Under the pieces are notes generated by a model. It had not been told where the DNA came from and did no database searches. It was given only the letters and a program-made list of their open reading frames with translations. The translations under genes were made by a program, and so were the position numbers. Positions 1 through 64,000 of a stretch of DNA of 64,000 nucleotides are shown here, in pieces. Positions within the stretch are counted from its first letter, which is position 1, and each line of letters starts with the position of its first letter. Where the stretch lies: assembly GCA_903902855.1 (NCBI GenBank), contig CAIUWK010000074.1, positions 1-64,000 of the forward strand, read 5' to 3'. This DNA comes from an uncultured Geobacter sp. (lineage in GTDB: Bacteria > Desulfobacterota > Desulfuromonadia > Geobacterales > CAIOGM01).

Positions 1-138
1 CACGGGACACGACAGCTGACGGTTCAGGCAGTACCGCACTACCTTGGGAATGGTGCTGCTGCAAATGTTTCGGCAGTAGCACTCCCGTAGCGGGTGCGCC
101 AGATAGGGGCAATCGTCGAGTTCGGATTTGATCGTCAT
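1..138 (-). CDS. Cys-rich small protein, 3' end outside window
   Basis: An open frame of 46 codons begins with ATG at 138 and runs off the left edge without a stop. The visible peptide is rich in cysteine (C10, C20, C22, C27, C41, C45) and includes RECYCRNICSS. No transmembrane segment is visible. There is only a weak ribosome-binding match (GAGCGG). A sigma-54 promoter sits immediately upstream, so the transcript would begin at or within a base or two of this ATG. Either the message is leaderless or the true start lies further in. From memory, short Cys-rich proteins with a C-P-Y-L...ECYC core occur in Geobacter, but I cannot name a function. The adjacent sigma-54 response regulator is a plausible controller. 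Confidence 0.5.
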   Translation of the reverse strand, partial: MTIKSELDDCPYLAHPLRECYCRNICSSTIPKVVRYCLNRQLSCPV

Positions 139-149
139 GGCCGCTCATT

Positions 150-165
150 AGCAGTAAACGTGCCA
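150..165 (-). promoter_or_regulatory. sigma-54 (-24/-12) promoter
   Basis: Read on the minus strand the site is TGGCACG-TTTA-CTGCT. It has a perfect -24 box and the obligatory GG and GC dinucleotides at the correct spacing against consensus TGGCACG-N4-TTGCW. It points at the Cys-rich gene starting at 138. The predicted start of transcription falls at about 138-140. Confidence 0.65.
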
Positions 166-253
166 AAATGATGAACGCTTATGAATCAATGAGTTGGGAT
201 GATTTGAGGGGAAACGGGGGGTAGCAGGATTTACTACACATAGCAAAAACAGG

Positions 254-268
254 TATCAAAATTTGATA
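254..268. promoter_or_regulatory. palindrome, candidate sigma-54 enhancer site
   Basis: TATCAAA-A-TTTGATA is a perfect inverted repeat with 7-base arms. It lies about 115-130 bp upstream of the start predicted from the sigma-54 promoter at 150-165, which is the usual distance for an activator-binding enhancer. The NtrC-family regulator encoded at 402-1775 is the obvious candidate ligand. That link is inferred from position only. The rest of 139-401 shows no gene. Confidence 0.4.
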
Positions 269-372
269 GTGGCGGGTTGCGGGGAGGAGTCGTGGGTGGT
301 TCTTGTTTATACAGGAAACCGTTGAGGACCTTACGACCTCCAACCGCTTCTAAATGGGAGGGGAGCTCTTTT

Positions 373-397
373 CACCATTCACTATTCACCATTCACT
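373..397. repeat. heptamer short tandem repeat (CACYATT)
   Basis: Three heptamers (CACCATT, CACTATT, CACCATT) lie in tandem, plus part of a fourth, just downstream of the response regulator stop codon. This is the same 7-bp periodicity seen in unrelated tandem arrays at 7967-8090 and inside cbiD. Confidence 0.6.
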
Positions 398-401
398 GCC
401 T

Positions 402-1775
402 TTAGATTCCCAGACGTTTGAGGGTGGCGCGGAAGGTGTTGTAGTTGAGATCCAGCATCCGGGCGCATTTCATCCGGGCGCCGTCGCAGTGGGCCATAGC
501 CCTCGTGAAGAGCCATTTCTCAATCTCCACGAGGGTACAGGGAAACGGGGGGGGAGGAAATTCGGCTCCCACCGGGACGACGTCCATCGGGGGAAGAGGA
601 GACGCCGTTGCCACGAAGGCTACCGTGGCGGCGTCTATGGCCGGACCGGCGGTGATGGCCAGACGCCGAACAATACTCTTGAGCTGTCTGATGTTTCCCT
701 GCCAGGGGAGTTCCGTCAGGGCGTCCACGGCGGATTGTTCCAAGGCGGGGAGAACTCGCCCCAGTTCGTCGCCGGTCTGCCGGAGAAAGCTTCGGACCAG
801 CGGCTCGATGGCCTCCCGGTTCTCTCGGAGGGGAGGAAGGGTTATGACCAGATCGGCGAGACGGTAGTAGAGGTCTTCACGAAACTCATGCCGGTCCGCC
901 AGTTCGTGGAGGTCACGATTGGTGGCGGTTATGATGCGGCACTGCACACACCGGGGCGCCGTTTCCCCCACGGGAATGAAGCACTTCTCCTCCACGAAAC
1001 GGAGCAGCTTGGCCTGGAGCCCCAACGGAACCGTATCGATGTCGTCGAGAAAAAGGGTCCCCCCCTCGGCGGTGGTCACAAGTCCGGCGGTGGTCCGGTC
1101 GGCGCCGGTGAAGGCGCCCCTGACATGCCCGAAGAGCTCGCTTTCGGCCAACTGTTCGGGGAGCGCCCCCAGATTTACCGACACGAAGGGACCGTTTCGC
1201 CACGGACTCAGATCATGAATGAGCGCCGCCAAGTGGGATTTGCCCGAACCGGTCTCACCATGAAGCAGAACGGCAAAGGGGGTCGCTGCCGCCTGAACCG
1301 CCTGCGACGCGGCCTGACGCATGGCCGGGGTTCCCCCCAGGCGGGCGGTCAGGGTCGCAATGGTATTTTCGGTGAGCCCGGTCAGGCGCCGCGCCTGGAT
1401 CACCGGCAGGGCCGCTCGTGCCAGAGTTCTCAGGAGTTCCGTACCGTCCACGGGCTTTCGGATGAAGCCCGCAATCCCCAGTTCGATGGCCTTGAGCAGG
1501 TAGTCGGTCTCGGTGAAGGCCGTGCAGAAAACTATGGGGAGGGTCGGCGCTTCGATCCGGAGGCGAGTTGCCAGTGCCAGACCGTCCATGACCGGCATCC
1601 GGATGTCGCTGAGGAGCAAGTCGGGGCGATGGGCGGCTATCAACTCCAGTGCCTCGCGGCCGTTGGCCGCGGTGAGGACTTCCTTGCAGGAAAGGCCCAA
1701 AAAGGCGGCGGTCTTGCGTCGAAGTTCGTCTTCGTCCTCCACAAGGAGGATGGTCAGCTCCGCTAGTTCGTTCAT
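402..1775 (-). CDS. sigma-54-dependent response regulator (NtrC family)
   Basis: This 457-residue protein has the full NtrC architecture. An N-terminal receiver domain (about 5-120) has the phospho-acceptor D57 in LLLSDIRMP, acidic residues near 13-15 and K107 in FIRKP. A central AAA+ domain has Walker A GETGSGKS (173-180), the sigma-54 contact loop GAFTGA (220-225), Walker B TLFLDD and an arginine-finger region. A C-terminal Fis-like helix-turn-helix follows. When phosphorylated it should bind DNA and drive sigma-54 RNA polymerase. The ATG overlaps the stop of the histidine kinase gene as ATGA, so kinase and regulator are a translationally coupled pair. Its regulon is unknown. The sigma-54 promoter at 150-165 with a palindromic enhancer is the nearest candidate target. 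Confidence 0.95.
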   Translation of the reverse strand: MNELAELTILLVEDEDELRRKTAAFLGLSCKEVLTAANGREALELIAAHRPDLLLSDIRMPVMDGLALATRLRIEAPTLPIVFCTAFTETDYLLKAIELGIAGFIRKPVDGTELLRTLARAALPVIQARRLTGLTENTIATLTARLGGTPAMRQAASQAVQAAATPFAVLLHGETGSGKSHLAALIHDLSPWRNGPFVSVNLGALPEQLAESELFGHVRGAFTGADRTTAGLVTTAEGGTLFLDDIDTVPLGLQAKLLRFVEEKCFIPVGETAPRCVQCRIITATNRDLHELADRHEFREDLYYRLADLVITLPPLRENREAIEPLVRSFLRQTGDELGRVLPALEQSAVDALTELPWQGNIRQLKSIVRRLAITAGPAIDAATVAFVATASPLPPMDVVPVGAEFPPPPFPCTLVEIEKWLFTRAMAHCDGARMKCARMLDLNYNTFRATLKRLGI

Positions 1776-3622
1776 ACTCCGCTCCGTTTGGGTCCATCCG
1801 GTTCCCCGTGGGCGGGGAGGGTGATGATGAAGGTTGTGCCGCCGGGAGAACTCCGGTGGGTGAGGGTACCGTCAAAACGGTCTTGGACAATCATCCGGGA
1901 AAGGTAGAGACCTATCCCGCTGCCGCCCGATGCTTCTCGGGTAGTGAAGCTCGGTTCGTAAATTTGTTCGGCTATCTCCGGGGGGACACCTTCGCCGTTA
2001 TCGGTGACCGATACGACAACGGACCCTTCGGCCACGGATGCGTGAAGCGCTATGAGCCCCTGCACGGCAGAGCCGTCAGTGCGGCGGAGTTCGGCGATGG
2101 CGTCCCGAGCGTTGGCCAGCAGATTGAGGAGAACCTGGGTCAGTTCGCCGACGACGCCGAGCACCTCCGGCAGGGGGGCTCTATCGGCTGTCACCCGGAG
2201 ATGGATGTCGTGGGAGGCAAACTGGGCGGCGACCAGGCGGAGCGCCTCGTTGACCGAATCGGTCACGGGGAAACGGACCCGAGGTTTGTCGTTTCGATAG
2301 AAATCACGGAACTCATCGATGGTGTCCGACATGTGCCGGATCTGGTGGAGGGAGCTTTTTTCGAATTCGTTCCATTCATCGGGGAGGGGCGCCCGCTGCT
2401 TTCGGAGGGCTGCGAACCACTGGACGTTCATGCCGAGGGTGGCCAGCGGTTGCCGCCACTGGTGAGCAATGGCGCCGAGCATCTCTCCCATGGCCATGAG
2501 TTTTGCCTGGTGCGCCATGATCCGCTCTTGTTTGAGACGCCGGCCGATCTCCGATTCAACCCGCAGTTCCAGTGTTCGGTTCAGTTCCCGCAGTTCATCA
2601 CCGGCCCGTTTGAGTTCGCTTATGTCGTGGCACACCACGAGCCGTACCCCGTCTCGGCCCCAGCGCTGCGTCACCTGGGTGATGGTTATCTCCCAGGCTC
2701 CGGCGCCATCGGGAGCCGGACAGCATTCTATCACCCCTTCCGTCATTGCCAACGCGGCGGTCAGTTCCGGCCACCCCCCGAGGAGCTCTTGGGCGGTCTT
2801 TCCCATGGCCGAATCGGGAGAAAAACCGAAGAGGCGGGATGCCGTCACGTTGCAATCAACGAGACGCCCTGACCGGTCGAAGGTCAGCATGGCGTCGGAC
2901 ATTGACTCCACGAGGGAGTTGCGGGCCACGGGGGCCAGGGTAAAGAGTTGTCTTCGGAAGAGCCCCCAGGCATAGACCGCCGCGATGAGCGGCATGGAGC
3001 AGGCGTGAATGTTGATGCCGTAGGGGGTGATGCCGGCCAGGTAGAGGAACAACAGCACCCAGGGGAGGATAAAGCCGAAGAGGAGGATCAGTGTCTGGCG
3101 CCGGTAGAAGGGGGCGGCGTGCCTGAGGTAGATCAGGAGGAGAACGGCGCCCGACAGCATGAGCAGATTCGCATAAATGATCTGCACCAGGTACCAGACC
3201 CCCTTGGTGAAGTGGAGCGACGTGAAGGGACCGTACTGCTGCAGGTGGGGATTGACGTAGATGAGCTGGTGCCACGAGTTGGTAAAGGCCAGGAGTATTG
3301 TGATAACAGGGATGATGAAGAGTGTGAGATACCGTCGGCGATGTGTCGGCTCGTAGCCGGTGAAGGAGAGACAGAGGAGAAACCAGAATACCGGGGAGAG
3401 GGGGACCCCCAGATACTCGACCCGCATGCCGAAGAGCTTCTCTTCAAGTCCCGGTAGTCCCAGTTTCAGGGCGTAGCCGATGAGGTAGAAGGCCATGGTG
3501 ACGAGAAATCCGACAAAAGGCCGCACGCCGGCCGCTTCGCGCCGCTGCCAGCTATGGACTGCCAGGAGGATCGTCCCGACGCCGGAAAGGATCAGGTAGG
3601 CGATGACGAGAGAATGGATCAA
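1772..3622 (-). CDS. 7TM-PAS sensor histidine kinase
   Basis: The product is a membrane sensor kinase of 616 residues from a TTG start at 3622. TTG is preferred because it has an AAAGGAG ribosome site 8 nt upstream and overlaps the tadA stop as TTGA. The longer frame would begin inside tadA with no ribosome site. The N-terminal ~230 residues contain about seven hydrophobic helices (histidine-kinase 7TM type), followed by a PAS domain (about 237-334), a coiled linker, the H box IAHQWRQPL with H387, and an HATPase domain with N (NLLANARDA), G1 (TDNGEGVP) and G2 (GSGIGL) boxes. It should phosphorylate the regulator encoded next (402-1775). The signal is unknown. Confidence 0.92.
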   Translation of the reverse strand: MIHSLVIAYLILSGVGTILLAVHSWQRREAAGVRPFVGFLVTMAFYLIGYALKLGLPGLEEKLFGMRVEYLGVPLSPVFWFLLCLSFTGYEPTHRRRYLTLFIIPVITILLAFTNSWHQLIYVNPHLQQYGPFTSLHFTKGVWYLVQIIYANLLMLSGAVLLLIYLRHAAPFYRRQTLILLFGFILPWVLLFLYLAGITPYGINIHACSMPLIAAVYAWGLFRRQLFTLAPVARNSLVESMSDAMLTFDRSGRLVDCNVTASRLFGFSPDSAMGKTAQELLGGWPELTAALAMTEGVIECCPAPDGAGAWEITITQVTQRWGRDGVRLVVCHDISELKRAGDELRELNRTLELRVESEIGRRLKQERIMAHQAKLMAMGEMLGAIAHQWRQPLATLGMNVQWFAALRKQRAPLPDEWNEFEKSSLHQIRHMSDTIDEFRDFYRNDKPRVRFPVTDSVNEALRLVAAQFASHDIHLRVTADRAPLPEVLGVVGELTQVLLNLLANARDAIAELRRTDGSAVQGLIALHASVAEGSVVVSVTDNGEGVPPEIAEQIYEPSFTTREASGGSGIGLYLSRMIVQDRFDGTLTHRSSPGGTTFIITLPAHGEPDGPKRSGV

Positions 3623-4101
3623 GGGTGTCGCTCCTTTTTCCTGGCGCGCAGTTCCGCGAAGAAGGCGGAGAGGAGCCGGGAGCACTCCTCTTCTCTCACC
3701 CCGAAAACCACGGGGAAGCGGTGATTCAGCCGCGGATCACAGGAGAGATCGTAAAGAGTCCCGGCGGCTCCCCCCTTGGGGTCTTGGCAGCCGTAGACCA
3801 GACGATCTATCCGGGCGAGGATCATGGCCCCCATGCACATGAGGCACGGCTCCAGGGTGACGTATACCGTCGCACCGGTAAGCCGCCAGGCGCCGCTCTT
3901 TCGAGCCGCTTTCCGGATGGCGATGAGCTCGGCGTGGGCGGTGGGATCGTGCCCCGTCTCCCGGAGGTTGTAGCCGGTACCGATGACGCTCCCCTCCCTA
4001 ACGACGATGGCGCCGATGGGGACCTCTCCCCGTTTCCCGGCCAGGGCCGCTTGGCGCAGCGCTTTTCCCATCCAGTAATGATCATCCTTGACAATGGTCA
4101 T
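3619..4101 (-). CDS. tadA: tRNA-specific adenosine deaminase
   Basis: This 160-residue protein is the zinc hydrolase that deaminates A34 to inosine in the anticodon of tRNA-Arg(ACG), which is essential for reading CGN codons. The zinc ligands and catalytic residue are visible as H56-A-E58 and P85-C-L-M-C89 (cytidine/deoxycytidylate deaminase fold). The start at 4101 is supported by AGGAG 8 nt upstream and by a four-base overlap (ATGA) with the preceding zinc-ribbon gene. A longer reading would run back through that gene. It sits in a chain of overlapping genes between a small zinc-ribbon protein and a sensor kinase. That is an odd partnership, but TadA itself looks intact and of normal length. 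Confidence 0.95.
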   Translation of the reverse strand: MTIVKDDHYWMGKALRQAALAGKRGEVPIGAIVVREGSVIGTGYNLRETGHDPTAHAELIAIRKAARKSGAWRLTGATVYVTLEPCLMCMGAMILARIDRLVYGCQDPKGGAAGTLYDLSCDPRLNHRFPVVFGVREEECSRLLSAFFAELRARKKERHP

Positions 4102-4304
4102 CGATAATACTCCTGACAGTACATCATGGCCAGTCGCGCCCGGTTTTCCCGGCAGAGGGGGCAGAGTTTTCCGGCATCGTGCCAGACTTCCTGGGCCAGC
4201 CACTCTCCTGCCTCGGCAAAGAGCGACGACGGAGCGTCGGGATCGAAGGTGGCACCGCAGAGGGTGCAGCTCTGCATCTCCGAATCAGCCAATTTCTTCT
4301 CCAT
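4098..4304 (-). CDS. small zinc-ribbon-like protein
   Basis: This 68-residue protein has two CxxC pairs (CTLC near residues 13-16 and CPLC near 48-51) spaced like a zinc ribbon, and a basic/aromatic C-terminus. It overlaps the end of the WYL regulator by 20 nt and the start of tadA by 4 nt, so it is locked into the operon. There is no clear ribosome site before the first ATG. An internal ATG at 4277 is an alternative start that keeps both cysteine pairs. I do not recognise the family. A role as a small metal-binding or nucleic-acid-binding partner is only a guess. Confidence 0.75.
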   Translation of the reverse strand: MEKKLADSEMQSCTLCGATFDPDAPSSLFAEAGEWLAQEVWHDAGKLCPLCRENRARLAMMYCQEYYR

Positions 4305-5286
4305 AGGTCCGAGTCAACTCGCGAATCACTCTCTTGACCTCCCGGCGCAACGCCGGCGGCTCCAGAACCTCGGCATGGGCGCCGAAGGAGAGGATCCAGG
4401 CGAGAATCTCCATCTCCCCCCCCGCCTCAAAGGAGAGGATAATCCCGCCGCCCGGCTCTTCTTTGATCCGCTGGCTGGCGTGCCAGCTCCGCTCACGCAC
4501 CGCAGGGGCGATCTCCGCTGAAAATCTTACCCTGACGGTCATGACCGGCTGGGCAACGATGCCGAAGGCTTGGCAAAGCTCCTCTTCAGGATTGAACTCC
4601 TGGGGGATCTCGAACCGCTCCCTGCTTACCGTTATCTTCTTGATCCGCTCCACGGCAAAGGTTCTGAGAGCCTTACGGTTGCGGGCATACCCCAGAAGAT
4701 AGAGCCCCCCCTTGTAGACGATGAGGGTATACGGTTCAACCTCATAGCTCTGCGTCTTGCCTCTTCCTTGGGGGGCGTAGGAGAGGGTGATTCCGTACTG
4801 ATAGAGGAGCGCCTCCCGGAGCTGCGTCAGCTGCTGCGCCACCCGGCTGTAGTCGCGGCTGCCGGAGAAAAGCGGCACCGTAACCTGGGCCATTCGTTCC
4901 ATATGAGCGGCATAGCGTGGTGGGAGGACGGAACTGATCTTACGGGTGATGGCATCCATGTCGTCATGGAAGGGGGTTCCCTTGAGGAACTCCAACTGGG
5001 AGCGGAAGAGGGAGAGGGTCATCAGCTCCGGGAGGGTGAAGCTGATGGGAGGGACATCCTTGAAGCCGGTGATGAAGGAGTAGATCTTTCGGCTCCCCTC
5101 CCATTGGGAGACCAGCGGGTAGCCCGCTTCCTGGATGGCGGCCAGATCCCGGTGCACCGTCCGGCGGTTGACGCCGCTCTCCTGGACGAGCTCATCCAGG
5201 GTGATCCCCCGCCGCGCCTCGATGAGACGGATGACGTCGTGCAGCCGGGCCGCCTGGGAATAGTTCCGCTGCGGTCTGGGGGTCAC
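4285..5286 (-). CDS. HTH-WYL transcriptional regulator
   Basis: The protein (333 residues) has an N-terminal DeoR-type winged helix (about residues 10-65, with the recognition-helix motif VNRRTVHRDL), a middle region, and a WYL domain (about 150-235, including Y-KGGLYLLGYA and the R-F-ER-KKI strand), then a WCX-like C-terminus. WYL regulators bind DNA and sense nucleic-acid or nucleotide-like ligands, and many are tied to defence or DNA damage. The GTG start at 5286 is chosen because GTGA overlaps the stop of the acyltransferase gene. An upstream start would overlap that gene by ~80 nt. Its targets are not visible, and the location inside a long operon suggests local autoregulation at most. 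Confidence 0.88.
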   Translation of the reverse strand: MTPRPQRNYSQAARLHDVIRLIEARRGITLDELVQESGVNRRTVHRDLAAIQEAGYPLVSQWEGSRKIYSFITGFKDVPPISFTLPELMTLSLFRSQLEFLKGTPFHDDMDAITRKISSVLPPRYAAHMERMAQVTVPLFSGSRDYSRVAQQLTQLREALLYQYGITLSYAPQGRGKTQSYEVEPYTLIVYKGGLYLLGYARNRKALRTFAVERIKKITVSRERFEIPQEFNPEEELCQAFGIVAQPVMTVRVRFSAEIAPAVRERSWHASQRIKEEPGGGIILSFEAGGEMEILAWILSFGAHAEVLEPPALRREVKRVIRELTRTYGEEIG

Positions 5287-6245
5287 CTCTTCGCCCGCTC
5301 CGATGTCACGCCGTCGGTTCCTTCCTGGCGGCTCTTCCAGCGGCGGTGGAGCCAGTACCACTGTTCGGGATGGCTCCTCACGAAATCATCCACGTAACGG
5401 GTGATGGTAGCGGTATCCCGGGCCAGCGCCTCGTCGGTCATCTCGTCGTCGGGAAATGTCACCTCGGGATATATGATCATCCGTTGGTTTTTGCCATCGC
5501 TGAAGATGAAGCCGGGAACCAGCGGCACTCCGGTTTTTCGGGACATGAGTACCGGCATGCTGGTGGTCCAGGCAGGACGTCCCAGGAACTCCACCTGATA
5601 CCCTTCCGTGGGCATCACTGCCTGATCGATGAGCACGCCGGTAACACCATTCTTCTTGAAGATCCTGAACATCTCCCGGAGAGCGTTCTTCTTGTAGATG
5701 AGGGTGTTGCCGTAGCGGGTCCGCATCTCCTCGATACAGCGGGTCAGGTAGGGGTTTTTCTGTTCACGGACCATGACGACAAAGGGGTCGTGGCGATGGC
5801 CGAAGGCCAAGGCCATGATCTCCCAGTTGCCGCAGTGGCCGGTGATGAACATGACCCCTTTTCCCTTGGCCTTGGCTGCCTGGTAGTTCTCCAGGCCGTC
5901 GATGGTCACGTTGTCCAGGATACTGCCGAAGCCGTGATAGAGCTTGCAGTTTTCCAGAAATGCCCTCCCCAGGCCGCTGAAGCACTCCCGGGCGATCCGG
6001 ACCGGGTCACTCCCCGGGGGGAAACAGGGGAGTGATCCGGTGATCCCGTCAAGGGCAATGCGGCGCCGTGATCCCAGAATCCGGTAGCAGAGTCCCCCCA
6101 CTGCCGAGCCGATGGTGGGGATGAACCGGGTCGGGATCAGCGCCAGGATGAAGGTTCCTCCTTTGAAGAGGGCTGCCTGGCTTTGCCAGATCATCTTTTG
6201 CCGGATACCCGGTGCGCCGCTCTTGTCCTGATGAGGAGTTGTCAT
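5283..6245 (-). CDS. LpxL/HtrB-like lipid A acyltransferase
   Basis: This 320-residue member of the lysophospholipid/lipid A lauroyl-myristoyl acyltransferase family would transfer a secondary acyl chain to the Kdo-lipid A precursor at the inner membrane. The catalytic HX4E motif is seen as H137-C-G-N-W-E142. A hydrophobic N-terminal segment (about 28-55) would anchor it, and the length is typical. The start overlaps the stop of the radical SAM gene as ATGA, with GGAGAAGAG as ribosome site. The precise donor and acceptor are not determinable here. The family is clear, so the role in outer-membrane lipid modification is well supported. Confidence 0.9.
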   Translation of the reverse strand: MTTPHQDKSGAPGIRQKMIWQSQAALFKGGTFILALIPTRFIPTIGSAVGGLCYRILGSRRRIALDGITGSLPCFPPGSDPVRIARECFSGLGRAFLENCKLYHGFGSILDNVTIDGLENYQAAKAKGKGVMFITGHCGNWEIMALAFGHRHDPFVVMVREQKNPYLTRCIEEMRTRYGNTLIYKKNALREMFRIFKKNGVTGVLIDQAVMPTEGYQVEFLGRPAWTTSMPVLMSRKTGVPLVPGFIFSDGKNQRMIIYPEVTFPDDEMTDEALARDTATITRYVDDFVRSHPEQWYWLHRRWKSRQEGTDGVTSERAKR

Positions 6246-7936
6246 GGATTCTCTTCTCCTGTCCTATGGAGATGGTCGCTGAAGGCCGTTTCATACTCCC
6301 GGAGGAGCCGCTCCTTGGGGACACTGTCCATGAAATCCCACGGCAGCAGCTCCTCCCGGGGGATCTCACGTCCTGCAGCTTCTTCCGGATTGAGCCCCAG
6401 CGCCTTGGCCCCTTTTTTCCAACTCCCCAGTTCATGGGCTTTGAGGATGAACCGGGAAAGGGTGCGGTGGCCACGGGAGAGGAACGCCTGGAGCAGGGCA
6501 TCCCGTGGCCCCTCCATCTGGAACCGGATATTGGCCATACCGCGAAAGGCGCGCCGCAGGTACGCCTCTTTCCGCTCCAGCTCTTTCAGGGAATTCATGC
6601 CGCACCACTGGAACGGGGTGAACGGTTTGGGGATGAAGGGGTTGACGGAGAGGGTGATCTCCCCCAGTCGCCGGTTCTTCTTGGCCGCGGTGACGACCCG
6701 TTCCCGAATGGTACCGACGAGTTCAACCATCTCCATCAGGTCGTCATCGGTCTCGGTGGGGAGACCGATGATGAAGTAGAGTTTGAGGTTGAGGATATCC
6801 TTGCCGATGAGGCGGTCGGCGGCGGCCAGGATGTCGTCCCGGGTGATCCCCTTGTTGATCAGATCCCGCAGTCGCTGGGACCCCCCCTCCGGGGCCAGGG
6901 CCACGGTCTTGTGGCCGCTCTTGATGAGAACGTCGATCATTTCGTCGTTCAGCCCGTCGATGCGGAGAGACGAAACCGAAATCGTCCCCCCCTTGTCAAG
7001 AATCGCCCTGCTCACCGCTCCGAGCTCCCGGTAGTCGGAGACGGCGGCCCCCACCAGACCGATTTTGTTCCGGAATTGAAGCCCTTCATCCACCCGCGCC
7101 AGCACCGACTCAAGGGGCTGTTGCCGGAAGGGGAGATAGATGAACCCGGCAGCGCAAAAACGGCACCCACGGGGACAGCCGCGGGAGACCTCCACCAGCG
7201 CCATGTCACCGAATTCGGTGTCCGGGGTGTAGATCGCCGTGGCGCTGGCGTCGGCGTCGGAGAGGGGAGCCCAGAGCCTGCTGACCCGTGCCGGTGTGTC
7301 GTCGTCGGCATCCCAGCCGCGGATCAGATCATTCTCGTACCGAGGAGTCAGGAGCGAGGGGACATAGACGGAGGGGAGTCGGGCCGCCGCGGCCAGGAGC
7401 CCGCTCCGTTCCCCCTCCCCCACCAGCAAGGCGAGGAGCGGCGCCAGGGTCGGCTCAGCTTCTCCGAGAACCGCCAGATCCAGGAAATCGGCCACCGGTT
7501 CGGGATTGAGAAAGAGTGCGGCGCCGCCGGCAAGTACCAGCGGATGGGAATTGTCCCTCTCGCTGGCCGAAGCGGGGATGCCGGACAGTTCAAAGATCTC
7601 GGGAAGATTCAGGTAATCCTGTTCGAAGGAGATGGAGAAGGCGACAAGATCAAAGGATGAGACCTCCCGTTGCGTCTCCAGCGTCAGGAGGCGGCAATGG
7701 GAGGCGTGGTACTCCTTCAGTTCCGTGGCATCTGGGAGAAAGGCGCGCTCACAGACGACGCCGGGGGTGCTGTTGAGCAATCGGTAGACGGTCTGAAACC
7801 CCAGGTTGCTCATTCCAACGTGATAACGGTTGGGGTAGATCAGACAGACGGAGAGGTCCCCTCCCCGTGTGGTGGGGTGATACCCCTCTTCTGCCGCGAG
7901 TTTTTTCCGGGAGCTCTCCCGAATTTTCCAGGTCAT
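6242..7936 (-). CDS. B12-binding-like radical SAM protein (TIGR03960-like)
   Basis: This 564-residue protein has an N-terminal B12-binding-like Rossmann region (about 25-170) followed by a radical SAM core. The [4Fe-4S] ligands are C254, C258 and C261 in RGCPRGCRFC (CxxxCxxC). Downstream motifs include APEGGSQRLR and FIIGLPTETDDD. It matches what I know of the TIGR03960 radical SAM family, which is often found near a partner domain protein. The substrate is unknown. It is the first gene of a seven-gene overlapping chain and follows ftsZ after a terminator. No strong ribosome site is seen before the ATG at 7936. No partner domain of the TIGR03936 type is fused or adjacent in this window. Confidence 0.88.
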   Translation of the reverse strand: MTWKIRESSRKKLAAEEGYHPTTRGGDLSVCLIYPNRYHVGMSNLGFQTVYRLLNSTPGVVCERAFLPDATELKEYHASHCRLLTLETQREVSSFDLVAFSISFEQDYLNLPEIFELSGIPASASERDNSHPLVLAGGAALFLNPEPVADFLDLAVLGEAEPTLAPLLALLVGEGERSGLLAAAARLPSVYVPSLLTPRYENDLIRGWDADDDTPARVSRLWAPLSDADASATAIYTPDTEFGDMALVEVSRGCPRGCRFCAAGFIYLPFRQQPLESVLARVDEGLQFRNKIGLVGAAVSDYRELGAVSRAILDKGGTISVSSLRIDGLNDEMIDVLIKSGHKTVALAPEGGSQRLRDLINKGITRDDILAAADRLIGKDILNLKLYFIIGLPTETDDDLMEMVELVGTIRERVVTAAKKNRRLGEITLSVNPFIPKPFTPFQWCGMNSLKELERKEAYLRRAFRGMANIRFQMEGPRDALLQAFLSRGHRTLSRFILKAHELGSWKKGAKALGLNPEEAAGREIPREELLPWDFMDSVPKERLLREYETAFSDHLHRTGEENP

Positions 7937-7966
7937 CCGCTACCGTGCCTCGAAACTTATGTATTG

Positions 7967-8090
7967 AGGCTGAAGACTGAAGGCTGAAGGTTAAACTTAT
8001 CTCGCATGGGTCGCCTTTATTGACCTTGTAGAGATTTCCCTGATAGCCTTTCGCCTTCAGCCTTCAGCCTTCAGCCTTCAGCCTTCAGCC
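7967..8090. repeat. heptamer arrays (CCTTCAG) in inverted orientation
   Basis: Five perfect tandem copies of CCTTCAG lie at 8054-8088. A complementary, slightly degenerate set (CTGAAGG/CTGAAGA units) lies at 7967-7990, so the two arms could fold over a ~60-nt loop. The element occupies most of the gap between the ftsZ terminator and the radical SAM gene. The remainder of 7937-8194 holds only the terminator. Confidence 0.75.
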
Positions 8091-8110
8091 TGAGTAGTTA
8101 CTTTCCGGTT

Positions 8111-8153
8111 AAAAAAAGACCCGGCCTTCCTGGAGGGGGATGGAAAGCCGGGT
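8111..8153 (-). terminator. Rho-independent terminator after ftsZ
   Basis: On the minus strand a 12-bp stem (ACCCGGCTTTCC with GGAAGGCCGGGT, one G-T wobble) and a 10-nt loop are followed by CTTTTTTT. This ends the dcw transcript just downstream of ftsZ. Confidence 0.88.
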
Positions 8154-8194
8154 ACTGCAGCTGGTTGCTTTGGTCGGAGGGGACCGCGGCGTTC

Positions 8195-9352
8195 TTAATC
8201 TACGGACTTGCGGAGAAAGGTCGGGATATCGTACTGGTCGTCATCGTCCACCAGCAGGCTCCGCTGGCGCTCTACCCGCTCGATCCTTCCCTGGTTCCGC
8301 TGGAAGGTGGGGATGTCCCGGTTGAGCTCGCGCGGAGGAGTCGTCGGCAAGCTACGGAGCCTATCCCTGGGGGTCCCTTCCTTGACATCGAAACGGTCAC
8401 CGAAGCCGGTGGCGATGGCGGTTACCTTGAGGTTATCCCCCATCTCTTCGTCAATGACCACGCCGATGATGATGTTCGCCTCGTCGTGGACCTTGTCGTG
8501 GATGACCCGGTTCACGGCGTCAAAGTCGTCCATGGTCATGGTGGAGGCGCCGGTGATGTTCACCAGGACCCCCTTGGCGCCGGAGATGTCGATATCCTCC
8601 AACAGCGGGCTGGAGATGGCGCTGGTGGCGGCCTCGATAGCCCGGTTATCGCCGGAGGCGAGGCCGATCCCCATCATGGCCATCCCGCGGACACTCATGA
8701 TGGACTTGACGTCGGCGAAGTCCACGTTGATGAAACCGGAGGTGGTGATGAGATCGGAGATCCCCTGTACCGCTTGGCGGAGCACGTCGTCGGAGGGCTT
8801 GAAGGCATCCAGGATGGAGGTGTTTTTCTTGGCGATCCCCAGGAGTCGGTCATTGGGGATGACGATAAGGGAGTCCACATGCTTCTTCAGGTCCTTGATG
8901 CCGTTTTCAGCCTTGGCCATCCGGAGCTTCCCTTCACGGGTGAACGGTTTGGTCACCACCCCCACGGTGAGGGCGCCCAGTTCGCGAGCGACTTCGGCCA
9001 CCACGGGAGCCGCACCGGTACCGGTACCCCCCCCCATCCCTGCGGCGATGAAGACCATGTCCGCGCCGTCCAGTGCCAGCTTCAGCCGCTCCCGGTCTTC
9101 CAGGGCTGCGTCGCGCCCCACGTCGGGGTTGGCGCCGGCGCCCAGCCCTTTGGTCAGTTCGCCCCCCAGCTGCATCTTCACCGGGGCTTTGGAGAGCCTC
9201 AGCGACTGAGCGTCGGTATTGGCGACGATGAAGTCTACTCCATGCAGACGGCTGTCAATCATGGTATTAACGGCATTTCCGCCGCCGCCGCCGACGCCGA
9301 CAACCTTGATTTTTGCGCTCTTTAGTTCGCTGTTCTCATCAGTTTCAAACAT
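8195..9352 (-). CDS. ftsZ: cell division protein FtsZ
   Basis: This 385-residue tubulin-like GTPase polymerises into the Z ring. The N-terminal GVGGGGGN nucleotide loop, the tubulin signature GGGTGTG (107-113) and the NTDAQ segment are intact. The C-terminal tail ends with [10 protein letters not shown], the conserved peptide that binds FtsA and other partners. A second, similar peptide, RDIPTFQRN, lies about 35 residues earlier in the linker. The linker is otherwise charged and short. The ribosome site GGGGAGCGAC precedes the ATG at 9352. The gene is last in the dcw cluster and is followed by a terminator. Confidence 0.98.
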
Positions 9353-9400
9353 GTCGCTCCCCTTGTCGTGTGGTAAGTGCTTATCCGTAGCCGCGTTGTT

Positions 9401-10654
9401 TTAGAAAAATTCGCTGAACCATTCTTTCATCCGCCGTGATACGCGCCGGAACAGGTTGTCGTCGTTGCTGGTGCCGGTGCCGGTGCCTCGCTGAAACGGC
9501 TCCACGGAGGCATTCTTGCTGCCGTAGACCACCAGCCCCACGCCGGTGGCGTAGACCGGAGAGTTGACCACATCGATCAGTCCGCCGATGTTGGTGGGTA
9601 CCCCCCGCCGTACCGGGAGATTGAAGACCTGTTCGGCCAGCTCCGGCATCCCTTCCAGGATGGTACTTCCCCCCGTGATGACCACGCCGGAGGCGATGGA
9701 ATCCTCATACCCCGACTTGATGAGCTCCCGGTTGACCAGATCGAAGATCTCCTGCACCCGGGGCTCCAGTATTTCGGCCAGGAGCTGTCGGGAGAGGACC
9801 CGGGGTTTGCGCCCCCCCACGCTGGGGACTTCGATGGTCTCGTCTTTCCCCACCAGTGAAGAGAGGCAGCAGCCGTATTTCTGTTTGATCTTTTCCGCCT
9901 CGGCCATGGGGGTCCGGAGTCCCACGGCGATATCATTGGTCATCTGGTTCCCCCCCAGGGAGAGGACCGAGGTATGCTTGATGGCGCCGTCGATGAAGAT
10001 GGCGATGTCGGTGGTCCCGCCGCCGATATCCACCAGGGCGACACCCAGCTCCTTCTCTTCGGCGGAGAGGACCGCCTCCGAGGAGGCGAGCTGCTCCAGG
10101 ACGATATCCGCCACATCCAGGTTGGCCCGGTTGCAGGACTTGATGATGTTCTGGGCACTGGCCACGGCTCCCGTGACGATATGTACCCGTGCTTCCAGAC
10201 GGACCCCGCTCATTCCCAGCGGTTCACGAATCCCGTCCTGATCGTCGATGATGAACTCTTGGGGGAGGATATGAATCACCTCCCGGTCCATGGGGATGGC
10301 GATGGCCTTGGCGGCATCGATGACCCGTTTCACATCTTCGGTGGAGACCTCGCGGTTTTTGATGGCGATGATCCCCTGGGAGTTGAACCCCTTGATATGT
10401 CCCCCGGCGATTCCCGCGTAGACCGACTTGATCTCGCACCCCGCCATGAGCTCCGCCTCTTCCACTGCCTTTCTGATGGAGGCGACCGTGCTCTCTATGT
10501 TGATCACTACCCCTTTGCGCAGCCCCCGGGACGGGCTCGTGCCGATGCCGACAATATCGATCCCTTCTTCGGTGAGATTGCCGACGATGGCGCATATTTT
10601 AGTCGTCCCGATATCGAGGCCGACAATGAGATTATCTTTTCTGGTACCGGACAT
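9401..10654 (-). CDS. ftsA: cell division protein FtsA
   Basis: This 417-residue actin-like ATPase tethers FtsZ to the membrane. Visible are the phosphate-1 motif VGLDIGTTKICA near the N-terminus, the SHS2/1C-like insertion region, the phosphate-2 motif ALVDIGGGTTDIA and the adenosine motif VVITGGSTILEGM. The C-terminus ends in a basic, amphipathic stretch (RRMKEWFSEFF) that fits the membrane-targeting helix. The start at 10654 has CAGGAG 5 nt upstream. It is flanked by ftsQ and ftsZ in the standard order. Confidence 0.97.
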   Translation of the reverse strand: MSGTRKDNLIVGLDIGTTKICAIVGNLTEEGIDIVGIGTSPSRGLRKGVVINIESTVASIRKAVEEAELMAGCEIKSVYAGIAGGHIKGFNSQGIIAIKNREVSTEDVKRVIDAAKAIAIPMDREVIHILPQEFIIDDQDGIREPLGMSGVRLEARVHIVTGAVASAQNIIKSCNRANLDVADIVLEQLASSEAVLSAEEKELGVALVDIGGGTTDIAIFIDGAIKHTSVLSLGGNQMTNDIAVGLRTPMAEAEKIKQKYGCCLSSLVGKDETIEVPSVGGRKPRVLSRQLLAEILEPRVQEIFDLVNRELIKSGYEDSIASGVVITGGSTILEGMPELAEQVFNLPVRRGVPTNIGGLIDVVNSPVYATGVGLVVYGSKNASVEPFQRGTGTGTSNDDNLFRRVSRRMKEWFSEFF

Positions 10655-10665
10655 GGCGACTCCTG

Positions 10666-11517
10666 TTATCCAAACACTTTTTTCACGATAATTTTATCGG
10701 TGTAGTTGAGGTCGATGTATTCAAGGGTCAACATCTGTGGCTGTAGTTCCTTGAAAATCCTGGCGAGCCGGGATAATTTTTCCTGGTGGCCGTCGTTACC
10801 CAGGCGAATCGGAATCCCTCCCTGGGTGGTGAAGAGGGTAAAACCGAACCCCTTATCGTAGTGCAGTTCCGAGACATCATCCAGTCGGAAGAGCTCCCCC
10901 TGTTTCAGGAGGGAGATGAGCTTGACCGTCTCCTGAAGCACCCGTTTGGTTTCCGTGGGTTCACGGGTAAGGTCGTCATCCGTTATGCCGGTGATGATGG
11001 GGTAATTGAGACTGTCTCCGTCATTGAGAGGCTTGAAAACGGTTCCTTTCGTATCAAGATAGGCGAGATAACCGACGTTGATGACCGCCAACGGTTCTCT
11101 CTCGGCGACCTCGATGGTCAAGGTATGGGGAAAGTAGCGTTTCACCCGGACCGATTCGATCCAGGGGTTTTTCCCCAGCTGTTCACCGATCTTCCCCAGT
11201 TTGAGTTTTAAAAGATCATCACCGTTCTTGATATTGGCCAGAGAAATGATCTCCTGGCGGTTGATGCGGCGATTGTTGGTTACCTCTATGCTGTTCAGCT
11301 TGAACAGGATGATCCGGGAGATTACGAGAGACGCATGGTACCCGGAAAAAGCGACCAGAGCCACCAGGGCGGTTCCACCCAGGAGTTTTCCGGTCATTTT
11401 CAGGTGGCGGCGGATGTTGAGCGGTTTGCGCTCTTTCCTGACCTGCTTGGACCGATTGTGGACGACCGGTTTGGCTCCCTGAGTCGGCCGACGCGTCGTC
11501 TGCTTGAAGTCCCTCAT
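10666..11517 (-). CDS. ftsQ: cell division protein FtsQ
   Basis: This 283-residue bitopic protein of the divisome has a very basic cytoplasmic N-terminus (about 1-42), one transmembrane segment (about 44-63) and a periplasmic POTRA domain starting at FKLNSIEVTNNRRINRQEI, followed by the FtsQ/DivIB beta domain. It bridges early and late division proteins through FtsB/FtsL. Its ATG directly follows GGAGG. An AAGGA further upstream, in the end of ddl, may serve instead. The gene lies 8 nt after ddl. Confidence 0.95.
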   Translation of the reverse strand: MRDFKQTTRRPTQGAKPVVHNRSKQVRKERKPLNIRRHLKMTGKLLGGTALVALVAFSGYHASLVISRIILFKLNSIEVTNNRRINRQEIISLANIKNGDDLLKLKLGKIGEQLGKNPWIESVRVKRYFPHTLTIEVAEREPLAVINVGYLAYLDTKGTVFKPLNDGDSLNYPIITGITDDDLTREPTETKRVLQETVKLISLLKQGELFRLDDVSELHYDKGFGFTLFTTQGGIPIRLGNDGHQEKLSRLARIFKELQPQMLTLEYIDLNYTDKIIVKKVFG

Positions 11518-11524
11518 CCTCCAG

Positions 11525-12451
11525 TTATCCTTGCCGTATCGCTGTCGCGAGAATTCGTTCCACGAGATCTTCGAAGCCGATCCCCGCAGCTTGGGCGATT
11601 TCGGGGAGAAGGCTCAATGCGGTCATGCCGGGGAGGGTATTCACTTCGAGAACATAGCATATACCACATCTGTGTACAAGCAAATCAACACGGCTGTAGC
11701 CGGAACAACCAAGGGAAAGATGAGCTTTTTTCCCGGTTTCCAGCGCCTGTTTGAGGGAGGCCGGGGAGATACGGGGGGGGATGATGTGCTCGGCTCCCCC
11801 CTGGGTATACTTGGCCTCATAATCGTAGAATTCGTTCTTCGGCACGATCTCGATGGCGCCGATGGCTTCATCTTCCAGGATACCGATCTGAATCTCCTGG
11901 CCGGCGATAAACTCCTCCACCAGAGCCTCGGTATCGTAGCCATGGGCCAGCTCCAGGGCCGAAGCAACTTGCTCAGCTGTTTTGACGATGGTGATCCCCA
12001 TGGAGGAGCCTTCTTGTGACGGCTTGATCACCACCGGGAGGGAAAAGGGGGCAGCGTCAAGGTCGAAGCTCTCGCCGCGACGGACCACGACGCAGCGGGC
12101 CACGGAAAGGCCGGCTGAGGCAAAGAGCTGTCGGGCGAAGATCTTGTTCATGGCCAGGGCGCTGGCCATGACACCGGAACCGGTATAGGGGATACCCAGC
12201 AGTTCCAGCACCCCCTGAACGCAGCCATCCTCGCCGAAGCGGCCATGGAGGGCATTGACGGCAACTTCAATCCCTTCACGGGTCAGGAGTTCCGGGAGAT
12301 TCCGGTCAACGTCGACCTCCTGCACCCGGTACCCCCTTGTCCGGAGCGCCTCTGCCATGGCGGCGCCGCTCTTCAGGGAGACTTCCCGTTCCGCGGAGAG
12401 TCCACCCATGAGGACCCCTATTTTCTTCTGTTTCAGTTCGTCACGGGTCAT
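11525..12451 (-). CDS. ddl: D-alanine--D-alanine ligase
   Basis: This 308-residue ATP-grasp enzyme joins two D-alanines for the peptidoglycan stem peptide. The N-terminal signature [14 protein letters not shown], the HGRFGEDG loop, the ATP-grasp core ([15 protein letters not shown]) and the metal-binding C-terminal EVNTLPGMT are all present. The length is that of the short DdlB type normally found in dcw clusters. The ATG overlaps the murB stop (ATGA). Confidence 0.97.
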
Positions 12452-13353
12452 AACTCTTCTCCCACAATCCTCACCTCTTCTTCCAGCTCGATCCCGGTAA
12501 CCGCCTTTACCTGCTCCTTCACCACTGCCGCCAACTCCAGAAAGTCGCGGGCCGTGGCTCCTCCCCGGTTGATGAGGAAATTGCTGTGAACCTCCGAGAC
12601 CTCTGCCCCGCCGATGCGGGTTCCCCGGAGCCCTGCCTGATCAAGAAGCCGCCAGGCCGCCTGCCCCGGGGGATTTTTGAAGAATGACCCGGCACTGGGG
12701 TGTCCCACGCAATGTTTCGTCCGTCTCAGCTCCTGGTCCTTCCGGATCTCTTCTTCGGTCTCAGCCGGGTCGCGCTCCGTGAGGGAAAAGAGTGCGGCCA
12801 GGATGATGTCGCCGGGAAGGAGAGTGAGCCGCCGGTAGCCGTAATCCAGTTCTTCCGTCAGGTAATCCGCCACCATGCCGTTCCTGAGCAGGGTCAGGGA
12901 GCGGGTTCGTTCCAGGATGCCCGAGCCGTAGGCCCCGGCATTCATCTTCATGGCGCCACCCACCGTGCCGGGGATGCCGGCAATGAAGCCGATCCCTCCC
13001 AGCCCCAGCTCCTGGGCGAAGCGCACCACCGCCGGATTCTCGGCCCCAGCTCCTGCCCGGAGGAGCTTTTGGTAAGGGTCGATGAGTTCCAGGGCGGTGA
13101 ACCGCTCCAGGGAGATGACCGCTCCCCGGATACCGCCGTCCCGTACCAGGAGGTTATACCCCCCTCCCATGATGAAGCGGGGAATGCACCGCTCATCCAG
13201 CCAGCGGACCAGCTCCAGCAGGTCGGTCTCGTCCTCGGGAACGGCAAAGAGCTCTGCCCTCCCGCCGACCTTTAGTGAGGTGTGCCGGGAAAGCGGCTCC
13301 TGCTCCTGGAGTCGACCGCGAAAGCTGAAAGAAGAACGGTCAATGTCGCGCAT
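12448..13353 (-). CDS. murB: UDP-N-acetylenolpyruvoylglucosamine reductase MurB
   Basis: This 301-residue FAD enzyme reduces UDP-GlcNAc-enolpyruvate to UDP-MurNAc with NADPH. The FAD-binding segments MGGGYNLLV and [16 protein letters not shown] are visible, as is the catalytic serine region AGSFFKNP. The C-terminal [13 protein letters not shown] is typical, and the absence of a long insert suggests the type II (short) form. The ribosome site is weak. The gene lies 22 nt after murC and overlaps ddl by four bases. Confidence 0.96.
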
Positions 13354-13375
13354 GTTCAGAGGAGCACCCCTCTCA

Positions 13376-14752
13376 TTATCGGCTTGCCAGAAGTTTGACC
13401 ACTGCTTCTCCCTGCTGCCAGATGTTTCCGGCCCCCAGGGTGATGACGATATCCCCCTCCCTGACGATCCCGGCCAGATGGTCGGGGATCATCTGGCGAT
13501 CGGCGATCCAAGTGACATCCTTCTGCCCGTGGCGGCGGAGCTCTTTGGCCAGCCGTTCGGCAGTGGCCCCTTCGATGGGCTGTTCGCCGGCGGCGTACAC
13601 ATCGGTGATAATGAGGACGTCGGCATCGTAGAAGGCGGTGACGAAGTCGGAGAAGAGCTCATGGGTGCGGGTGTAGCGGTGCGGCTGGAAAGCGGCCACG
13701 ATCCGCCGCTCCGGCCACCCCTGTCGGGCCGCCGCCAGGGTCGCCTTGATCTCTGCAGGGTGATGGCCGTAATCATCCACCACCATGATCCCCCCCGGCT
13801 CTCCCTTCACCTGGAAACGTCTCCCCACGCCACTGAACTTGGCGAACCCCTCTTGGATGGCGCCAAAGGGGATATCCAGTTCCAGCGCCACGGCGATGCA
13901 GGCCATGGCGTTGAGGACGTTGTGCGGACCGGGCATGGGAAAGGAGACCTCTCCCAGCCGGTATCCCTTGTAGTGAGCCACAAAGGAGGTGTTGAACCCG
14001 TCGTGTCGCACATGGGTAGCCCGGATGTCCGCCTGGGCCGAAAGACCGTAGGTCAGGTAGCGCTTCTTGACCAGGGGGAGGATGGCGCGGATATTTGGGT
14101 CGTCCAGACAGAGGATCGACAGACCGTAAAAGGGGACCTTGTTGATGAATTTCACAAAGGTTGACTTGATCTCTTCGATACCCGAGTAGTGGTCCAGATG
14201 GTCGGCGTCGATATTGGTCACCACGGCGATGGTGGGGGAAAGGACCAGGAAAGAGCCGTCGGATTCGTCGGCTTCGGCCAGGAGGAATTTCCCCTGTCCC
14301 AGCCGGGCATTGGTGCCGATGGCGTTGAGCTTGCCGCCGATGACGATGGTGGGATCGATCCCCGCATGTCCCAGGATGGAGGCGGCCATGGAGGTGGTCG
14401 TGGTCTTGCCGTGGGTCCCGGCAATGGCGATGCCGTACTTCATCCGCATCAGCTCGGCCAGCATTTCGGCTCTGGGGATCACCGGCACGTGCAGTCGGTG
14501 AGCTTCTATCACCTCCGGGTTATCGTCATGAACGGCGGATGAGATCACCACCACGTCCACGTTCTGGAGATTTTCGGCCTGATGGCCGATGCCGATCTCC
14601 GCCCCCAGGCTCGTCAGCCGCTGGGTGGTATCCGAAGCGCGCAGGTCGGAACCGGAGACCTTGTACTCCAGGTTGAGGAGCACCTCGGCGATGCCGCTCA
14701 TGCCGATGCCGCCGATGCCGACGAAGTGGATTTTCTCTATTTTTCCGTACAT
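13376..14752 (-). CDS. murC: UDP-N-acetylmuramate--L-alanine ligase MurC
   Basis: This 458-residue Mur ligase adds L-Ala to UDP-MurNAc. The N-terminal Rossmann motif [14 protein letters not shown], the ATP loop [10 protein letters not shown], the second domain motif EADESDGSF, and [10 protein letters not shown] and [10 protein letters not shown] in the central and C-terminal domains identify MurC rather than other Mur ligases. GGGAGCATCCA precedes the ATG. It is separated from murG by an inserted nucleotidyltransferase gene. Confidence 0.97.
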
Positions 14753-14765
14753 TGGATGCTCCCCG

Positions 14766-15071
14766 TTATATATAAACCAGATGCCGTAGTAGTTTCTCAG
14801 GATTTTTCTTGGCTATTTTCAGCATGTTGAAGGTCACCAGGTCGATCATCCTTCCCAGACGGCCGGCCAGGTAATCGGAGAGTTCGAAAAATTTGAGACC
14901 AAGAGGGCGGGAAGCCTCAACCACGATGTCCACGTCGCTGTCCTCATGGGGACTCCCCTGGGCGAAGGAGCCGAAGAGGGCGATGCGGGTGATGCCGTAA
15001 CGCTCCCGAAGCAGCGGCATCTCATTGCGCAGTACCTGCATGACCTCTTCTTTTGTCCTGACGACAGGCAT
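14766..15071 (-). CDS. MNT-domain nucleotidyltransferase, orphan in the dcw cluster
   Basis: This 101-residue minimal nucleotidyltransferase carries the complete active-site pattern: [18 protein letters not shown] (G-S-x10-D-x-D), then the third acidic residue in MIDLVT. Proteins of this type usually act as MntA antitoxins that AMPylate a HEPN toxin (HepT). Here no HEPN gene is next to it. It sits 9 nt after murG and 13 nt before murC, with a good ribosome site (GAGGTAATACC), so it is co-transcribed with the cell-wall genes. Its biochemical class is clear. Its role is unknown. It could be a solitary remnant of a toxin-antitoxin pair or a recruited regulator. Confidence 0.88.
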
Positions 15072-15080
15072 GGTATTACC

Positions 15081-16166
15081 TCACTTTTTCAGCATTTCGT
15101 CCACGATGAGCCGGGCCGCATCCAGCCGGGCGATCCGTCGGGCGTTTTGGGCCGCCAGGGAGACTCTTGCGGGATCGTTGGCCAGGTCGAGAATGAGGCG
15201 ACCGAGAGCCTCTTCGGTGAGCTCCCGTTCAAGGAGCATGAAGCCGGCCTGCTCCTTGAGGAGCGCCTCGGCGTTGCGCCGTTGGTGGTCATCCACGGCG
15301 TGGGGAAACGGGATAAAGATACAGCTCTTGCCGCAGGCGGTGACCTCGGCGATGGTGGTAGCCCCGGCGCGGCAGACGATGAGATCCGCTTTTCCGTATT
15401 CCGCCGCCATGTTATGGATGAAGGGAACCACCTCTCCCTGGACTGCTGCCGCACGGTATCCCTCCCGCACCTGCTCCAGGTCGTCGCCCCCGGTCTGGTG
15501 GGTCACGGTGAGCCCGACCCCCAGGCTCTTCAACAGGGGAAGGGACGCCAGAATCGCCATGTTGACGGCATGGGCGCCGCGACTTCCGCCGAAGACGAGG
15601 AGGTGAAAGTCGTGCGGCGTTCCGCGGTTTTCGTGCCGGGGTGCATCGTCAAGCGTGTCCAGGATCTGCCGCCGGAGAGGGTTGCCGGTGAGCAGCGTCC
15701 GCTCCGCAGGGAAGAACTGCCGTGACTCCTCCAGCGAAATGAAGACCTTATCCGCCACCCGGGCCAGCACCTTGTTGGTGAAGCCGGGGATGGCGTTCTG
15801 CTCATGAATGAAGCGGGGAATTACCATCCCCCGGGATGCCAGTACCACCGGTCCCGAGGCGTACCCCCCCACTCCCAAGACCAGCTCCGGCTTGAATTCC
15901 CTGAGGATCTGCCGGGACTGGCTGTAGGCGTAGAGAAGAAGAGCAATGCTCTTTGCCTTGGAGAAGCCGCTTTTCCCCCGGATGCCCGCCGTGGCGATGG
16001 TCTTGAGCCGGTATCCTGAATCGGGGAGGGCCCGCGCTTCGATTCCCGCCTCGGTCCCCACGAAGAGCACTTCGTTGCTTGCGTCACGGGAGAGAAACTC
16101 TTCCGCCACCGCGATGCCGGGAAAGAGGTGGCCGCCGGTGCCGCCACCGGCAATGAGGAGTCTCAT
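15081..16166 (-). CDS. murG: UDP-GlcNAc transferase MurG
   Basis: This 361-residue GT28 glycosyltransferase converts lipid I to lipid II at the inner face of the membrane. Visible are the N-terminal glycine loop AGGGTGGHLFP, HEQNAIPG, the membrane-associated LVLGVGGYASGP, GGSRGA and the donor-binding CRAGATTIAEV-AA-like segment. The start at 16166 is set by the family N-terminus (MRLLIAGGG) and by the ATGA overlap with the ftsW stop. An upstream extension of this frame through ftsW is not coding. Confidence 0.97.
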   Translation of the reverse strand: MRLLIAGGGTGGHLFPGIAVAEEFLSRDASNEVLFVGTEAGIEARALPDSGYRLKTIATAGIRGKSGFSKAKSIALLLYAYSQSRQILREFKPELVLGVGGYASGPVVLASRGMVIPRFIHEQNAIPGFTNKVLARVADKVFISLEESRQFFPAERTLLTGNPLRRQILDTLDDAPRHENRGTPHDFHLLVFGGSRGAHAVNMAILASLPLLKSLGVGLTVTHQTGGDDLEQVREGYRAAAVQGEVVPFIHNMAAEYGKADLIVCRAGATTIAEVTACGKSCIFIPFPHAVDDHQRRNAEALLKEQAGFMLLERELTEEALGRLILDLANDPARVSLAAQNARRIARLDAARLIVDEMLKK

Positions 16167-17275
16167 GGCGCCCCCTTCATTCGTGACGAGACGTTGAGGA
16201 GGATACCGGTGGCAAAGAGCGTCATGATGAGGGAGCTTCCTCCGTAACTGATGAAGGGGAGGGCCAATCCCTTGGTGGGAACCATCCCCGTGACAACCGC
16301 CATATTGAAAAATGCCTCGGTTCCCAGGAGCACGGCAATGCCGTAGGCGAGAAACCGACCGAAGGAATCCTCCGCGTAGAGCGCAACCCGGATGCTTCGG
16401 AGCACCAGCAGGAGGAACATGGAGGCGATGACGGCGATCCCCACGAAGCCCAGTTCCTCTCCGGTCACGGCCAGGATGAAGTCGGTATGTGCCTCGGGGA
16501 GGTAGAAGAGTTTCTGTTTGCTCTCCCCCAGCCCCTGACCGAAAATTCCGCCGGTCCCCACGGCGATCCATGACTGGATGATCTGAAAGCCGGTGCCGGA
16601 GGGGTCCTGCCAAGGGTCCAGGTACGCCTTGATCCGTTCCCACCGGTACGGCTCGGAGACGATGAAATACCAGGCAAAGGGGACGAGAAGTATTCCGAAG
16701 CCGAGGATATAGCGGAACTGGGCCCCTGCGATGAAGAGCATCATGAAGGCGACAAAAAACATGGTGAGGGCCGAGCCCAGGTCGTGCTGCTTTAGCAGAA
16801 TCCCCAGCATGAGCGCCAGGATAACCATGTAGGGGAGAAATCCCGAAAGAAACATCTTCATCTTCCCCTGGTCCTGTTTCTTATCCAGGGAGTAGGACAT
16901 GTAGATGATGAGGGCGATCTTGGCGAATTCCGACGGCTGGAGGTTGAAGCCGGGGAGCCTGATCCAGCGTGCCGCCCCCTTGGCCTTGACGCCGATACCG
17001 GGGATAAAGACCATCAGGAGGAGGACGATACATCCCATGAAGAGTGGTACCGCGAAGCGGCGCAACCCCTGGTAATCGAACCTCATGGCGCAGAACATGG
17101 CGAACATGCCGCCGATGGCGAATAACCCCTGATGTTTCAGGAAATAGAAGCCGTCGTGAAACTTCTTGGTGGCCATGACCGAGGAGGTGGAGTAGACCAT
17201 GACGATGCCGAAGCAGGTGAGCGCCACCGCCATGAGGAGGATGATCAGGTCGTATTTTTCCAGCTCTTTCATCAT
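16163..17275 (-). CDS. ftsW: septal peptidoglycan polymerase FtsW
   Basis: This 370-residue SEDS-family membrane protein has about ten hydrophobic helices. It polymerises lipid II at the septum together with the class B PBP FtsI. Diagnostic motifs include the MVYSTSS N-terminal helix, the loop [21 protein letters not shown], and the C-terminal [17 protein letters not shown]. The length is close to the normal core. The first ATG overlaps the murD stop, and a second in-frame ATG follows directly. Confidence 0.97.
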
Positions 17276-18630
17276 CTGGGGTCACCTTCCAGTCCCTGTA
17301 CCGCAGAGATGAACCGGTTGGCCCGATCCTCGTAATCCACGAACATGTCGAAACTGGAGCAGGCCGGGGAGAAGAGGACTACCCCGCCAGGGGTGGTCAG
17401 CCGGTGGGCCTGGCTCACCGCCTCTTCCAGCGTCGGGGCGAAATGACTGTCGGTGAAAGAACCCAGTGCCGCATGCATCCGTTCCCTGGCTTCGCCGATG
17501 AGAATCAGATGCGCGACCCGCTCCTTCACGAGAGGGGCCAGGGGGGTGTAGGAGCCCCCCTTGTCTTTTCCCCCCGCGATGAGGGTGATGTTGCCGGGGA
17601 AACTCTCCAGGGACTTGACCACACTCCCCACGTTGGTTCCCTTGCTGTCCTCGTACCAGGCAACCCCGTTGAGCGTTCGGACCAACTCCATCCGGTGCCG
17701 CAGTCCCGAGAAAGAGGTAACGGCTGCTTGGGCACGGGTCGCATCGCATCCCGAGAGAAGAGTCGCGGCCAGGGCTGCCATGATATTTTCGGTGTTGTGG
17801 GCCCCCTTCAGCCGGAAATTCTCCGTGGGGAACCGCTCTTCTTCTCCGTCGTGGCGAAAGGTGATGACCCCGTTTTGATGGAAGATCCCTTGGGCCAACT
17901 CCTGTTTCTGGCTCATGGGAAAGAGCCTCGCCTTGAGGGAACCGGCGAAGCCGGCAGCCAGAGGGTCGTCAATGTTGATCAGGGCGAAATCGTCCTTCGT
18001 CTGATTCTCGAAGATCCGTCCCTTGGCAGCCATGTACGCCGGCATCTCCCGGTACCGGTCCAGGTGGTCCTCGGTGATGTTCAGGAGGATCGCCACAGAG
18101 GGGCGGAAGGAGGTGATCCACTCCAGTTGAAAGGAGCTGATCTCCGCCACCACGAAATCCACCTGCTCACCGGATTCGGCCAGTTCGATGAGCGGAGTTC
18201 CTATATTTCCCCCCACAAAGGGGAGGTAGCCGCACCCCTTGAATATTTCCCCGATGAGGGTCGTGGTGGTGGTCTTGCCGTTGGTGCCGGTGATGGCGAT
18301 CAGCGGGACGGTGCAGAAGCGGGAGGCCAGTTCCACCTCGCTGACAATCTCTCGACCTGCCTCTTTCGCCTTCAACAGGAGCGGATGCTCCATGGGGATG
18401 CCGGGGCTGACCACGACCAGGTCACTGGTCAGAAAGCTCGTCTCCTCATGCCGCCCAAGTTCCCAGGTGATGGGAAGCCCGGCCAGTTCCGCCATCTGCC
18501 CGGCCAGCTGATCGGCGTTCTTCATGTCGGTGACTGTGACGCGGGCCCCCGCTTTTGCCAGGAACCGGGCGCAGGCAACCCCGGTGCGGGCCAGACCGAC
18601 GACGAGGATGGTTTTATTGGTCAAATTCAT
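17272..18630 (-). CDS. murD: UDP-MurNAc-L-Ala--D-Glu ligase MurD
   Basis: This 452-residue Mur ligase adds D-glutamate. The N-terminal Rossmann motif [15 protein letters not shown], the ATP loop [21 protein letters not shown] and the C-terminal DSKGTN and [11 protein letters not shown] motifs are characteristic. A GGAATAACCC sequence precedes the ATG. In the standard dcw order murD directly follows mraY. Here two small genes (18705-19133) are interposed. Confidence 0.97.
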
Positions 18631-18704
18631 GGGTTATTCCATTCGAGCGGCTTCTTGGTCCACGGCAAAAATAAATATATTCATTGAATTACGCATGGTT
18701 GTAC

Positions 18705-18899
18705 TCAGGACATGTTTCGAAAAGCTTCTTCTATCCACGATCGAAACTCTTCTGGACAGGGATACTTTCTCGGCTGATCACTTTGCCTTACACGCATCGG
18801 TATACCCAAATCAGACTTGACATGCGCGATATGACACGACTTGACGACCCTATTGTGTCGACTCTTCACAAACTCTTGGACTTCTTTGTAAGTGGACAT
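18705..18899 (-). CDS. small conserved protein of unknown function
   Basis: This 64-residue protein has the pattern TYKEVQEFVKSRH...K-C-IAHVK...GIP-R...PCP-EF...I-EAFR. It resembles, from memory, a widespread family of ~60-residue proteins of unknown function (TYKEIQ..V...KTCWIAHVK..GLP). Good ribosome spacing is seen (AAGGGACAGTT before ATG). It lies 15 nt after the 72-residue gene and 74 nt before murD, in the direction of the dcw operon. Its DNA is visibly less GC-rich than the flanking mur genes, which suggests later insertion. Confidence 0.7.
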   Translation of the reverse strand: MSTYKEVQEFVKSRHNRVVKSCHIAHVKSDLGIPMRVRQSDQPRKYPCPEEFRSWIEEAFRNMS

Positions 18900-18914
18900 A
18901 ACTGTCCCTTGCCG

Positions 18915-19133
18915 TTACCGAGTAATCAACATTCTCCGCCGCTCCCCAACCTTCACAAAGCATTCGCGATCAACCTTTCGTGCTTTTTCCAGAGCCAGTT
19001 CCAACAGGATTCGCCGCTTCTCCGGATCTCGCTCCTGAATCTTGACATAACTCCCAAAACCAAGCCTCTCTCTCAGTAAAACAACTTCAATAGGCGAAGT
19101 TTCGGAATATTTGCGTCGGCGTTCATTGGACAT
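18915..19133 (-). CDS. small basic protein, unknown function
   Basis: This 72-residue, strongly charged, mostly helical protein (SPIEVVLLRERLGFG, then EKRRILLELALEKARKVD) has no cysteine cluster or transmembrane segment. Its ATG is only 7 nt after the mraY stop, behind CAGGA, so it is transcribed with the dcw genes. Together with the following 64-residue gene it forms a two-gene cassette between mraY and murD, of lower GC content than its surroundings. The size and pairing recall toxin-antitoxin modules, but no family is recognised. Confidence 0.65.
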   Translation of the reverse strand: MSNERRRKYSETSPIEVVLLRERLGFGSYVKIQERDPEKRRILLELALEKARKVDRECFVKVGERRRMLITR

Positions 19134-19140
19134 ATTCCTG

Positions 19141-20217
19141 TCACCGCATCTTCAAGGTGGAGATGGCCACCAACGCCAGGATGAGGGTGATGATCCAGAA
19201 CCGGACGATGATCTTCGGCTCGGCCACCCCTTTCAGCTCGAAGTGGTGATGAATGGGGGCCATCCGGAAGATCCGCTTCCCCCGATATTTGTAGGAACCC
19301 ACCTGAAAGATCACGGAGAGCGCCTCGATGACGAAGATCCCCCCCACGATGACCAGGAGTATCTCCTGCTTCGTAATCACCGCCAGGGCGCCCAGACCGC
19401 CACCCAGGGAGAGGGAGCCGACGTCCCCCATGAAGACCTCGGCGGGATAGGAGTTGTACCAGAGAAAGCCGATGCCGGAGCCGACCAGGGCGCCGCAGAC
19501 CACCGCCAGTTCACCGGCCCCCACCACGTAGGGAATCTGCAGATAGGTGGCCAGCTTGATGTTCCCTGCGATATAGGTGAAGAGGAGGTAGGTGGCGGCG
19601 TTGATGGCCACCGGTCCGATGGCAAGACCGTCGAGTCCGTCGGTGAGATTCACGGCGTTGCTGGCCCCCACGATGACCAGCATCACGAAGGGGATGAAAA
19701 AGATCCAAAGGTTCGGATGGATGTTCTTGAAAAACGGAAAGTAAAGCTCCTTGGAAAAACCGGGCATGTTGTAGAGGATGGCCCCGAAGATTCCTGCCAG
19801 AAGCATCTGCCAGAACATCTTCTGCCGGGCAGAGAGCCCCTTGGGGTTCTTTTCCACCACCTTCTTGTAATCGTCGATGAAGCCGATGAGTCCGTACCCC
19901 ACGATGATGAAGAGGGTGAGCCAGACATAAGTATTGGACAGGTCGGCCCAGAGGAGGGTCGGGACGACTATGCCGGCCAGGATGATTACCCCTCCCATGG
20001 TGGGGGTACCCTGTTTCTTCAGGTGCGACTCGGGGCCGTCGGTCCGGATGATCTGGCGCGCCTGGAGCGATTCCAGTAACCGGATGATCCAGGGGCCAAG
20101 GACAAAGGTGACGATGAGGGCCGTGATCATCGCGTAGATGGTCCGGAAGGTCAGGTACTTGAAGATGTTGAAAAGTTTGATGCTGGAGGCCAGCGGGTAG
20201 AGCAGGTGATAGAGCAT
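19141..20217 (-). CDS. mraY: phospho-N-acetylmuramoyl-pentapeptide transferase MraY
   Basis: This 358-residue integral membrane enzyme makes lipid I from UDP-MurNAc-pentapeptide and undecaprenyl phosphate. About ten helices are seen, with [11 protein letters not shown], the aspartate-rich [22 protein letters not shown], and the C-terminal [12 protein letters not shown] that binds metal and nucleotide. The length is normal for the family. The ribosome site is weak. The start lies 6 nt after the murF stop. Confidence 0.98.
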
Positions 20218-20223
20218 GGGTTG

Positions 20224-21621
20224 CTATGCCTTTTTTTCGCAGTTGAATTGATCTTTGATGAGGGTCGCCACTCGCTCCATTCGCATCCCCCGGGACCCCT
20301 TTACCAGGACCAGATCCCCCACTTCTGCCTGGCGGAGGATGTCGGCGGCAATCTCTTCGTGGCTCATGCCGACGCTGATGGCTGTGGGGTCGAGTCCTCC
20401 GGCGATGGCGCCGTCGGCGACCATGGTTGCCATCTCCCCCTGGAGGTAGAGACGCCAGGCAACTTTTGCCGCCTCTTCCCCGATCATCCGGTGCAGGGAT
20501 TTCGTATCCGGTCCCAGTTCCAGCATGTCTCCCAGCGCGGCGAAGAGTCTCCCCTCCCCTTTGATCTCGCCCAAGGTGGTCAGTGCCGCCTTCATGGAGG
20601 CAGGGTTGGCGTTGTAGCTGTCATTGATGAGGGTAAGAGGGCCGATCCGTTCTATCTGGAACCGTCGATCTCCCGGTCGGAACTGCTCCAAACCTGCCCG
20701 AATGGTTTCCTTATCCACCCCCAGGGCCTCGGCGGCAGCAGCGGCAGCCAGGGCATTGGAGAGGAGGTGCCGCCCACATCCCTGGAACCGTACCGGAACA
20801 GTCCCTGATACCAGGTGGAGAGTAAAGCTCATCCCGTCGAAACCGTGGTGCGTGATATCGGATGCCGTCACCTCTCCCGACGCCAGGCCGAAGGAGCGGC
20901 GAAGCACGCCGGCGGGTATCGGCAGGGAGGCGATGAGCGGGTCATCGGCGTTGTAGATGGCCGTGCCGCCGGCGGGGAGTCTCAGGAAGAGTTCCCCCTT
21001 GGCTTTCGCCACGTTTTCCACGCTCCCCATACTCTCCAGGTGCGCCGGAAAGGCGTTGGTGACGATCCCCACCTGGGGGGAGGCTATGTGGGCGAGACGG
21101 TCGATCTCCCCAGGTTCACTCATCCCCATCTCCAGAATGGCCCAGCGATGTTCCGATCGGAGTTGAAAGAGCATCTGCGGCAGGCCGATGAGGTTGTTGA
21201 GATTGCCGGCGGTTTTGAGACCGGGTGCGGTGAGCGCCAGGATGGAGGCCAGAATCTCCTTGGTGGTGGTCTTGCCGTTGCTTCCCGTGATCCCCACCAC
21301 GATGAGGTCGCACGTTGCCCTGTGACTAGCAGCCAGATCCCCCAGGGCTCGCAGAGTATCGGGAACCACCACAGTGGTTACCCCGGAAGGGAGCAGGTGG
21401 TCGGCAGCCCATGACGACTCACAGAGGACGACCTGGATTCCTTGTGCCGCCACCTGGTGAAGATGGTCGTGACCGTCGAAGCGCGGCCCCTTCAGCGGTA
21501 CGAAGAGCTCCCCCGTGGCGATGCTGCGTGAATCGGTGGAGATGCCGGTGATCCGGGGGGCATGGCTACCGATGACGGTTCCGCCGGTGGCAGCGGCTAT
21601 CTGGTCGATGGTGAAGATCAC
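20224..21621 (-). CDS. murF: UDP-MurNAc-tripeptide--D-Ala-D-Ala ligase MurF
   Basis: This 465-residue Mur ligase attaches the D-Ala-D-Ala made by Ddl. The N-terminal domain contains STDSRSI and the ATP loop is GITGSNGKTTTKE. EMGMSEPGEI, NAFPAHLE, DSYNANPASM and LAALGDMLELG-like segments follow. The GTG start at 21621 overlaps the murE stop as GTGA, which indicates translational coupling. Confidence 0.97.
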   Translation of the reverse strand: MIFTIDQIAAATGGTVIGSHAPRITGISTDSRSIATGELFVPLKGPRFDGHDHLHQVAAQGIQVVLCESSWAADHLLPSGVTTVVVPDTLRALGDLAASHRATCDLIVVGITGSNGKTTTKEILASILALTAPGLKTAGNLNNLIGLPQMLFQLRSEHRWAILEMGMSEPGEIDRLAHIASPQVGIVTNAFPAHLESMGSVENVAKAKGELFLRLPAGGTAIYNADDPLIASLPIPAGVLRRSFGLASGEVTASDITHHGFDGMSFTLHLVSGTVPVRFQGCGRHLLSNALAAAAAAEALGVDKETIRAGLEQFRPGDRRFQIERIGPLTLINDSYNANPASMKAALTTLGEIKGEGRLFAALGDMLELGPDTKSLHRMIGEEAAKVAWRLYLQGEMATMVADGAIAGGLDPTAISVGMSHEEIAADILRQAEVGDLVLVKGSRGMRMERVATLIKDQFNCEKKA

Positions 21622-23147
21622 GCCGTTTCTCCCCGGAAGGCGGCAGCCGCCTCTTCCCGGTCGTCGAAGTGATATTTCGTCGTGCCGATGATCTGATAAT
21701 CTTCGTGGCCCTTACCCGCCAGGAGCACGATGTCCCCGGGAGAGGAGGAGCGGACCGCCAGCCTGATGGCGTCATGCCGGTTTTCCACGGTGGTGAATCC
21801 CTTGTTGAACCCTGTGCCGGGGCTCTCCATCAGGTCATCGGCCCGATATTCGTGAAGCCCCAGAGGGAGAATCCCTGACCTGACCTCTTTGATAATCGCT
21901 GCGGGCTCTTCCGTGCGGGGATTGTCGGAGGTGATGATGGTCAGGTCGCTGTAGCGCCCCGCCACCTCTGCCATGACCGGTCGTTTGGAGCGATCCCGAT
22001 CGCCGCCGCAACCGAAGAGGGTGATGATCCGGTGCCCCCCCAGGGAGCTCACCGTCTTCAGCACGTTTTCCAGGGCATCCGCCGTATGGGCGTAATCCAC
22101 CAGCAGGGTTACCCCGCAATCGTTGAGAACCCGCTCCATCCTCCCCGGTACCGGCCGGTGTCGTTCTATCCCGGCGCGAATGGCGTCCAGGGGGAGCCCC
22201 AATCCGATGCCGGCCCCTGCCGCCGCCAGGATGTTGTAGAGATTGAATCTCCCCAGCATCTCCGCCTTGAAGGGGAATTCACCCTGGGGAGTGACCAGCA
22301 CTCCGGAGATTCCCTCTACGGAGCAGACAGGGTTTCGCACCGTAACGGTGGCAAGGGTATCGATCCCATAGGTAATCACCGGGGAGGCGGACGCCGCAGC
22401 CAACTCCGCCCCGGCCGGGTCATCACTGTTGATAACGGCTGCGCGCAGCGGCTTCCGGCTGTCGGGAACGAGAAGGTCGCTGAAGAGGCGTCGTTTACTT
22501 GCCAGGTAGGTTGCCATGTCGTGGTGATAGTCCAGGTGCTCCGGGGTAAGGTTGGAGAAAACCCCCACGTCGAAGTGACAGCCATCGGCCCGGTGCTTCT
22601 CCAGGGCGTGGGACGAGAGCTCCATAACGATGGCTTTTGCCCCTTGATCCACCAGTTCCCGGAGAACCCGCTGCAGTTCCGCCGATTCCGGCGTGGTGTG
22701 GGGGGCGGGGAGCCGAAACTCCCCCAGACGGTAGCTGATGGTGCCGATGACCGCCGCCGGGAGTCCCGCCGTCGCCAGCATCGCCTCCACCAGATAGGTG
22801 GTGGTGGTCTTGCCGTTGGTGCCGGTGATCCCCACCACCGGGATGTCGGCGGTGGGATCGCCATAAAAGGTCGCGGCCATCCGTGCCAGGGCCAGGCGGG
22901 CGTCGGGCACCTTAATCCAGGGGATATCCGTGGGGGCAAAGCGGGGATCTTCCAGCACCACCGCCGAGGCCCCCGACCGGACGGCTTGGTCAATAAACCG
23001 GTGACCATCCGCGACAACCCCCCGCAGGGCGAAAAAGAGGGTGCCGGGAGTTACCCGGCGCGAATCGTAGGCCAACCCCGTAATCTCGGCATCGTCTGCA
23101 AGGGGTGGCGCCGACTCCAGCACCGTGATGAGATGAGATAGTTTCAT
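21618..23147 (-). CDS. murE: UDP-MurNAc-L-Ala-D-Glu--meso-DAP ligase MurE
   Basis: This 509-residue Mur ligase adds the third stem-peptide residue. The ATP loop is [13 protein letters not shown], and the substrate motif is DNPRTEEP. The DNPR form is the signature of enzymes specific for meso-diaminopimelate rather than lysine, as expected for a Gram-negative cell. YDSRRVTPGTLFFAL in the N-terminal domain and HTPDALENVL-like and GCGGDRD segments complete the match. It follows ftsI by 15 nt. Confidence 0.97.
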   Translation of the reverse strand: MKLSHLITVLESAPPLADDAEITGLAYDSRRVTPGTLFFALRGVVADGHRFIDQAVRSGASAVVLEDPRFAPTDIPWIKVPDARLALARMAATFYGDPTADIPVVGITGTNGKTTTTYLVEAMLATAGLPAAVIGTISYRLGEFRLPAPHTTPESAELQRVLRELVDQGAKAIVMELSSHALEKHRADGCHFDVGVFSNLTPEHLDYHHDMATYLASKRRLFSDLLVPDSRKPLRAAVINSDDPAGAELAAASASPVITYGIDTLATVTVRNPVCSVEGISGVLVTPQGEFPFKAEMLGRFNLYNILAAAGAGIGLGLPLDAIRAGIERHRPVPGRMERVLNDCGVTLLVDYAHTADALENVLKTVSSLGGHRIITLFGCGGDRDRSKRPVMAEVAGRYSDLTIITSDNPRTEEPAAIIKEVRSGILPLGLHEYRADDLMESPGTGFNKGFTTVENRHDAIRLAVRSSSPGDIVLLAGKGHEDYQIIGTTKYHFDDREEAAAAFRGETA

Positions 23148-23162
23148 AGCCGTTTTCCGTGG

Positions 23163-25139
23163 TCAGGCTGAAGGGGCGAAGCGGACCCAGACCTGGTCAT
23201 TGGGGGTGATCTGCCGGCCGGCGGGCGGTTGCTGTTCCACGGCCCGACCGCTGCCGATGAGCCTGATGTTCAGCCGTCGTTTTTCCATGAGCTGCATCAC
23301 CTGGCGGATGCTCATCCCCCGGGTATTGGGCATCTGTTCCCCATCGTCACTGTTGACGATCTCACCTTCGGCTGCTGCGTCATCATTGTCCACGTCTGCC
23401 GCCTTGGTGGGCGCCGCCACAGCCACTGCTGTCCGTTGCCCCGTTTTTTCCGGGGTAACCCGGAGATAGGAGAGGGTCTGTCGGGCGATGGCGCCGAAGG
23501 CCGGAGCCGCCACGATGCCGCCATAGGGACTCTTCTTGGGCTCATCCACCACCACCAGGATCGTCAACCGGGGGTTCTTCACCGGGACAAAGCCGACAAA
23601 GGAGCCGATTCGTTTGCTGGAATATCGTTTGGTGGCCGGGTCAACCTTTTGGGCCGTACCGGTCTTGCCGGCCACGCCATACCCCTCCACCGCAGCCCCG
23701 GAGCCGGTACCGTCGGGCTGGGTCACCGATTCCATCATGACGGCAACCTTCCGGGCGGTATCCTCGGAGACGACTCGCCGCCGGACCTGCGGGACGAACT
23801 GTTGAGTCACGTTGCCGTTCTCGTCGGTGATCTGCTCCACCATGAAGGGTTTCATGAGGACACCCTTGTTGGCCACTGCGGAGATGGCTGCCGTGAGCTG
23901 AACCGCCGTGGTGGAGACCCCCTGTCCGAAGGAGACCGTGGCCAGTTCGGACTCGTACCAATGCCCGCCCCGAATGCTCCCCACCGCCTCGCCGGGGAGG
24001 TCGATGCCGGTCCGTTCGCCGATGCCGAAACTCTTGAGATATGCCGAAAGCCGCTCCTGCCCCAACCGGCGGCCGATCTTGGCCGCGCCGATGTTGCTGG
24101 AGTGTTTGAGGATGTCGGCCACGGAGAGTCGACCGTATTTGTGGGTATCGTGGATGGTGGCCCCGCCGATACTGTAGCTTCCCAATTCGCAGTCGAAACT
24201 ATCCTTCAGCGAGATAGCCTTATCCTCAAGGGCCGCGGCCATGAGAAGCACCTTGAAGGTCGAGCCGGGTTCGAAGCTGTCGGTCACGGCGAGGTTGCGC
24301 AGGGTGGCGTGGGGGAAGCGAAAATAGGCATTGGGGTTGAAGGTCGGGTAGTTGGCCATGGCCAGTATCCGGCCGCTCTGCGTCTCCATGACGATGGCCA
24401 TGCCGGACTTGGCGCCGTTATCCTCCACCGCTTTGGTCAATTCCCGCTCGGCTATGTACTGGATGTTCCGGTCCAGCGTAAGGGTGATGTTATTCCCCTT
24501 GGAAGAGTTCCTGATTACCGTCCCTTTGAGGCGGATATTGCGCCCCAGGGCATCCCGTTCGGTTATCAGGTACCCCACGTTCCCCAGAATATCCTTATCG
24601 TATTTTTTTTCAATTCCTTCCAGCCCACCGGGGTCAAGGCCGGTGAAACCGACCACATGGGCCGCCACCTGGGAGTTGGGATAGAACCGTTTGGTCTCCC
24701 TCGCGAATTCGATGCCGTCCAGTTCCAGCGTTTCAATCTTTTTTCTCAGGTCAGGGGTGATCCGACGCTGGAGCCAGAGGAAATGTTTCAGCTTGTTATC
24801 CGTCAGTTTCTTTTCCAGTTCCTGGCGGCTGATCCCCAGAAGCGGCGCCAATTTAGCGGCAGTTTCCGGGATGTTCTCTATGACCTTGGGTTCGGCGAAA
24901 CAGGAGTCCATCTCGATGGACACCGCCAGCGGCAGACCGTTGCGATCGGAGATGTTTCCTCGTGCCGGGGTGAGCTGCACGGTCTTCTGATGCTGTCGCT
25001 CGGCCCGTTTTACCCACTCGTCGGTGGTGACGATCTGAAGATAATAGGCGCGGGAGAGAACGGTCACAAAGACAACGCCGAACAGACAGCCGATCAGTCT
25101 AATCCTGATCTTGTTCCCTTTCTCACGGTCAGGCTTCAT
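23163..25139 (-). CDS. ftsI: septal class B penicillin-binding protein with PASTA domain
   Basis: This 658-residue transpeptidase of septal peptidoglycan has an N-terminal transmembrane anchor (about 12-30), a PBP dimerisation domain, and a transpeptidase domain with the nucleophile motif SxxK (GSTFK, near residue 292), SxN (SSN, near 346) and KTG (near 495). A C-terminal PASTA domain (about 595-658) with an acidic linker before it is present, as in the SpoVD-like PBPs of deltaproteobacterial dcw clusters and unlike E. coli FtsI. The ATG overlaps the ftsL stop. Confidence 0.96.
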   Translation of the reverse strand: MKPDREKGNKIRIRLIGCLFGVVFVTVLSRAYYLQIVTTDEWVKRAERQHQKTVQLTPARGNISDRNGLPLAVSIEMDSCFAEPKVIENIPETAAKLAPLLGISRQELEKKLTDNKLKHFLWLQRRITPDLRKKIETLELDGIEFARETKRFYPNSQVAAHVVGFTGLDPGGLEGIEKKYDKDILGNVGYLITERDALGRNIRLKGTVIRNSSKGNNITLTLDRNIQYIAERELTKAVEDNGAKSGMAIVMETQSGRILAMANYPTFNPNAYFRFPHATLRNLAVTDSFEPGSTFKVLLMAAALEDKAISLKDSFDCELGSYSIGGATIHDTHKYGRLSVADILKHSSNIGAAKIGRRLGQERLSAYLKSFGIGERTGIDLPGEAVGSIRGGHWYESELATVSFGQGVSTTAVQLTAAISAVANKGVLMKPFMVEQITDENGNVTQQFVPQVRRRVVSEDTARKVAVMMESVTQPDGTGSGAAVEGYGVAGKTGTAQKVDPATKRYSSKRIGSFVGFVPVKNPRLTILVVVDEPKKSPYGGIVAAPAFGAIARQTLSYLRVTPEKTGQRTAVAVAAPTKAADVDNDDAAAEGEIVNSDDGEQMPNTRGMSIRQVMQLMEKRRLNIRLIGSGRAVEQQPPAGRQITPNDQVWVRFAPSA

Positions 25140-25468
25140 GGAACGGGTCTTATCTGGACGTCGGTGGGGAGGGTCATCCCCAACTCTTCCCGTGCTATTT
25201 TTTCAATACGCCCCGGGGTCTTCAGGGAGGCGATTTCAAGACGGAGCCGGCTGGCCTCCTGCTTTGCCTCGCGGATGGCGCCATCGGAATCGGAAATCTG
25301 GAGGTTGAGGTCGATGACCGTAACCCGTGACCAGACATGGAAGAGCGCCACCAACGTCAGAAGAACCATGACGACCACGAGGTAGGGAAACATGTTCCAG
25401 TGATGGTTTGTGGTATCAAAGGCATGGGGCGCCGCAACTTTGGTGAATGCGGTTTTTATGTTTGCCAT
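25136..25468 (-). CDS. ftsL: FtsL-like cell division protein
   Basis: This 110-residue bitopic protein has a single transmembrane helix (about 28-47, rich in V and L), then a periplasmic coiled coil (about 55-85) and the terminal motif IEKIAREELGM typical of FtsL/FtsB-type division proteins. It would join FtsQ and FtsB to activate FtsWI. The ATG at 25468 is preferred over an upstream TTG because GAGGAG lies 7 nt before it. The upstream choice would overlap rsmH. Assignment rests on context plus architecture, since sequence conservation in this family is low. Confidence 0.88.
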   Translation of the reverse strand: MANIKTAFTKVAAPHAFDTTNHHWNMFPYLVVVMVLLTLVALFHVWSRVTVIDLNLQISDSDGAIREAKQEASRLRLEIASLKTPGRIEKIAREELGMTLPTDVQIRPVP

Positions 25469-25490
25469 GCGGCGACTCCTCGGTGGCTGC

Positions 25491-26426
25491 TTATCTTTTT
25501 TCAACGGCCCTCAGCCGGGCGCTCCGGGCCCGCGGGTTTGACGCCGTTTCCGTTTCGTCCGGACGGAGCGCGCGGGAGGTCAGAACTTTTACCAGCGGCA
25601 GCTGTCCGCAGGCGCAGATAGGGAGTTCACGGGGGCAGATGCACCCCTGGGCCAGTCCCCGGAAGGTGTGTTTGACGATCCGGTCCTCCAGAGAGTGAAA
25701 GGAGATGACGACTCCCCGTCCTCCCGGCTTCAGGAGGGAGATCCCGGCGGCAAGCCCTTGCTTCAGGCTTCCCAGTTCATCGTTGGTGGCAATCCGGAGC
25801 GCCTGAAAGGTCCTGGTGGCCGGATGAAGCCGCTCCTCCCAGGCTCCTCGGGGGATTGCTCCCTTGATGATATCAACCAGCCCCAGCGTTGTCATGATCG
25901 GAGCTTCGTTGCGGGCCGTGACGATGAATTGGGCGACCCGCTGTGCCCACCGTTCATCGCCGTACTCCCGGATGATCCTAGTCAGCTCTTTTTCCGGCAG
26001 TTCATTCACCAGATCAGCTGCCGTGGCCCCGCTTCCCCTGTCCATCCGCATGTCCAGGGGGGCGTCGGTCTGAAAGCTGAACCCTCGTTCCGCCGTATCA
26101 AGCTGATGGGACGATACCCCCAAGTCGAGGAGGAATCCGTCGATGCCGGTGACCCCTGCGTCGTGCAGCGCTTCCGCCATTGCCGCGAAGTTGCTGTGAA
26201 CCGGGTGAAACCGCCGGCCGAACTCTGCAAGGCGTTCTCCTGCCGCTGCCAGCGCGGAATGGTCCCGGTCAAAGGCGTAAAGTATACCGTCCGGGGAGCT
26301 GGCCTCAAGGATGAGCCGGCTGTGCCCTCCACCCCCCAGGGTGCCATCCACGTACAGACCGTCGGAGCGGGGGGCCAGGAGGCGCAGAGCCTCTACGGGC
26401 ATGACCGGTGCGTGCCGGAATTCCAT
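25491..26426 (-). CDS. rsmH: 16S rRNA m4C1402 methyltransferase RsmH
   Basis: This 311-residue SAM enzyme (formerly MraW) methylates N4 of C1402 in the ribosomal P site. [10 protein letters not shown] at the N-terminus, the SAM loop [10 protein letters not shown], the FAFDRDHSA-type acidic motif, [24 protein letters not shown] and the C-terminal [12 protein letters not shown] are diagnostic. GAGG upstream overlaps the end of mraZ. Its position directly after mraZ is standard for dcw clusters. Confidence 0.97.
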
Positions 26427-26429
26427 GGA

Positions 26430-26912
26430 TTAGAGCCTCAATTTGGTTAAGGTCGACGAATTGACGGGGAAATTCTGCACATCCTGTAGACGGACCTTGG
26501 TCCATTGTGCCCGGCACCAGATTTCGGTCTTGGTGGAGAGTCCCACAAAGACGATATCCCGCTCCAGTTCCCCGCTTTTCCGGAGATGAGGCGGGACGAG
26601 AAAGCGGCCCAGCTTATCGGCGCTGCATTCGATGGCAGGTGCCAGGATCCACCGTTGTACCGCGTCAAGTTCCGCGGAAGTCAGCCCTTCGGTGGCGCTG
26701 GAGGTGATCTGCTGTTCGATCTCCAGAAAATTGTTGTAGGGATGGAGTGCCAGACCGGAGGTACGGGTGCCGTCGGGAAGCCACACGGGCTTTGAATTAG
26801 TTATAAAAAAACGCTCATCCTTGAAGGAGTCCAGAAGCTCATCCCGAAGGCGGGCCGGCAGGCTCGTTCTTCCTTTCGTGTCGATGATGGCGTCATAGAT
26901 TCCCCGAAACAC
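26430..26912 (-). CDS. mraZ: transcriptional regulator MraZ
   Basis: This 160-residue protein has two AbrB-like SpoVT domains, the first starting FRGIYDAIIDTKGRTSLPARLRD and the second carrying CSADKLGRFLVPP. MraZ oligomerises and binds tandem TGGGN repeats to repress its own operon. A GTG at 26912 is preferred over a GTG eight codons earlier because family members begin at FRG. It also has a G-rich ribosome site, and the earlier start would place coding sequence over the operator. The operator at 26921-26945 supports autoregulation. Confidence 0.93.
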   Translation of the reverse strand: MFRGIYDAIIDTKGRTSLPARLRDELLDSFKDERFFITNSKPVWLPDGTRTSGLALHPYNNFLEIEQQITSSATEGLTSAELDAVQRWILAPAIECSADKLGRFLVPPHLRKSGELERDIVFVGLSTKTEIWCRAQWTKVRLQDVQNFPVNSSTLTKLRL

Positions 26913-26920
26913 GTCAAAGC

Positions 26921-26945
26921 CCCCAAATAATCCCACTTTTTCCCA
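26921..26945 (-). promoter_or_regulatory. MraZ operator, three 10-bp-spaced TGGGN boxes
   Basis: Read on the minus strand: TGGGA-N5-TGGGA-N5-TGGGG, exactly one box per helical turn. This is the known MraZ recognition pattern. It lies between the predicted promoter (26967-26995) and the mraZ start codon, the same arrangement as described for E. coli mraZ. Confidence 0.88.
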
Positions 26946-26966
26946 CTTTATACCACAGAGGTGGAA

Positions 26967-26995
26967 ACTATACTCAGGGGCAAGATTAATGTCAA
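26967..26995 (-). promoter_or_regulatory. sigma-70 promoter of the dcw operon
   Basis: On the minus strand: TTGACA, a 17-bp spacer, then TATAGT. This is close to perfect consensus. Transcription should start near 26960, just upstream of the three MraZ boxes. Confidence 0.88.
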
Positions 26996-27088
26996 GGCGA
27001 ATATAGGAAGCGTGGGAAAGAAAATTTAGCCAATAAACAGCGGGTTATCCGTTGAAAATTCCAAGTTCGGAAGAGGGAACCGTTGGGT

Positions 27089-27170
27089 TTGGGGGGGGGG
27101 AGATTCTTTATGGTGAAATTCCGTCGGTGACGGTTCATGGGGAATGGTGTGGTATTCGGGGGGGGGGGGC
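27089..27170. repeat. long poly-G tracts in an intergenic region
   Basis: Homopolymers of 10 G (27091-27100) and 12 G (27158-27169) lie in the non-coding stretch 26996-27244 between the dcw promoter and a nuclease remnant. I see no gene in that stretch. Such tracts are prone to slippage or sequencing length error. Confidence 0.6.
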
Positions 27171-27244
27171 GAGGGGTGGTTGGGGATAGTCAGCCGGAAG
27201 AGCGGGGAAGGGGCAGTTCCTGTTTGAGCGTGCCGGCGGCGGCA

Positions 27245-27555
27245 CTACCCCTCAGCCAGCTCAAAACCGACTATGTTCCTGCTTTCCCGGCTAAACTCTA
27301 CACCGATCAGATGAATCGGTTCTCCATACTGCCGGTATTTTTCCGCATATCTTTTCGCCTGTAACTGTTCCAGTGCCTTTCCCTCCGGAACCATCTCCAC
27401 CACCTTGAACTCAAACAGATAGATATGACCACCAAAACGCACCACCATATCCATGCGCCCCCTGTTGGTGCTGTCTTCCACCGTTATATCCAAACCAAGC
27501 GCCGCACTATGGGCAGTTTTTTCCGCACACTACGCCTCGCTACTAACTTTATACA
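27245..27555 (-). pseudogene. remnant of a PD-(D/E)XK nuclease-superfamily protein
   Basis: The last ~80 codons (27245-27493) encode GRMDMVVRFGGHIYLFEFKVVE followed by ALEQLQAKRYAEKY and GVEFS. That is the C-terminal PD-(D/E)XK-like domain seen in the AAA-ATPase/DUF1703 family, with the core D...E-x-K retained (MD, FEFK). Family members are ~500 residues long. Upstream the frame continues for ~18 codons and then meets a TAG. The ATPase part is absent, so this is a 3' fragment of a decayed gene. It lies at the downstream end of the cobalamin operon. No promoter or ribosome site of its own is evident. Confidence 0.7.
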
Positions 27556-27603
27556 TGCAATCCGCCAAAACACCCACATAGCTCTGCATCAACAGATCAG
27601 CAA

Positions 27604-28389
27604 CTATCCGACAACTCCCACCCGGAAACCGTGGGTGAAGGTCGCATCGTAGAGGAGTGACCGCGCCGCGAGCCCGTGGCGACGGGCACCGAAGACTTCC
27701 CCCACCATGATGAGGGCCTGACGGTCGATTCCGGCCGCGACAACCTTGCCTGCGATGTCGGCCAGGGTCCCTTCTATGATCTGTTCATCGGGCCAGGAGG
27801 CCCGATAGACGATGGCCGCCGGAGTCTCCGGCGTATAGGCGCCTGCCAGCAGCTGCTCAACCACCTGCTCGATCATCCCCACGGAGAGGTAGATGGCCAT
27901 GGTGGCGCCGATGCGGGCAATCTCGGAGAGCCGCTCCCGTTCCGGTACCGGCGTCCTGCCGGCCAGCCGGGTGAGGATGAGGGTCTGGGAGAGTTCGGGA
28001 AGGGTCAGCTCCTGCCGGAGAGCAGCGGCGGCCGCGGAAGCACTGGTTACCCCCGGCACCACGGCGTAGGAGATCCCCAGGCGATCCAGTTCCACCATCT
28101 GCTCCTGGATGGCGCCGTAGAGGGCCGGGTCACCGGTATGCAGCCGTACCACCCGTCGTCCCGCGGCTACCCCTTCCGCCATGACCCTGATGACCTCTTC
28201 CATGGTCATCCCCGCGGAATCATACGCCTGAGCGGTGGGGGAGTGGGCGGCGAGGATCTGGGGATTGACGAGACTCCCGGCAAAGACGACCAGATCGGCC
28301 TCTCCCAGGAGACGGGCCCCCTTGACGGTGATCAGTTCCGGATCGCCGGGACCGGCGCCGATGAAATGGATATCAGGTGAAGAGGGCAT
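27604..28389 (-). CDS. cbiF: cobalt-precorrin-4 C11-methyltransferase
   Basis: This 261-residue SAM-dependent tetrapyrrole methylase (CbiF/CobM) has the N-terminal loop HFIGAGPGDPELIT, then VVFAGSLVN and the second SAM loop RLHTGDPALYGA, followed by YAVVPGVTSASAAAA. The VFAGSLV sequence and the length point to C11 methylation in corrin-ring synthesis. GAGG precedes the ATG at 28389. It is the last intact gene of the gatAB-cbi operon. Confidence 0.95.
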   Translation of the reverse strand: MPSSPDIHFIGAGPGDPELITVKGARLLGEADLVVFAGSLVNPQILAAHSPTAQAYDSAGMTMEEVIRVMAEGVAAGRRVVRLHTGDPALYGAIQEQMVELDRLGISYAVVPGVTSASAAAAALRQELTLPELSQTLILTRLAGRTPVPERERLSEIARIGATMAIYLSVGMIEQVVEQLLAGAYTPETPAAIVYRASWPDEQIIEGTLADIAGKVVAAGIDRQALIMVGEVFGARRHGLAARSLLYDATFTHGFRVGVVG

Positions 28390-28404
28390 GGGAACCTCGC
28401 GGTT

Positions 28405-28434
28405 ACAGGGATGGACGGGATAAACAGGATAAAA
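28405..28434. repeat. short imperfect tandem repeat (GGGATNNAC)
   Basis: Roughly 9-bp units (GGGATGGAC, GGGATAAAC, AGGATAAAA) fill the whole gap between cbiL and cbiF. The array is simple-sequence and non-coding. Confidence 0.5.
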
Positions 28435-29136
28435 TCACTTTTTGACGATGAGCAGCGACAGGTAATCCAGCTTCTTTCCCACCAGCGATCTCATGTCGAA
28501 GATCACCTCTTCATCGGCAGATCCCACCCGCCGGACGAAGACGGCCTTATCGTCCAGCTTGAGTCGGAGCAGCATCTCGTAGACCCGATCAAAGGCACGG
28601 CTGATCTTCAGCAGCACGACGGTGTCGAACTCCATGAGGGTCTTGAGGATCTTTGCCTCATCCGTGGTGGCGGGGAGGATGGCCACGCTCTCGTCGGCCA
28701 GGGCCAGAGGGAGGGAGGCGGCGGAGGCGGCTGCCGAGATGCTGGAGATCCCCGGCACGAACTCCACCGCGATATGGGGAAACTCTTCACCCAGGATCCG
28801 AAAGATGGGCTGGAAGGTGGAGTAGAGGAGCGGGTCGCCGATGGTGATGAAAGCCACGTCGCGTCCCGCAGCGGCATGCCCGGCAATCTCGCGGGCAGCC
28901 TGGAGCCGCAGCGGATTCAGCACCTCCTGATCGCGGGTCATGGGAAAAGTGTGCACCACGATTTCCTGGCGTTTCGGGTCGAGAAACTGCTGGACGATGG
29001 AGAGGGCGTAGCTGGCGTCGTCACCCCCCGCTGACGGGGCCACGATGACGGCTGCCTCACGGATGACCCGTTCGGCCTTGCGGGTGAGTAGTTCCGGATC
29101 GCCGGGGCCGACTCCGACGGCAAAGACTTTCCCCAT
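28435..29136 (-). CDS. cbiL: cobalt-precorrin-2 C20-methyltransferase
   Basis: This 233-residue tetrapyrrole methylase has AVGVGPGDPELLT near the N-terminus, FITIGDPLLYST as the second SAM motif and FVPGISSISAAAS. The TIGDPLLYST form and the position in the operon fit CbiL/CobI, which methylates C20 of (cobalt-)precorrin-2. The ATG overlaps the cbiET stop as TGATG. A GTG one codon earlier is possible but has no better ribosome spacing. Confidence 0.93.
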   Translation of the reverse strand: MGKVFAVGVGPGDPELLTRKAERVIREAAVIVAPSAGGDDASYALSIVQQFLDPKRQEIVVHTFPMTRDQEVLNPLRLQAAREIAGHAAAGRDVAFITIGDPLLYSTFQPIFRILGEEFPHIAVEFVPGISSISAAASAASLPLALADESVAILPATTDEAKILKTLMEFDTVVLLKISRAFDRVYEMLLRLKLDDKAVFVRRVGSADEEVIFDMRSLVGKKLDYLSLLIVKK

Positions 29137-30353
29137 CACTCCCCCCCCTTCCCGGCGGTGATAATATAGACCGGGTTATGGGACTCGAACATCTTGTATT
29201 CGGTGAGGGCGCGGGTATTGGCCACATTGACGCAGCAGACCTCCACGCCGTAGCCGTGATCTTCCAGGAATTCAACGGCCTTGATGAGGGTGTCCAGCGT
29301 GACGGCATTGAGGACGATACGACCGTCCGGCTTGAGCCGTTTGTCCACGGCATCGATGATATCCTCCAGCATGCCGCCGGAACCGCCGATGAAGACTCGG
29401 TCGGGGTCCGGGAGGTCGTCGATACCGTCCGGGGCCGTAGCCTCGATGAGCATGACGTTGCGGGCGCCGAACTTCCTGAGGTTTTCCTTGATGAACGTCA
29501 GGTACTGCGAGTTTTTTTCCAAGGCGAAGACCTTGCCGTTGGGCATGAGGTTCCCCGCTTCGATGGAGACCGAGCCGCTTCCGGCGCCGATGTCCCAGAG
29601 GACCAGGTCGTTCTGGAGCTGGAGTTTGGCCAGAGTCACGGCCCGGACCTCCTGCTTGGTGATGAGCTTCTTGGCCGTGGTGAACTGGTCGTCGTCGATC
29701 CCCATGACCGGCCAGGTCTCCAGGGTCGGCTCCCATGCCTTGATGAGGATCAGGATGTTTAGCGCCGAGCTCTTGAGCTCCACCAGCCCCCGAACATCGG
29801 TCTTGGTGAACTTCTCCGTGGGGAGCCCCAGATCCTCACAGACCCAGGCGATGTACCCCTCACCCCCCCGTTTGATGAGCTCGCTTGCGATGGCGGCGGG
29901 ACTGTTCTTTTCGTCGGTGAGGACCGCCACCTTCTCCGCGGCGATGATCTTGTCGATGGCGTTCTTCATCCCCCTCCCATGCACCGAGACGAAGAGTGCG
30001 TCGTCCCACGGCTCTTTAATCCGGGCAAAGGCATACTGGACGCTGGTCACGTTGGGGAAGATCTCGATCCGATCCTTGGGGAGATTCCGGAGGATAAAGC
30101 GGGCGATTCCGAAAAAGTTGGGGTCACCGGAAGAGAGGATCGCCACCCGCTTGGTACTGTTCTTGAGAAACTCCAGCATGATCGAGAGGTCGCCAAGTAC
30201 CCGTTTCTCCCCCTTGAAGTCGGGGAAGATCTCCAGATGTCGCTGGGCGCCGATGAGCACATCGCTCTGGGCGATGATCTCCAGGGCCTTGGAGCCGAAC
30301 CCCTCCCACCCCTTGATTCCAGCGCCGACGAGATAGATTTTTTGTTGGGACAT
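29136..30353 (-). CDS. cbiET: fused cobalt-precorrin-7 C5-methyltransferase / C15-methyltransferase
   Basis: This 405-residue two-domain protein has CbiE at the N-terminus (about 1-205: YLVGAGIKGW, ILSSGDPNFFGIA) and CbiT at the C-terminus (about 210-400: a class I methyltransferase fold with LWDIGAGSGSVSIEA, DRVFIGGSGG and VLNAVTLDT). Together they methylate C5 and C15 and decarboxylate the C12 acetate, as in CobL. CAGGAG precedes the ATG. The downstream neighbour cbiL overlaps its stop. Confidence 0.95.
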   Translation of the reverse strand: MSQQKIYLVGAGIKGWEGFGSKALEIIAQSDVLIGAQRHLEIFPDFKGEKRVLGDLSIMLEFLKNSTKRVAILSSGDPNFFGIARFILRNLPKDRIEIFPNVTSVQYAFARIKEPWDDALFVSVHGRGMKNAIDKIIAAEKVAVLTDEKNSPAAIASELIKRGGEGYIAWVCEDLGLPTEKFTKTDVRGLVELKSSALNILILIKAWEPTLETWPVMGIDDDQFTTAKKLITKQEVRAVTLAKLQLQNDLVLWDIGAGSGSVSIEAGNLMPNGKVFALEKNSQYLTFIKENLRKFGARNVMLIEATAPDGIDDLPDPDRVFIGGSGGMLEDIIDAVDKRLKPDGRIVLNAVTLDTLIKAVEFLEDHGYGVEVCCVNVANTRALTEYKMFESHNPVYIITAGKGGE

Positions 30354-30404
30354 GATGAACTCCTGTAACTTGATTAAGCATTAAATCTGAAAACGGTATT
30401 TGAA

Positions 30405-30466
30405 CCACGGAGGCACGGAGAAATTCAGATGTAAGCGTTTTTCTCCGTGCCTCTGTGTCTCCGTGG
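30405..30466. repeat. inverted repeat in the cbiD-cbiET gap
   Basis: CCACGGAGGCACGGAGAA at 30405-30422 faces TTCTCCGTGCCTCTGTG and TCTCCGTGG at 30441-30466. This gives a long hairpin with one extra internal repeat unit. It may act as a processing or attenuating hairpin. It is also a simple repeat of a kind often dispersed in such genomes. Confidence 0.6.
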
Positions 30467-30489
30467 TGGATTGGTTTTTCGGATTTATT

Positions 30490-31668
30490 TTAAGCGAAAT
30501 ATAGCACCTCTCCCCCGTACCCTGCCAGCAAAACCTTCAACTCCAGGTGAGGGGTCACCGATTGCGCAAAGAGACGCGCCCGTTGGCAGACGAGGGTGAT
30601 GAGGTCCGGATCGTTGGCCGACGACTCCAGGACCCCCCGGGCGGTGACGGCATCGACTACGTGAGGTGCCAGGTGTGAGGTGTGAGGCGTCATCGATAGC
30701 CAGTTCCGGAGCTGCTGCAGGTCAAGCTCGGAGGAGGTTACATGGGTCTGCTCATGGCCGCAGGCGATCTTGAGGAGCTTGGCGAACTGCCCCGCAAGGA
30801 TGACCCGCTCCACCCCCTTTCGGCTGCAGGAGCGAAGAGCATACCCCACGTGGTCCCCCATCATGACAAAGGCCTCTTCGAGCAGCGGTTCTCCCGGTCC
30901 CCGGTCCCCGGTCCCCGGTCCCAGTTTCCCCTGCGCCACCAGTTCCGATGTCCTGCCGGTGGAAAGTACCACCACCTCGCTCCCGCAGGCCAACGCCACA
31001 TCCAGGGCAGCGTCGATGGTATCGGTCCAGGCCTGGGCGGAGATGGGACGGACGATGCCGGTGGTCCCCAGGATGGAGAGCCCCCCCATGATCCCCAGCC
31101 GGGCATTGAGAGTCTTCAGGGCCAGGAGTTCGCCGTTGGGAATGCTTAAAAGGCAGTGAATGGGGACCGGGGACCGGGGACCGGGAAAAACCGACCGGAT
31201 GGCAGCGGTGATCATCCAACGGGGGACGGGGTTGATGGCCCAGGCACCGGGGGGGATTGCCAGCCCCGGCTTGGTGACCCGGCCGATACCGATGCCGCCG
31301 GAGATTACGATGGGAAGTTTTCCCTCTCCCTGCAATATCGTTCCTCCCCCTTCAAGGGGGAGGTCAGGAGGGGGATGGGGTTGCGAGAGTTCCGGCAAGG
31401 GAGAAAGGGGAGTCAGGAAGGAGACCGTTGCATGGATCTCGGCTCCATTGGTGATATCCGGATCGTCGCCGGCATCCTTGATGACGAAACAGGATGCTTC
31501 GTTTTCCGAAAACCGCTGACCGTGAAGGGTGAAGTGGGCCGTTTCCCCTCGGGGAAGGGTGATCTCAACCTCCCCGACGATCTGCTGCTGCCGGAGCATG
31601 AGGGCCGCTCCCCTGGCCGCGGCGGTTGCGCAGGCCCCGGTGGTATAGCCGGAGCGGAGAGATTTCAT
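30490..31668 (-). CDS. cbiD: cobalt-precorrin-5B C1-methyltransferase
   Basis: This 392-residue protein starts SLRSGYTTGACATAAARGA and continues with the GGIGIGRVTKPGLAIPPG, INPVPR-MI and GTTGIVRP motifs of CbiD, which methylates C1 in the anaerobic pathway. Four in-frame inserts of simple or palindromic repeat are embedded: PPPDLPLEGGG (near residues 99-110), FPGPRSPVP (near 163), GPGTGDRGPGEP (near 250) and TPHTSHLAPH (near 330). The conserved motifs are intact, so the protein is probably functional. Its ATG overlaps the upstream split-barrel gene (ATGA). Confidence 0.94.
   Translation of the reverse strand: MKSLRSGYTTGACATAAARGAALMLRQQQIVGEVEITLPRGETAHFTLHGQRFSENEASCFVIKDAGDDPDITNGAEIHATVSFLTPLSPLPELSQPHPPPDLPLEGGGTILQGEGKLPIVISGGIGIGRVTKPGLAIPPGAWAINPVPRWMITAAIRSVFPGPRSPVPIHCLLSIPNGELLALKTLNARLGIMGGLSILGTTGIVRPISAQAWTDTIDAALDVALACGSEVVVLSTGRTSELVAQGKLGPGTGDRGPGEPLLEEAFVMMGDHVGYALRSCSRKGVERVILAGQFAKLLKIACGHEQTHVTSSELDLQQLRNWLSMTPHTSHLAPHVVDAVTARGVLESSANDPDLITLVCQRARLFAQSVTPHLELKVLLAGYGGEVLYFA
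30661..30688. repeat. heptamer repeat (AGGTGTG) inside cbiD
   Basis: Tandem AGGTGTG-AGGTGTG-AGG with a diverged leading unit, all within the reading frame of cbiD. It encodes a Thr/His/Ser/Pro-rich stretch. Confidence 0.65.
30894..30921. repeat. heptamer repeat (CCGGTCC x4) inside cbiD
   Basis: Four perfect copies of CCGGTCC in tandem. The complementary array lies 240 bp away at 31164-31184. The repeat codes for a Gly/Pro/Asp-rich segment of CbiD. Confidence 0.85.
31164..31184. repeat. heptamer repeat (GGACCGG x3) inside cbiD
   Basis: Three perfect copies of GGACCGG, the exact reverse complement of the unit at 30894-30921. Three heptamers make 21 nt, so this insertion leaves the frame unchanged. 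Confidence 0.85.
31341..31380. repeat. palindromic GC-rich element inside cbiD
   Basis: A core CCTCCCCCTTCAAGGGGGAGG palindrome is followed by a GGAGGGGGATGGGG tail. The same element occurs six more times at 61565-63688 around the type I RM genes. Here it is translated in frame as PPPDLPLEGGG. Confidence 0.85.
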
Positions 31669-32213
31669 GAATACTCCAGCACCACCGGCAGGGGGGCTCC
31701 CGACTTCAGAGCCTGGAGTGCCTGTTCCCGCAGTTCCCCCTTCCCCAACTCTTCCTTACCGGAGAGATCGTCGATGTCGATCCGGACGATCCCGGTGATC
31801 CGGAGCTTGTCGTCGCTGTAGCCGCTAAAGGTGACCCCCGGCTGGTATTTCCCCATGAGGCAGTCCAATGCCCGGACCTTTTCGCTCTGCTCCTCCACCT
31901 TTGTCGCTCGGCCCCGGATGATGACGCTCCGGTAGAGGTATTCCGCCCGGCAGGGGTTTTCGGTATCTCCCTGCACGTAGGCGATGGGGAGGTCCACCTC
32001 AAAGCAGACCCGGCTGTCGCGACGGATATCGTCCAGCTTTTCCCCTTCCAGGGCGCAGTGAAAATAGAGAGACCAGCCGTCACGGGCGAAGTTCAGCGGT
32101 TTGATCATGGGCCAGCCATCGGAGGAGATGGTCCCCAGACGCCCCACGGGGGAGCGGTCCAGGAGAGCGAACAGGAGAGCCGAGTCGGTGATCCGTTTGT
32201 CCGGCTTGCGCAT
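31665..32213 (-). CDS. FMN-binding split-barrel (PPOX-like) protein in the cobalamin operon
   Basis: This 182-residue protein has a pyridoxamine 5'-phosphate oxidase-like split barrel. VGRLGTISSDGWPMIKPLNF forms the first strands. LYFHCALEGEKLDDIRRDSRVCFEVD and the SVIIRGRATKVE strand follow. Proteins of this fold bind FMN, F420 or haem and often act as small reductases. It overlaps cbiD by four bases and follows cbiC by 3 nt, so it is an integral member of the cbi operon. A role in reducing a cobalt-corrin intermediate or flavin is an inference from context only. Confidence 0.85.
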   Translation of the reverse strand: MRKPDKRITDSALLFALLDRSPVGRLGTISSDGWPMIKPLNFARDGWSLYFHCALEGEKLDDIRRDSRVCFEVDLPIAYVQGDTENPCRAEYLYRSVIIRGRATKVEEQSEKVRALDCLMGKYQPGVTFSGYSDDKLRITGIVRIDIDDLSGKEELGKGELREQALQALKSGAPLPVVLEYS

Positions 32214-32216
32214 GAG

Positions 32217-32855
32217 TTATGTCCCTTCAGCCATGATGAGCAGGGCATTGACCACCGCGGCCGCGATGGTGGACCCCCCTTTGCGTCCGCGGTTAGTGAT
32301 GAAGGGGAGGTCGAACTCCGGGGCCGTGACTATGAGCTGCTCCTTGCTCTCCGCCGCGCCGACGAATCCCACCGGGAGGCCGATGACGAGATCGGGGCGG
32401 ACCCCTCTCTCCCGGACCAGGCGGAGGAGTTCGAAGAGAGCGGTGGGGGCGTTGCCGATGACGAAGATGCCGTTAGCGGGATCGTCCAGAGCCTTGCGCA
32501 TGGCAGCCACGGAGCGGGTGATCCCTTGGGCTTGGGCCAGAGTCGCCACATCCGGGTCGGCCACATGGCAGGAGGTCCTGATTCCGAACCGCTTCAGCCG
32601 CGGCTTGGAGATGCCGGAGAGGGCCATGGTGGTGTCGGTGACGATTCCTTTCCCTCCCCGGAGGGCAGCCACGGCTCTGGCAACCGCTTCAGGGGAGATG
32701 AAAAGTGATGTGGTGAATTCGAAGTCGGCACTGGTATGGATGACCCGCCGGACAATGGGCCATTCCGTCGGGGACCAGGGGTGCGGTCCCACTTCCGCTT
32801 CGATGATTCGGAAGGATTCCGCCTCTATTTCTTCGGGACGCAGGTGCAAAGACAT
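32217..32855 (-). CDS. cbiC: cobalt-precorrin-8 methylmutase
   Basis: This 212-residue CbiC/CobH enzyme moves the methyl group from C11 to C12 to give cobyrinate. RPEEIEAESFRII at the N-terminus, RRVIHTSADFEF with the catalytic histidine, IVTDTTMALSGI and the C-terminal GLPVGFVGAAESKEQL are characteristic. The ATG at 32855 overlaps the cbiX stop as TGATG with GGGGTGG before it. A GTG three codons earlier is less likely. Confidence 0.96.
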   Translation of the reverse strand: MSLHLRPEEIEAESFRIIEAEVGPHPWSPTEWPIVRRVIHTSADFEFTTSLFISPEAVARAVAALRGGKGIVTDTTMALSGISKPRLKRFGIRTSCHVADPDVATLAQAQGITRSVAAMRKALDDPANGIFVIGNAPTALFELLRLVRERGVRPDLVIGLPVGFVGAAESKEQLIVTAPEFDLPFITNRGRKGGSTIAAAVVNALLIMAEGT

Positions 32856-33247
32856 CAGTACCACCCCGTGGCGGTGAGCCCTTGGGCTATCCGCTCCACT
32901 ACCACTTCAGCCAGCTTCCGGTGGACTCCCAGATGCGGCCCCATGACCATCTCCACCCCTGGATGCCGCGCCATACCGGCGGTCAGTTCCTCGGGGAGGT
33001 CATGCAGGACATGAGCCCCCACGAAGAGGAAATAGGGGATGAGGAGTACCCGCTTTGCCCCTTGTGCCACGCAGCTGTCGATCCCCTGCTGGATGTCCGG
33101 CTGATGGAGTTCGCGAAAAGCGACCTCCACGATGTCGTAACCGGTCATCTCCCGCACCATCCCGGCGATTTCCACGGCTGCTTCATTGGCTTCGGCGATC
33201 CGGCTTCCGTGGGCCATGAGGAGAATCGCGGTCTTTTTTTCAGGCAT
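32855..33247 (-). CDS. cbiX: short-form sirohydrochlorin cobaltochelatase
   Basis: This 130-residue CbiX of the small (CbiX-S) type inserts Co2+ into sirohydrochlorin at the entry of anaerobic cobalamin synthesis and works as a homodimer. The two metal-binding histidines lie in LLMAHGSR and FVGAHVLHDLP. The ATG at 33247 overlaps the gatB stop (TGATG). Short CbiX forms are found mainly in archaea and in some anaerobic bacteria. This fits the Cbi (early cobalt insertion) pathway of the operon. Confidence 0.93.
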   Translation of the reverse strand: MPEKKTAILLMAHGSRIAEANEAAVEIAGMVREMTGYDIVEVAFRELHQPDIQQGIDSCVAQGAKRVLLIPYFLFVGAHVLHDLPEELTAGMARHPGVEMVMGPHLGVHRKLAEVVVERIAQGLTATGWY

Positions 33248-34692
33248 CACCCTTCCCCCTTCAGCTTCTTCAGCAGCAGTTCATTCAGCACGGCCGGATT
33301 GCCCTTTCCTTTGCTCGCCTTCATGGCCTGCCCCACGAAGAAGCCCAGGACCTTTTCCTTTCCCCCCCGGAACTCTTCCACCTGTCCCCAGTTGGCGGCC
33401 ATGATCTCATCCACGATCTTCTCCAGGGCACCCGTGTCGGAAACCTGCAGCAGTCCCTTCTCCTCAACGATCTGAGCCGGTTCCTTGCCGCTCTGCCAGA
33501 TCTCGTCGAAGACGGTCTTGGCGATCTTGCCGGAGATAGTCCCCTTGTCCATGAGTCCCAGGAGCCCAGCAAGGAGTCGGGGCGTCACCGGGCAGGAGGC
33601 GATGGCAAGCCCCTTGTCATTGAGTCCCCTGGTAACTTCTCCCATGATCCAGTTGGCGGCCGACTTGGGGTGGCAGCCAAGGCTGAGGCAGGCGTCGAAG
33701 TAGTCGGCCAGCTCCCGGCTGGAGGTGAGAACCTCTGCATCCTGGGTCGAGAGCCCCAGTTCGGAGGTGTACCGTATCCGCCGCGCCTCCGGGAGCTCCG
33801 GCAGGGAGCGACGTGTCTCCTCCACCCAGTCGTCGGAGATGACCAGCGGCACCAGATCCGGGTCCGGGAAGTAGCGGTAGTCGTGGGCCTCTTCCTTGCT
33901 CCGCATGGAGCGGGTAACCCCCGAGTCCGGGTTGAAGAGGCGGGTCTCCTGCACTACCTTCCCCCCATCCTCGATGAGGTCGATCTGGCGCTCAATTTCG
34001 TACTCGATGGCCTGCTTGACGAACTTGAAGGAGTTGACGTTCTTGATCTCGGCCCTGGTCCCCAAGGTTTCCGAACCCACCGGCATCACCGAGACGTTGG
34101 CGTCGCAGCGAAAACTCCCCTCTTCCATGTTACCGTCGGTGATTCCCAGGTAGACCACGATCTGGTGGAGTTTCTTCAGGTAGGCCACCGCCTCGTCGGC
34201 GGAGCGGAGGTCCGGTTCGGAGACGATCTCCAACAGCGGGGTGCAGGCCCGGTTCAGGTCAACCCCGGAGCCGTCCCCCAGCCCCGGCAGATCCCCGTGG
34301 ACCAGTTTCCCCGCGTCCTCTTCCATATGGATGCGGGTGATGCCGATCCGCTTCACCATGCCCTCCAGCTCGATATCCAGGTGTCCCCCCACACAGATGG
34401 GGAGCTCATACTGGCTGATCTGATACCCCTTGGGGAGGTCGGGATAGAAGTAGTTCTTCCGGGCGAAGATGGAGCGGGGAGAGATTTCGCACCCCGTGGC
34501 GAGTCCGGCCCGGATGGCGTACTCCACGACCTTCCTGTTCAGGACGGGGAGCGCTCCCGGCAGCCCCAGGCAGACCGGGCAACTCTGGGAGTTGGGTTCG
34601 GAGCCGAAGGTGGTGGGGCAGCCGCAGAAGATCTTGGTGTTGGTCAGAAGCTGGACATGGACCTCAAGTCCGATGACGGGTTGGTAGTTCAT
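33247..34692 (-). CDS. gatB: Asp/Glu-tRNA amidotransferase subunit B
   Basis: This 481-residue subunit of GatCAB binds the misacylated tRNA and phosphorylates the aspartyl or glutamyl group before amide transfer. [10 protein letters not shown] at the N-terminus, FCGCPTTFG with CPVCLGLPG (zinc ligands), [20 protein letters not shown] and the C-terminal YqeY-like helical domain are all seen. GGAGTAATAAGA precedes the ATG. It follows gatA by 32 nt. No gatC is in the window. Confidence 0.98.
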
Positions 34693-34724
34693 TCTTATTA
34701 CTCCGAAAGCAAGTTACAGTGATG

Positions 34725-36182
34725 TTAAATCTGAGCCTTCCGTTGGTGCCACTCCGTCGCCTGCTCGAAGGCGTAGGCGGCGTTGAGGATCGCTTCTTCG
34801 CCGAAGGGGCGGCCGATGAGCTGGAGGCCGATGGGGAGGCCGGTGGCGCTGAAACCGGCGGGGACGGAGATGCCGCAGGTGCCGGCCAGGTTCACGGGAA
34901 TGGTGAAGATGTCGGAGAGATACATCTGCAACGGATCGTTTACCTTTTCGCCGATCTTGAAGGCCGGAGTGGGGGCCACCGGCGCCAGGATCAGGTCCAC
35001 CTTTTCAAAGGCGGTGAGGAAATCGTTCCGGATGAGAGTCCTGACCTTCTGGGCCTTGAGGTAGTAGGCGTCGTAGTAGCCGGATGAGAGGGCATAGGTT
35101 CCCAGCATGATTCGCCGCTTCACCTCGTCGCCGAACCCTTCCGCACGACTCTTGCAGTACATCTCCAGCAGCCCCCTGGCGTCTCGGTTCCGATGGCCGA
35201 AGCGTACCCCGTCGTAGCGGGCCAGGTTGGAGCTGGCCTCGGCAGTGGCGATGAGGTAGTAACAGGCCACGGCGTAGTCGGTGTGAGGGAGGGAAACATC
35301 CACAATTTCCGCTCCCAGGCTCAGGTACGTTGCCACTGCTTCATCCATGGTTTTCCGCACGTCCGAGTCCAGACCCTCGATGAAGTACTCCTTGGGGAGG
35401 CCGATTTTCAACCCTTTTACCCCGCCGGGAAGTGCGGCAGTGTAATCGGGAACCGGGAGATCCACACTGGTGGAGTCCTTGGGGTCATGCCCCGCAATGG
35501 CGCCCAGCATGAGGGCGCAGTCTCTCACGTCACGGGTCACCGGGCCCACCTGATCCAGGGACGAGGCGTAGGCGATGACCCCATAGCGGGAGACCCGGCC
35601 ATAGGTCGGCTTCAATCCGACACAGCCGCAGTGAGAGGCGGGCTGGCGGATGGAGCCTCCGGTGTCGGTTCCCAGGGTCGCCGTGGCCTGTCGGGCCGCC
35701 ATGGCCGCGGCGGAGCCGCCGGAAGAGCCGCCGGGGATGCACTCCAGATCCCAGGGGTTGCGCGTGACTCCGTAGGCGCTGGACTCGGTGGAGGAGCCCA
35801 TGGCGAATTCATCCTGGTTGAGCTTTCCCACCAGGACCATCCCCCTCTCTTTCAGCTTCTCCCAGGAGGTGGCGCTGTAGGGGGGAATGAAATTCTCCAG
35901 GATACGGGAGCCGCAGGTGGTCCGGATTCCTTCCGTAAGGAAAATATCCTTCAGCGCCAGCGGGATGCCGGTGAGCATATCCCCCTTACCCGCGGCGATC
36001 CGTTGGTCCGCCGCCGTTGCGGCGCTAAGCGCCGCCTCAGGGGTGACGGTGATGAAGGCGTTCACCCTGCTCTCCGTGGCCTCGATGCGGGCCAGCATCG
36101 TTTGGGTGGCCTCCACCGAGGAAAGCTCTCGGCGCTGCAGTTTGTCGCTCAGTTCATGTATGGTCAGTTCAAAAATTTCCAT
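34725..36182 (-). CDS. gatA: Asp/Glu-tRNA amidotransferase subunit A
   Basis: This 485-residue amidase-signature protein releases ammonia from glutamine for GatB. The catalytic Lys is in PLALKDIF, the cis-Ser in [10 protein letters not shown] and the nucleophile Ser in [24 protein letters not shown]-type residues ([11 protein letters not shown] here) are present. It is the first gene of the gatAB-cbi operon, behind a predicted promoter and divergent from the nitrilase gene. gatC, normally upstream, is not present here. Confidence 0.98.
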
Positions 36183-36241
36183 GCGTAACCCCGGGTAATG
36201 TCGTGGCGGCGCGGCGGATACGTCTCCGTGCCGGATTGCGT

Positions 36242-36269
36242 ACTATAGCAGAATCAGGAAAATGGCCAA
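36242..36269 (-). promoter_or_regulatory. predicted sigma-70 promoter of gatAB-cbi
   Basis: On the minus strand: TTGGCC, a 16-bp spacer, TATAGT, about 55 nt upstream of the gatA start. No cobalamin riboswitch is recognisable in the 36183-36463 gap, which otherwise holds only the leader of the divergent amidase gene. Confidence 0.5.
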
Positions 36270-36463
36270 ACAAAAAACAGATGTGGCAGGAGGAAGATGT
36301 CACTCTCCCCCACGGGGAAATCCGTCTCATCACGCAGGTGGGGAAGGGGCATAAGGTGAGAAGATGAGGATGGCGTCGACGCTCTGCGAACTCCGGCTTG
36401 AAAGCAGCGACAAGAGATAGTAAACTGACCACCGTTTTCACCACTCACAGGGGAGGATCTATC

Positions 36464-37243
36464 GTGAAAAGGTTGATAAAAGCCGCAGCCGTGCAGTTTA
36501 ATCTGGTTGTCGGAGATATAGACGCCAACCTGGCATATGTACGAGACGCCTTGGGACGAGTCGCCGTCCAGGGGTGCAACCTGGCGGTGCTGCCGGAGAT
36601 GTGGAGCACCGGCTACTCCTATCGCAACCTGAACGAACTGGCCCAGCGGACTCCGGAGGTTCTGGATGAGCTGGCAAGACTCTCCCGGGAGTACGGCATG
36701 GTCATCGTGGGGAGTCTGCCCGAACCCCATGGGGAGAAGGTCTGCAACACCGCCTATCTGCTGGACCGGGGGGTTCTGGTGGGGAGCTATCGCAAGATCC
36801 ATCTCTTCTCCATGATGGGAGAAGACCGGTCACTCCACGGCGGGGACTCCTGGCTCATGGTGGAAACTTCCGTGGGACGACTGGGAGTCCTGATCTGCTA
36901 TGATCTTCGCTTCCCCGAGTTGGCGCGGCGGTTGGCCGTGGAAGGGGCCGATATACTGGTGGTCCCGTCCGAGTGGCCCAAGCCGCGGCAGGAGCATTGG
37001 CGGGCGCTCCTCAAGGCACGGGCCATCGAGAACCAGCTTTTTGTAGTGGCAGCCAACTGTTGCGGTGTTCAGGCGAAGCTGGATTTTTTCGGAGAGAGCA
37101 TGATCATCGGACCCAAAGGGGAGCTCCTGGCGGAAGCGGGGTATGAAAACACCGAGTTGATCGCGACTCTGGATTTTGAGACCATGGAGAGCTGGCGGCT
37201 CCAGATCCCCTGTCTCCTGGACCGGAAGCCGGAGTGCTACTGA
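36464..37243 (+). CDS. nitrilase-family carbon-nitrogen hydrolase
   Basis: This 259-residue amidase of the nitrilase superfamily has the catalytic triad Glu in LPEMWSTGY, Lys in YRKIHLF and Cys in LICYDLRFPE. The sequence style (SREYGMVIVGSLPE, ARAIENQLFVVAANCCG) resembles omega-amidase/Nit2-type enzymes that hydrolyse small amides. The substrate cannot be fixed. The GTG at 36464 is preferred because GGGAGGA lies 6 nt before it. Upstream codons look non-coding. The gene stands alone, divergent from gatA and ahead of an ECF promoter. Confidence 0.88.
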   Translation: MKRLIKAAAVQFNLVVGDIDANLAYVRDALGRVAVQGCNLAVLPEMWSTGYSYRNLNELAQRTPEVLDELARLSREYGMVIVGSLPEPHGEKVCNTAYLLDRGVLVGSYRKIHLFSMMGEDRSLHGGDSWLMVETSVGRLGVLICYDLRFPELARRLAVEGADILVVPSEWPKPRQEHWRALLKARAIENQLFVVAANCCGVQAKLDFFGESMIIGPKGELLAEAGYENTELIATLDFETMESWRLQIPCLLDRKPECY

Positions 37244-37253
37244 GAAGATAGTT

Positions 37254-37281
37254 TGTAACCTTTTTCGTGTAACCTCCGTCT
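37254..37281 (+). promoter_or_regulatory. predicted ECF-sigma promoter (copy 1)
   Basis: A TGTAACC -35 element, a 16-bp spacer (37261-37276) and a CGTCT -10 element. The same two boxes with the same spacing recur at 39598-39625. It should drive the operon that includes the ECF sigma gene, giving a ~50-nt leader. Confidence 0.75.
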
Positions 37282-37337
37282 ATCATATTGGAGATCTTCC
37301 TGTGGCAACCGGATCTTCACAGATGGAGGTGACGGTG

Positions 37338-37715
37338 ATGAAAAAAACATATCTTGCTCTTGTCGTATGCATACTCATTTTAGCCGGCGCCAGAGTGGGT
37401 TCTGCCGATGGGTACCATGGCGGGGGTCACTACCGGTGTGGGTGGGGCGGACCGGCATTTCGGGGGAGCATCTGGATCGGCCCCGGATGGGGCGGTTGGG
37501 GATGGGTGCCTCCGGTATCCCCGTACTATGCGCCGCAGGTAATCATCCCGCAACAGACACCGCTCTATCCCGAGCCGCAGCAGAGTCAGCCTGAGGAACA
37601 GGGGTACTGGTACTACTGCCCGAATCCTGCCGGATACTATCCGTATGTCAAGAAATGTCCCGAAGGTTGGCTGAAAGTCGTTCCGACCCCCCCACCACCT
37701 AACCCCAAGGAGTGA
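37338..37715 (+). CDS. secreted Gly/Tyr/Pro-rich envelope protein
   Basis: This 125-residue protein has a clear signal peptide (MKKTYLALVV..., cleavage near residue 25 after SAD). A Gly/Trp-rich region (GGHYRCGWGGPAF) and a Pro/Gln linker follow, with the C-terminal motif YWYYCPNPAGYYPYVKKCP then GWLKVVP. That last motif recurs in small secreted proteobacterial proteins of unknown function. Two cysteines in it could form a disulfide. GGAGGTG 7 nt upstream fixes the ATG at 37338. It is the first gene behind ECF promoter copy 1, three bases from the lipoprotein gene. Confidence 0.85.
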   Translation: MKKTYLALVVCILILAGARVGSADGYHGGGHYRCGWGGPAFRGSIWIGPGWGGWGWVPPVSPYYAPQVIIPQQTPLYPEPQQSQPEEQGYWYYCPNPAGYYPYVKKCPEGWLKVVPTPPPPNPKE

Positions 37716-37718
37716 GCC

Positions 37719-38273
37719 ATGTGCAAACAGCTGCGGGATATCGTGACGACGGTGATGTTGTTGGTGGTGGCGGGATGTGCTTCCCTCCCCACCGGGCCAA
37801 GTGTCAGAGTAATGCCGGCTCCGGGGAAGACGTGGGAGCAGTTCCAGGCTGACGACGCCGTCTGTCGCAACTGGTCCGCTCGGCAGACAGGTTTGTCTCC
37901 GCAACAGGCTGCCGGTCAGGATACCGTCACGGGAGCCGCCGTGGGGAGCGTGATCGGCGCGGGAGTAGGGGCGGTTCTGGGCGCCGCCTCGGGGAATCCG
38001 GGTGCCGGCGCGGCCATCGGTGCGGGAAGCGGCCTGCTGCTGGGGACGGCAGCGGGAGCCAACGCCGGGGAGCTTTCCGGCTGGGAGGCGCAGCAACGGT
38101 ATGACATCGCCTATGAACAGTGTATGTATGCCAGGGGAAACCAAGTGCCGGGGGTTACGGTGACGAGGACGCGTCGTTTTCTGTCTGTACCTCCACCACC
38201 ACCTCCGCCTGATTATCATGGTCCCACCGCTCCGGTGATGCCCGGCTATGACCCGCCTTATCCTGTGCGTTAG
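37719..38273 (+). CDS. glycine-zipper outer-membrane lipoprotein
   Basis: This 184-residue protein has a lipoprotein signal peptide with lipobox VVAGC (Cys20). A YMGG/glycine-zipper domain (about 68-118: GAAVGSVIGAGVGAVLGA then GAGAAIGAGSG) could form membrane-embedded helices. Two further cysteines flank the zipper, and a proline run ends the protein. Ribosome site AAGGAGTGAGCC. Glycine-zipper lipoproteins are common envelope-stress proteins. Position between the secreted protein and the ECF sigma gene suggests it belongs to the same response. Confidence 0.88.
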   Translation: MCKQLRDIVTTVMLLVVAGCASLPTGPSVRVMPAPGKTWEQFQADDAVCRNWSARQTGLSPQQAAGQDTVTGAAVGSVIGAGVGAVLGAASGNPGAGAAIGAGSGLLLGTAAGANAGELSGWEAQQRYDIAYEQCMYARGNQVPGVTVTRTRRFLSVPPPPPPPDYHGPTAPVMPGYDPPYPVR

Positions 38274-38278
38274 GAGTT

Positions 38279-38866
38279 ATGGAGATAAGAACCACTCCAT
38301 TGCCTCCTGAGGATGACGATGCAGAGCTGGTCAAGAGCGCTGCGGGGGGAGATGATCGTGCGTTTACCGAGCTTGTCGCTCGCCATAAGCGCCGAGTGTT
38401 CCGACTGGCGGCTCGCTTTACCCGCTCGGAACATGAACTGGATGATCTTTGCCAGGAAATATTTCTCAAGGTCTATGAGAATTTGAGGCAATTTCGGGGG
38501 GACGCCCCCTTCGAGCATTGGGTCTCCCGCATCGCGGTCCGAACCTGTTACGATGCGCTCCGGAAGCAGCGTCATGACAAGCGGCATCTCCCGCTGGACG
38601 AACTTCCCTTCGAACCCCATGACCGGCGGATCGATGATCAGCTTGCTGCGGCCGAGGCGCGCAATGTCGTAATGTGGGGGGTGGCGCAACTCAAGGCTGA
38701 AGAGCGGCTCGTCATTACACTCATGGAGTTGGAAGAGAAGTCGGTGAAAGAAATTGCCGGGCTGACCGGTTGGACCGAGGTTAACGTCAAGGTGCGGGCT
38801 TGGCGGGCTCGAAAGGCGTTACAACGGATTCTGGAGGATGCGGACCATGAACGATACATCCGATGA
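38279..38866 (+). CDS. ECF-family RNA polymerase sigma factor
   Basis: This 195-residue protein has sigma region 2 (about 25-92: FTELVARHKRRVFRLAARF...DDLCQEIFLKVYENL) and region 4 (about 130-185: RLVITLMELEEKSVKEIAGLTG with a helix-turn-helix), with no region 1 or 3. It should recognise the TGTAACC-N16-CGTCT promoters at 37254 and 39598. The start follows TAGGAGTT. The downstream gene, overlapping by 20 nt, encodes a one-TM protein that looks like its anti-sigma factor. The arrangement recalls CnrH/CnrY/CnrX. Confidence 0.95.
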   Translation: MEIRTTPLPPEDDDAELVKSAAGGDDRAFTELVARHKRRVFRLAARFTRSEHELDDLCQEIFLKVYENLRQFRGDAPFEHWVSRIAVRTCYDALRKQRHDKRHLPLDELPFEPHDRRIDDQLAAAEARNVVMWGVAQLKAEERLVITLMELEEKSVKEIAGLTGWTEVNVKVRAWRARKALQRILEDADHERYIR

Positions 38867-39152
38867 CCGCCTGAAGCAGCTCTTTGCCAGGGCCCGTGGA
38901 GCCGAGCAGGAACTATCTCTGCGGGAAGAAGGGTTCGAGGGGCGTCTCATGGCGCGGCTTCGGGAAGAGCAGATCGAAGGGACACCCTGGTACCTCTGGG
39001 CCTGGCGCTCTGTTCCGCTCTTCTCGGTCGTGATCCTGCTGCTCAGCACTCTCTGCGGCATCCAGACCTCGGAGACGGGCTCTTCTCTTTTTCAAGCGCT
39101 AACCAGCGGTTATGAAGAGTCCACTCTGGTCAGTTATTATACGGGGGAATGA
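38847..39152 (+). CDS. candidate membrane anti-sigma factor (CnrY-like)
   Basis: This 101-residue protein has a charged, helical cytoplasmic N-terminus (about 1-47), one transmembrane helix (about 53-71: RSVPLFSVVILLLSTLCG) and a short periplasmic tail. It overlaps the ECF sigma gene by 20 nt, with GGAGG 8 nt before the ATG at 38847. Size, topology and coupling are those of short anti-sigma factors such as CnrY, which hold the sigma at the membrane. There is no zinc-binding HxxxCxxC motif, so it is not a ZAS-type anti-sigma. The function is inferred from architecture and position. Confidence 0.78.
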   Translation: MNDTSDDRLKQLFARARGAEQELSLREEGFEGRLMARLREEQIEGTPWYLWAWRSVPLFSVVILLLSTLCGIQTSETGSSLFQALTSGYEESTLVSYYTGE

Positions 39153-39154
39153 TT

Positions 39155-39589
39155 ATGCGCTCAGGCCAGGCGATTGCGGCGGTTACCCTCATCTTTCTGC
39201 TGGGAGCGGCAACAGGGGGACTAACGGCACATCTCATCCATCAGAAGCGGATGGAACGGATGGTGAGGGGGGGGGCCGGTCCCATGTCCGAGATGATTCT
39301 CAAGAAGATGGATCGCGAACTCAAGCTCGACACTCTCCAACGGGAGGCTATTCGCGGTATCATTCAGGAGACCCACGGAGAGATGCGGCAGATCCGGCGC
39401 CAGTTTCATCCCCAGACTCGCCTGGTACTGGCCAGGTCGGAGGAACGGATCAGGGCGCTGTTGCGTCCCGACCAGAAGGAGGCCTTCCAGCGTCTCATTG
39501 AAAAGCGGCGGCGGCAATGGGAGGAAAATGACGAAAGGCCCCACCCGGAAGGAGCTCCTCCGGAAGCCGGCCTTCCCTCACGGCCATGA
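39155..39589 (+). CDS. CnrX/Spy-like periplasmic sensor
   Basis: This 144-residue protein has an N-terminal signal anchor (about 5-25) and a helical periplasmic domain with two long helices (SEMILKKMDRELKLDTLQRE..., HGEMRQIRRQF, then RIRALLRPDQKEAFQRLIEK). This matches the CnrX/ZraP/Spy four-helix hairpin ('heavy-metal resistance' family) and its LD-LQ/LRPDQ repeats. In CnrX such a protein tells the anti-sigma that metal or misfolding stress is present. ATG at 39155 is preferred over 39149 because GGGGGA is then correctly spaced. It is translationally coupled to the anti-sigma gene. Confidence 0.8.
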   Translation: MRSGQAIAAVTLIFLLGAATGGLTAHLIHQKRMERMVRGGAGPMSEMILKKMDRELKLDTLQREAIRGIIQETHGEMRQIRRQFHPQTRLVLARSEERIRALLRPDQKEAFQRLIEKRRRQWEENDERPHPEGAPPEAGLPSRP

Positions 39590-39597
39590 ACATTTTG

Positions 39598-39625
39598 TGT
39601 AACCTTTTCCTGCTTGGTGACGTCT
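39598..39625 (+). promoter_or_regulatory. predicted ECF-sigma promoter (copy 2)
   Basis: TGTAACC, a 16-bp spacer (39605-39620), CGTCT. It is identical in both boxes and spacing to copy 1 and is followed by a ~40-nt leader to the CpxP/Spy-like gene. Confidence 0.75.
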
Positions 39626-39671
39626 TGATAGAATAGATACAAACAACCTGTTTCTACAAAGGAGAGCAGAC

Positions 39672-40151
39672 ATGTCAGGAAAACGCAACAGCATGATAAA
39701 AATCGGGATAGTGGTGGGGATCGCAGCAATCATGGCATCTGCCGGCATCGTCCAGGCAAACCCGGGGGGATGGGGTGGTGAGCCGTGCAGTAAACATGAG
39801 CGGAACCATGACCGGGAATTTGGACGGAAACTTGGACTCACCGATGCCCAGAAAGCCCAAGCAAAGGCAATTTTCCAGGGAAACAGGGATCAGGTGAAGC
39901 CGCTTTTTACCTCCCTGCGTACTGAGGAGAAAAACCTGCAGGGATTGATTCATGCCGACACTCTCGATGAGGCGGCGATCCGGGCTGAGACCGCCAAGGT
40001 CGCAGGGATTCAGGCGGATCTCAATGTCAACAGGGCGAAGGTGGAGGCGCAGTTCCGTGCCGTCCTTACCCCGGCGCAGGTGGTTCTTCTGAAGGCCATG
40101 CCGGAAAAATGTCACAAGAGAGGCGGGCCTCCTCCCGCACCTGAAGAATAG
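39672..40151 (+). CDS. CpxP/Spy-like periplasmic chaperone (LTXXQ family)
   Basis: This 159-residue exported protein has a signal peptide (about 1-29, cleavage after VQA) and the two hallmark LTXXQ motifs (LTDAQKAQ near 56 and LTPAQ near 130) of CpxP/Spy proteins. These act as ATP-independent periplasmic chaperones and feedback regulators. The C-terminus is Cys- and Pro-containing (KCHKRGGPPP). AAAGGAG precedes the ATG. Its own ECF promoter copy suggests it is an effector of the sigma factor encoded just upstream. Confidence 0.88.
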   Translation: MSGKRNSMIKIGIVVGIAAIMASAGIVQANPGGWGGEPCSKHERNHDREFGRKLGLTDAQKAQAKAIFQGNRDQVKPLFTSLRTEEKNLQGLIHADTLDEAAIRAETAKVAGIQADLNVNRAKVEAQFRAVLTPAQVVLLKAMPEKCHKRGGPPPAPEE

Positions 40152-40169
40152 CCGCCGGGAAGATTACTT

Positions 40170-40196
40170 GGAGAGCTTGCTTCCCGCAAGCTCTCC
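40170..40196 (+). terminator. hairpin after the CpxP/Spy-like gene
   Basis: A perfect 11-bp stem (GGAGAGCTTGC with GCAAGCTCTCC) closes a 5-nt loop, 18 nt downstream of the stop codon. The run that follows is CCTT rather than poly-T, so termination may be inefficient. Confidence 0.55.
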
Positions 40197-40236
40197 CCTT
40201 GGGGTCGCTCTATCCCTCCTGGAGCGGCCCCCTTTT

Positions 40237-40281
40237 TCCCTTCGACTTCGCTCAGGGGCCCCCTTCGACTCTCCTGAGGGA
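40237..40281. repeat. paired CCCTTCGAC...CTCAGGG/CTGAGGG element
   Basis: Two related ~20-bp units (CCCTTCGACTTCGCTCAGGG and CCCTTCGACTCTCCTGAGGG) lie in tandem just upstream of the TPR gene. This CTTCGAC...TCAGGG motif is a dispersed repeat type in many proteobacterial genomes (from memory). Confidence 0.55.
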
Positions 40282-40300
40282 TGCTGACCTTGAGGAATCT

Positions 40301-41695
40301 ATGACGGACAACGACCTTACCCGTGCCGAGGCGCTCTTCCTGGAGGGGAATGACCTGATGGGGGCTGATGCGTGCCGGGCCGAGTGCTGTTTTCGGGAGG
40401 CGATCAGGCTGCAGCCGGAGTTCGCCCAAGCCCACGCCAACCTCGCCCTCCTGCTGGAGCAACAGGGAAGGCCGACCGAGGCTGAGCATGAGTATCGACG
40501 TGCCATCGCTCTTAACCAACATCTGGACAGAACTCTTCTGAATCTGGGAGCGCTGCTCACCGTTCAGAAACGGTTCGCCGAGGCCGAGGCCGCCTATGGA
40601 GAGGCGCTGAAGCTGAACCCTGGTTCACCGGCGCCCTGGTCCAATCTGGGGGTACTGCTGGCGTGCCGGAAAGAGGAAGAGGAGGCGGAACGGTGCTACC
40701 GGAGGGCGCTGGAGCTAGATTCCGGGTACTCTTTGGCTCGGTTCAATCTCAGCTACCTGCTGCTGCGCCAGGGGCGCCTGGAGGAGGGGTGGCTCTGTCT
40801 GGAGGCGCGCAACTGGTATGCTTCCCTGGAAAAAAGAGTCTCCTCTCCCCGCTGGCAGGGTGAATCCCTGAAAGGAAAATCACTGCTTATCGGCTTCGAG
40901 GCGGGGCATGGGGACATGATTCAGTTCTGTCGTTTTGCCGCGATCTTGAAAGCCGGGGGGGCGGCGCGGATCACCCTGCTCTGCCACCCCGCATTGAAAA
41001 CACTGTTCAGTTCCTTGAAAGCCGTGGATCTTCTCCTCTCCTTTGACGAAGAACTCTCTCCTGAACAGTGGGAATTCTGGATCCCACCCTTCTCCATACC
41101 GTACCATTGCCGGACCCGGCTGGATTCCATTCCCGCAGAGATACCCTATCTGTACGCCGACAGGAAGTTGGTTGAAAGATGGTCAGGGGAGCTGGGAGAG
41201 AAGTATGAACCCTCGACTCTCCGGGTCGGCCTGGTCTGGCAGGGGAATCCCGATTTCGAAAACGACGGTGAACGCTCGCTCCCCAATCTGGAGCCGCTGG
41301 AGCCTTTGGGGGGCATTGAGGGAGTCCGCTTTTTCAGCCTGCAAAAAGGGAAGGGGGAGGCTCAGGCGGCAGAGGCGCCGACCACTCTGCCTCTGGTGAA
41401 TCTGGGGCCACGGATCGCCGACTTTGCCGATTGTGCGGCTGTTGTCATGAATCTGGACCTGATTATCTCCGTGGATACCGCCGTGGCGCACTTGGCCGGG
41501 GCTCTGGGGAAGGAGTGCTGGCTCCTCTTGCCCGACTACATGACCGACTGGCGCTGGCTCACCGGGCGTAGCGATTCACCCTGGTATCCCGGCGTGATGC
41601 GCCTCTTCCGTCAGTCACGCAGGGGGGAGTGGGGACCCGTGGTGGCAGAACTTTGCCAAGCGCTGGCAGAGCGGATTTCCCGGGAAGCCGGGTGA
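40301..41695 (+). CDS. TPR protein with GT9-like glycosyltransferase C-terminus
   Basis: This 464-residue protein has three to four tetratricopeptide repeats at the N-terminus (about 5-145: FREAIRLQPEFAQAHANLALLL, YGEALKLNPGSPAPWSNLGVLL, YRRALELDSGYSLARFNLSYLL). The C-terminal ~280 residues look like a heptosyltransferase/O-GlcNAc-transferase-type GT-B domain (RVGLVWQGNP, LPLVNLGPRIADFADCAAVV, DLIISVDTAVAHLAGALG). This fusion is common in bacterial TPR-glycosyltransferases of unknown acceptor. ATG at 40301 with GAGGAATCT is preferred, and the longer frame begins in a repeat element. There is no signal peptide. Confidence 0.85.
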   Translation: MTDNDLTRAEALFLEGNDLMGADACRAECCFREAIRLQPEFAQAHANLALLLEQQGRPTEAEHEYRRAIALNQHLDRTLLNLGALLTVQKRFAEAEAAYGEALKLNPGSPAPWSNLGVLLACRKEEEEAERCYRRALELDSGYSLARFNLSYLLLRQGRLEEGWLCLEARNWYASLEKRVSSPRWQGESLKGKSLLIGFEAGHGDMIQFCRFAAILKAGGAARITLLCHPALKTLFSSLKAVDLLLSFDEELSPEQWEFWIPPFSIPYHCRTRLDSIPAEIPYLYADRKLVERWSGELGEKYEPSTLRVGLVWQGNPDFENDGERSLPNLEPLEPLGGIEGVRFFSLQKGKGEAQAAEAPTTLPLVNLGPRIADFADCAAVVMNLDLIISVDTAVAHLAGALGKECWLLLPDYMTDWRWLTGRSDSPWYPGVMRLFRQSRRGEWGPVVAELCQALAERISREAG

Positions 41696-41723
41696 ACCCG
41701 TGGGATGGGATCGTTAAATCGTG

Positions 41724-41752
41724 TTGACTTCACCCGGTGGAAGGACTATTTT
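41724..41752 (+). promoter_or_regulatory. predicted sigma-70 promoter of tolQRAB
   Basis: TTGACT, a 17-bp spacer, TATTTT, about 40 nt upstream of the tolQ start codon in a 97-nt gap with no other content. Confidence 0.6.
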
Positions 41753-41792
41753 TACGCTGTTTTTGTTTACGCCATAAGGGGAGGGAACAGTT

Positions 41793-42473
41793 TTGGTCTT
41801 CTTTGCCGGTACAGGTCTGGTCGTTAAGCTCGTGCTCATACTACTCATCTACTTCTCTGTGGTCTCCTGGGCCATCATCTTCTACAAACTCCTCCAAGTA
41901 TACCGGGCCAACAAGGAGTCGGAGCGGTTTCTGGAGTTTTTCTGGAAGAGCAAGCGGTTCGATACCATCAGCAGTCAGCTGGACCGCTTTCCCAACTCCC
42001 CTCTCTCTATCATGTTCAATGAAGGGTACACGGAATTGAAGAAGCTGATGGAAACAGGGGGGGAGCAGCAGATCGATGATCCCTCGGTCATCAGCACCGA
42101 AGGGGGGGGGATCGATAACATTTCCCGGGCGCTCCGGCGCGCCACCACCTCCGAGATCACCCGTCTGGAGAAGTACACCACCTTCCTGGCCACCACCGGC
42201 TCCACGGCCCCCTTCATCGGGCTGTTCGGTACGGTCTGGGGGATCATGACCGCCTTCAAGGGGATCGGGGAGAGCGGTTCCGCCTCCCTGGCCGTTGTTG
42301 CTCCGGGGATCGCCGAGGCGCTCATCGCCACGGCCATCGGCCTGGTGGCGGCCATTCCGGCGGTCATGGGGTACAATCATTTCCAGAACAAGATCCGGGT
42401 GGTCATCGCCCAGATGGACAACTTCTCCACGGAATTTCTCAACATCGTGCAGCGCAGCTTCGGCAGGAAGTAG
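41793..42473 (+). CDS. tolQ: TolQ/ExbB-family proton channel subunit
   Basis: This 226-residue inner-membrane protein has three transmembrane helices (about 8-30, 130-152 and 163-190) and the conserved motif EKYTTFLATTGSTAPFIGLFGTVWGI plus AEALIATAIGLVAAIPAV. With TolR it forms the proton-driven motor of the Tol-Pal system, which constricts the outer membrane during division. The start is TTG at 41793, supported by GGGGAGGG at good distance. The next in-frame starts would delete the first helix. Confidence 0.94.
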   Translation: MVFFAGTGLVVKLVLILLIYFSVVSWAIIFYKLLQVYRANKESERFLEFFWKSKRFDTISSQLDRFPNSPLSIMFNEGYTELKKLMETGGEQQIDDPSVISTEGGGIDNISRALRRATTSEITRLEKYTTFLATTGSTAPFIGLFGTVWGIMTAFKGIGESGSASLAVVAPGIAEALIATAIGLVAAIPAVMGYNHFQNKIRVVIAQMDNFSTEFLNIVQRSFGRK

Positions 42474-42482
42474 GAGGAGGCC

Positions 42483-42902
42483 ATGGAAATCGGCAGCCGA
42501 AGCGGTGGCGACCGCGGCACCATGTCCCAGATCAACGTCACCCCGCTGGTGGACGTCATGCTGGTGCTCCTGGTCATCTTCATGGTGACCGCTCCCATGA
42601 TGCAGCAGGGGGTCCAGGTGAACCTTCCCAAGGCGGACAGCAAGGGGCTCCCCGCGCCGGAGGAGGCGGTCATCGTCTCCATCGACAAGGGGGGGACGGC
42701 CTTCATCAACAGCACCGCCGTCAAGGCAGGGGAGATGCGGGAGAGGCTGGCGGAGCTCTTTGCCAAGCGGACCAAGAAAGAGGTCTTTCTCAAGGCAGAC
42801 AAGGATGTCCCCTACGGTGATGTGGTCAAGGCCATGGCGGACATCAAGGGGGCAGGGGTGGAACGGCTGGGGATGATTACGGAGCCGTCTTCCCGGCGAT
42901 GA
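42483..42902 (+). CDS. tolR: TolR/ExbD-family protein
   Basis: This 139-residue protein has a short cytoplasmic N-terminus, one transmembrane helix (about 22-40) containing the essential Asp in NVTPLVDVMLVLLVIFMV, and a periplasmic domain. It pairs with TolQ, 9 nt upstream. The ribosome site is AGGAGGCC. The next gene overlaps by four bases (ATGA). Confidence 0.95.
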   Translation: MEIGSRSGGDRGTMSQINVTPLVDVMLVLLVIFMVTAPMMQQGVQVNLPKADSKGLPAPEEAVIVSIDKGGTAFINSTAVKAGEMRERLAELFAKRTKKEVFLKADKDVPYGDVVKAMADIKGAGVERLGMITEPSSRR

Positions 42903-43693
42903 CCCGCAGGCGGCGGCAACAGAAGATACGACAGCCGACTAACGGACTGGGCGGCATGCTGGCTCTCTCGCTGGCGTTCCACCTGGTCTTCTTTTTTTCG
43001 GCTGCGAGTCTGGAGCTCTTCCGGCAGGATTTTCCGGTGGCGCCTCAGGCGATCTTCGTGGATATGGTGACCCTGCCGGTGGCGTCACCCCAGGCGGGAG
43101 CGCCGTCGGGAGCGGTAAAGGGGGCTCCCGTATCGGTAAGAGTTCCTGCGCCGATTCCGCAGCCGCGCCCTGCTGCGCCGCAGATGAGGCAGCCCAAGGT
43201 CAAAGCGGCTCCGATGAAAAGTGCGAAGGTTCCTCCCAAGGGGGGGGGCGGGGAAACTCCCCAGGAGTACGAGGCGCGATTGGAGGCCCTGGAGCGGAGC
43301 GCCGAGGCCCGTCGCCAGGAGACGGCGTTGGCCGAGATCCGGCAGCGGATCGCCACCCGAAACAGGGAGGGAGCTGCGGCCGGGATGCCCGGAGGGACCG
43401 GCACCCAGGCCGGGAGTGATTACGCCGCCTATCTCCAGTCACGGCTCAAGGAGTCATTCTCCCTCACCATCGCCTGGCAGGCCAAGAAACCGCTGGTGGC
43501 GATACGGCTGACCATTGACGGGAAAGGGGCGCTCACCTCGTACAAGATCGAAAAGAGCAGCGGGGACGTGATCTTTGAGGATGCCGTATCCCGGGCGGTC
43601 CAACTGGCAAAGAAACATTTTCCTCCTCCGCCCGGCGGTAAGGAGCTCAGTTACGGGTTCGTTTTCAGGCCCGAGGGGGTAGACAAGAGGTGA
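42899..43693 (+). CDS. tolA: TolA/TonB-like energy transducer
   Basis: This 264-residue protein has an N-terminal transmembrane helix (about 19-37), a long Pro/Ala/Lys linker (about 55-115), a coiled segment (about 120-155) and a C-terminal TonB/TolA-like domain (about 175-260: YLQSRLKESFSLTIAW..., VAIRLTIDGKGALTSYKIEKSSG). It spans the periplasm to connect the TolQR motor to TolB and Pal. Sequence alone would permit a TonB call. The position between tolR and tolB favours TolA. Confidence 0.85.
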   Translation: MTRRRRQQKIRQPTNGLGGMLALSLAFHLVFFFSAASLELFRQDFPVAPQAIFVDMVTLPVASPQAGAPSGAVKGAPVSVRVPAPIPQPRPAAPQMRQPKVKAAPMKSAKVPPKGGGGETPQEYEARLEALERSAEARRQETALAEIRQRIATRNREGAAAGMPGGTGTQAGSDYAAYLQSRLKESFSLTIAWQAKKPLVAIRLTIDGKGALTSYKIEKSSGDVIFEDAVSRAVQLAKKHFPPPPGGKELSYGFVFRPEGVDKR

Positions 43694-44970
43694 GCAGATT
43701 CATCATGGTGGTGGCGCTGCTGGTGTCCATGGCAGCCACCGTTCCGGCCCAGGAGAACTATCTGGAAGTGACGGCCTCCGGGAGCGGCCAGCTCTCCTTG
43801 AGCGTTGCCACGCCGCAGCGGCTGGAGGGGAAGGATAATCCGGAGGTCGCGCAGGAGATTGCCGATGTCCTGGCCTTTGATATGACCCTTTCCGGGCTGT
43901 TTCAGGTTGCGGCCAAGGATCTGGAGCGGGGGGGGATTCGCCCTGGAGAGTTCAGCTATGCCCCCTGGAAGAGCGGCGGCACCAAGCTGGTGGTAAAGAG
44001 CGGCTACAGCATCACCGGGGGGGATCGGCTGACCCTGGATCTGCGACTTTACGATGTGCTCCAGGAGAAGGTCCTGACTGCCAACCGGTTTAGCGGGAGC
44101 AGCAGGGATGTCCGGCGGATGGCCCACGCCTTCGCCGACGAGATTCTCCGGGCCATGACCGGTCAGGCGGGACCGTTCACCGGGAAGATCGCCTTTGTCT
44201 CCAAGCGTACGGGGAACAAAGAGATCTATCTCATGGATTATGATGGTCGTTCCGTCCAGCAGCTGACCAAGAACAAATCCATCAACCTGAACCCCGATTT
44301 TTTTCCCAACGGCAGGGAGATCATCTATACCACCTACAAGAACCGGAACCCTGACCTCTATCGTCGGGAACTATACACCGGGGCCGAGGCAAAGGTCTCC
44401 ACGCAGCGCGGTCTCAACGTCACGGCGGCAGTGGCCCCTGCAGGCGACCGAATTGCGCTGGCCATGAGCAAGGAGGGTCATTCCCAGATCTACGTCATCA
44501 CTCCCCAGGGGAAGCAGTTGACGCGACTGACCAACTCTTCCGCCCTGGAGGTTTCCCCCGCCTGGTCTCCCGACGGCAAACAGCTGGCCTTCGTCTCGGA
44601 CCGCCTGGGTAAGCCGCAGATCTTTGTGGCGACTGACGATGGCTCAACTGTGCGACGGCTGACCACCAGTGGTTCCTATAATGTGGAGCCGCGCTGGTCT
44701 CCCAAGGGGAATCTGATCGCCTACTGCCGGCAGATGGGGGGAGGATTCCAGATTTTTCTCGTTAACCGCGACGGCAGCGGCAACACCCAGATCACCTCCG
44801 AAGGAAGTAACGAGCATCCCCGCTGGTCCCCCGACGGGCGGTTCATAACCTTCAGTTCCAAGAGGGGAGGGAAGGAGTCAATTTATGTCATGCGGGCCGA
44901 CGGTACGGGGCAGACGAAGGTCTCCCGGAACAGTGGGAGCGACACCCATCCGGTCTGGTCCCCCCGATGA
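43690..44970 (+). CDS. tolB: Tol-Pal system beta-propeller protein TolB
   Basis: This 426-residue periplasmic protein has a signal peptide (about 1-20, ending VPA), an N-terminal domain that reaches TolA (LEVTASGSGQ..., ILRAMTGQAGPFTGKIAFVSKR) and a six-bladed propeller with repeated D-GR/SPDGK-AF motifs (AWSPDGKQLAFVSDR, RWSPDGRFITFSSKR). The GTG start at 43690 overlaps the tolA stop as GTGA. It binds Pal. Confidence 0.96.
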   Translation: MSRFIMVVALLVSMAATVPAQENYLEVTASGSGQLSLSVATPQRLEGKDNPEVAQEIADVLAFDMTLSGLFQVAAKDLERGGIRPGEFSYAPWKSGGTKLVVKSGYSITGGDRLTLDLRLYDVLQEKVLTANRFSGSSRDVRRMAHAFADEILRAMTGQAGPFTGKIAFVSKRTGNKEIYLMDYDGRSVQQLTKNKSINLNPDFFPNGREIIYTTYKNRNPDLYRRELYTGAEAKVSTQRGLNVTAAVAPAGDRIALAMSKEGHSQIYVITPQGKQLTRLTNSSALEVSPAWSPDGKQLAFVSDRLGKPQIFVATDDGSTVRRLTTSGSYNVEPRWSPKGNLIAYCRQMGGGFQIFLVNRDGSGNTQITSEGSNEHPRWSPDGRFITFSSKRGGKESIYVMRADGTGQTKVSRNSGSDTHPVWSPR

Positions 44971-44981
44971 GAACATAGAAC

Positions 44982-45009
44982 TTGTTTTATCAGCTGAGTC
45001 CGGTATAAT
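44982..45009 (+). promoter_or_regulatory. sigma-70 promoter of pal
   Basis: TTGTTT, a 16-bp spacer, TATAAT (perfect -10), just before a C14 tract. It would give pal and cpoB their own transcript, apart from tolQRAB. Confidence 0.7.
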
Positions 45010-45013
45010 CTTA

Positions 45014-45027
45014 CCCCCCCCCCCCCC
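45014..45027. repeat. C14 homopolymer at the pal transcription start
   Basis: Fourteen consecutive C residues begin 5 nt after the -10 box, so the predicted transcription start (about 45016) lies within the tract. Confidence 0.75.
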
Positions 45028-45077
45028 ACCTTCATGGTCCCTCATGGGATCACAACTACACAAAGGAGAAACAGATC

Positions 45078-45650
45078 ATGCGAAACGGCATAACAACGTT
45101 GATTGCGGCACTTTGTTGCACCTTGATGCTGGCGACGGGATGCGCTAAAAAAGAGCTGGTAAAGGCGGAGACTCCTCCCCCTGAAGTCGTCGTGGTATCG
45201 CCGCCACCGGCGCCTGCTCCGGTTATACCAGAGCAGGTGAAAGAGAACCCCGTCGTCAAGGATGCGGTAGTAGGCACCGAAGAGATAGCTGCGCTGTCCG
45301 AAGATGCTACGGCGTCCAAGTTGTTCCAGACCATCTATTTCGATTTCGACGCTTTCACCCTCAGTGAAGCAGCCCGTGACTCCTTGGCGAAAAACGCCGT
45401 GGCCCTCAAGAAGAGCAAGGGGCTGAAGGTTCAGATTCAGGGGAACTGTGATGAGCGGGGATCGGACGCCTACAACCTTGCCCTAGGTGAAAAGCGGGCC
45501 AAGGCTGCCTATGACTACCTCATCACCCTGGGGGCGCCTTCAAACCAGCTTCATGTGATCAGCTACGGCAAAGAGCGCCCCGTTGATCCGGGGCATGACG
45601 AGGCTGCCTGGGCAAAAAACCGTCGTGATGATTTCGTTGTTCTGAAATAG
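45078..45650 (+). CDS. pal: peptidoglycan-associated lipoprotein Pal
   Basis: This 190-residue outer-membrane lipoprotein has lipobox LATGC (Cys22), a Pro/Val-rich linker and a C-terminal OmpA-like peptidoglycan-binding domain (about 80-190: IYFDFDAFTLSEAARDSLAK, QGNCDERGSDAYNLALGEKRA). The DERG and R residues bind diaminopimelate, in line with the DAP-type MurE in this window. AAAGGAG precedes the ATG. It anchors the outer membrane to the cell wall and is the target of TolB. Confidence 0.96.
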   Translation: MRNGITTLIAALCCTLMLATGCAKKELVKAETPPPEVVVVSPPPAPAPVIPEQVKENPVVKDAVVGTEEIAALSEDATASKLFQTIYFDFDAFTLSEAARDSLAKNAVALKKSKGLKVQIQGNCDERGSDAYNLALGEKRAKAAYDYLITLGAPSNQLHVISYGKERPVDPGHDEAAWAKNRRDDFVVLK

Positions 45651-45687
45651 ACATATGGCTTGTTCCCCGAGAGAAGGAGTTTACCCC

Positions 45688-46491
45688 ATGCAGATGATTA
45701 AAGTTGCGGCGCCGTTTCTGGCGCTGCTCCTCTTTGCCGGCTGCGCCAGTAAAAACGATCTCGATAGCCTCAAGCGCGATCTGGACGAAATGAACAGCCG
45801 CCAGTCCAAATCGGAAAGGGAGCTCTCCGTCGTTAGGAACGAAAGCAGGGAGGGGATGGATAAGACCCTGAAGGACGCCCAGAAAGAGTTGGACGGTATC
45901 CGCAAAGGGAATGCCGATTTCCAGGCGTCCCTGGAAGCCATAAAGGTTGATCTGCAACTCCTTGCCGGGAAGGTGGATGACCTGTCGCTCCAGGGGAAAA
46001 AACCGGCTGATGACCTGGCGCTCTTCAAGGAAGATATGGAACGGCGTCTTGTGGCCCTGGAGACGAAACTTCAGGGGCTTTCCAAGGAGCAGGAGGCGGT
46101 TCAGAAGCAGGCGGCGGAGAGTCCGGAGAACCTCTACCAGTCAGGGCAGGAGGCATTCAAGGCGGGAGAGATGAAAAAGGCCCGGGAGTTGTTCTCACGT
46201 TTTGCCGAGCTCTATCCCAAGCATGCCATGGCGGCCAACGCCGTCTACTGGATCGGCGAGAGCTACTACAACGAGAAGAGCTACGATCAGGCGATCCTGG
46301 AGTTCCAGAAGGTGATCAAGAACTATCCTGACAAGGAAAAGGTGTCATCGGCCATGCTGAAACAGGGGATGGCCTTCATCAGCCTGAATGATACCAAGAG
46401 CGCCAAGTATATCTTCAAGGAACTGGTTAAACAGTATCCGGCCAGCGAGGAGTCAAAGCGGGCCAAGGATCAACTCAAGGGGCTGAAATAA
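45688..46491 (+). CDS. cpoB: CpoB/YbgF-like periplasmic coordinator
   Basis: This 267-residue protein has a signal sequence with a lipobox-like LFAGC (Cys19, so here a lipoprotein), a long coiled coil (about 25-140, heptad pattern with SKSERELSVVRNESREGM) and C-terminal TPRs (about 145-262: YQSGQEAFKAGEMKKARELFSRFAELYP...). In E. coli CpoB couples Tol-Pal to PBP1B. The lipid anchor differs from the soluble E. coli form. ATG at 45688 has AAGGAG upstream, and an earlier in-frame ATG lacks one. Confidence 0.92.
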   Translation: MQMIKVAAPFLALLLFAGCASKNDLDSLKRDLDEMNSRQSKSERELSVVRNESREGMDKTLKDAQKELDGIRKGNADFQASLEAIKVDLQLLAGKVDDLSLQGKKPADDLALFKEDMERRLVALETKLQGLSKEQEAVQKQAAESPENLYQSGQEAFKAGEMKKARELFSRFAELYPKHAMAANAVYWIGESYYNEKSYDQAILEFQKVIKNYPDKEKVSSAMLKQGMAFISLNDTKSAKYIFKELVKQYPASEESKRAKDQLKGLK

Positions 46492-46652
46492 CAAATCGCT
46501 CTGCCAAGATACAGAAGGGGGAGGTGGCGCTTCCGGCGGATACCGGCATCCTGATTCTGAAACTTTAGTCGGTTTTTCGAGACGCTATCAGGACAAGCAC
46601 TGGTCCAGCGAGGGCAATGCCGCAGCCTGAAGCAGGCTGAGCGGGGGAGACG

Positions 46653-47615
46653 ATGACCAGACGAGCGCTGATCTGCGGCATCTCGGGGCAGGACGGGGCG
46701 TATCTTGCCCGGTTTCTGCTGGACAAGGGATATGAGGTTCACGGCACCGCCCGTGACGCCCAGATGGCCACCTTTCACAATCTGGCGCGACTGGGTGCCC
46801 GGGAGCGGATTGTTCCCCACTCCATGGCGCTCAACGACTTTCGCAGCGTGCTGCAGGTGTTGGCCAAGGTCGACCCCGACGAGATCTACAATCTGGCGGG
46901 TCAGAGTTCCGTGGGGCTCTCCTTCGAGCAGCCGGTGGAGACGCTGGAGAGTATCAGCATGGGAACCCTCAATCTCCTTGAGGTGATCCGCTTCATCCAG
47001 AAGCCGATCCGGCTGTACAATGCCGGCTCCAGTGAATGTTTCGGCGACACCGGCGGTCTCCCTGCCGACGAAATGACCCCCTTCCGCCCCCGCAGCCCCT
47101 ACGCCGTGGCCAAGGCCACCGCCCACTGGCAGGTGGCCAACTACCGGGAGGCCTATGACCTCTTCGCCTGCACCGGCATCCTCTTCAACCATGAATCCCC
47201 CCTCCGCCCCGAACGGTTCGTCACCCGCAAGATCATCGCCTCGGCCTGCCGCATCGCCCAGGGAAGCCCGGAAAAGCTCCAGCTGGGGGCCATCTCCATC
47301 GCCCGGGATTGGGGGCTGGCCTCGGAGTATGTGGACGCCATGTGGCGGATGCTGCAGCAGGATGCGCCGGAGGATTACGTCATTGCCACGGGTGAAACCA
47401 ATACCCTGGAATCCTTCGTGGTGCAAAGCTTTACCCATCTGGGGCTCGACTGGCGGGAGCATGTGGTCACCAATCCCTCCTTTCTCCGTCCTTCGGAAAT
47501 AATGATCAGCCGGGGGAATCCGGACAAGGCCCGGCGAGAGCTGGGATGGCAGGCTTCCTGCCGGATGAAGGATGTCATCAAGGTGATGATCACCGCGCAA
47601 CAGGAGATGTTATGA
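46653..47615 (+). CDS. gmd: GDP-mannose 4,6-dehydratase
   Basis: This 320-residue short-chain dehydrogenase (extended SDR) converts GDP-mannose to GDP-4-keto-6-deoxymannose, precursor of fucose, rhamnose-type and perosamine sugars. NADP loop [24 protein letters not shown], the catalytic S-E (NAGSSECFG) and YxxxK ([12 protein letters not shown]), and the substrate motif [10 protein letters not shown] and [14 protein letters not shown] are diagnostic. It is slightly shorter than the usual 340-370 residues. A CAGCCTG-AAG-CAGGCTG hairpin (46623-46639) sits just before its ribosome site. It overlaps the next gene by four bases, so the pair may form a GDP-sugar module. Confidence 0.95.
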
Positions 47616-48967
47616 CTGAACTCTTATGCTTCAAGGCCTACGACATCCGGGGGAGCGTCCCGGAGGAGCTGAACGAGGAGATCGCCTACGGGCTGGGGCG
47701 TGCCTTCGCGGAGGAGTTTTCCCCCAGGAGTGTCATCGTGGGGCAAGATATCCGTGAGGAGAGTCCGGCTCTGGCCTCTGCCGTGGCCCGGGGGCTCAAC
47801 GACGGCGGGGTTCAGGTGGTGGACATCGGTCTCTGCGGCACGGAGGAGGTCTATTTCCAGACCTTCCATCGCCAGGCCGACGGGGGGATCATGGTCACGG
47901 CCAGTCATAACCCCAAGGGATTCAACGGCATGAAACTGGTGCGCGCCGGTTCTCGTCCCATCAGCGGCGACAGCGGCCTCTTCGCCCTGCGCGACCGGGT
48001 CATCTCCGGCGGTTTTGCCGAGGTTGCGGTGAAGGGAGAGACCACGACGGAGCCGGACAAAGATGACTACATCGAACACCTGCTGGGGTATGTTGATCCG
48101 GCGGCGTTACGTCCCCTGCGCATCGTGGGGAATCCGGGCAACGGCGGGGCCGGGCCGATCATCCGCCTGCTCCAGGAGCGGCTCCCCTTTGAATTTTCCC
48201 TGATCCAGGAAACCCCGGACGGGAGTTTTCCCAACGGTGTCCCCAATCCGCTCCTCCCGGAAAACCGGGAAGCAACGGCCCGGGCCGTGGTGGAGAACGG
48301 GGCCGATTTCGGCATCGCTTGGGACGGCGATTTCGACCGCTGCTTCTTCTTTGATGAACAGGGGGAGTTCATCGAAGGGTACTATATCGTCGGTCTCCTG
48401 GCCGCGGCATTTCTGGCCCGGTATCCCGGTGAAAAGATCATCCATGACCCGCGTCTCACCTGGAACACCCGGGATATCGTTTCCCAGGCCGGAGGGATAC
48501 CTGTCCAGAGCAAGACCGGCCACGCCTTCATCAAGGAGAGGATGCGGGCGGAAAACGCTATTTATGGGGGGGAGATGAGCGCCCACCACTATTTCCGGGA
48601 TTTTGCCTTCTGCGACAGCGGCATGATCCCCTGGCTCCTGGTGGCGGAGCTGATCTCCCGCAGCGGCAAGTCGTTGTCGCAGCTGGTGGGAGAACGGATG
48701 GCCGCCTACCCCTGCAGCGGCGAGATCAACTACAAGGTGACCGATGTCCCGGCCACCATCAACCGTGTCATGGAGCGGTATGCTCCGGAGAACCCTGCGG
48801 TGGACCACACCGACGGTGTCAGCCTGGAATTCGCAGAGTGGCGCTTGAACATCCGCTCCTCCAACACCGAACCGCTGTTGCGGTTGAATCTGGAGAGTCG
48901 GGGGGATGCCGCTGCCGTGGCCCGGCATCTGGTGGAGATCGAATCATTGATCCACCTCTTCCCCTGA
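47612..48967 (+). CDS. phosphomannomutase/phosphoglucomutase
   Basis: This 451-residue alpha-D-phosphohexomutase starts with [17 protein letters not shown]. It has the active serine in [15 protein letters not shown], the metal-binding loop [10 protein letters not shown] and the sugar-ring specificity loop [10 protein letters not shown] (the GEMS form typical of PMM/PGM). [12 protein letters not shown] binds the phosphate. It would make mannose-1-phosphate for GDP-mannose, the substrate of the overlapping gmd gene. ATG 47612 lies after CAGGAG and overlaps the gmd stop. Confidence 0.95.
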
Positions 48968-48985
48968 CCGCCTGCCCGGCAGTCC

Positions 48986-49025
48986 CATCCGTCATTTGGC
49001 CGTCGCAGTGGTCAAATGGCGGATG
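48986..49025 (+). terminator. inverted repeat after the phosphohexomutase gene
   Basis: A 16-nt arm at 48986-49001 pairs with 49010-49025 with two mismatches around an 8-nt loop. There is no immediate poly-T, though CTCTTTT follows 10 nt later. In the rest of 48968-49296 only the sigma-54 promoter is recognised. Confidence 0.45.
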
Positions 49026-49198
49026 AGAGTCGGCTCTTTTCGTTGCCTCTGTGAATCGCTCTCCGGAACTGTGACCCTGATCTCTCGTCGGAAATCTCCC
49101 CTAATAAGTACGTGAAATGCGAAGGTTAAAGGGGGGAGGATCGCCCATTGTCTGATTGATGCCGGTTTTTCGTGGGATAAACGGTATTATTACGGAGT

Positions 49199-49214
49199 TG
49201 GAGCGAAAATTGCA
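49199..49214 (+). promoter_or_regulatory. sigma-54 promoter of the cytochrome gene
   Basis: TGGAGCG-AAAA-TTGCA has GG and GC at the correct 12-base spacing and a perfect -12 box. The start of transcription would be near 49225, a ~70-nt leader before the cytochrome ATG. Confidence 0.65.
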
Positions 49215-49296
49215 ATAATGAGACGGATTGTAGCTTGTCAGCGCCTCCGGGGCCGACAAGGGTTACGAAGGAAAAGCCGTGCAAGGGAGTATAGGT

Positions 49297-51549
49297 ATGT
49301 GCCGTGTGATCCGTCTGCTGTTGCTCTGTTCATTACTATCTATGACAATTTCTGTTTCGGGCGTCCTGGCCGCCGCCGCGCCGGCGATCCGTAACAGCCT
49401 TCCGGTACGGGATGACCCGCTGGTCCGGATGCCGGGAACCCAGCCGGGACAGGTGCCGACCCTGCAGAGCTCCACCACCTGCTACCCGTGTCACGGCTCC
49501 GGCTTGGCGACCTGGGATAAGGTGAAGCCGAACCAGGATCTTCGGGGGCGTACGGATTATACCGAATACGATATCTTCAAGGCGTGGCAGGGGTCCATGA
49601 TGGGGAACTCCGCCCGGGATCCTCTCATGTTTGCCTGCTTCACCGTGGCGGCCCAGGACTCCATCTACGCCTTGGGGAACCCCAATGCCGTTGACATCTG
49701 TCTGCGGTGCCACTTTCCCAAGGGGTGGCTGGACGGCCGCTCCAGCGGAGACGGCCAACTCAACGCCTCGGCCATGACGGGAGAGGATTACGACGGCATC
49801 CAGTGCTCCTTCTGTCACCGCCTCAACGATCCCTTCTACAAGTCGACCTATGAGGGGAAGCGCGAAGGGGACAAATGGACCACCTACTGGGACGAACAGA
49901 ACAGTACGAAGAATCCGCCTGAGTACCGCTCCCAGAATCGAGCCTATGAAACCTACCTGGCAGATATGCTGATCTCCCCCATGATCAAGCTGTTCAGCGG
50001 CGGACCGTTTTATCTCAACAACATTCCGGCCAACCTCCTCTATACGGAAAATGGGGGGGGACAGTACTTCGTTAGCCCGACAGATGAGCGGCGCGGCACC
50101 TTTGCCGATGTCTTTGTCAACGACCCTCCTGATCATCCGACCCTCTACAGCCGCTATCACAAGGGGAAGTTCATCTGCGCCACCTGCCATGATGTCTCCA
50201 ACCCGGTCATGGCCAACATGACCTTCAAAAGCAGTAGGCCCGGCCAGAAGGTACTCCTCACCACAGAGAAGCTCCCTGCCTTTGCCTGGTCCCATGTGGA
50301 GCGGACCTATTCGGAATTCAGGCTCTCCGCGTACAACAATGAAGGGGGGGCGGCAGGGAAGGGGAACTTCCATCCCAATACCCCCAAATGGCAGTTCCCG
50401 GTGAACGGCTGGGAAACGGATCAGCCGGGGAACAAGATCACCAAGTGCCAGGACTGCCACATGTGTTCCCGGTGGAGCGTCGGCTCCAATGACCTCATCG
50501 GCCCGGTCCGTCCCCAGGATAGCAAGGAGCATCCGGATACCTGGACCCCCTGCCACGCCCTCACCGGAGGGAACGTCTGGATGACCTCCATTCTGGCCAG
50601 CATCGCCCCGGACAACCCCCAAAAGAATCCTCTCAACATGGAGCTGCTGGTGGGACCGGTACAGGTGGACCAGCTTACCATGGATGTCATGCAGGGGAGC
50701 TGGACAACGCTGCGCCCACCCAACATCGATCCGAACCTGCCGAATCAACCCAACATCTTCGCCGCTCTGGACCTGGCGGCCACCCGCATCCGCGGGGTTC
50801 TATTGAACGCCTCCAACATCACCGACCTGAAGTATCTCCCCACCACGGGGGGGCTCACCTTCCGGGTACAGAACAACTCCGGCCACAAGCTGATCTCCGG
50901 CTTCCCCGAGGGACGACGGATGTTCGTCAACATCAAGGTGTATAACGGCGCGACCCTGCTGCAGGAGATCAACCCCTACGACTACACGGTGGGGACCCTC
51001 AAGGGGCTCTCCGACTCGGCAAGCAGTCCTCCCCTGGGTTCCAATGAGATCCATTCCGATCCGCTGGTCTATGAGGTCAAGCTGGGGAGTACCATCACCA
51101 ACGAACTGAAGACCTTTCACTTTGCCCTGGCGACCCATCGCTACAAGGACAACCGGATTCCTCCCCAGGGCTTCAACATCGCCGGGGCCGCAGTACGGCA
51201 GAGTGAGCCGGTCTGGGAGGGGAAATCCGTGCCTAATTACTTCACCGCGGCCGAGTATGCGGGGGGGTACGACGAGGTTAACCTTACGGTTCCCAAAGGG
51301 GCGACCACCATTGAGGTTAACCTCTATTACCAGACCACGAGCCGGGAATATATCGAGTTCCTCCGGGACGAGATCAACGGAACCGGCAAGCTGACACTCC
51401 CCCCCAGCGCCTACGTGGCCCAGAGCGACTCGTTTTTCACGAAACTCAAGGCGTGGGGAAATACCATTTTCCGGTTGTGGGACAATAACAGAAACGTGGA
51501 TGGGGGGAAACCGTTCCTCATGACCCAGGGGGTCTGGAGAACGCCGTAA
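49297..51549 (+). CDS. pentahaem c-type cytochrome, secreted
   Basis: This 750-residue exported protein has a signal peptide (about 1-28, ending VLAAAA) and five CxxCH haem-binding motifs, starting at about residues 62 (CYPCH), 135 (CLRCH), 170 (CSFCH), 294 (CATCH) and 384 (CQDCH). A sixth lone C-H (TPCHAL near 420) lacks the first cysteine. The C-terminal ~300 residues have no haem sites and look beta-rich. The haem domain resembles cytochrome c554-like proteins, but no substrate can be assigned. ATG 49297 has AGGGAG 7 nt upstream, and a GTG 18 nt earlier is a weaker choice. A sigma-54 promoter precedes it and a PEP-CTERM gene follows after 27 nt. Confidence 0.9.
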   Translation: MCRVIRLLLLCSLLSMTISVSGVLAAAAPAIRNSLPVRDDPLVRMPGTQPGQVPTLQSSTTCYPCHGSGLATWDKVKPNQDLRGRTDYTEYDIFKAWQGSMMGNSARDPLMFACFTVAAQDSIYALGNPNAVDICLRCHFPKGWLDGRSSGDGQLNASAMTGEDYDGIQCSFCHRLNDPFYKSTYEGKREGDKWTTYWDEQNSTKNPPEYRSQNRAYETYLADMLISPMIKLFSGGPFYLNNIPANLLYTENGGGQYFVSPTDERRGTFADVFVNDPPDHPTLYSRYHKGKFICATCHDVSNPVMANMTFKSSRPGQKVLLTTEKLPAFAWSHVERTYSEFRLSAYNNEGGAAGKGNFHPNTPKWQFPVNGWETDQPGNKITKCQDCHMCSRWSVGSNDLIGPVRPQDSKEHPDTWTPCHALTGGNVWMTSILASIAPDNPQKNPLNMELLVGPVQVDQLTMDVMQGSWTTLRPPNIDPNLPNQPNIFAALDLAATRIRGVLLNASNITDLKYLPTTGGLTFRVQNNSGHKLISGFPEGRRMFVNIKVYNGATLLQEINPYDYTVGTLKGLSDSASSPPLGSNEIHSDPLVYEVKLGSTITNELKTFHFALATHRYKDNRIPPQGFNIAGAAVRQSEPVWEGKSVPNYFTAAEYAGGYDEVNLTVPKGATTIEVNLYYQTTSREYIEFLRDEINGTGKLTLPPSAYVAQSDSFFTKLKAWGNTIFRLWDNNRNVDGGKPFLMTQGVWRTP

Positions 51550-51576
51550 TCATTTTCAACAAAACGGAGAATACAG

Positions 51577-52212
51577 ATGAAAACACTGACGATACTCTAC
51601 CTCTCCCTAGCGTTGCTTCTCATGGGCGCCTCCACGGCAGCGGCATGGCCGATGACCTACACCCTCTCCGGATTACTCACCGGCGATGTTGACGGAAAAA
51701 CGTTCACCGGCGCTCCGTTTTCGTTGAGAGTCAACGCCGACAGTGATGCGGTAAATGCCGTGAGCCTCTTTGGCGCCAATGATCTCTATACCGTGGGAAA
51801 CTATACCCCGTTGTTCAATGGTCCGGATCTGGCTGCTCTCCTTGACATCTCCGGCGTCGGCTCTTTTACCTTTGCGGATCGGCTCTGGCTCTGGGTAAGC
51901 CAGGGGAATTTTTACCCCCCGGGTGTTCTGGCGATTGGGACCGATACCGAGGGAGACTTCCTCGATCTCCAGGCGTCTTATCTGGAAACCTATCATCTGG
52001 TTACCGCGGTGAACGGACAGCCGCTCTCGGTGATGCAAGCCGGCGCCGTACCCTTCGCTCTGTTTTCCGTTCCTGATGGAGCCGCCGCGACACTGAATCT
52101 TTCCGGAGCCTCCGGGGTGACCCTGGATGCGGCGGTGCCCGAACCCTCCACTCTGCTGCTGCTGGGAACCGGTCTGGCCGGCCTGGTATTCATGGGGCGC
52201 CGACGGAGCTGA
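51577..52212 (+). CDS. PEP-CTERM exported protein
   Basis: This 211-residue protein has an N-terminal signal peptide (about 1-23, ending TAAAW) and a C-terminal PEP-CTERM sorting signal: VPEPST, a hydrophobic helix (LLLLGTGLAGLVFMG) and RRR. Such proteins are processed by an exosortase (EpsH), which must be encoded elsewhere. The middle is a beta-rich domain of unknown function. GGAGAATACAG precedes the ATG. It probably shares the cytochrome transcript and is followed by a strong terminator. Confidence 0.92.
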   Translation: MKTLTILYLSLALLLMGASTAAAWPMTYTLSGLLTGDVDGKTFTGAPFSLRVNADSDAVNAVSLFGANDLYTVGNYTPLFNGPDLAALLDISGVGSFTFADRLWLWVSQGNFYPPGVLAIGTDTEGDFLDLQASYLETYHLVTAVNGQPLSVMQAGAVPFALFSVPDGAAATLNLSGASGVTLDAAVPEPSTLLLLGTGLAGLVFMGRRRS

Positions 52213-52238
52213 CCCCCGCCTGAACCGTACCGCACGAC

Positions 52239-52277
52239 AAAAGAGCCGTCAGGTTTCAGCAACCTGCCGGCTCTTTT
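52239..52277 (+). terminator. strong (bidirectional) terminator
   Basis: Seventeen-base arms (AAAAGAGCCGTCAGGTT and AACCTGCCGGCTCTTTT, one mismatch) close a 5-nt loop. They are A-rich upstream and T-rich downstream, so the hairpin works on either strand. It ends the cytochrome/PEP-CTERM unit. Confidence 0.9.
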
Positions 52278-52326
52278 GCTATACTTCTGCCTGCGTCGTC
52301 AATACTCAGGATCGGAGGATTCAGCC

Positions 52327-55300
52327 ATGAGTCGCCTGAAAAAGTCTCTCTCCATCGTAGCCCTTCTTTTAACCGTGACGATTCTCTTCACCGCCCTGGC
52401 TCTCCCCTCCCTCATCCGGAGTAAGGGAGCGGAGGCGCTGAGCAAGAGCTATGGTCGAACCCTGGTGGTCGGAAAACTGTCCGTCAACCCCTTCACCTGG
52501 ACGGTGGAGGCCCGGGGGATCAGCCTGAGCGAAAAGAAGAGCAGCGCCATCTTCTTCGCCTGCTCCAGCGTCAGGGTGAAGATCAGCCCCGCATCCATCT
52601 ATCACCGCGCTCCGGTCCTCTCCAGCGTGGATATCGTCTCACCCTCTATTCATCTCATCCGTAATAACGCCTCCACCTACAACTTCAGCGATCTCATCCC
52701 CATCACGAAGGGGAGGCCTGACGATAAACCGGCACGGTTCTCCCTGAACAACATCCGGTTGCGGCAGGGTTCCGTTGACTTCACCGATCGGCTGAGTCCT
52801 GAAGAGCAGCGACAAGCGGTACGAAAGCTGGAGATCAGCATACCCTTTGTCAGCAATCTTCCCTATCTGGCGGAGAGTTATATCACCCCCGGCATGAGCG
52901 CCCTGGTTGATGGCGCCCCCTTTTCCCTGGAGGGAAAGATCAAGCCGTTCGCCAAATATCAGGAGGTTTCTATCGAGGTTAAACTGACGGATCTCGACCT
53001 CACCGACTATGCCGCCTACCTTCCCGCCACCGTCCCTGTCAGGCTTGTTTCCGGGAAGCTGACCACCGACCTCCGGATCATCCACCGGGCAGTGGCCACG
53101 GGAGAGCCGGCATTCATCGTGAGCGGTCTGGCCCGGGTGGATCACCTTGATCTGAGAGACCGGCAGAAAGAGCCGCTCCTCGCCCTGGACTCAGCATCCC
53201 TGCGGATCAGACAGGCGCGCATTCTTGCAGGGATCTATGATATTGACGCAGTCGAAATCACGGGACCCAGGGTTAATCTCTCCCGTAATGGAGAGGGGCT
53301 GTTCAATGTCATGGGGCTTGCGTCTCCCGCGAAAAAGGTGGAAGCGCCCCTTCCCGACCGGGAAAAGTCCAAGAAGTCGTTGCCGCTGCCGATGAAAGAG
53401 CGGAAAAGTGAAGAGATCGTAGTCAACGTGGCCAAGGTGACCCTGGAACAGGGGAAACTCCGGTTCAGGGACGAGCTCCCCACCGGAGGTTTCGGGGTGG
53501 ATCTGGACGCCATTACCCTGAACGTCTCCGACTTTTCTACCCTGAAGGATAAAAACGCCCGGTACCTCCTCTCCTTTGTCACCAGTCGGAAGGAGGCGCT
53601 GGAGTTCACCGGGAGTTTCTCTGCTAAACCGGCGGCGACCGTCACCCAGGCGAAAGTGAGCGGCCTGCTGCTGGAGGCTGCCTACCCCTACCTGACCCAG
53701 TTCCTGACCTCGCCGGTATCGGGAAGAGTGGACGGCTCCGCGGGCATCACGTACACCCCCCAGGCCGGAGTGGAGATCACCGATCTTACTCTTATCCTCA
53801 ATAAACTGGCCCTTGGTTTCGGGGGGAAGGATGGGGTCAGGATTCCGGAAATTACTCTCAAAGGGGGCGCCGTCGGCCTGAAGGAGCGTCGGGCCGGCGT
53901 GGAAAGTGTCGCCGTGAAGGGGGGGAGCGTCATCGTCTCCCGCTTTGCCGACGGGAAGCTCTCCCCCTTGTCCCTGCTGCGGCAGACGGTTCCGGTGACC
54001 GGGAACCCCCAGCCTTCTCCGCTCCCCTTCCGGTATGCGGTGAAATCCATTACCATCGACGGAGTTGACCTGAGCTTCACCGATCTTCAGAACAAGGGGG
54101 CTCCCACCATGACCCTCGGCAAGGTCGCGCTCTCCCTGAGAAACCTCACCGCGCCGGGCCGCCCTGTTATGCCGTTTAAATTCTCCGCAGAGTTTGCCGG
54201 CGGTTCCCTCGCCTCCGGAGGAAAGCTGGCCCTTGCACCGTTCCAATTTTCCGGAGAGTGCTCCCTCAAGGGGATCCCCCTCACCGCCCTGGACGCCTAC
54301 TTTCCGGAAGAGCTCCATCTCATTGTCGCCGACGGAATTTTGGAGAGCAATCTTTCCCTTACCCTTGCCGCCGCCAATGAGGGGGTGAGCGGAACCTTTC
54401 AGGGAGATCTGACGGTCAAGCGTTTTCACGGACTGGATGACGAGGAAGGGGACGATCTCCTCAAGTGGGAGAATCTCCATCTTGCCGGTATCAGCGGTAC
54501 GATGAAACCGTTCAGCCTGAATCTCGAACAGGTTTCGCTCACCGATTACTTTGCCCGGGTCACCGTTGAGAAGGATTCCTCCCTCAATCTGCAGAAAATA
54601 TACGTGGCCAGGCAGAGTCCGGCTGTAGCGGCTTCTCTCCCCGGGCAGCCGGCGTCACCTCCAACTCCGGCACCTTCGGCCGGAAAGATTGCCATTCGGG
54701 CGGTGACCCTTCAAGGGGGTACCCTTGATTTTTCCGACCGCCACATCAAACCGGAATTCTCGGCAACCATGTACCGGCTGGGTGGGAGGATTGACGGGCT
54801 CTCTTCGGAACAGATGAAGTTCGCCGACGTGGACCTGCGAGGGAACCTGCGCAACCAGTCACCCCTGGGGATCACCGGTAAGATCAACCCGCTGCGGGGG
54901 GACCTGTTTCTTGACATGAAGGTGAGCTTCTCCGATATCGAGCTTTCCCCCATGTCACCCTACTCAGGCACGTACCTGGGGTATGCGGTGGACAAGGGGA
55001 AGCTGTACCTTGATCTGCTGTACCGCATCGAGAACAAGCAGCTGGTGTCTGAGAACAAGCTATTTATCGATCAGTTAACCTTCGGTGACAAGGTGGAAAG
55101 CGTCAAGGCGACGAACCTTCCGGTCCGGCTGGCTATCGCTCTTCTCAAGGACAGCAAGGGGGAGATTCATCTGGATCTCCCCGTCACCGGCAGGACCGAC
55201 GACCCGAAATTCAGTATCTGGAAGGTCATCGGCCAGGTGCTGGTGAATCTGCTGGAGAAGGCCGCCACCGCTCCGTTCAAACTCCTCGGCTCGCTCTTTG

Positions 55301-55887
55301 GGAGTTCGGAAAACTTTAGCAGTGTGGAGTTCGTCCCCGGCTCCGTAGAGCTTGCCGTGAGTGAGCAGCAAAAGCTGACCAAGTTAGGGAAGCTCTTGGC
55401 CGATCGGCCGGCACTCAATCTTGAGGTCAGTGGTTTCGTCGACAAGGAACGCGATCCCGAGGGATATCGTGAAGAGCTGCTCCGGAAGAAGATGAAGAAT
55501 GAGAAGTTCCTGGCGCTGGTGAAGGAGAAGAAGAATCTCCCCGGTCAGACGGCTGAAGAGTTGACCGTCACAGGCGAAGAGTCTTCCCGGTTGCTCACGG
55601 CGGTCTACAAGAAGGAGAAGTTTCCCAAACCGCGCAACGTCATCGGCCTGGACAAGGAACTTCCCGAGCAGGAGATGAAGAAGCTGATTTTTGCCAACAC
55701 GACGGTGGGGAACGAGGAGCTGTCTCAGTTGGCACGGGAGCGGGTCGTGGCGGTGAAGAACTATCTTGTTTCCGGGGGTGGGGTAGCGCGAGAGCGAATA
55801 TTTGAAAAGAGCGGGATTCTCTCCGGGCCTCCCCGGGAGGGTGGGAGAGCGGAGAGCAGGGTTGAGTTCGGGCTGGGCGCCAAATGA
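52327..55887 (+). CDS. giant AsmA-like DUF748 protein with OmpA-like tail
   Basis: This 1186-residue protein has one N-terminal transmembrane helix (about 7-28) and a long chain of AsmA/DUF748-type beta units. These carry recurring signatures such as LRQGSVDFTDR, DGVDLSFTDL and LQGGTLDFSDRHIKP. A C-terminal segment (about 995-1186) begins VEFVPGSVELAVSEQQKL and resembles an OmpA-family cell-wall domain in outline. Proteins of this type are proposed to bridge the periplasm and move phospholipids to the outer membrane. GGAGG precedes the ATG at 52327. It is a single-gene unit after the terminator. Confidence 0.88.
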   Translation: MSRLKKSLSIVALLLTVTILFTALALPSLIRSKGAEALSKSYGRTLVVGKLSVNPFTWTVEARGISLSEKKSSAIFFACSSVRVKISPASIYHRAPVLSSVDIVSPSIHLIRNNASTYNFSDLIPITKGRPDDKPARFSLNNIRLRQGSVDFTDRLSPEEQRQAVRKLEISIPFVSNLPYLAESYITPGMSALVDGAPFSLEGKIKPFAKYQEVSIEVKLTDLDLTDYAAYLPATVPVRLVSGKLTTDLRIIHRAVATGEPAFIVSGLARVDHLDLRDRQKEPLLALDSASLRIRQARILAGIYDIDAVEITGPRVNLSRNGEGLFNVMGLASPAKKVEAPLPDREKSKKSLPLPMKERKSEEIVVNVAKVTLEQGKLRFRDELPTGGFGVDLDAITLNVSDFSTLKDKNARYLLSFVTSRKEALEFTGSFSAKPAATVTQAKVSGLLLEAAYPYLTQFLTSPVSGRVDGSAGITYTPQAGVEITDLTLILNKLALGFGGKDGVRIPEITLKGGAVGLKERRAGVESVAVKGGSVIVSRFADGKLSPLSLLRQTVPVTGNPQPSPLPFRYAVKSITIDGVDLSFTDLQNKGAPTMTLGKVALSLRNLTAPGRPVMPFKFSAEFAGGSLASGGKLALAPFQFSGECSLKGIPLTALDAYFPEELHLIVADGILESNLSLTLAAANEGVSGTFQGDLTVKRFHGLDDEEGDDLLKWENLHLAGISGTMKPFSLNLEQVSLTDYFARVTVEKDSSLNLQKIYVARQSPAVAASLPGQPASPPTPAPSAGKIAIRAVTLQGGTLDFSDRHIKPEFSATMYRLGGRIDGLSSEQMKFADVDLRGNLRNQSPLGITGKINPLRGDLFLDMKVSFSDIELSPMSPYSGTYLGYAVDKGKLYLDLLYRIENKQLVSENKLFIDQLTFGDKVESVKATNLPVRLAIALLKDSKGEIHLDLPVTGRTDDPKFSIWKVIGQVLVNLLEKAATAPFKLLGSLFGSSENFSSVEFVPGSVELAVSEQQKLTKLGKLLADRPALNLEVSGFVDKERDPEGYREELLRKKMKNEKFLALVKEKKNLPGQTAEELTVTGEESSRLLTAVYKKEKFPKPRNVIGLDKELPEQEMKKLIFANTTVGNEELSQLARERVVAVKNYLVSGGGVARERIFEKSGILSGPPREGGRAESRVEFGLGAK

Positions 55888-55933
55888 GGCAGGGAGTGAA
55901 AAGTGCCGTGGGGAAGAATAAAGCCTATGCAGA

Positions 55934-55972
55934 GCGTTGTTAACTTGGTATAAAGTTGACGGGCGTTGTTAA
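55934..55972. promoter_or_regulatory. direct repeats GCGTTGTTAA around a promoter-like stretch
   Basis: Two identical 10-mers start 29 bp apart (55934 and 55963). Between them lies AACTT-GGTATA-AAGTT, an inverted repeat containing a TATAAA-like box. This is a likely control region for the gene at 56021. The binding protein is unknown. Confidence 0.4.
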
Positions 55973-56020
55973 TGAGTGTTAGGCCCAGTCAGTTGAATGC
56001 CATGGAGTAAGAGGTTCGCA

Positions 56021-56584
56021 ATGTGTCGCGATGAATGTGGCTGGTTGATTGGCTTGCTCCTGTTGTTCGTAACAGTGGTTTTTCCGGCGGGAGCGGCGGA
56101 GGTTGTGGGAGTTTCTCCTGCCGTTGATAACGAATTGACCGCACGAGCCAGGTTGGGAAATATTTCAGCCTCATTACAAAATGCCTCCGTCATCGCCGGG
56201 AAAAAGGGGGGAGGGAAGCCGGTGATTGCCGGACCGGTCGTTGCGGTCAGGAGTGATAGCAAGGTGGCCGTTCCCAAGGCAAACCCGAAGACGAAAAGAA
56301 TTATCCTCGGCTCCGTGTTGATATCCCTGCTGTTTTTTGTCTTTCTCAATCTCCTCTCTCTCGGCAATAATTCCAGGATGTGCAGCAACTGCGGCTATTC
56401 CGGAGGGATGAAGGGGGTACTCCTTTCAGGTAAAAAATTTCTGAATTCAGCGGTCATCCTCCTCGTGACTCTCTTCCCGATTCTGCTCTATTATTACGCG
56501 GAGAAAGGGAAGTTTGCCTGTCCCAGGTGCGGCCGGACCAGCGCTAACGTCACGGTGAAAAGCAGGCTCCGGGATCTGGAGTAG
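56021..56584 (+). CDS. membrane protein with cytoplasmic zinc-ribbon pairs
   Basis: This 187-residue protein has a signal-like helix (about 7-25, ending GAA), a Val/Ala/Lys-rich middle, and two transmembrane helices (about 96-112 and 140-160). A CSNCG pair lies just after the first helix and CPRCGR after the second. These two CxxC pairs could together bind zinc on one face of the membrane. I do not recognise the family. ATG 56021 is chosen for AGAGG upstream. An ATG 24 nt earlier lacks a ribosome site. It lies 51 nt before the CARF-like regulator and may belong to the same island. Confidence 0.7.
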   Translation: MCRDECGWLIGLLLLFVTVVFPAGAAEVVGVSPAVDNELTARARLGNISASLQNASVIAGKKGGGKPVIAGPVVAVRSDSKVAVPKANPKTKRIILGSVLISLLFFVFLNLLSLGNNSRMCSNCGYSGGMKGVLLSGKKFLNSAVILLVTLFPILLYYYAEKGKFACPRCGRTSANVTVKSRLRDLE

Positions 56585-56600
56585 AATGCCATAAAGATTC

Positions 56601-56629
56601 TTGTATTGTCCTAACTTCCCCTGTATTCT
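56601..56629 (+). promoter_or_regulatory. promoter giving a leaderless regulator mRNA
   Basis: TTGTAT, a 17-bp spacer, TATTCT. The predicted start (about 7 nt after the -10) coincides with the A of the ATG at 56636. No Shine-Dalgarno sequence is visible before that ATG. Confidence 0.5.
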
Positions 56630-56635
56630 CCCGCC

Positions 56636-58141
56636 ATGAAAAGAACTCTTGTGGCATGGATTGGTCGGACAGACCTCAAGTCAGGCATGAATAAGGGGCA
56701 AGATGGTCTTGGTCCCCTTGCCAACGCGCTGGACGCCCGTACTTTCGATCATGCTTTTTTCATCAATAACTATCCCGCCAACGAGGTTGCTCTTTACCTT
56801 GACTGGTTGCAGTCCCGTACCAACGTTCCCCTTTCCGTCCATAATGTCGTGCTGACCAGTCCGACTAACTTCGGCGAAATTTACCATGCTGCGGTCGAGG
56901 TCATAGAGCAGTCCCTGGCAACGCATGGTAAGGATGTCCATTTCACATTTCATCTGAGTCCCGGCACACCTGCCATGGCGGCTGTCTGGATTCTCCTCGC
57001 CAAGACCCGTTACCCTGCTGAACTCCTGGAATCATCCCTTGAGCAGGGGGTGCGGACTGCAAACGTGCCATTCGATATCTCCGCAGAGTTCATTCCGTCG
57101 CTTCTACTGAAATCCGATGAACGCCTTGAGCGGCTGAGTGCCGGGCTGCCTCCGGATGCGCCGGAGTTTGACCAGATCATTCACCGCAGTTCCGTCATGA
57201 AGAATGTGGTGGCCAAGGCCAGGCGTATTTCGCTTCGCTCCGTGCCGGTCTTGATTGAGGGGGAATCCGGAACTGGCAAGGAGCTTCTGGCGAGAGCCAT
57301 TCACCGGTCTAGTCTCAGGAAGAACAAGCCATTCATTGCCGTGAACTGCGGAGCTATTCCCACCGAACTGGTGGAGTCTGAATTCTTCGGTCACAAGAAA
57401 GGTGCCTTTACCGGAGCGATAAGTGATCGCAAGGGGTGCTTTGAGACGGCAAGTGGTGGAACTCTTTTTCTTGATGAGATTGGTGAGTTGCCGCTTTCGG
57501 CACAGGTGAAGATTTTGAGGGTGCTGCAGGAAAAGGAGGTGGTCAAGGTAGGTGACAACACTCCCCTCAAGGTTGATGTGAGGGTCATTGCCGCGACCAA
57601 TCGTAATCTCATTCAGGAAGTATCTCTGGGACGTTTTCGGGCAGACCTTTATTACCGGCTGGCTGTTGCTCTGCTCATGCTTCCCCCGCTCCGCGAACGT
57701 GACGGCGATATCAGCCTGCTCATCGAGCATATGCTTGGGGAGATAAATCGCGAGAGCGTCGGCGAGCCCGGCTATATTGATAAAAAGATTTCTGCAAGCG
57801 CAAGAAATATTATGCTTTCATACTCCTGGCCGGGCAACGCCAGGGAGCTATTCAATACCATTCACCGTGCCGCGGTATGGTCCCCGGATGAAATTATTAC
57901 CGTTGATGACATCCGTGAGATACTCATTCCATCCCCCGCTGCATGTCCGCAGATATCTCCGGAGCTTCTCAGTATTGGTGGCGTCAACCTTCCGGAAATA
58001 CTTGCGAATATCACACAGGACTACCTTGTGAGAGCCCTCAGGCAGACCAATGGCAACAAGACGAAGGCCGCCAAATTGTTGGGCCTTCCCAACTACCAGA
58101 CCTTCACAAACTGGTGCGAGAAATACGGTGTGGAAGAGTAA
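56636..58141 (+). CDS. sigma-54 activator with N-terminal CARF-like domain
   Basis: This 501-residue protein has three parts. The N-terminal ~155 residues start TLVAWIGRTDL and contain FHLSPGTPAMAAVWILLA, which resembles the Rossmann-type CARF sensor (compare the S/T-x-G-T-x-x-M loop) as in RtcR. An AAA+ domain has Walker A GESGTGKE (209-216), GAFTGA (256-261), Walker B GTLFLDE and R-fingers. A C-terminal helix-turn-helix (NGNKTKAAKLLGL) follows. It should activate sigma-54 promoters when a nucleotide-type ligand binds. The type I restriction gene hsdR begins 26 nt downstream. The CARF call rests on fold-pattern reading, not a search. Confidence 0.85.
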   Translation: MKRTLVAWIGRTDLKSGMNKGQDGLGPLANALDARTFDHAFFINNYPANEVALYLDWLQSRTNVPLSVHNVVLTSPTNFGEIYHAAVEVIEQSLATHGKDVHFTFHLSPGTPAMAAVWILLAKTRYPAELLESSLEQGVRTANVPFDISAEFIPSLLLKSDERLERLSAGLPPDAPEFDQIIHRSSVMKNVVAKARRISLRSVPVLIEGESGTGKELLARAIHRSSLRKNKPFIAVNCGAIPTELVESEFFGHKKGAFTGAISDRKGCFETASGGTLFLDEIGELPLSAQVKILRVLQEKEVVKVGDNTPLKVDVRVIAATNRNLIQEVSLGRFRADLYYRLAVALLMLPPLRERDGDISLLIEHMLGEINRESVGEPGYIDKKISASARNIMLSYSWPGNARELFNTIHRAAVWSPDEIITVDDIREILIPSPAACPQISPELLSIGGVNLPEILANITQDYLVRALRQTNGNKTKAAKLLGLPNYQTFTNWCEKYGVEE

Positions 58142-58167
58142 TGGCACAGCCGTTGCTATAGGGAGGC

Positions 58168-61100
58168 ATGAGCAAGATTATGCAATCCATCAATTTTGAA
58201 ATACTTCGCCAAAGCAACCCGATCCTGGCCGATCTGGGAGGCTTTGCCGAGCGGTATGCATGGCCGGACCCCTCCAGCGCTCTGGTGAAGCTCCGCGCAT
58301 ATATCGAAACCATGGTGGGTACTCTCTATTCCGCCTATGGGGTGCCCCGCCTCTATCAACCAAGTTTGAATGATCTTATAAATAACCAGTCATTTCGTGA
58401 TGTTGTTCCTGTCGTCATCCTGGACAAGTTCCACGCTATTCGCTACCACGGTAATAAGGCGGCCCACGGCGAACCGCAGTCACCGGAGAAGGCCCGCTTT
58501 TTGCTCCGAGAGGCATTCGATCTTGGCTGCTGGTTCTTCATAACCCAGTGTGGCGGCAACAAATCAGATTGCCCGGGTTTTCAGGAAATAGCAGCGCCGG
58601 TAACCAATAATCAGGAGTGGGACGCCGTTAAGGAAAAGAAATCCGTTCTGGAAAAACTGGCTGCCCAGGAAGTCCGGATGCAGGAGCTCCTCCAGGAACT
58701 TGAGGCCAAGCAGGGAGCCGTTCAGGTAGCTCAAAAACAGGCGGCCGAGCTCAAGAGCATTGCCGACGCGGGGATGCAGGCTGCCGACGCCCTTGCCTTT
58801 GATGAAGAGACCACCCGGTTGCGCCTGATCGACAGCATGCTGGCCGAGGCCGGTTGGAATGTCGGATCGAATGGAACAAATACCGAGTGTGTTGCCCAGG
58901 AGGAAGAGGTTAAGTATCAGCCGACAACCACCGGAATCGGCTATGCGGATTACGTGTTGAGAGACGACAACGGTCTGCCGTTGGCGGTGGTGGAAGCGAA
59001 GAAGAGCGCCAAGGATGCCACCATCGGTCGCAAGCAGGCTCAACTCTATGCGGATGGGTTGGAGAGAATGCACGGCCAACGGCCGGTCATCTTTTACACC
59101 AATGGCTTTGATGTCTGGATGTGGGATGACAAGGGTGGCTGTCCGCCGCGCAAACTCTATGGATTCTACTCCAAGGACAGTCTCCAGTACCTGGTCAACT
59201 ACCAGCGCGAATCCCGCAAACCGCTGGACAGTGTGATTCCCAACGCCGACATTGCCGGTCGCCTCTATCAACTGGAAGCGATCAAGCGCGTGGGAGAGCG
59301 ATTCACTGCCGGTTATCGCAAGACGCTCATTGTCCAGGCCACTGGTACCGGGAAGACCCGTGTTTCCGTCTCACTGGTTGATCAGCTGCTGCGAGCCGGG
59401 TGGGTCAAGCGGGTGTTGTTTCTCTGTGATCGTAAGGAGTTACGCAAACAGGCAAAGAACGTCTTCAACGAATTCATCAACGAACCGATGACCATCGTCC
59501 GATCCGGCACAGCAAAGGACCGTACCAAGCGGATCTACCTTGCTACCTATCCGGCCATGATGAAGATCTTTCAGACCTTCGATGTCGGCTTCTTCGATTT
59601 GATCATTGCCGACGAATCGCATCGCAGTATCTACAACCGTTACCACGACCTGTTCCAGTATTTCGATTCATATCAGGTGGGGCTCACGGCCACGCCGGTG
59701 GATTTTATCAGCCGTAATACCTTCCGCCTGTTCAACTGCGAGGAGCAGGACCCCACAGCCTACTATCCGCTGGAGCGGGCTGTTGAGGAGGGGTATCTGG
59801 TCCCCTATGAGGTTTACACCCATACTACCAATTTCATGCGCATGGGTATCAAGTACAGCCAGTTGACCGATGAACAGCGACAACAGCTGGAAGATGACGG
59901 CGAAGATCCGGAATCCTTCGATTACGGCGCGTCGGAGGTGGACAAGCAGATCTTCAACAAGGAGACCAATCGGGCCATCCTGCGCAACCTGATGGAGCAC
60001 GGCATCCGGGATGCTTCCGGTCAGCAGGTGGGCAAAACCATCGTCTTTGCCCGGAGCCACCAGCACGCTCTTCTCCTTGCGCAACTGTTTGATGAGATGT
60101 ACCCCCAGTATGGCGGCAATTTTTGCCAGGTGATCGACAACTACGATCCCCGGGCCGAACAGCTCATCGACGACTTCAAGGGGGTTGGCAGCAACAAGGA
60201 GCTGACCATCGCCATCTCGGTGGACATGCTGGACACCGGCATTGATGTCCCCGAGATCGTCAACCTGGTATTTGCCAAACCGATCAAGTCCAAGGTCAAA
60301 TTCTGGCAGATGATCGGTCGCGGCACCCGGCTCTGCTTGCACCTGTTCGGTCCCGGCCGGCACAAGAGCGTCTTCAGGATCTTCGATCACTGGGGGAACT
60401 TCGAATTTTTCGAACAGAACCGTCCAGAGGCGGAAGCTGTGCAGGGAAAATCGCTCATGCAGCGGGTTTTCGAGGCGAGGATTGAGTTGGCCGAAACAGC
60501 TCTGGCCAAGGCAGAGCTGGCCATCTTTGACCAAGCTGTCCCCCTGATCGGTAAAGACCTGGCATCTCTGCCGGAGCAGACCATAGCTGTTCGTGAGAAG
60601 TGGCAGGAGAAGCGGAGCGTTTCCCGACCTGAGATTCTCAACCAGTTTTCACCGGCAACGGTGCGGGTTCTCAAACAGGAGATGGCACCTCTCATGCAGT
60701 GGGTGCCGATTCGCGATCATGGAGATGCCTACGAGTTCGACCTGCTGGTTGCCACCATGCAGACCGAATTGCTGAAGGGAAGCGGCCGCTTTGATGATCT
60801 GAAGGGGGACCTGCTCAACCGGGTGGCAGCGCTGCTCATGCATCTCAATCCGGTGCGGGTCAAAGCTGAAACGATAAAGAGAGTCCAGCAGCCCGAATTC
60901 TGGGGAGGTGTCACTGTTTCGGGGTTGGAAGAAGTCCGCCAGGAACTCCGTTCAATCATGCACCATCGGCAGAAGGGGGGTGTTGACCCTGCCCGGCCCA
61001 GGATCGTGGATGTGAGCGATGGCGATATTCAGTATACCCAGCGCAAGGCCAATCTAAAGGAAGTGGATATGGCCGCCTACAAGCATCGGGTGGAAGAGGC

Positions 61101-61680
61101 GTTGAAGGAGCTGTTTGTCAGCAGCCCGACTCTGCAGAAGATACGGGCCGGCGAGCCGGTAACAGCAGGAGACCTGAATGCCCTTACGTCACTGGTCCTC
61201 ACCAACCATCCGGGGGTGAATCTGGAGCTGCTCAAGGAATTCTATATCGAGACTGCGGCCCCGCTGGACTTTATTATTCGCTCGCTCATCGGTATGGACC
61301 CGGAAGCGGTCAAGAAGCATTTTGCCCGGTTTGTCCAGCGCTACCCGATGATAACGGCCAACCAGACCCTGTTTTTGAGTCTATTACAGAACCATATCGC
61401 CAAATACGGCACCATCGAACTGGCAAAGCTCTACGAAGCCCCTTTTACCAGTATCAACAGTGACGGATTGGATGGAGTCTTCAGCGATGAACAGCAGATA
61501 GATGATCTTCTGACCATCATCCAGGACTTTCAGCTGACCCATTCACCACGTGACCTCCGAGGAACCCATCCCCCACCTAACCTCCCCCTTGAAGGGGGAG
61601 GAACTAACCCACCACCAAATAGCTCCAACAAAACAGCTCCCTCCCCTTCAAGGGGAGGGCTGGGGAGGGGATGGGTTTAA
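58168..61680 (+). CDS. hsdR: type I restriction enzyme R subunit
   Basis: This 1170-residue protein has an N-terminal DUF4145-like helical part (about 1-125), a coiled coil (about 150-200), an endonuclease domain with D-x(n)-E-x-K (GYADYVL..., AVVEAKKS near 258-280), and an SF2 helicase with motif I QATGTGKTR (near 390), II ADESHR (near 479), III LTATP and VI MIGRGTRL. An EcoEI-type C-terminal domain completes it. It would translocate DNA and cut after binding HsdM/HsdS. The last ~45 residues derive from a repeat pair. GGGAGGC precedes the ATG. Confidence 0.95.
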   Translation: MSKIMQSINFEILRQSNPILADLGGFAERYAWPDPSSALVKLRAYIETMVGTLYSAYGVPRLYQPSLNDLINNQSFRDVVPVVILDKFHAIRYHGNKAAHGEPQSPEKARFLLREAFDLGCWFFITQCGGNKSDCPGFQEIAAPVTNNQEWDAVKEKKSVLEKLAAQEVRMQELLQELEAKQGAVQVAQKQAAELKSIADAGMQAADALAFDEETTRLRLIDSMLAEAGWNVGSNGTNTECVAQEEEVKYQPTTTGIGYADYVLRDDNGLPLAVVEAKKSAKDATIGRKQAQLYADGLERMHGQRPVIFYTNGFDVWMWDDKGGCPPRKLYGFYSKDSLQYLVNYQRESRKPLDSVIPNADIAGRLYQLEAIKRVGERFTAGYRKTLIVQATGTGKTRVSVSLVDQLLRAGWVKRVLFLCDRKELRKQAKNVFNEFINEPMTIVRSGTAKDRTKRIYLATYPAMMKIFQTFDVGFFDLIIADESHRSIYNRYHDLFQYFDSYQVGLTATPVDFISRNTFRLFNCEEQDPTAYYPLERAVEEGYLVPYEVYTHTTNFMRMGIKYSQLTDEQRQQLEDDGEDPESFDYGASEVDKQIFNKETNRAILRNLMEHGIRDASGQQVGKTIVFARSHQHALLLAQLFDEMYPQYGGNFCQVIDNYDPRAEQLIDDFKGVGSNKELTIAISVDMLDTGIDVPEIVNLVFAKPIKSKVKFWQMIGRGTRLCLHLFGPGRHKSVFRIFDHWGNFEFFEQNRPEAEAVQGKSLMQRVFEARIELAETALAKAELAIFDQAVPLIGKDLASLPEQTIAVREKWQEKRSVSRPEILNQFSPATVRVLKQEMAPLMQWVPIRDHGDAYEFDLLVATMQTELLKGSGRFDDLKGDLLNRVAALLMHLNPVRVKAETIKRVQQPEFWGGVTVSGLEEVRQELRSIMHHRQKGGVDPARPRIVDVSDGDIQYTQRKANLKEVDMAAYKHRVEEALKELFVSSPTLQKIRAGEPVTAGDLNALTSLVLTNHPGVNLELLKEFYIETAAPLDFIIRSLIGMDPEAVKKHFARFVQRYPMITANQTLFLSLLQNHIAKYGTIELAKLYEAPFTSINSDGLDGVFSDEQQIDDLLTIIQDFQLTHSPRDLRGTHPPPNLPLEGGGTNPPPNSSNKTAPSPSRGGLGRGWV
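61565..61675. repeat. inverted pair of palindromic elements (pair 1)
   Basis: The unit at 61565-61602 (CCCATCCCCC...CTTGAAGGGGG) faces the reversed unit at 61637-61675 (CTCCCCTTCAAGGGG...GGGATGGG). Each unit is itself a palindrome around CTTGAAG or CTTCAAG. The pair lies in the 3' end of hsdR and is translated. Confidence 0.9.
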
Positions 61681-61681
61681 C

Positions 61682-62035
61682 ATGAAAGGCCAAACCAACC
61701 GGAACATCCTTGACAATCATTTGCAACGCAACCTGCGCAATACAATGACCGATGCCGAAAGAGCCCTCTGGAAAGCTTTACGAGGTCAGCAGATGGCCGG
61801 ATACAAATTCCGCAGACAGCATCCATTTGAGAACTACATTCTTGATTTTGTATGTCTGGATAAAATGCTGGTTGTTGAAGTTGATGGAAGTCAGCATGTT
61901 GAACACGCTGATTTTGACGAGGAGAGGAGTCGGCAGTTGGCAAAAGCGGGGTTCCGGGTTGTCAGGTTTTGGAATAATGAAGTTTTGACTCAGATTGATG
62001 CCGTCAAGGAACGAATTTGGGGGGAATTGCAGTGA
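61682..62035 (+). CDS. DUF559 (Vsr-like) endonuclease-domain protein
   Basis: This 117-residue protein has the DUF559 pattern: [19 protein letters not shown], then [33 protein letters not shown] and [13 protein letters not shown]. The central D-x(n)-E-V-D is the PD-(D/E)XK/Vsr-like catalytic core. The start at 61682 is just 1 nt after the hsdR stop. Longer readings run into the repeat. It lies between hsdR and hsdM in the type I locus and is bracketed by inverted repeat pairs on both sides. Its role is not established. It could be a nicking or repair nuclease or the enzyme linked to spread of the repeats. Confidence 0.88.
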
Positions 62036-62078
62036 CTCTCCTGGATACTTATTACTACTAATCTGTGGCCATCTACGT

Positions 62079-62195
62079 TCCTCCCCTTTCAAGGGGGAGG
62101 ACAGGAGGGGGATGGGGGAGTGTCTTCGAACAAAACCTGCCCCAGCCCACCATATAACCCATCCCCACCCTAGCCCTCCCCTTGAAGGGGAGGGA
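62079..62195. repeat. inverted pair of palindromic elements (pair 2)
   Basis: The unit at 62079-62117 (CTCCCCTTTCAAGGGGGAGG, GGGATGGGGG tail) and the unit at 62158-62195 (CCCATCCCCACC, CTCCCCTTGAAGGGGAGGG) are in opposite orientation to pair 1. They fill the gap between the DUF559 gene and hsdM. Confidence 0.9.
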
Positions 62196-62219
62196 ATGCT
62201 GAGAGGAGTTTGCCCGAGT

Positions 62220-63920
62220 ATGATAACCGGACCGCTTAAAAGCAGCATTGACAAATTGTGGGAAGAATTCTGGACCGGCGGGGTGACCAACCCGCTGACG
62301 GTGATCGAACAGATCTCGTTCCTCATGTTCAGTCGCCTGATGGACATCAACGAGAGCCGCAACGAGAAAAAGGCCCAACGGACCGGCAAGCCCATGAGCC
62401 GCCGGATGTTCAGCGATAGTGAGCAGGATCTGCGCTGGCAGAAGTACAAGCATCTCGGGGCCGATGACATGCTTCCCCATGTACGGGACAAGGTGTTCCC
62501 TCACTTCAAAAGTGTGGCAGTGGACGGGGCTAAGTTCGGCGAGTACATGAAAGATGCCCAGCTCATGATCCAGAAGCCGACCTTACTGGTTTCAGCTATC
62601 AACATGATTGATGCCCTGCCACTCACCGAAGGGGACACCAAGGGAGATCTGTACGAATATTTGCTCAGCAAGCTGACCACCGCCGGCATTAACGGTCAGT
62701 TCCGCACTCCTCGGCACATTATCCGTCTCATGGTGGAATTGCTTAATCCCTCTCTTGAGCATAATGAGGTAATCGGCGACCCCGCCTGCGGTACCGCCGG
62801 CTTCCTGGTGGAAACGATGCAGTTCTTGCAGCGCAAGTACACCTCGCCCGAAGGGATCATCGATCATGAGGGGGAGAGAATCTACTCTGGCGATCTCTTG
62901 GAACCGCACCTGGAGCATATCCAGAGCAACCTGATTCACGGCTTCGATTTCGATGTCACCATGCTTCGTATTGCTGCCATGAACTTGCTGCTTCATGGTA
63001 TCGATGCCCCGGATATTCATTATCAGGACACTCTGAGCAGCAACTTTCCGGACAAGTTCCCCAGACATGCCCAGAACTTCTTTGATGTCATTCTGGCCAA
63101 TCCGCCGTTCAAAGGAAGTCTCGATTTCGAGGATGTTCATTCGTCACTGCTGGCCCAGGTGAAGACCAAGAAAACAGAATTGCTGTTTGTGGCGCTCATC
63201 TTGCGGATGCTCAAGAACGGTGGTCGTTCTGCCACCATCGTTCCGGACGGTGTGTTGTTCGGCTCCTCCAAGGCCCATGTGGCTTTGCGCGAGATGCTGG
63301 TGGAAAGGAATCAGCTGGAGGCGGTCATCTCGTTGCCGTCTGGGGTTTTTCGCCCCTATGCCGGAGTTTCCACCGGCATCCTGATCTTCACCAAGGGGGG
63401 CAAGACTGAAGACGTCTTCTTCTATGACATGCAGGATGACGGCTTCTCGTTGGATGACAAGCGGACGCAGTTGTATGACAGCAACTTTGCCGGTGATCTT
63501 CCTGGGTGTCTGGCCAGTTGGAATGAGTGGCAGAAGAGTAAACTCGACTCCACCCCGACCCTGAAACCCATCCCCACCCCAGCCCTCCCCTTGAAGGGGA
63601 GGGAGCTTGTAAGTCTCAGCACCATCAATGGGGACATTACCTCAGCAAGTTCCTCCCCTTTCAAGGGGGAGGTTAGGAGGGGGATGGGTTCTACCGAGGT
63701 TAGCAGCGGGATGGGTTTTACCGACCGCACTGCCAAAGCCTTCTCCGTCCCGGCCCAGGAAATACGGGACAAGAACTACGATCTTTCCCTAAACCGCTTC
63801 AAGGAGACGGTATATGAAGACGTTAAGCATGTCCCGCCCAAGGAGATTCTGCAGATGTTGAAGGGGCTGGAGAGCGAGATCATGCAGGATTTGGTTGAGC
63901 TGGAGGGGATGCTCGGATGA
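62220..63920 (+). CDS. hsdM: type I DNA methyltransferase M subunit
   Basis: This 566-residue N6-adenine methyltransferase has an HsdM_N helical domain (about 1-130: [18 protein letters not shown]), SAM motif [15 protein letters not shown] (near 182) and the catalytic motif IV NPPF ([14 protein letters not shown] near 294). The C-terminus ends [27 protein letters not shown]. Residues ~450-500 are an in-frame repeat insertion. The ATG at 62220 has AGGAG 11 nt upstream, and family alignment supports this start. It overlaps hsdS by four bases. Confidence 0.95.
63567..63688. repeat. inverted pair of palindromic elements inside hsdM (pair 3)
   Basis: The units at 63567-63604 and 63650-63688 have the same arrangement as pair 1. 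A further tail fragment, GCGGGATGGGTTTTACCG, lies at 63706-63723. All of it is in frame and translated as [14 protein letters not shown] and [13 protein letters not shown]. Confidence 0.9.
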
Positions 63921-64000
63921 CAAAAGTTCCTCTTTCAGATGCATGTAAAATATTCATGGGGCAAGCGCCAGATGGAGTTTCTTATAATGAAGAGGGTAAA
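63917..64000 (+). CDS. hsdS: type I specificity subunit HsdS, start only
   Basis: The first 28 codons are in the window. The ATG overlaps the hsdM stop as ATGA. The peptide [17 protein letters not shown] followed by SYNEEGK matches the beginning of an HsdS target-recognition domain (L-d-c--i-xGxxP...YN--G). The base composition is clearly more AT-rich than that of hsdM, as is common for exchanged specificity domains. The rest of the gene lies beyond the right edge. Confidence 0.85.

Follow-up and report, generated by a model that had tools for sequence, protein, structure and literature searches.

A DUF559 nuclease gene bracketed by inverted boxC/PIT/TM-type triplex repeats in an uncultured Geobacter sp. 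and its possible analogy to REP/RAYT systems

The stretch of DNA analyzed here, referred to as the window, consists of 64,000 nucleotides of contig CAIUWK010000074.1 (assembly GCA_903902855.1) from an uncultured Geobacter sp. A small gene of the DUF559 family (PF04480, E = 1.7e-38) is located on the plus strand at 61682–62035 and encodes a putative nuclease of 117 amino acids. Its neighbors on the same strand are hsdR (58168–61680) on the left and hsdM (62220–63920), which carries an inserted repeat pair of its own, on the right, both belonging to a type I restriction system. The placement of a DUF559 nuclease gene between hsdR and hsdM in the original prediction was thus confirmed. The ATG of the gene begins 5 nt past the end of the left repeat. 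A PADLOC search returned no match, and hence no defence-system assignment can be made. The genome of the window contains a second, different DUF559 gene (L009, contig C23, 1317–2155), which is bracketed by another repeat type, ~140 bp long and containing two palindromes, present there in three copies.

It is evident that the same GC-rich palindromic unit occurs in inverted pairs on both sides of the gene (61563–61605 with 61635–61677, and 62078–62116 with 62158–62196), as had been predicted. The palindromic core described earlier is real, but the unit is longer than the core and consists of a hairpin, a 3-nt spacer and a G-rich tail of ~13 nt (GGGGATGGG), the spacers in the window being TTA, CTG, CTA or ACA. 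The left pair (61563–61677) has its tails outside and codes for the C-terminal end of the hsdR reading frame. It comprises unit L1 (61564–61603, minus strand; tail' CCCATCCCCCACC, spacer TAA, hairpin CCTCCCCCTTGAAGGGGGAGG) and unit L2 (61637–61677, plus strand; hairpin CCCTCCCCTTCAAGGGGAGGG, spacer CTG, tail GGGAGGGGATGGG). The right pair (62078–62196, or 62046–62195 when part of the outer arm ATTACTACTAATCTGTGGC is included) comprises unit R1 (62080–62116, plus strand), in which the hairpin CCTCCCCTTTCAAGGGGGAGG with a T.G pair is followed by the spacer ACA and the tail GGAGGGGGATGGG, and unit R2 (62156–62195, minus strand; tail' ACCCATCCCCACCC, spacer TAG, then the hairpin). The tails of this pair point inside. 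The gene is indeed bracketed by pairs, and the two differ in their arrangement; the layout of the right pair is that of the multi-copy unit in genomes of the same genus. L2 and R2 constitute the left and right terminal repeats of the DUF559 cassette, respectively, and its best terminal inverted repeats, 61638–61677 with 62156–62195, are 40 nt long and 95% complementary.

Further copies are found elsewhere in the window. A pair of 126 bp (63565–63690), with tails outside, lies in frame within hsdM, and a single unit on the plus strand (31340–31379) is 95% like the right half of this pair. Just past the hsdM pair, the repeat tail recurs as a 27-bp tandem copy (63696–63722), which suggests slippage or local rearrangement. 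The 17-nt core with up to two mismatches is enriched and occurs at 3 places in the window against 0.04 expected; only the cores at 61641, 62176 and 63585 fit this pattern, and the units at 61583–61603 and 62080–62100 are variants with one additional base pair, C-G or T.G. In the whole genome, 4 full 19-nt cores were counted, yet BLAST gave 16 segments of the element. A degenerate unit was also noticed within an ABC transporter gene of the same genome (L025, C102:66038), where it apparently sits between the membrane and ATPase parts of the transporter.

The structure of the unit was investigated at 143 loci with a total of 217 elements. In sequence, the tail is a mirror image of the 3′ arm of the hairpin, a mirror repeat being the better description than a direct repeat in 111 informative cases vs 19. 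In 154/184 the spacer has a length of exactly 3 nt, and it is usually of the form pyrimidine-pyrimidine-purine, usually TTA. In the substitutions from arm to tail, G corresponds to G in 1104 of 1117 cases, and A corresponds to A (194) or T (139). This pattern, G to G and A to A or T, is the code of antiparallel purine triplexes. Five units in the window (31343, 61567, 61639, 62160 and 63569, thus including L1, L2 and R2) have 9/9 matches to the code together with the 3-nt spacer. G-quadruplex formation was considered as the main rule and rejected: a G4 motif is present in 136 of the 217 units, compared with 23 with shuffled tails, but this rule leaves out the types containing A/T (GGGGGGATTT tails), which the triplex code covers. 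The G-quadruplex may be a side effect of the repeat sequence. Rfam matches in the region were below threshold, mostly to animal microRNA models, and were dismissed as chance.

The code was derived from the repeat sequences in this analysis, prior to the literature match with the boxC/PIT/TM repeats. By its sequence, the repeat in the window is identified as a member of these known intrastrand triplex repeats and not as a REP. The published TMECO pattern, CCCTCNCCC N3-6 GGGNGAGGG N3 GGGNGAGGG (Holder et al. 2015, PMC4666352), and the window repeat have in common the 3-nt second loop (TTA in type A), the inverted pairs and the high copy number in many genomes. The window type is set apart by GGGGATGGG tails and by stems of other lengths; the rule derived here also extends to A/T-containing repeat types beyond the published pattern. 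Knowledge of the boxC/PIT/TM repeats in E. coli dates back to the 1990s; they are present in hundreds of genomes and mark unstable loci. A repeat oligonucleotide from E. coli folds as a triplex in vitro, as seen by CD and NMR, while a stable triplex was not seen in vivo by Holder et al. (PMC4666352). In published work these repeats are without an assigned enzyme, origin, function or mobility gene, and neither DUF559 nor ycjD appears in the text of that paper (PMC4666352).

Bracketing by repeats was found to be general for DUF559 genes. The loci were taken from 395 genomes of the same phylum, with 68 loci from many phyla and 80 more loci from the phylum. Likeness between the upstream and downstream flanks with a score of at least 22 was observed at 57/96 DUF559 loci compared with 5/349 control windows, and with a score of at least 18 at 73/109 and 50/65 loci compared with 2/204 and 3/353 controls. 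For 46/110 and 35/67 DUF559 genes, the hairpin pattern is found no more than 100 bp upstream, against a background of ~0.3% per 100-bp bin at more than 400 bp from the gene. Where a flank bears a hairpin, the G-rich tail is on the gene side (117 vs 2 upstream, 110 vs 6 downstream). A strict unit was defined by a hairpin of at least 8 bp, a 3-nt spacer, at least 8 of 9 matches to the triplex code and a G-rich tail. With its tail towards the gene, this unit adjoins 122 of 174 DUF559 genes (upstream 83, downstream 97, both sides 58) and 2 of 144 control genes (none upstream, two downstream), with 6/1336 for control strands. DUF559 genes are therefore not usually found without flanking repeats, the outcome named beforehand as contrary to the proposal. 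The gonococcal NGO0050 gene and DUF559 genes on cyanobacterial plasmids are likewise flanked by such repeats.

The copy number of the repeat also follows the presence of DUF559. Abundance was measured with the pattern CCCTCNCC-N2-12-GGNGAGGG as the excess over a reversed-pattern control; the pattern takes in only some repeat types. Among the 395 genomes, the 92 in which DUF559 was matched strongly had a median of 11 copies and the 248 lacking any match a median of 1 (p = 6e-24 for the excess), the correlation that had been anticipated. Within families, genomes with DUF559 had the greater abundance in 26 of 31 informative cases (26 vs 5). In a joint model, t was 11.2 for DUF559 and 2.7 for Y1_Tnp, and family-stratified permutation reached the observed effect in 0/5000 and 34/5000 cases, respectively; the presence of Y1/RAYT-type transposases accounts for far less of the repeat abundance than DUF559. 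A similar picture was obtained in 123 Gammaproteobacteria, the class of L061, with a median excess of 14 with DUF559 and 0 without (p = 3e-8), and in 22 DUF559-bearing genomes from several phyla, with a median of 32.5 copies against 1 for the reversed pattern. Exceptions occur in both directions: an excess of 8 copies or more was counted in 29 of the 248 genomes without DUF559, and an excess below 3 in 25 of the 92 genomes with it. Independence of repeat abundance from DUF559, which would have spoken against the proposal, was encountered neither in the 395 genomes nor in the Gammaproteobacteria nor in E. coli.

The E. coli member of the family is ycjD, which lies between sapF and fabI (L271, L290 and L292), including in K-12 MG1655, and is present at a coverage of at least 80% in 3366 of 5426 complete E. 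coli genomes. Between ycjD and fabI there are degenerate repeats as well as a single copy that fits the published TM pattern; in K-12, a copy of the latter kind lies downstream of ycjD. A ycjD-plus-TM probe was applied to 60 genomes spread across the ranking, the ycjD place itself counting as one, and gave a median of 18 places with ycjD and 7 without, a difference that is confounded by phylogroup. Strains without ycjD hold an efflux operon and no bare site at the sapF–fabI locus; this operon is eef (PMC12817139). In E. coli C, a long near-perfect palindrome, TCACCTCATTCTGACA...TGTCAGAATGAGGTGA, was seen between sapF and ycjD, upstream of ycjD (L290, 1430–1480). It is not of the triplex type, and a related palindrome follows sapF in O157 strains without ycjD (L287).

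In genomes with several paralogs, the genome of the window (L009) included, divergent DUF559 paralogs are bracketed by different hairpin types, and across phyla the repeat types sort by DUF559 protein group. The correlation between protein distance and repeat distance gave a Mantel rho of 0.53, the maximum of 999 permutations being 0.14. Repeats of distant DUF559 pairs differ equally whether the pair is from one genome or from two. The correlation does not distinguish co-specificity from joint inheritance or joint cassette transfer. The existence of paralog-specific repeat types and the agreement of type with clade strengthen the REPIN/RAYT-like reading.

The structure predicted for the DUF559 protein of the window (pLDDT 84.5) has its best PDB matches in 3HRL and in I-Bth0305I (3R3P), while Vsr (1CW0) is lower. 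The former, NGO0050 of N. gonorrhoeae, is itself a DUF559 protein, 44% identical in the structural alignment and encoded between repeat copies, although its PDB label is merely putative endonuclease-like protein. I-Bth0305I and Vsr share a related fold and conserved acidic and histidine active-site residues with the window protein; The annotation of I-Bth0305I, by contrast, is that of a homing endonuclease from a mobile intron, and Vsr is an enzyme that nicks DNA at T:G mismatches. Neither I-Bth0305I nor Vsr is known to be bracketed by dispersed repeats. The Vsr profile TIGR00632 was not reached by the window protein (18.9 bits, cut-off 97.85), and profile-search matches to unrelated toxin B chains at E > 0.08 were set aside as chance. 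In 43 sequences, E66, D68 and D79 are invariant and H72 is nearly so, and the candidate active-site residues are conserved in ~99% of the loci. The conserved residues and the matching folds together indicate that the window DUF559 is probably an active nuclease; its substrate, from the association with the repeats, would be the repeat unit. Another DUF559 protein, VsrA of Caulobacter, has instead been linked to cytosine-methylation-dependent DNA damage (PMC12907096).

Dispersal of the repeats was examined in related genomes. Genomes of the same genus have ~26–32 segments each, many as inverted pairs of constant layout, mostly with tails inside and some with tails outside, and in a Chloroflexi genome the inverted pairs are ~93 bp apart. 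With its gene taken out, the cassette would have the same layout as a tails-inside pair. In one genome of the genus (G396), ~30 segments are present and no DUF559 of the cognate type was recognized; in another (G395), the cognate gene is broken and the repeats are abundant. Abundant repeats with the cognate DUF559 broken or not found in the genus count against current activity. For an empty-site search, joined-flank queries were prepared from eight same-genus copies, with L228 partial, L232 left out and L225 lacking the right flank because of the contig end. At the sites compared, neither a clean empty site nor a target duplication was found, the sites holding older or different repeats or other insertions. 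One linker site carries a different repeat type in the genome of the window than in the same-genus copies. The insertion in hsdM is common to the window and to L056 of another genome of the genus (G397), where the repeat array is expanded and rearranged. A further observation concerns apparent restriction-modification genes, in which the same site holds repeat types differing by species (L231/L266/L220/L268; L246/L267), as if it were a preferred insertion site.

In the original prediction, the cassette was taken for a counterpart of REPIN/RAYT built around a different enzyme, and as an analogy this view is supported. In REP/REPIN systems with RAYT (PMC2817692, PMC3116915), as here, a genome has few, divergent enzyme genes bracketed by inverted palindromic repeats, the repeat types are enzyme-specific and short inverted pairs are dispersed without the gene. 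DUF559 has its own repeat type in inverted orientation, and abundance tracks the enzyme, with exceptions notably in the genus of the window. The two systems differ in that RAYT is an HUH/Y1 transposase whereas DUF559 is a PD-(D/E)XK-like EDxHD nuclease, and in that REPs carry a GTAG tag whereas the DUF559 repeats are without GTAG at the hairpin foot and have a mirror-repeat tail. The gene between the window repeats belongs to PF04480 and not to the HUH/Y1 transposases (PF01797), the genome having one Y1_Tnp match. With this different enzyme fold and no GTAG tag, the DUF559-repeat system appears to resemble REP/RAYT in its working and is not to be counted as a member. The CGTC-tagged REPs (PMC3733652) are likewise palindromes scattered through genomes as inverted pairs, and are described as elements that 'apparently lack a dedicated transposase'; they differ in tag and stem, and in an unsystematic look none was identified as a DUF559 flank.

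Taken together, these results lead us to propose, with moderate confidence, that the boxC/PIT/TM triplex repeats have a dedicated nuclease partner in DUF559, which would act on the unit in a RAYT-like manner. The complete element would be the DUF559 gene between two units with their G-rich tails towards the gene, and the short inverted pairs would be its non-autonomous derivatives, as REPINs are to RAYT. A unit that becomes single-stranded, for example at the replication fork, would fold into the hairpin and its third strand; DUF559, as a small EDxHD/Vsr-like nuclease, would recognize the folded unit and cut at or near the 3-nt spacer or the tail, and the cut ends would be copied or pasted elsewhere, partly by host repair. 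We infer the binding and cutting of the unit, the position of the cut and the resulting movement of the repeats from the association of gene and repeat. Counting against the proposal are the absence of a clean empty site or target duplication at the sites compared, the exceptions in repeat abundance, the genomes G395 and G396, the different role linked to Caulobacter VsrA (PMC12907096) and the finding of Holder et al. that no stable triplex was seen in vivo (PMC4666352). More tentatively, and short of what we would call likely, the cassettes may form a minimal mobile-element superfamily in which an EDxHD nuclease with an intrastrand triplex as the transposon end disperses its own gene and short pairs across many phyla and is the source of boxC/PIT/TM repeats, those of E. 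coli included.

The main rival to this RAYT-like partnership, in our estimate rather unlikely, is a homing-type element, in which DUF559 would cut genomic repeat copies or empty neighbors and the gene would spread by break repair through repeat homology. The repeats would then be targets or homology arms and not cargo, and would be multiplied by another route. Consistent with homing, the closest solved structure of known function is the homing endonuclease I-Bth0305I, the repeats on either side of the gene could direct repair through their homology, repeat copies are retained where the gene is missing, and one cassette with its repeats is apparently a tandem duplication (L277, G395:C73). Homing alone leaves unexplained why copy number rises with DUF559 within families and how short inverted pairs of fixed spacing are multiplied.

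The fold similarity to Vsr, the Caulobacter VsrA study (PMC12907096) and the copy-number correlation would also suit a housekeeping role, in which a Vsr-like repair nuclease processes triplex or mismatch structures arising from the repeats, nuclease and repeats being kept together by selection in repeat-rich genomes. This would explain neither the bracketing of the gene itself in a fixed orientation nor the paralog-specific repeat types, and we consider it improbable. The repeats could instead be recombination hot spots spread by another enzyme, e.g., an IS200/RAYT-type Y1 transposase, between which DUF559 genes happen to land. Such hitchhiking is already disfavoured and seems very improbable: the weak independent effect of Y1_Tnp and the repeated occupation of the same linker sites by repeats would agree with it, but the effect of DUF559 is much stronger, control genes are without bracketing and the repeat type matches the DUF559 clade across phyla.

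While the repeats themselves were already known, the identification of DUF559 as the candidate partner of boxC/PIT/TM and the covariation of the two across repeat types are new here. A literature search, with most subscription papers and all bioRxiv preprints outside its coverage, gave no paper linking DUF559, COG2852, ycjD or Vsr with boxC or triplex repeats. Since K-12 has a member of the family (ycjD, adjacent to fabI) and one structure has been solved (3HRL), the link makes the question directly testable in a laboratory strain. Should DUF559 act on the repeats, it would represent a dispersal enzyme with no relation to known transposases as well as a protein that naturally reads triplex-forming DNA.
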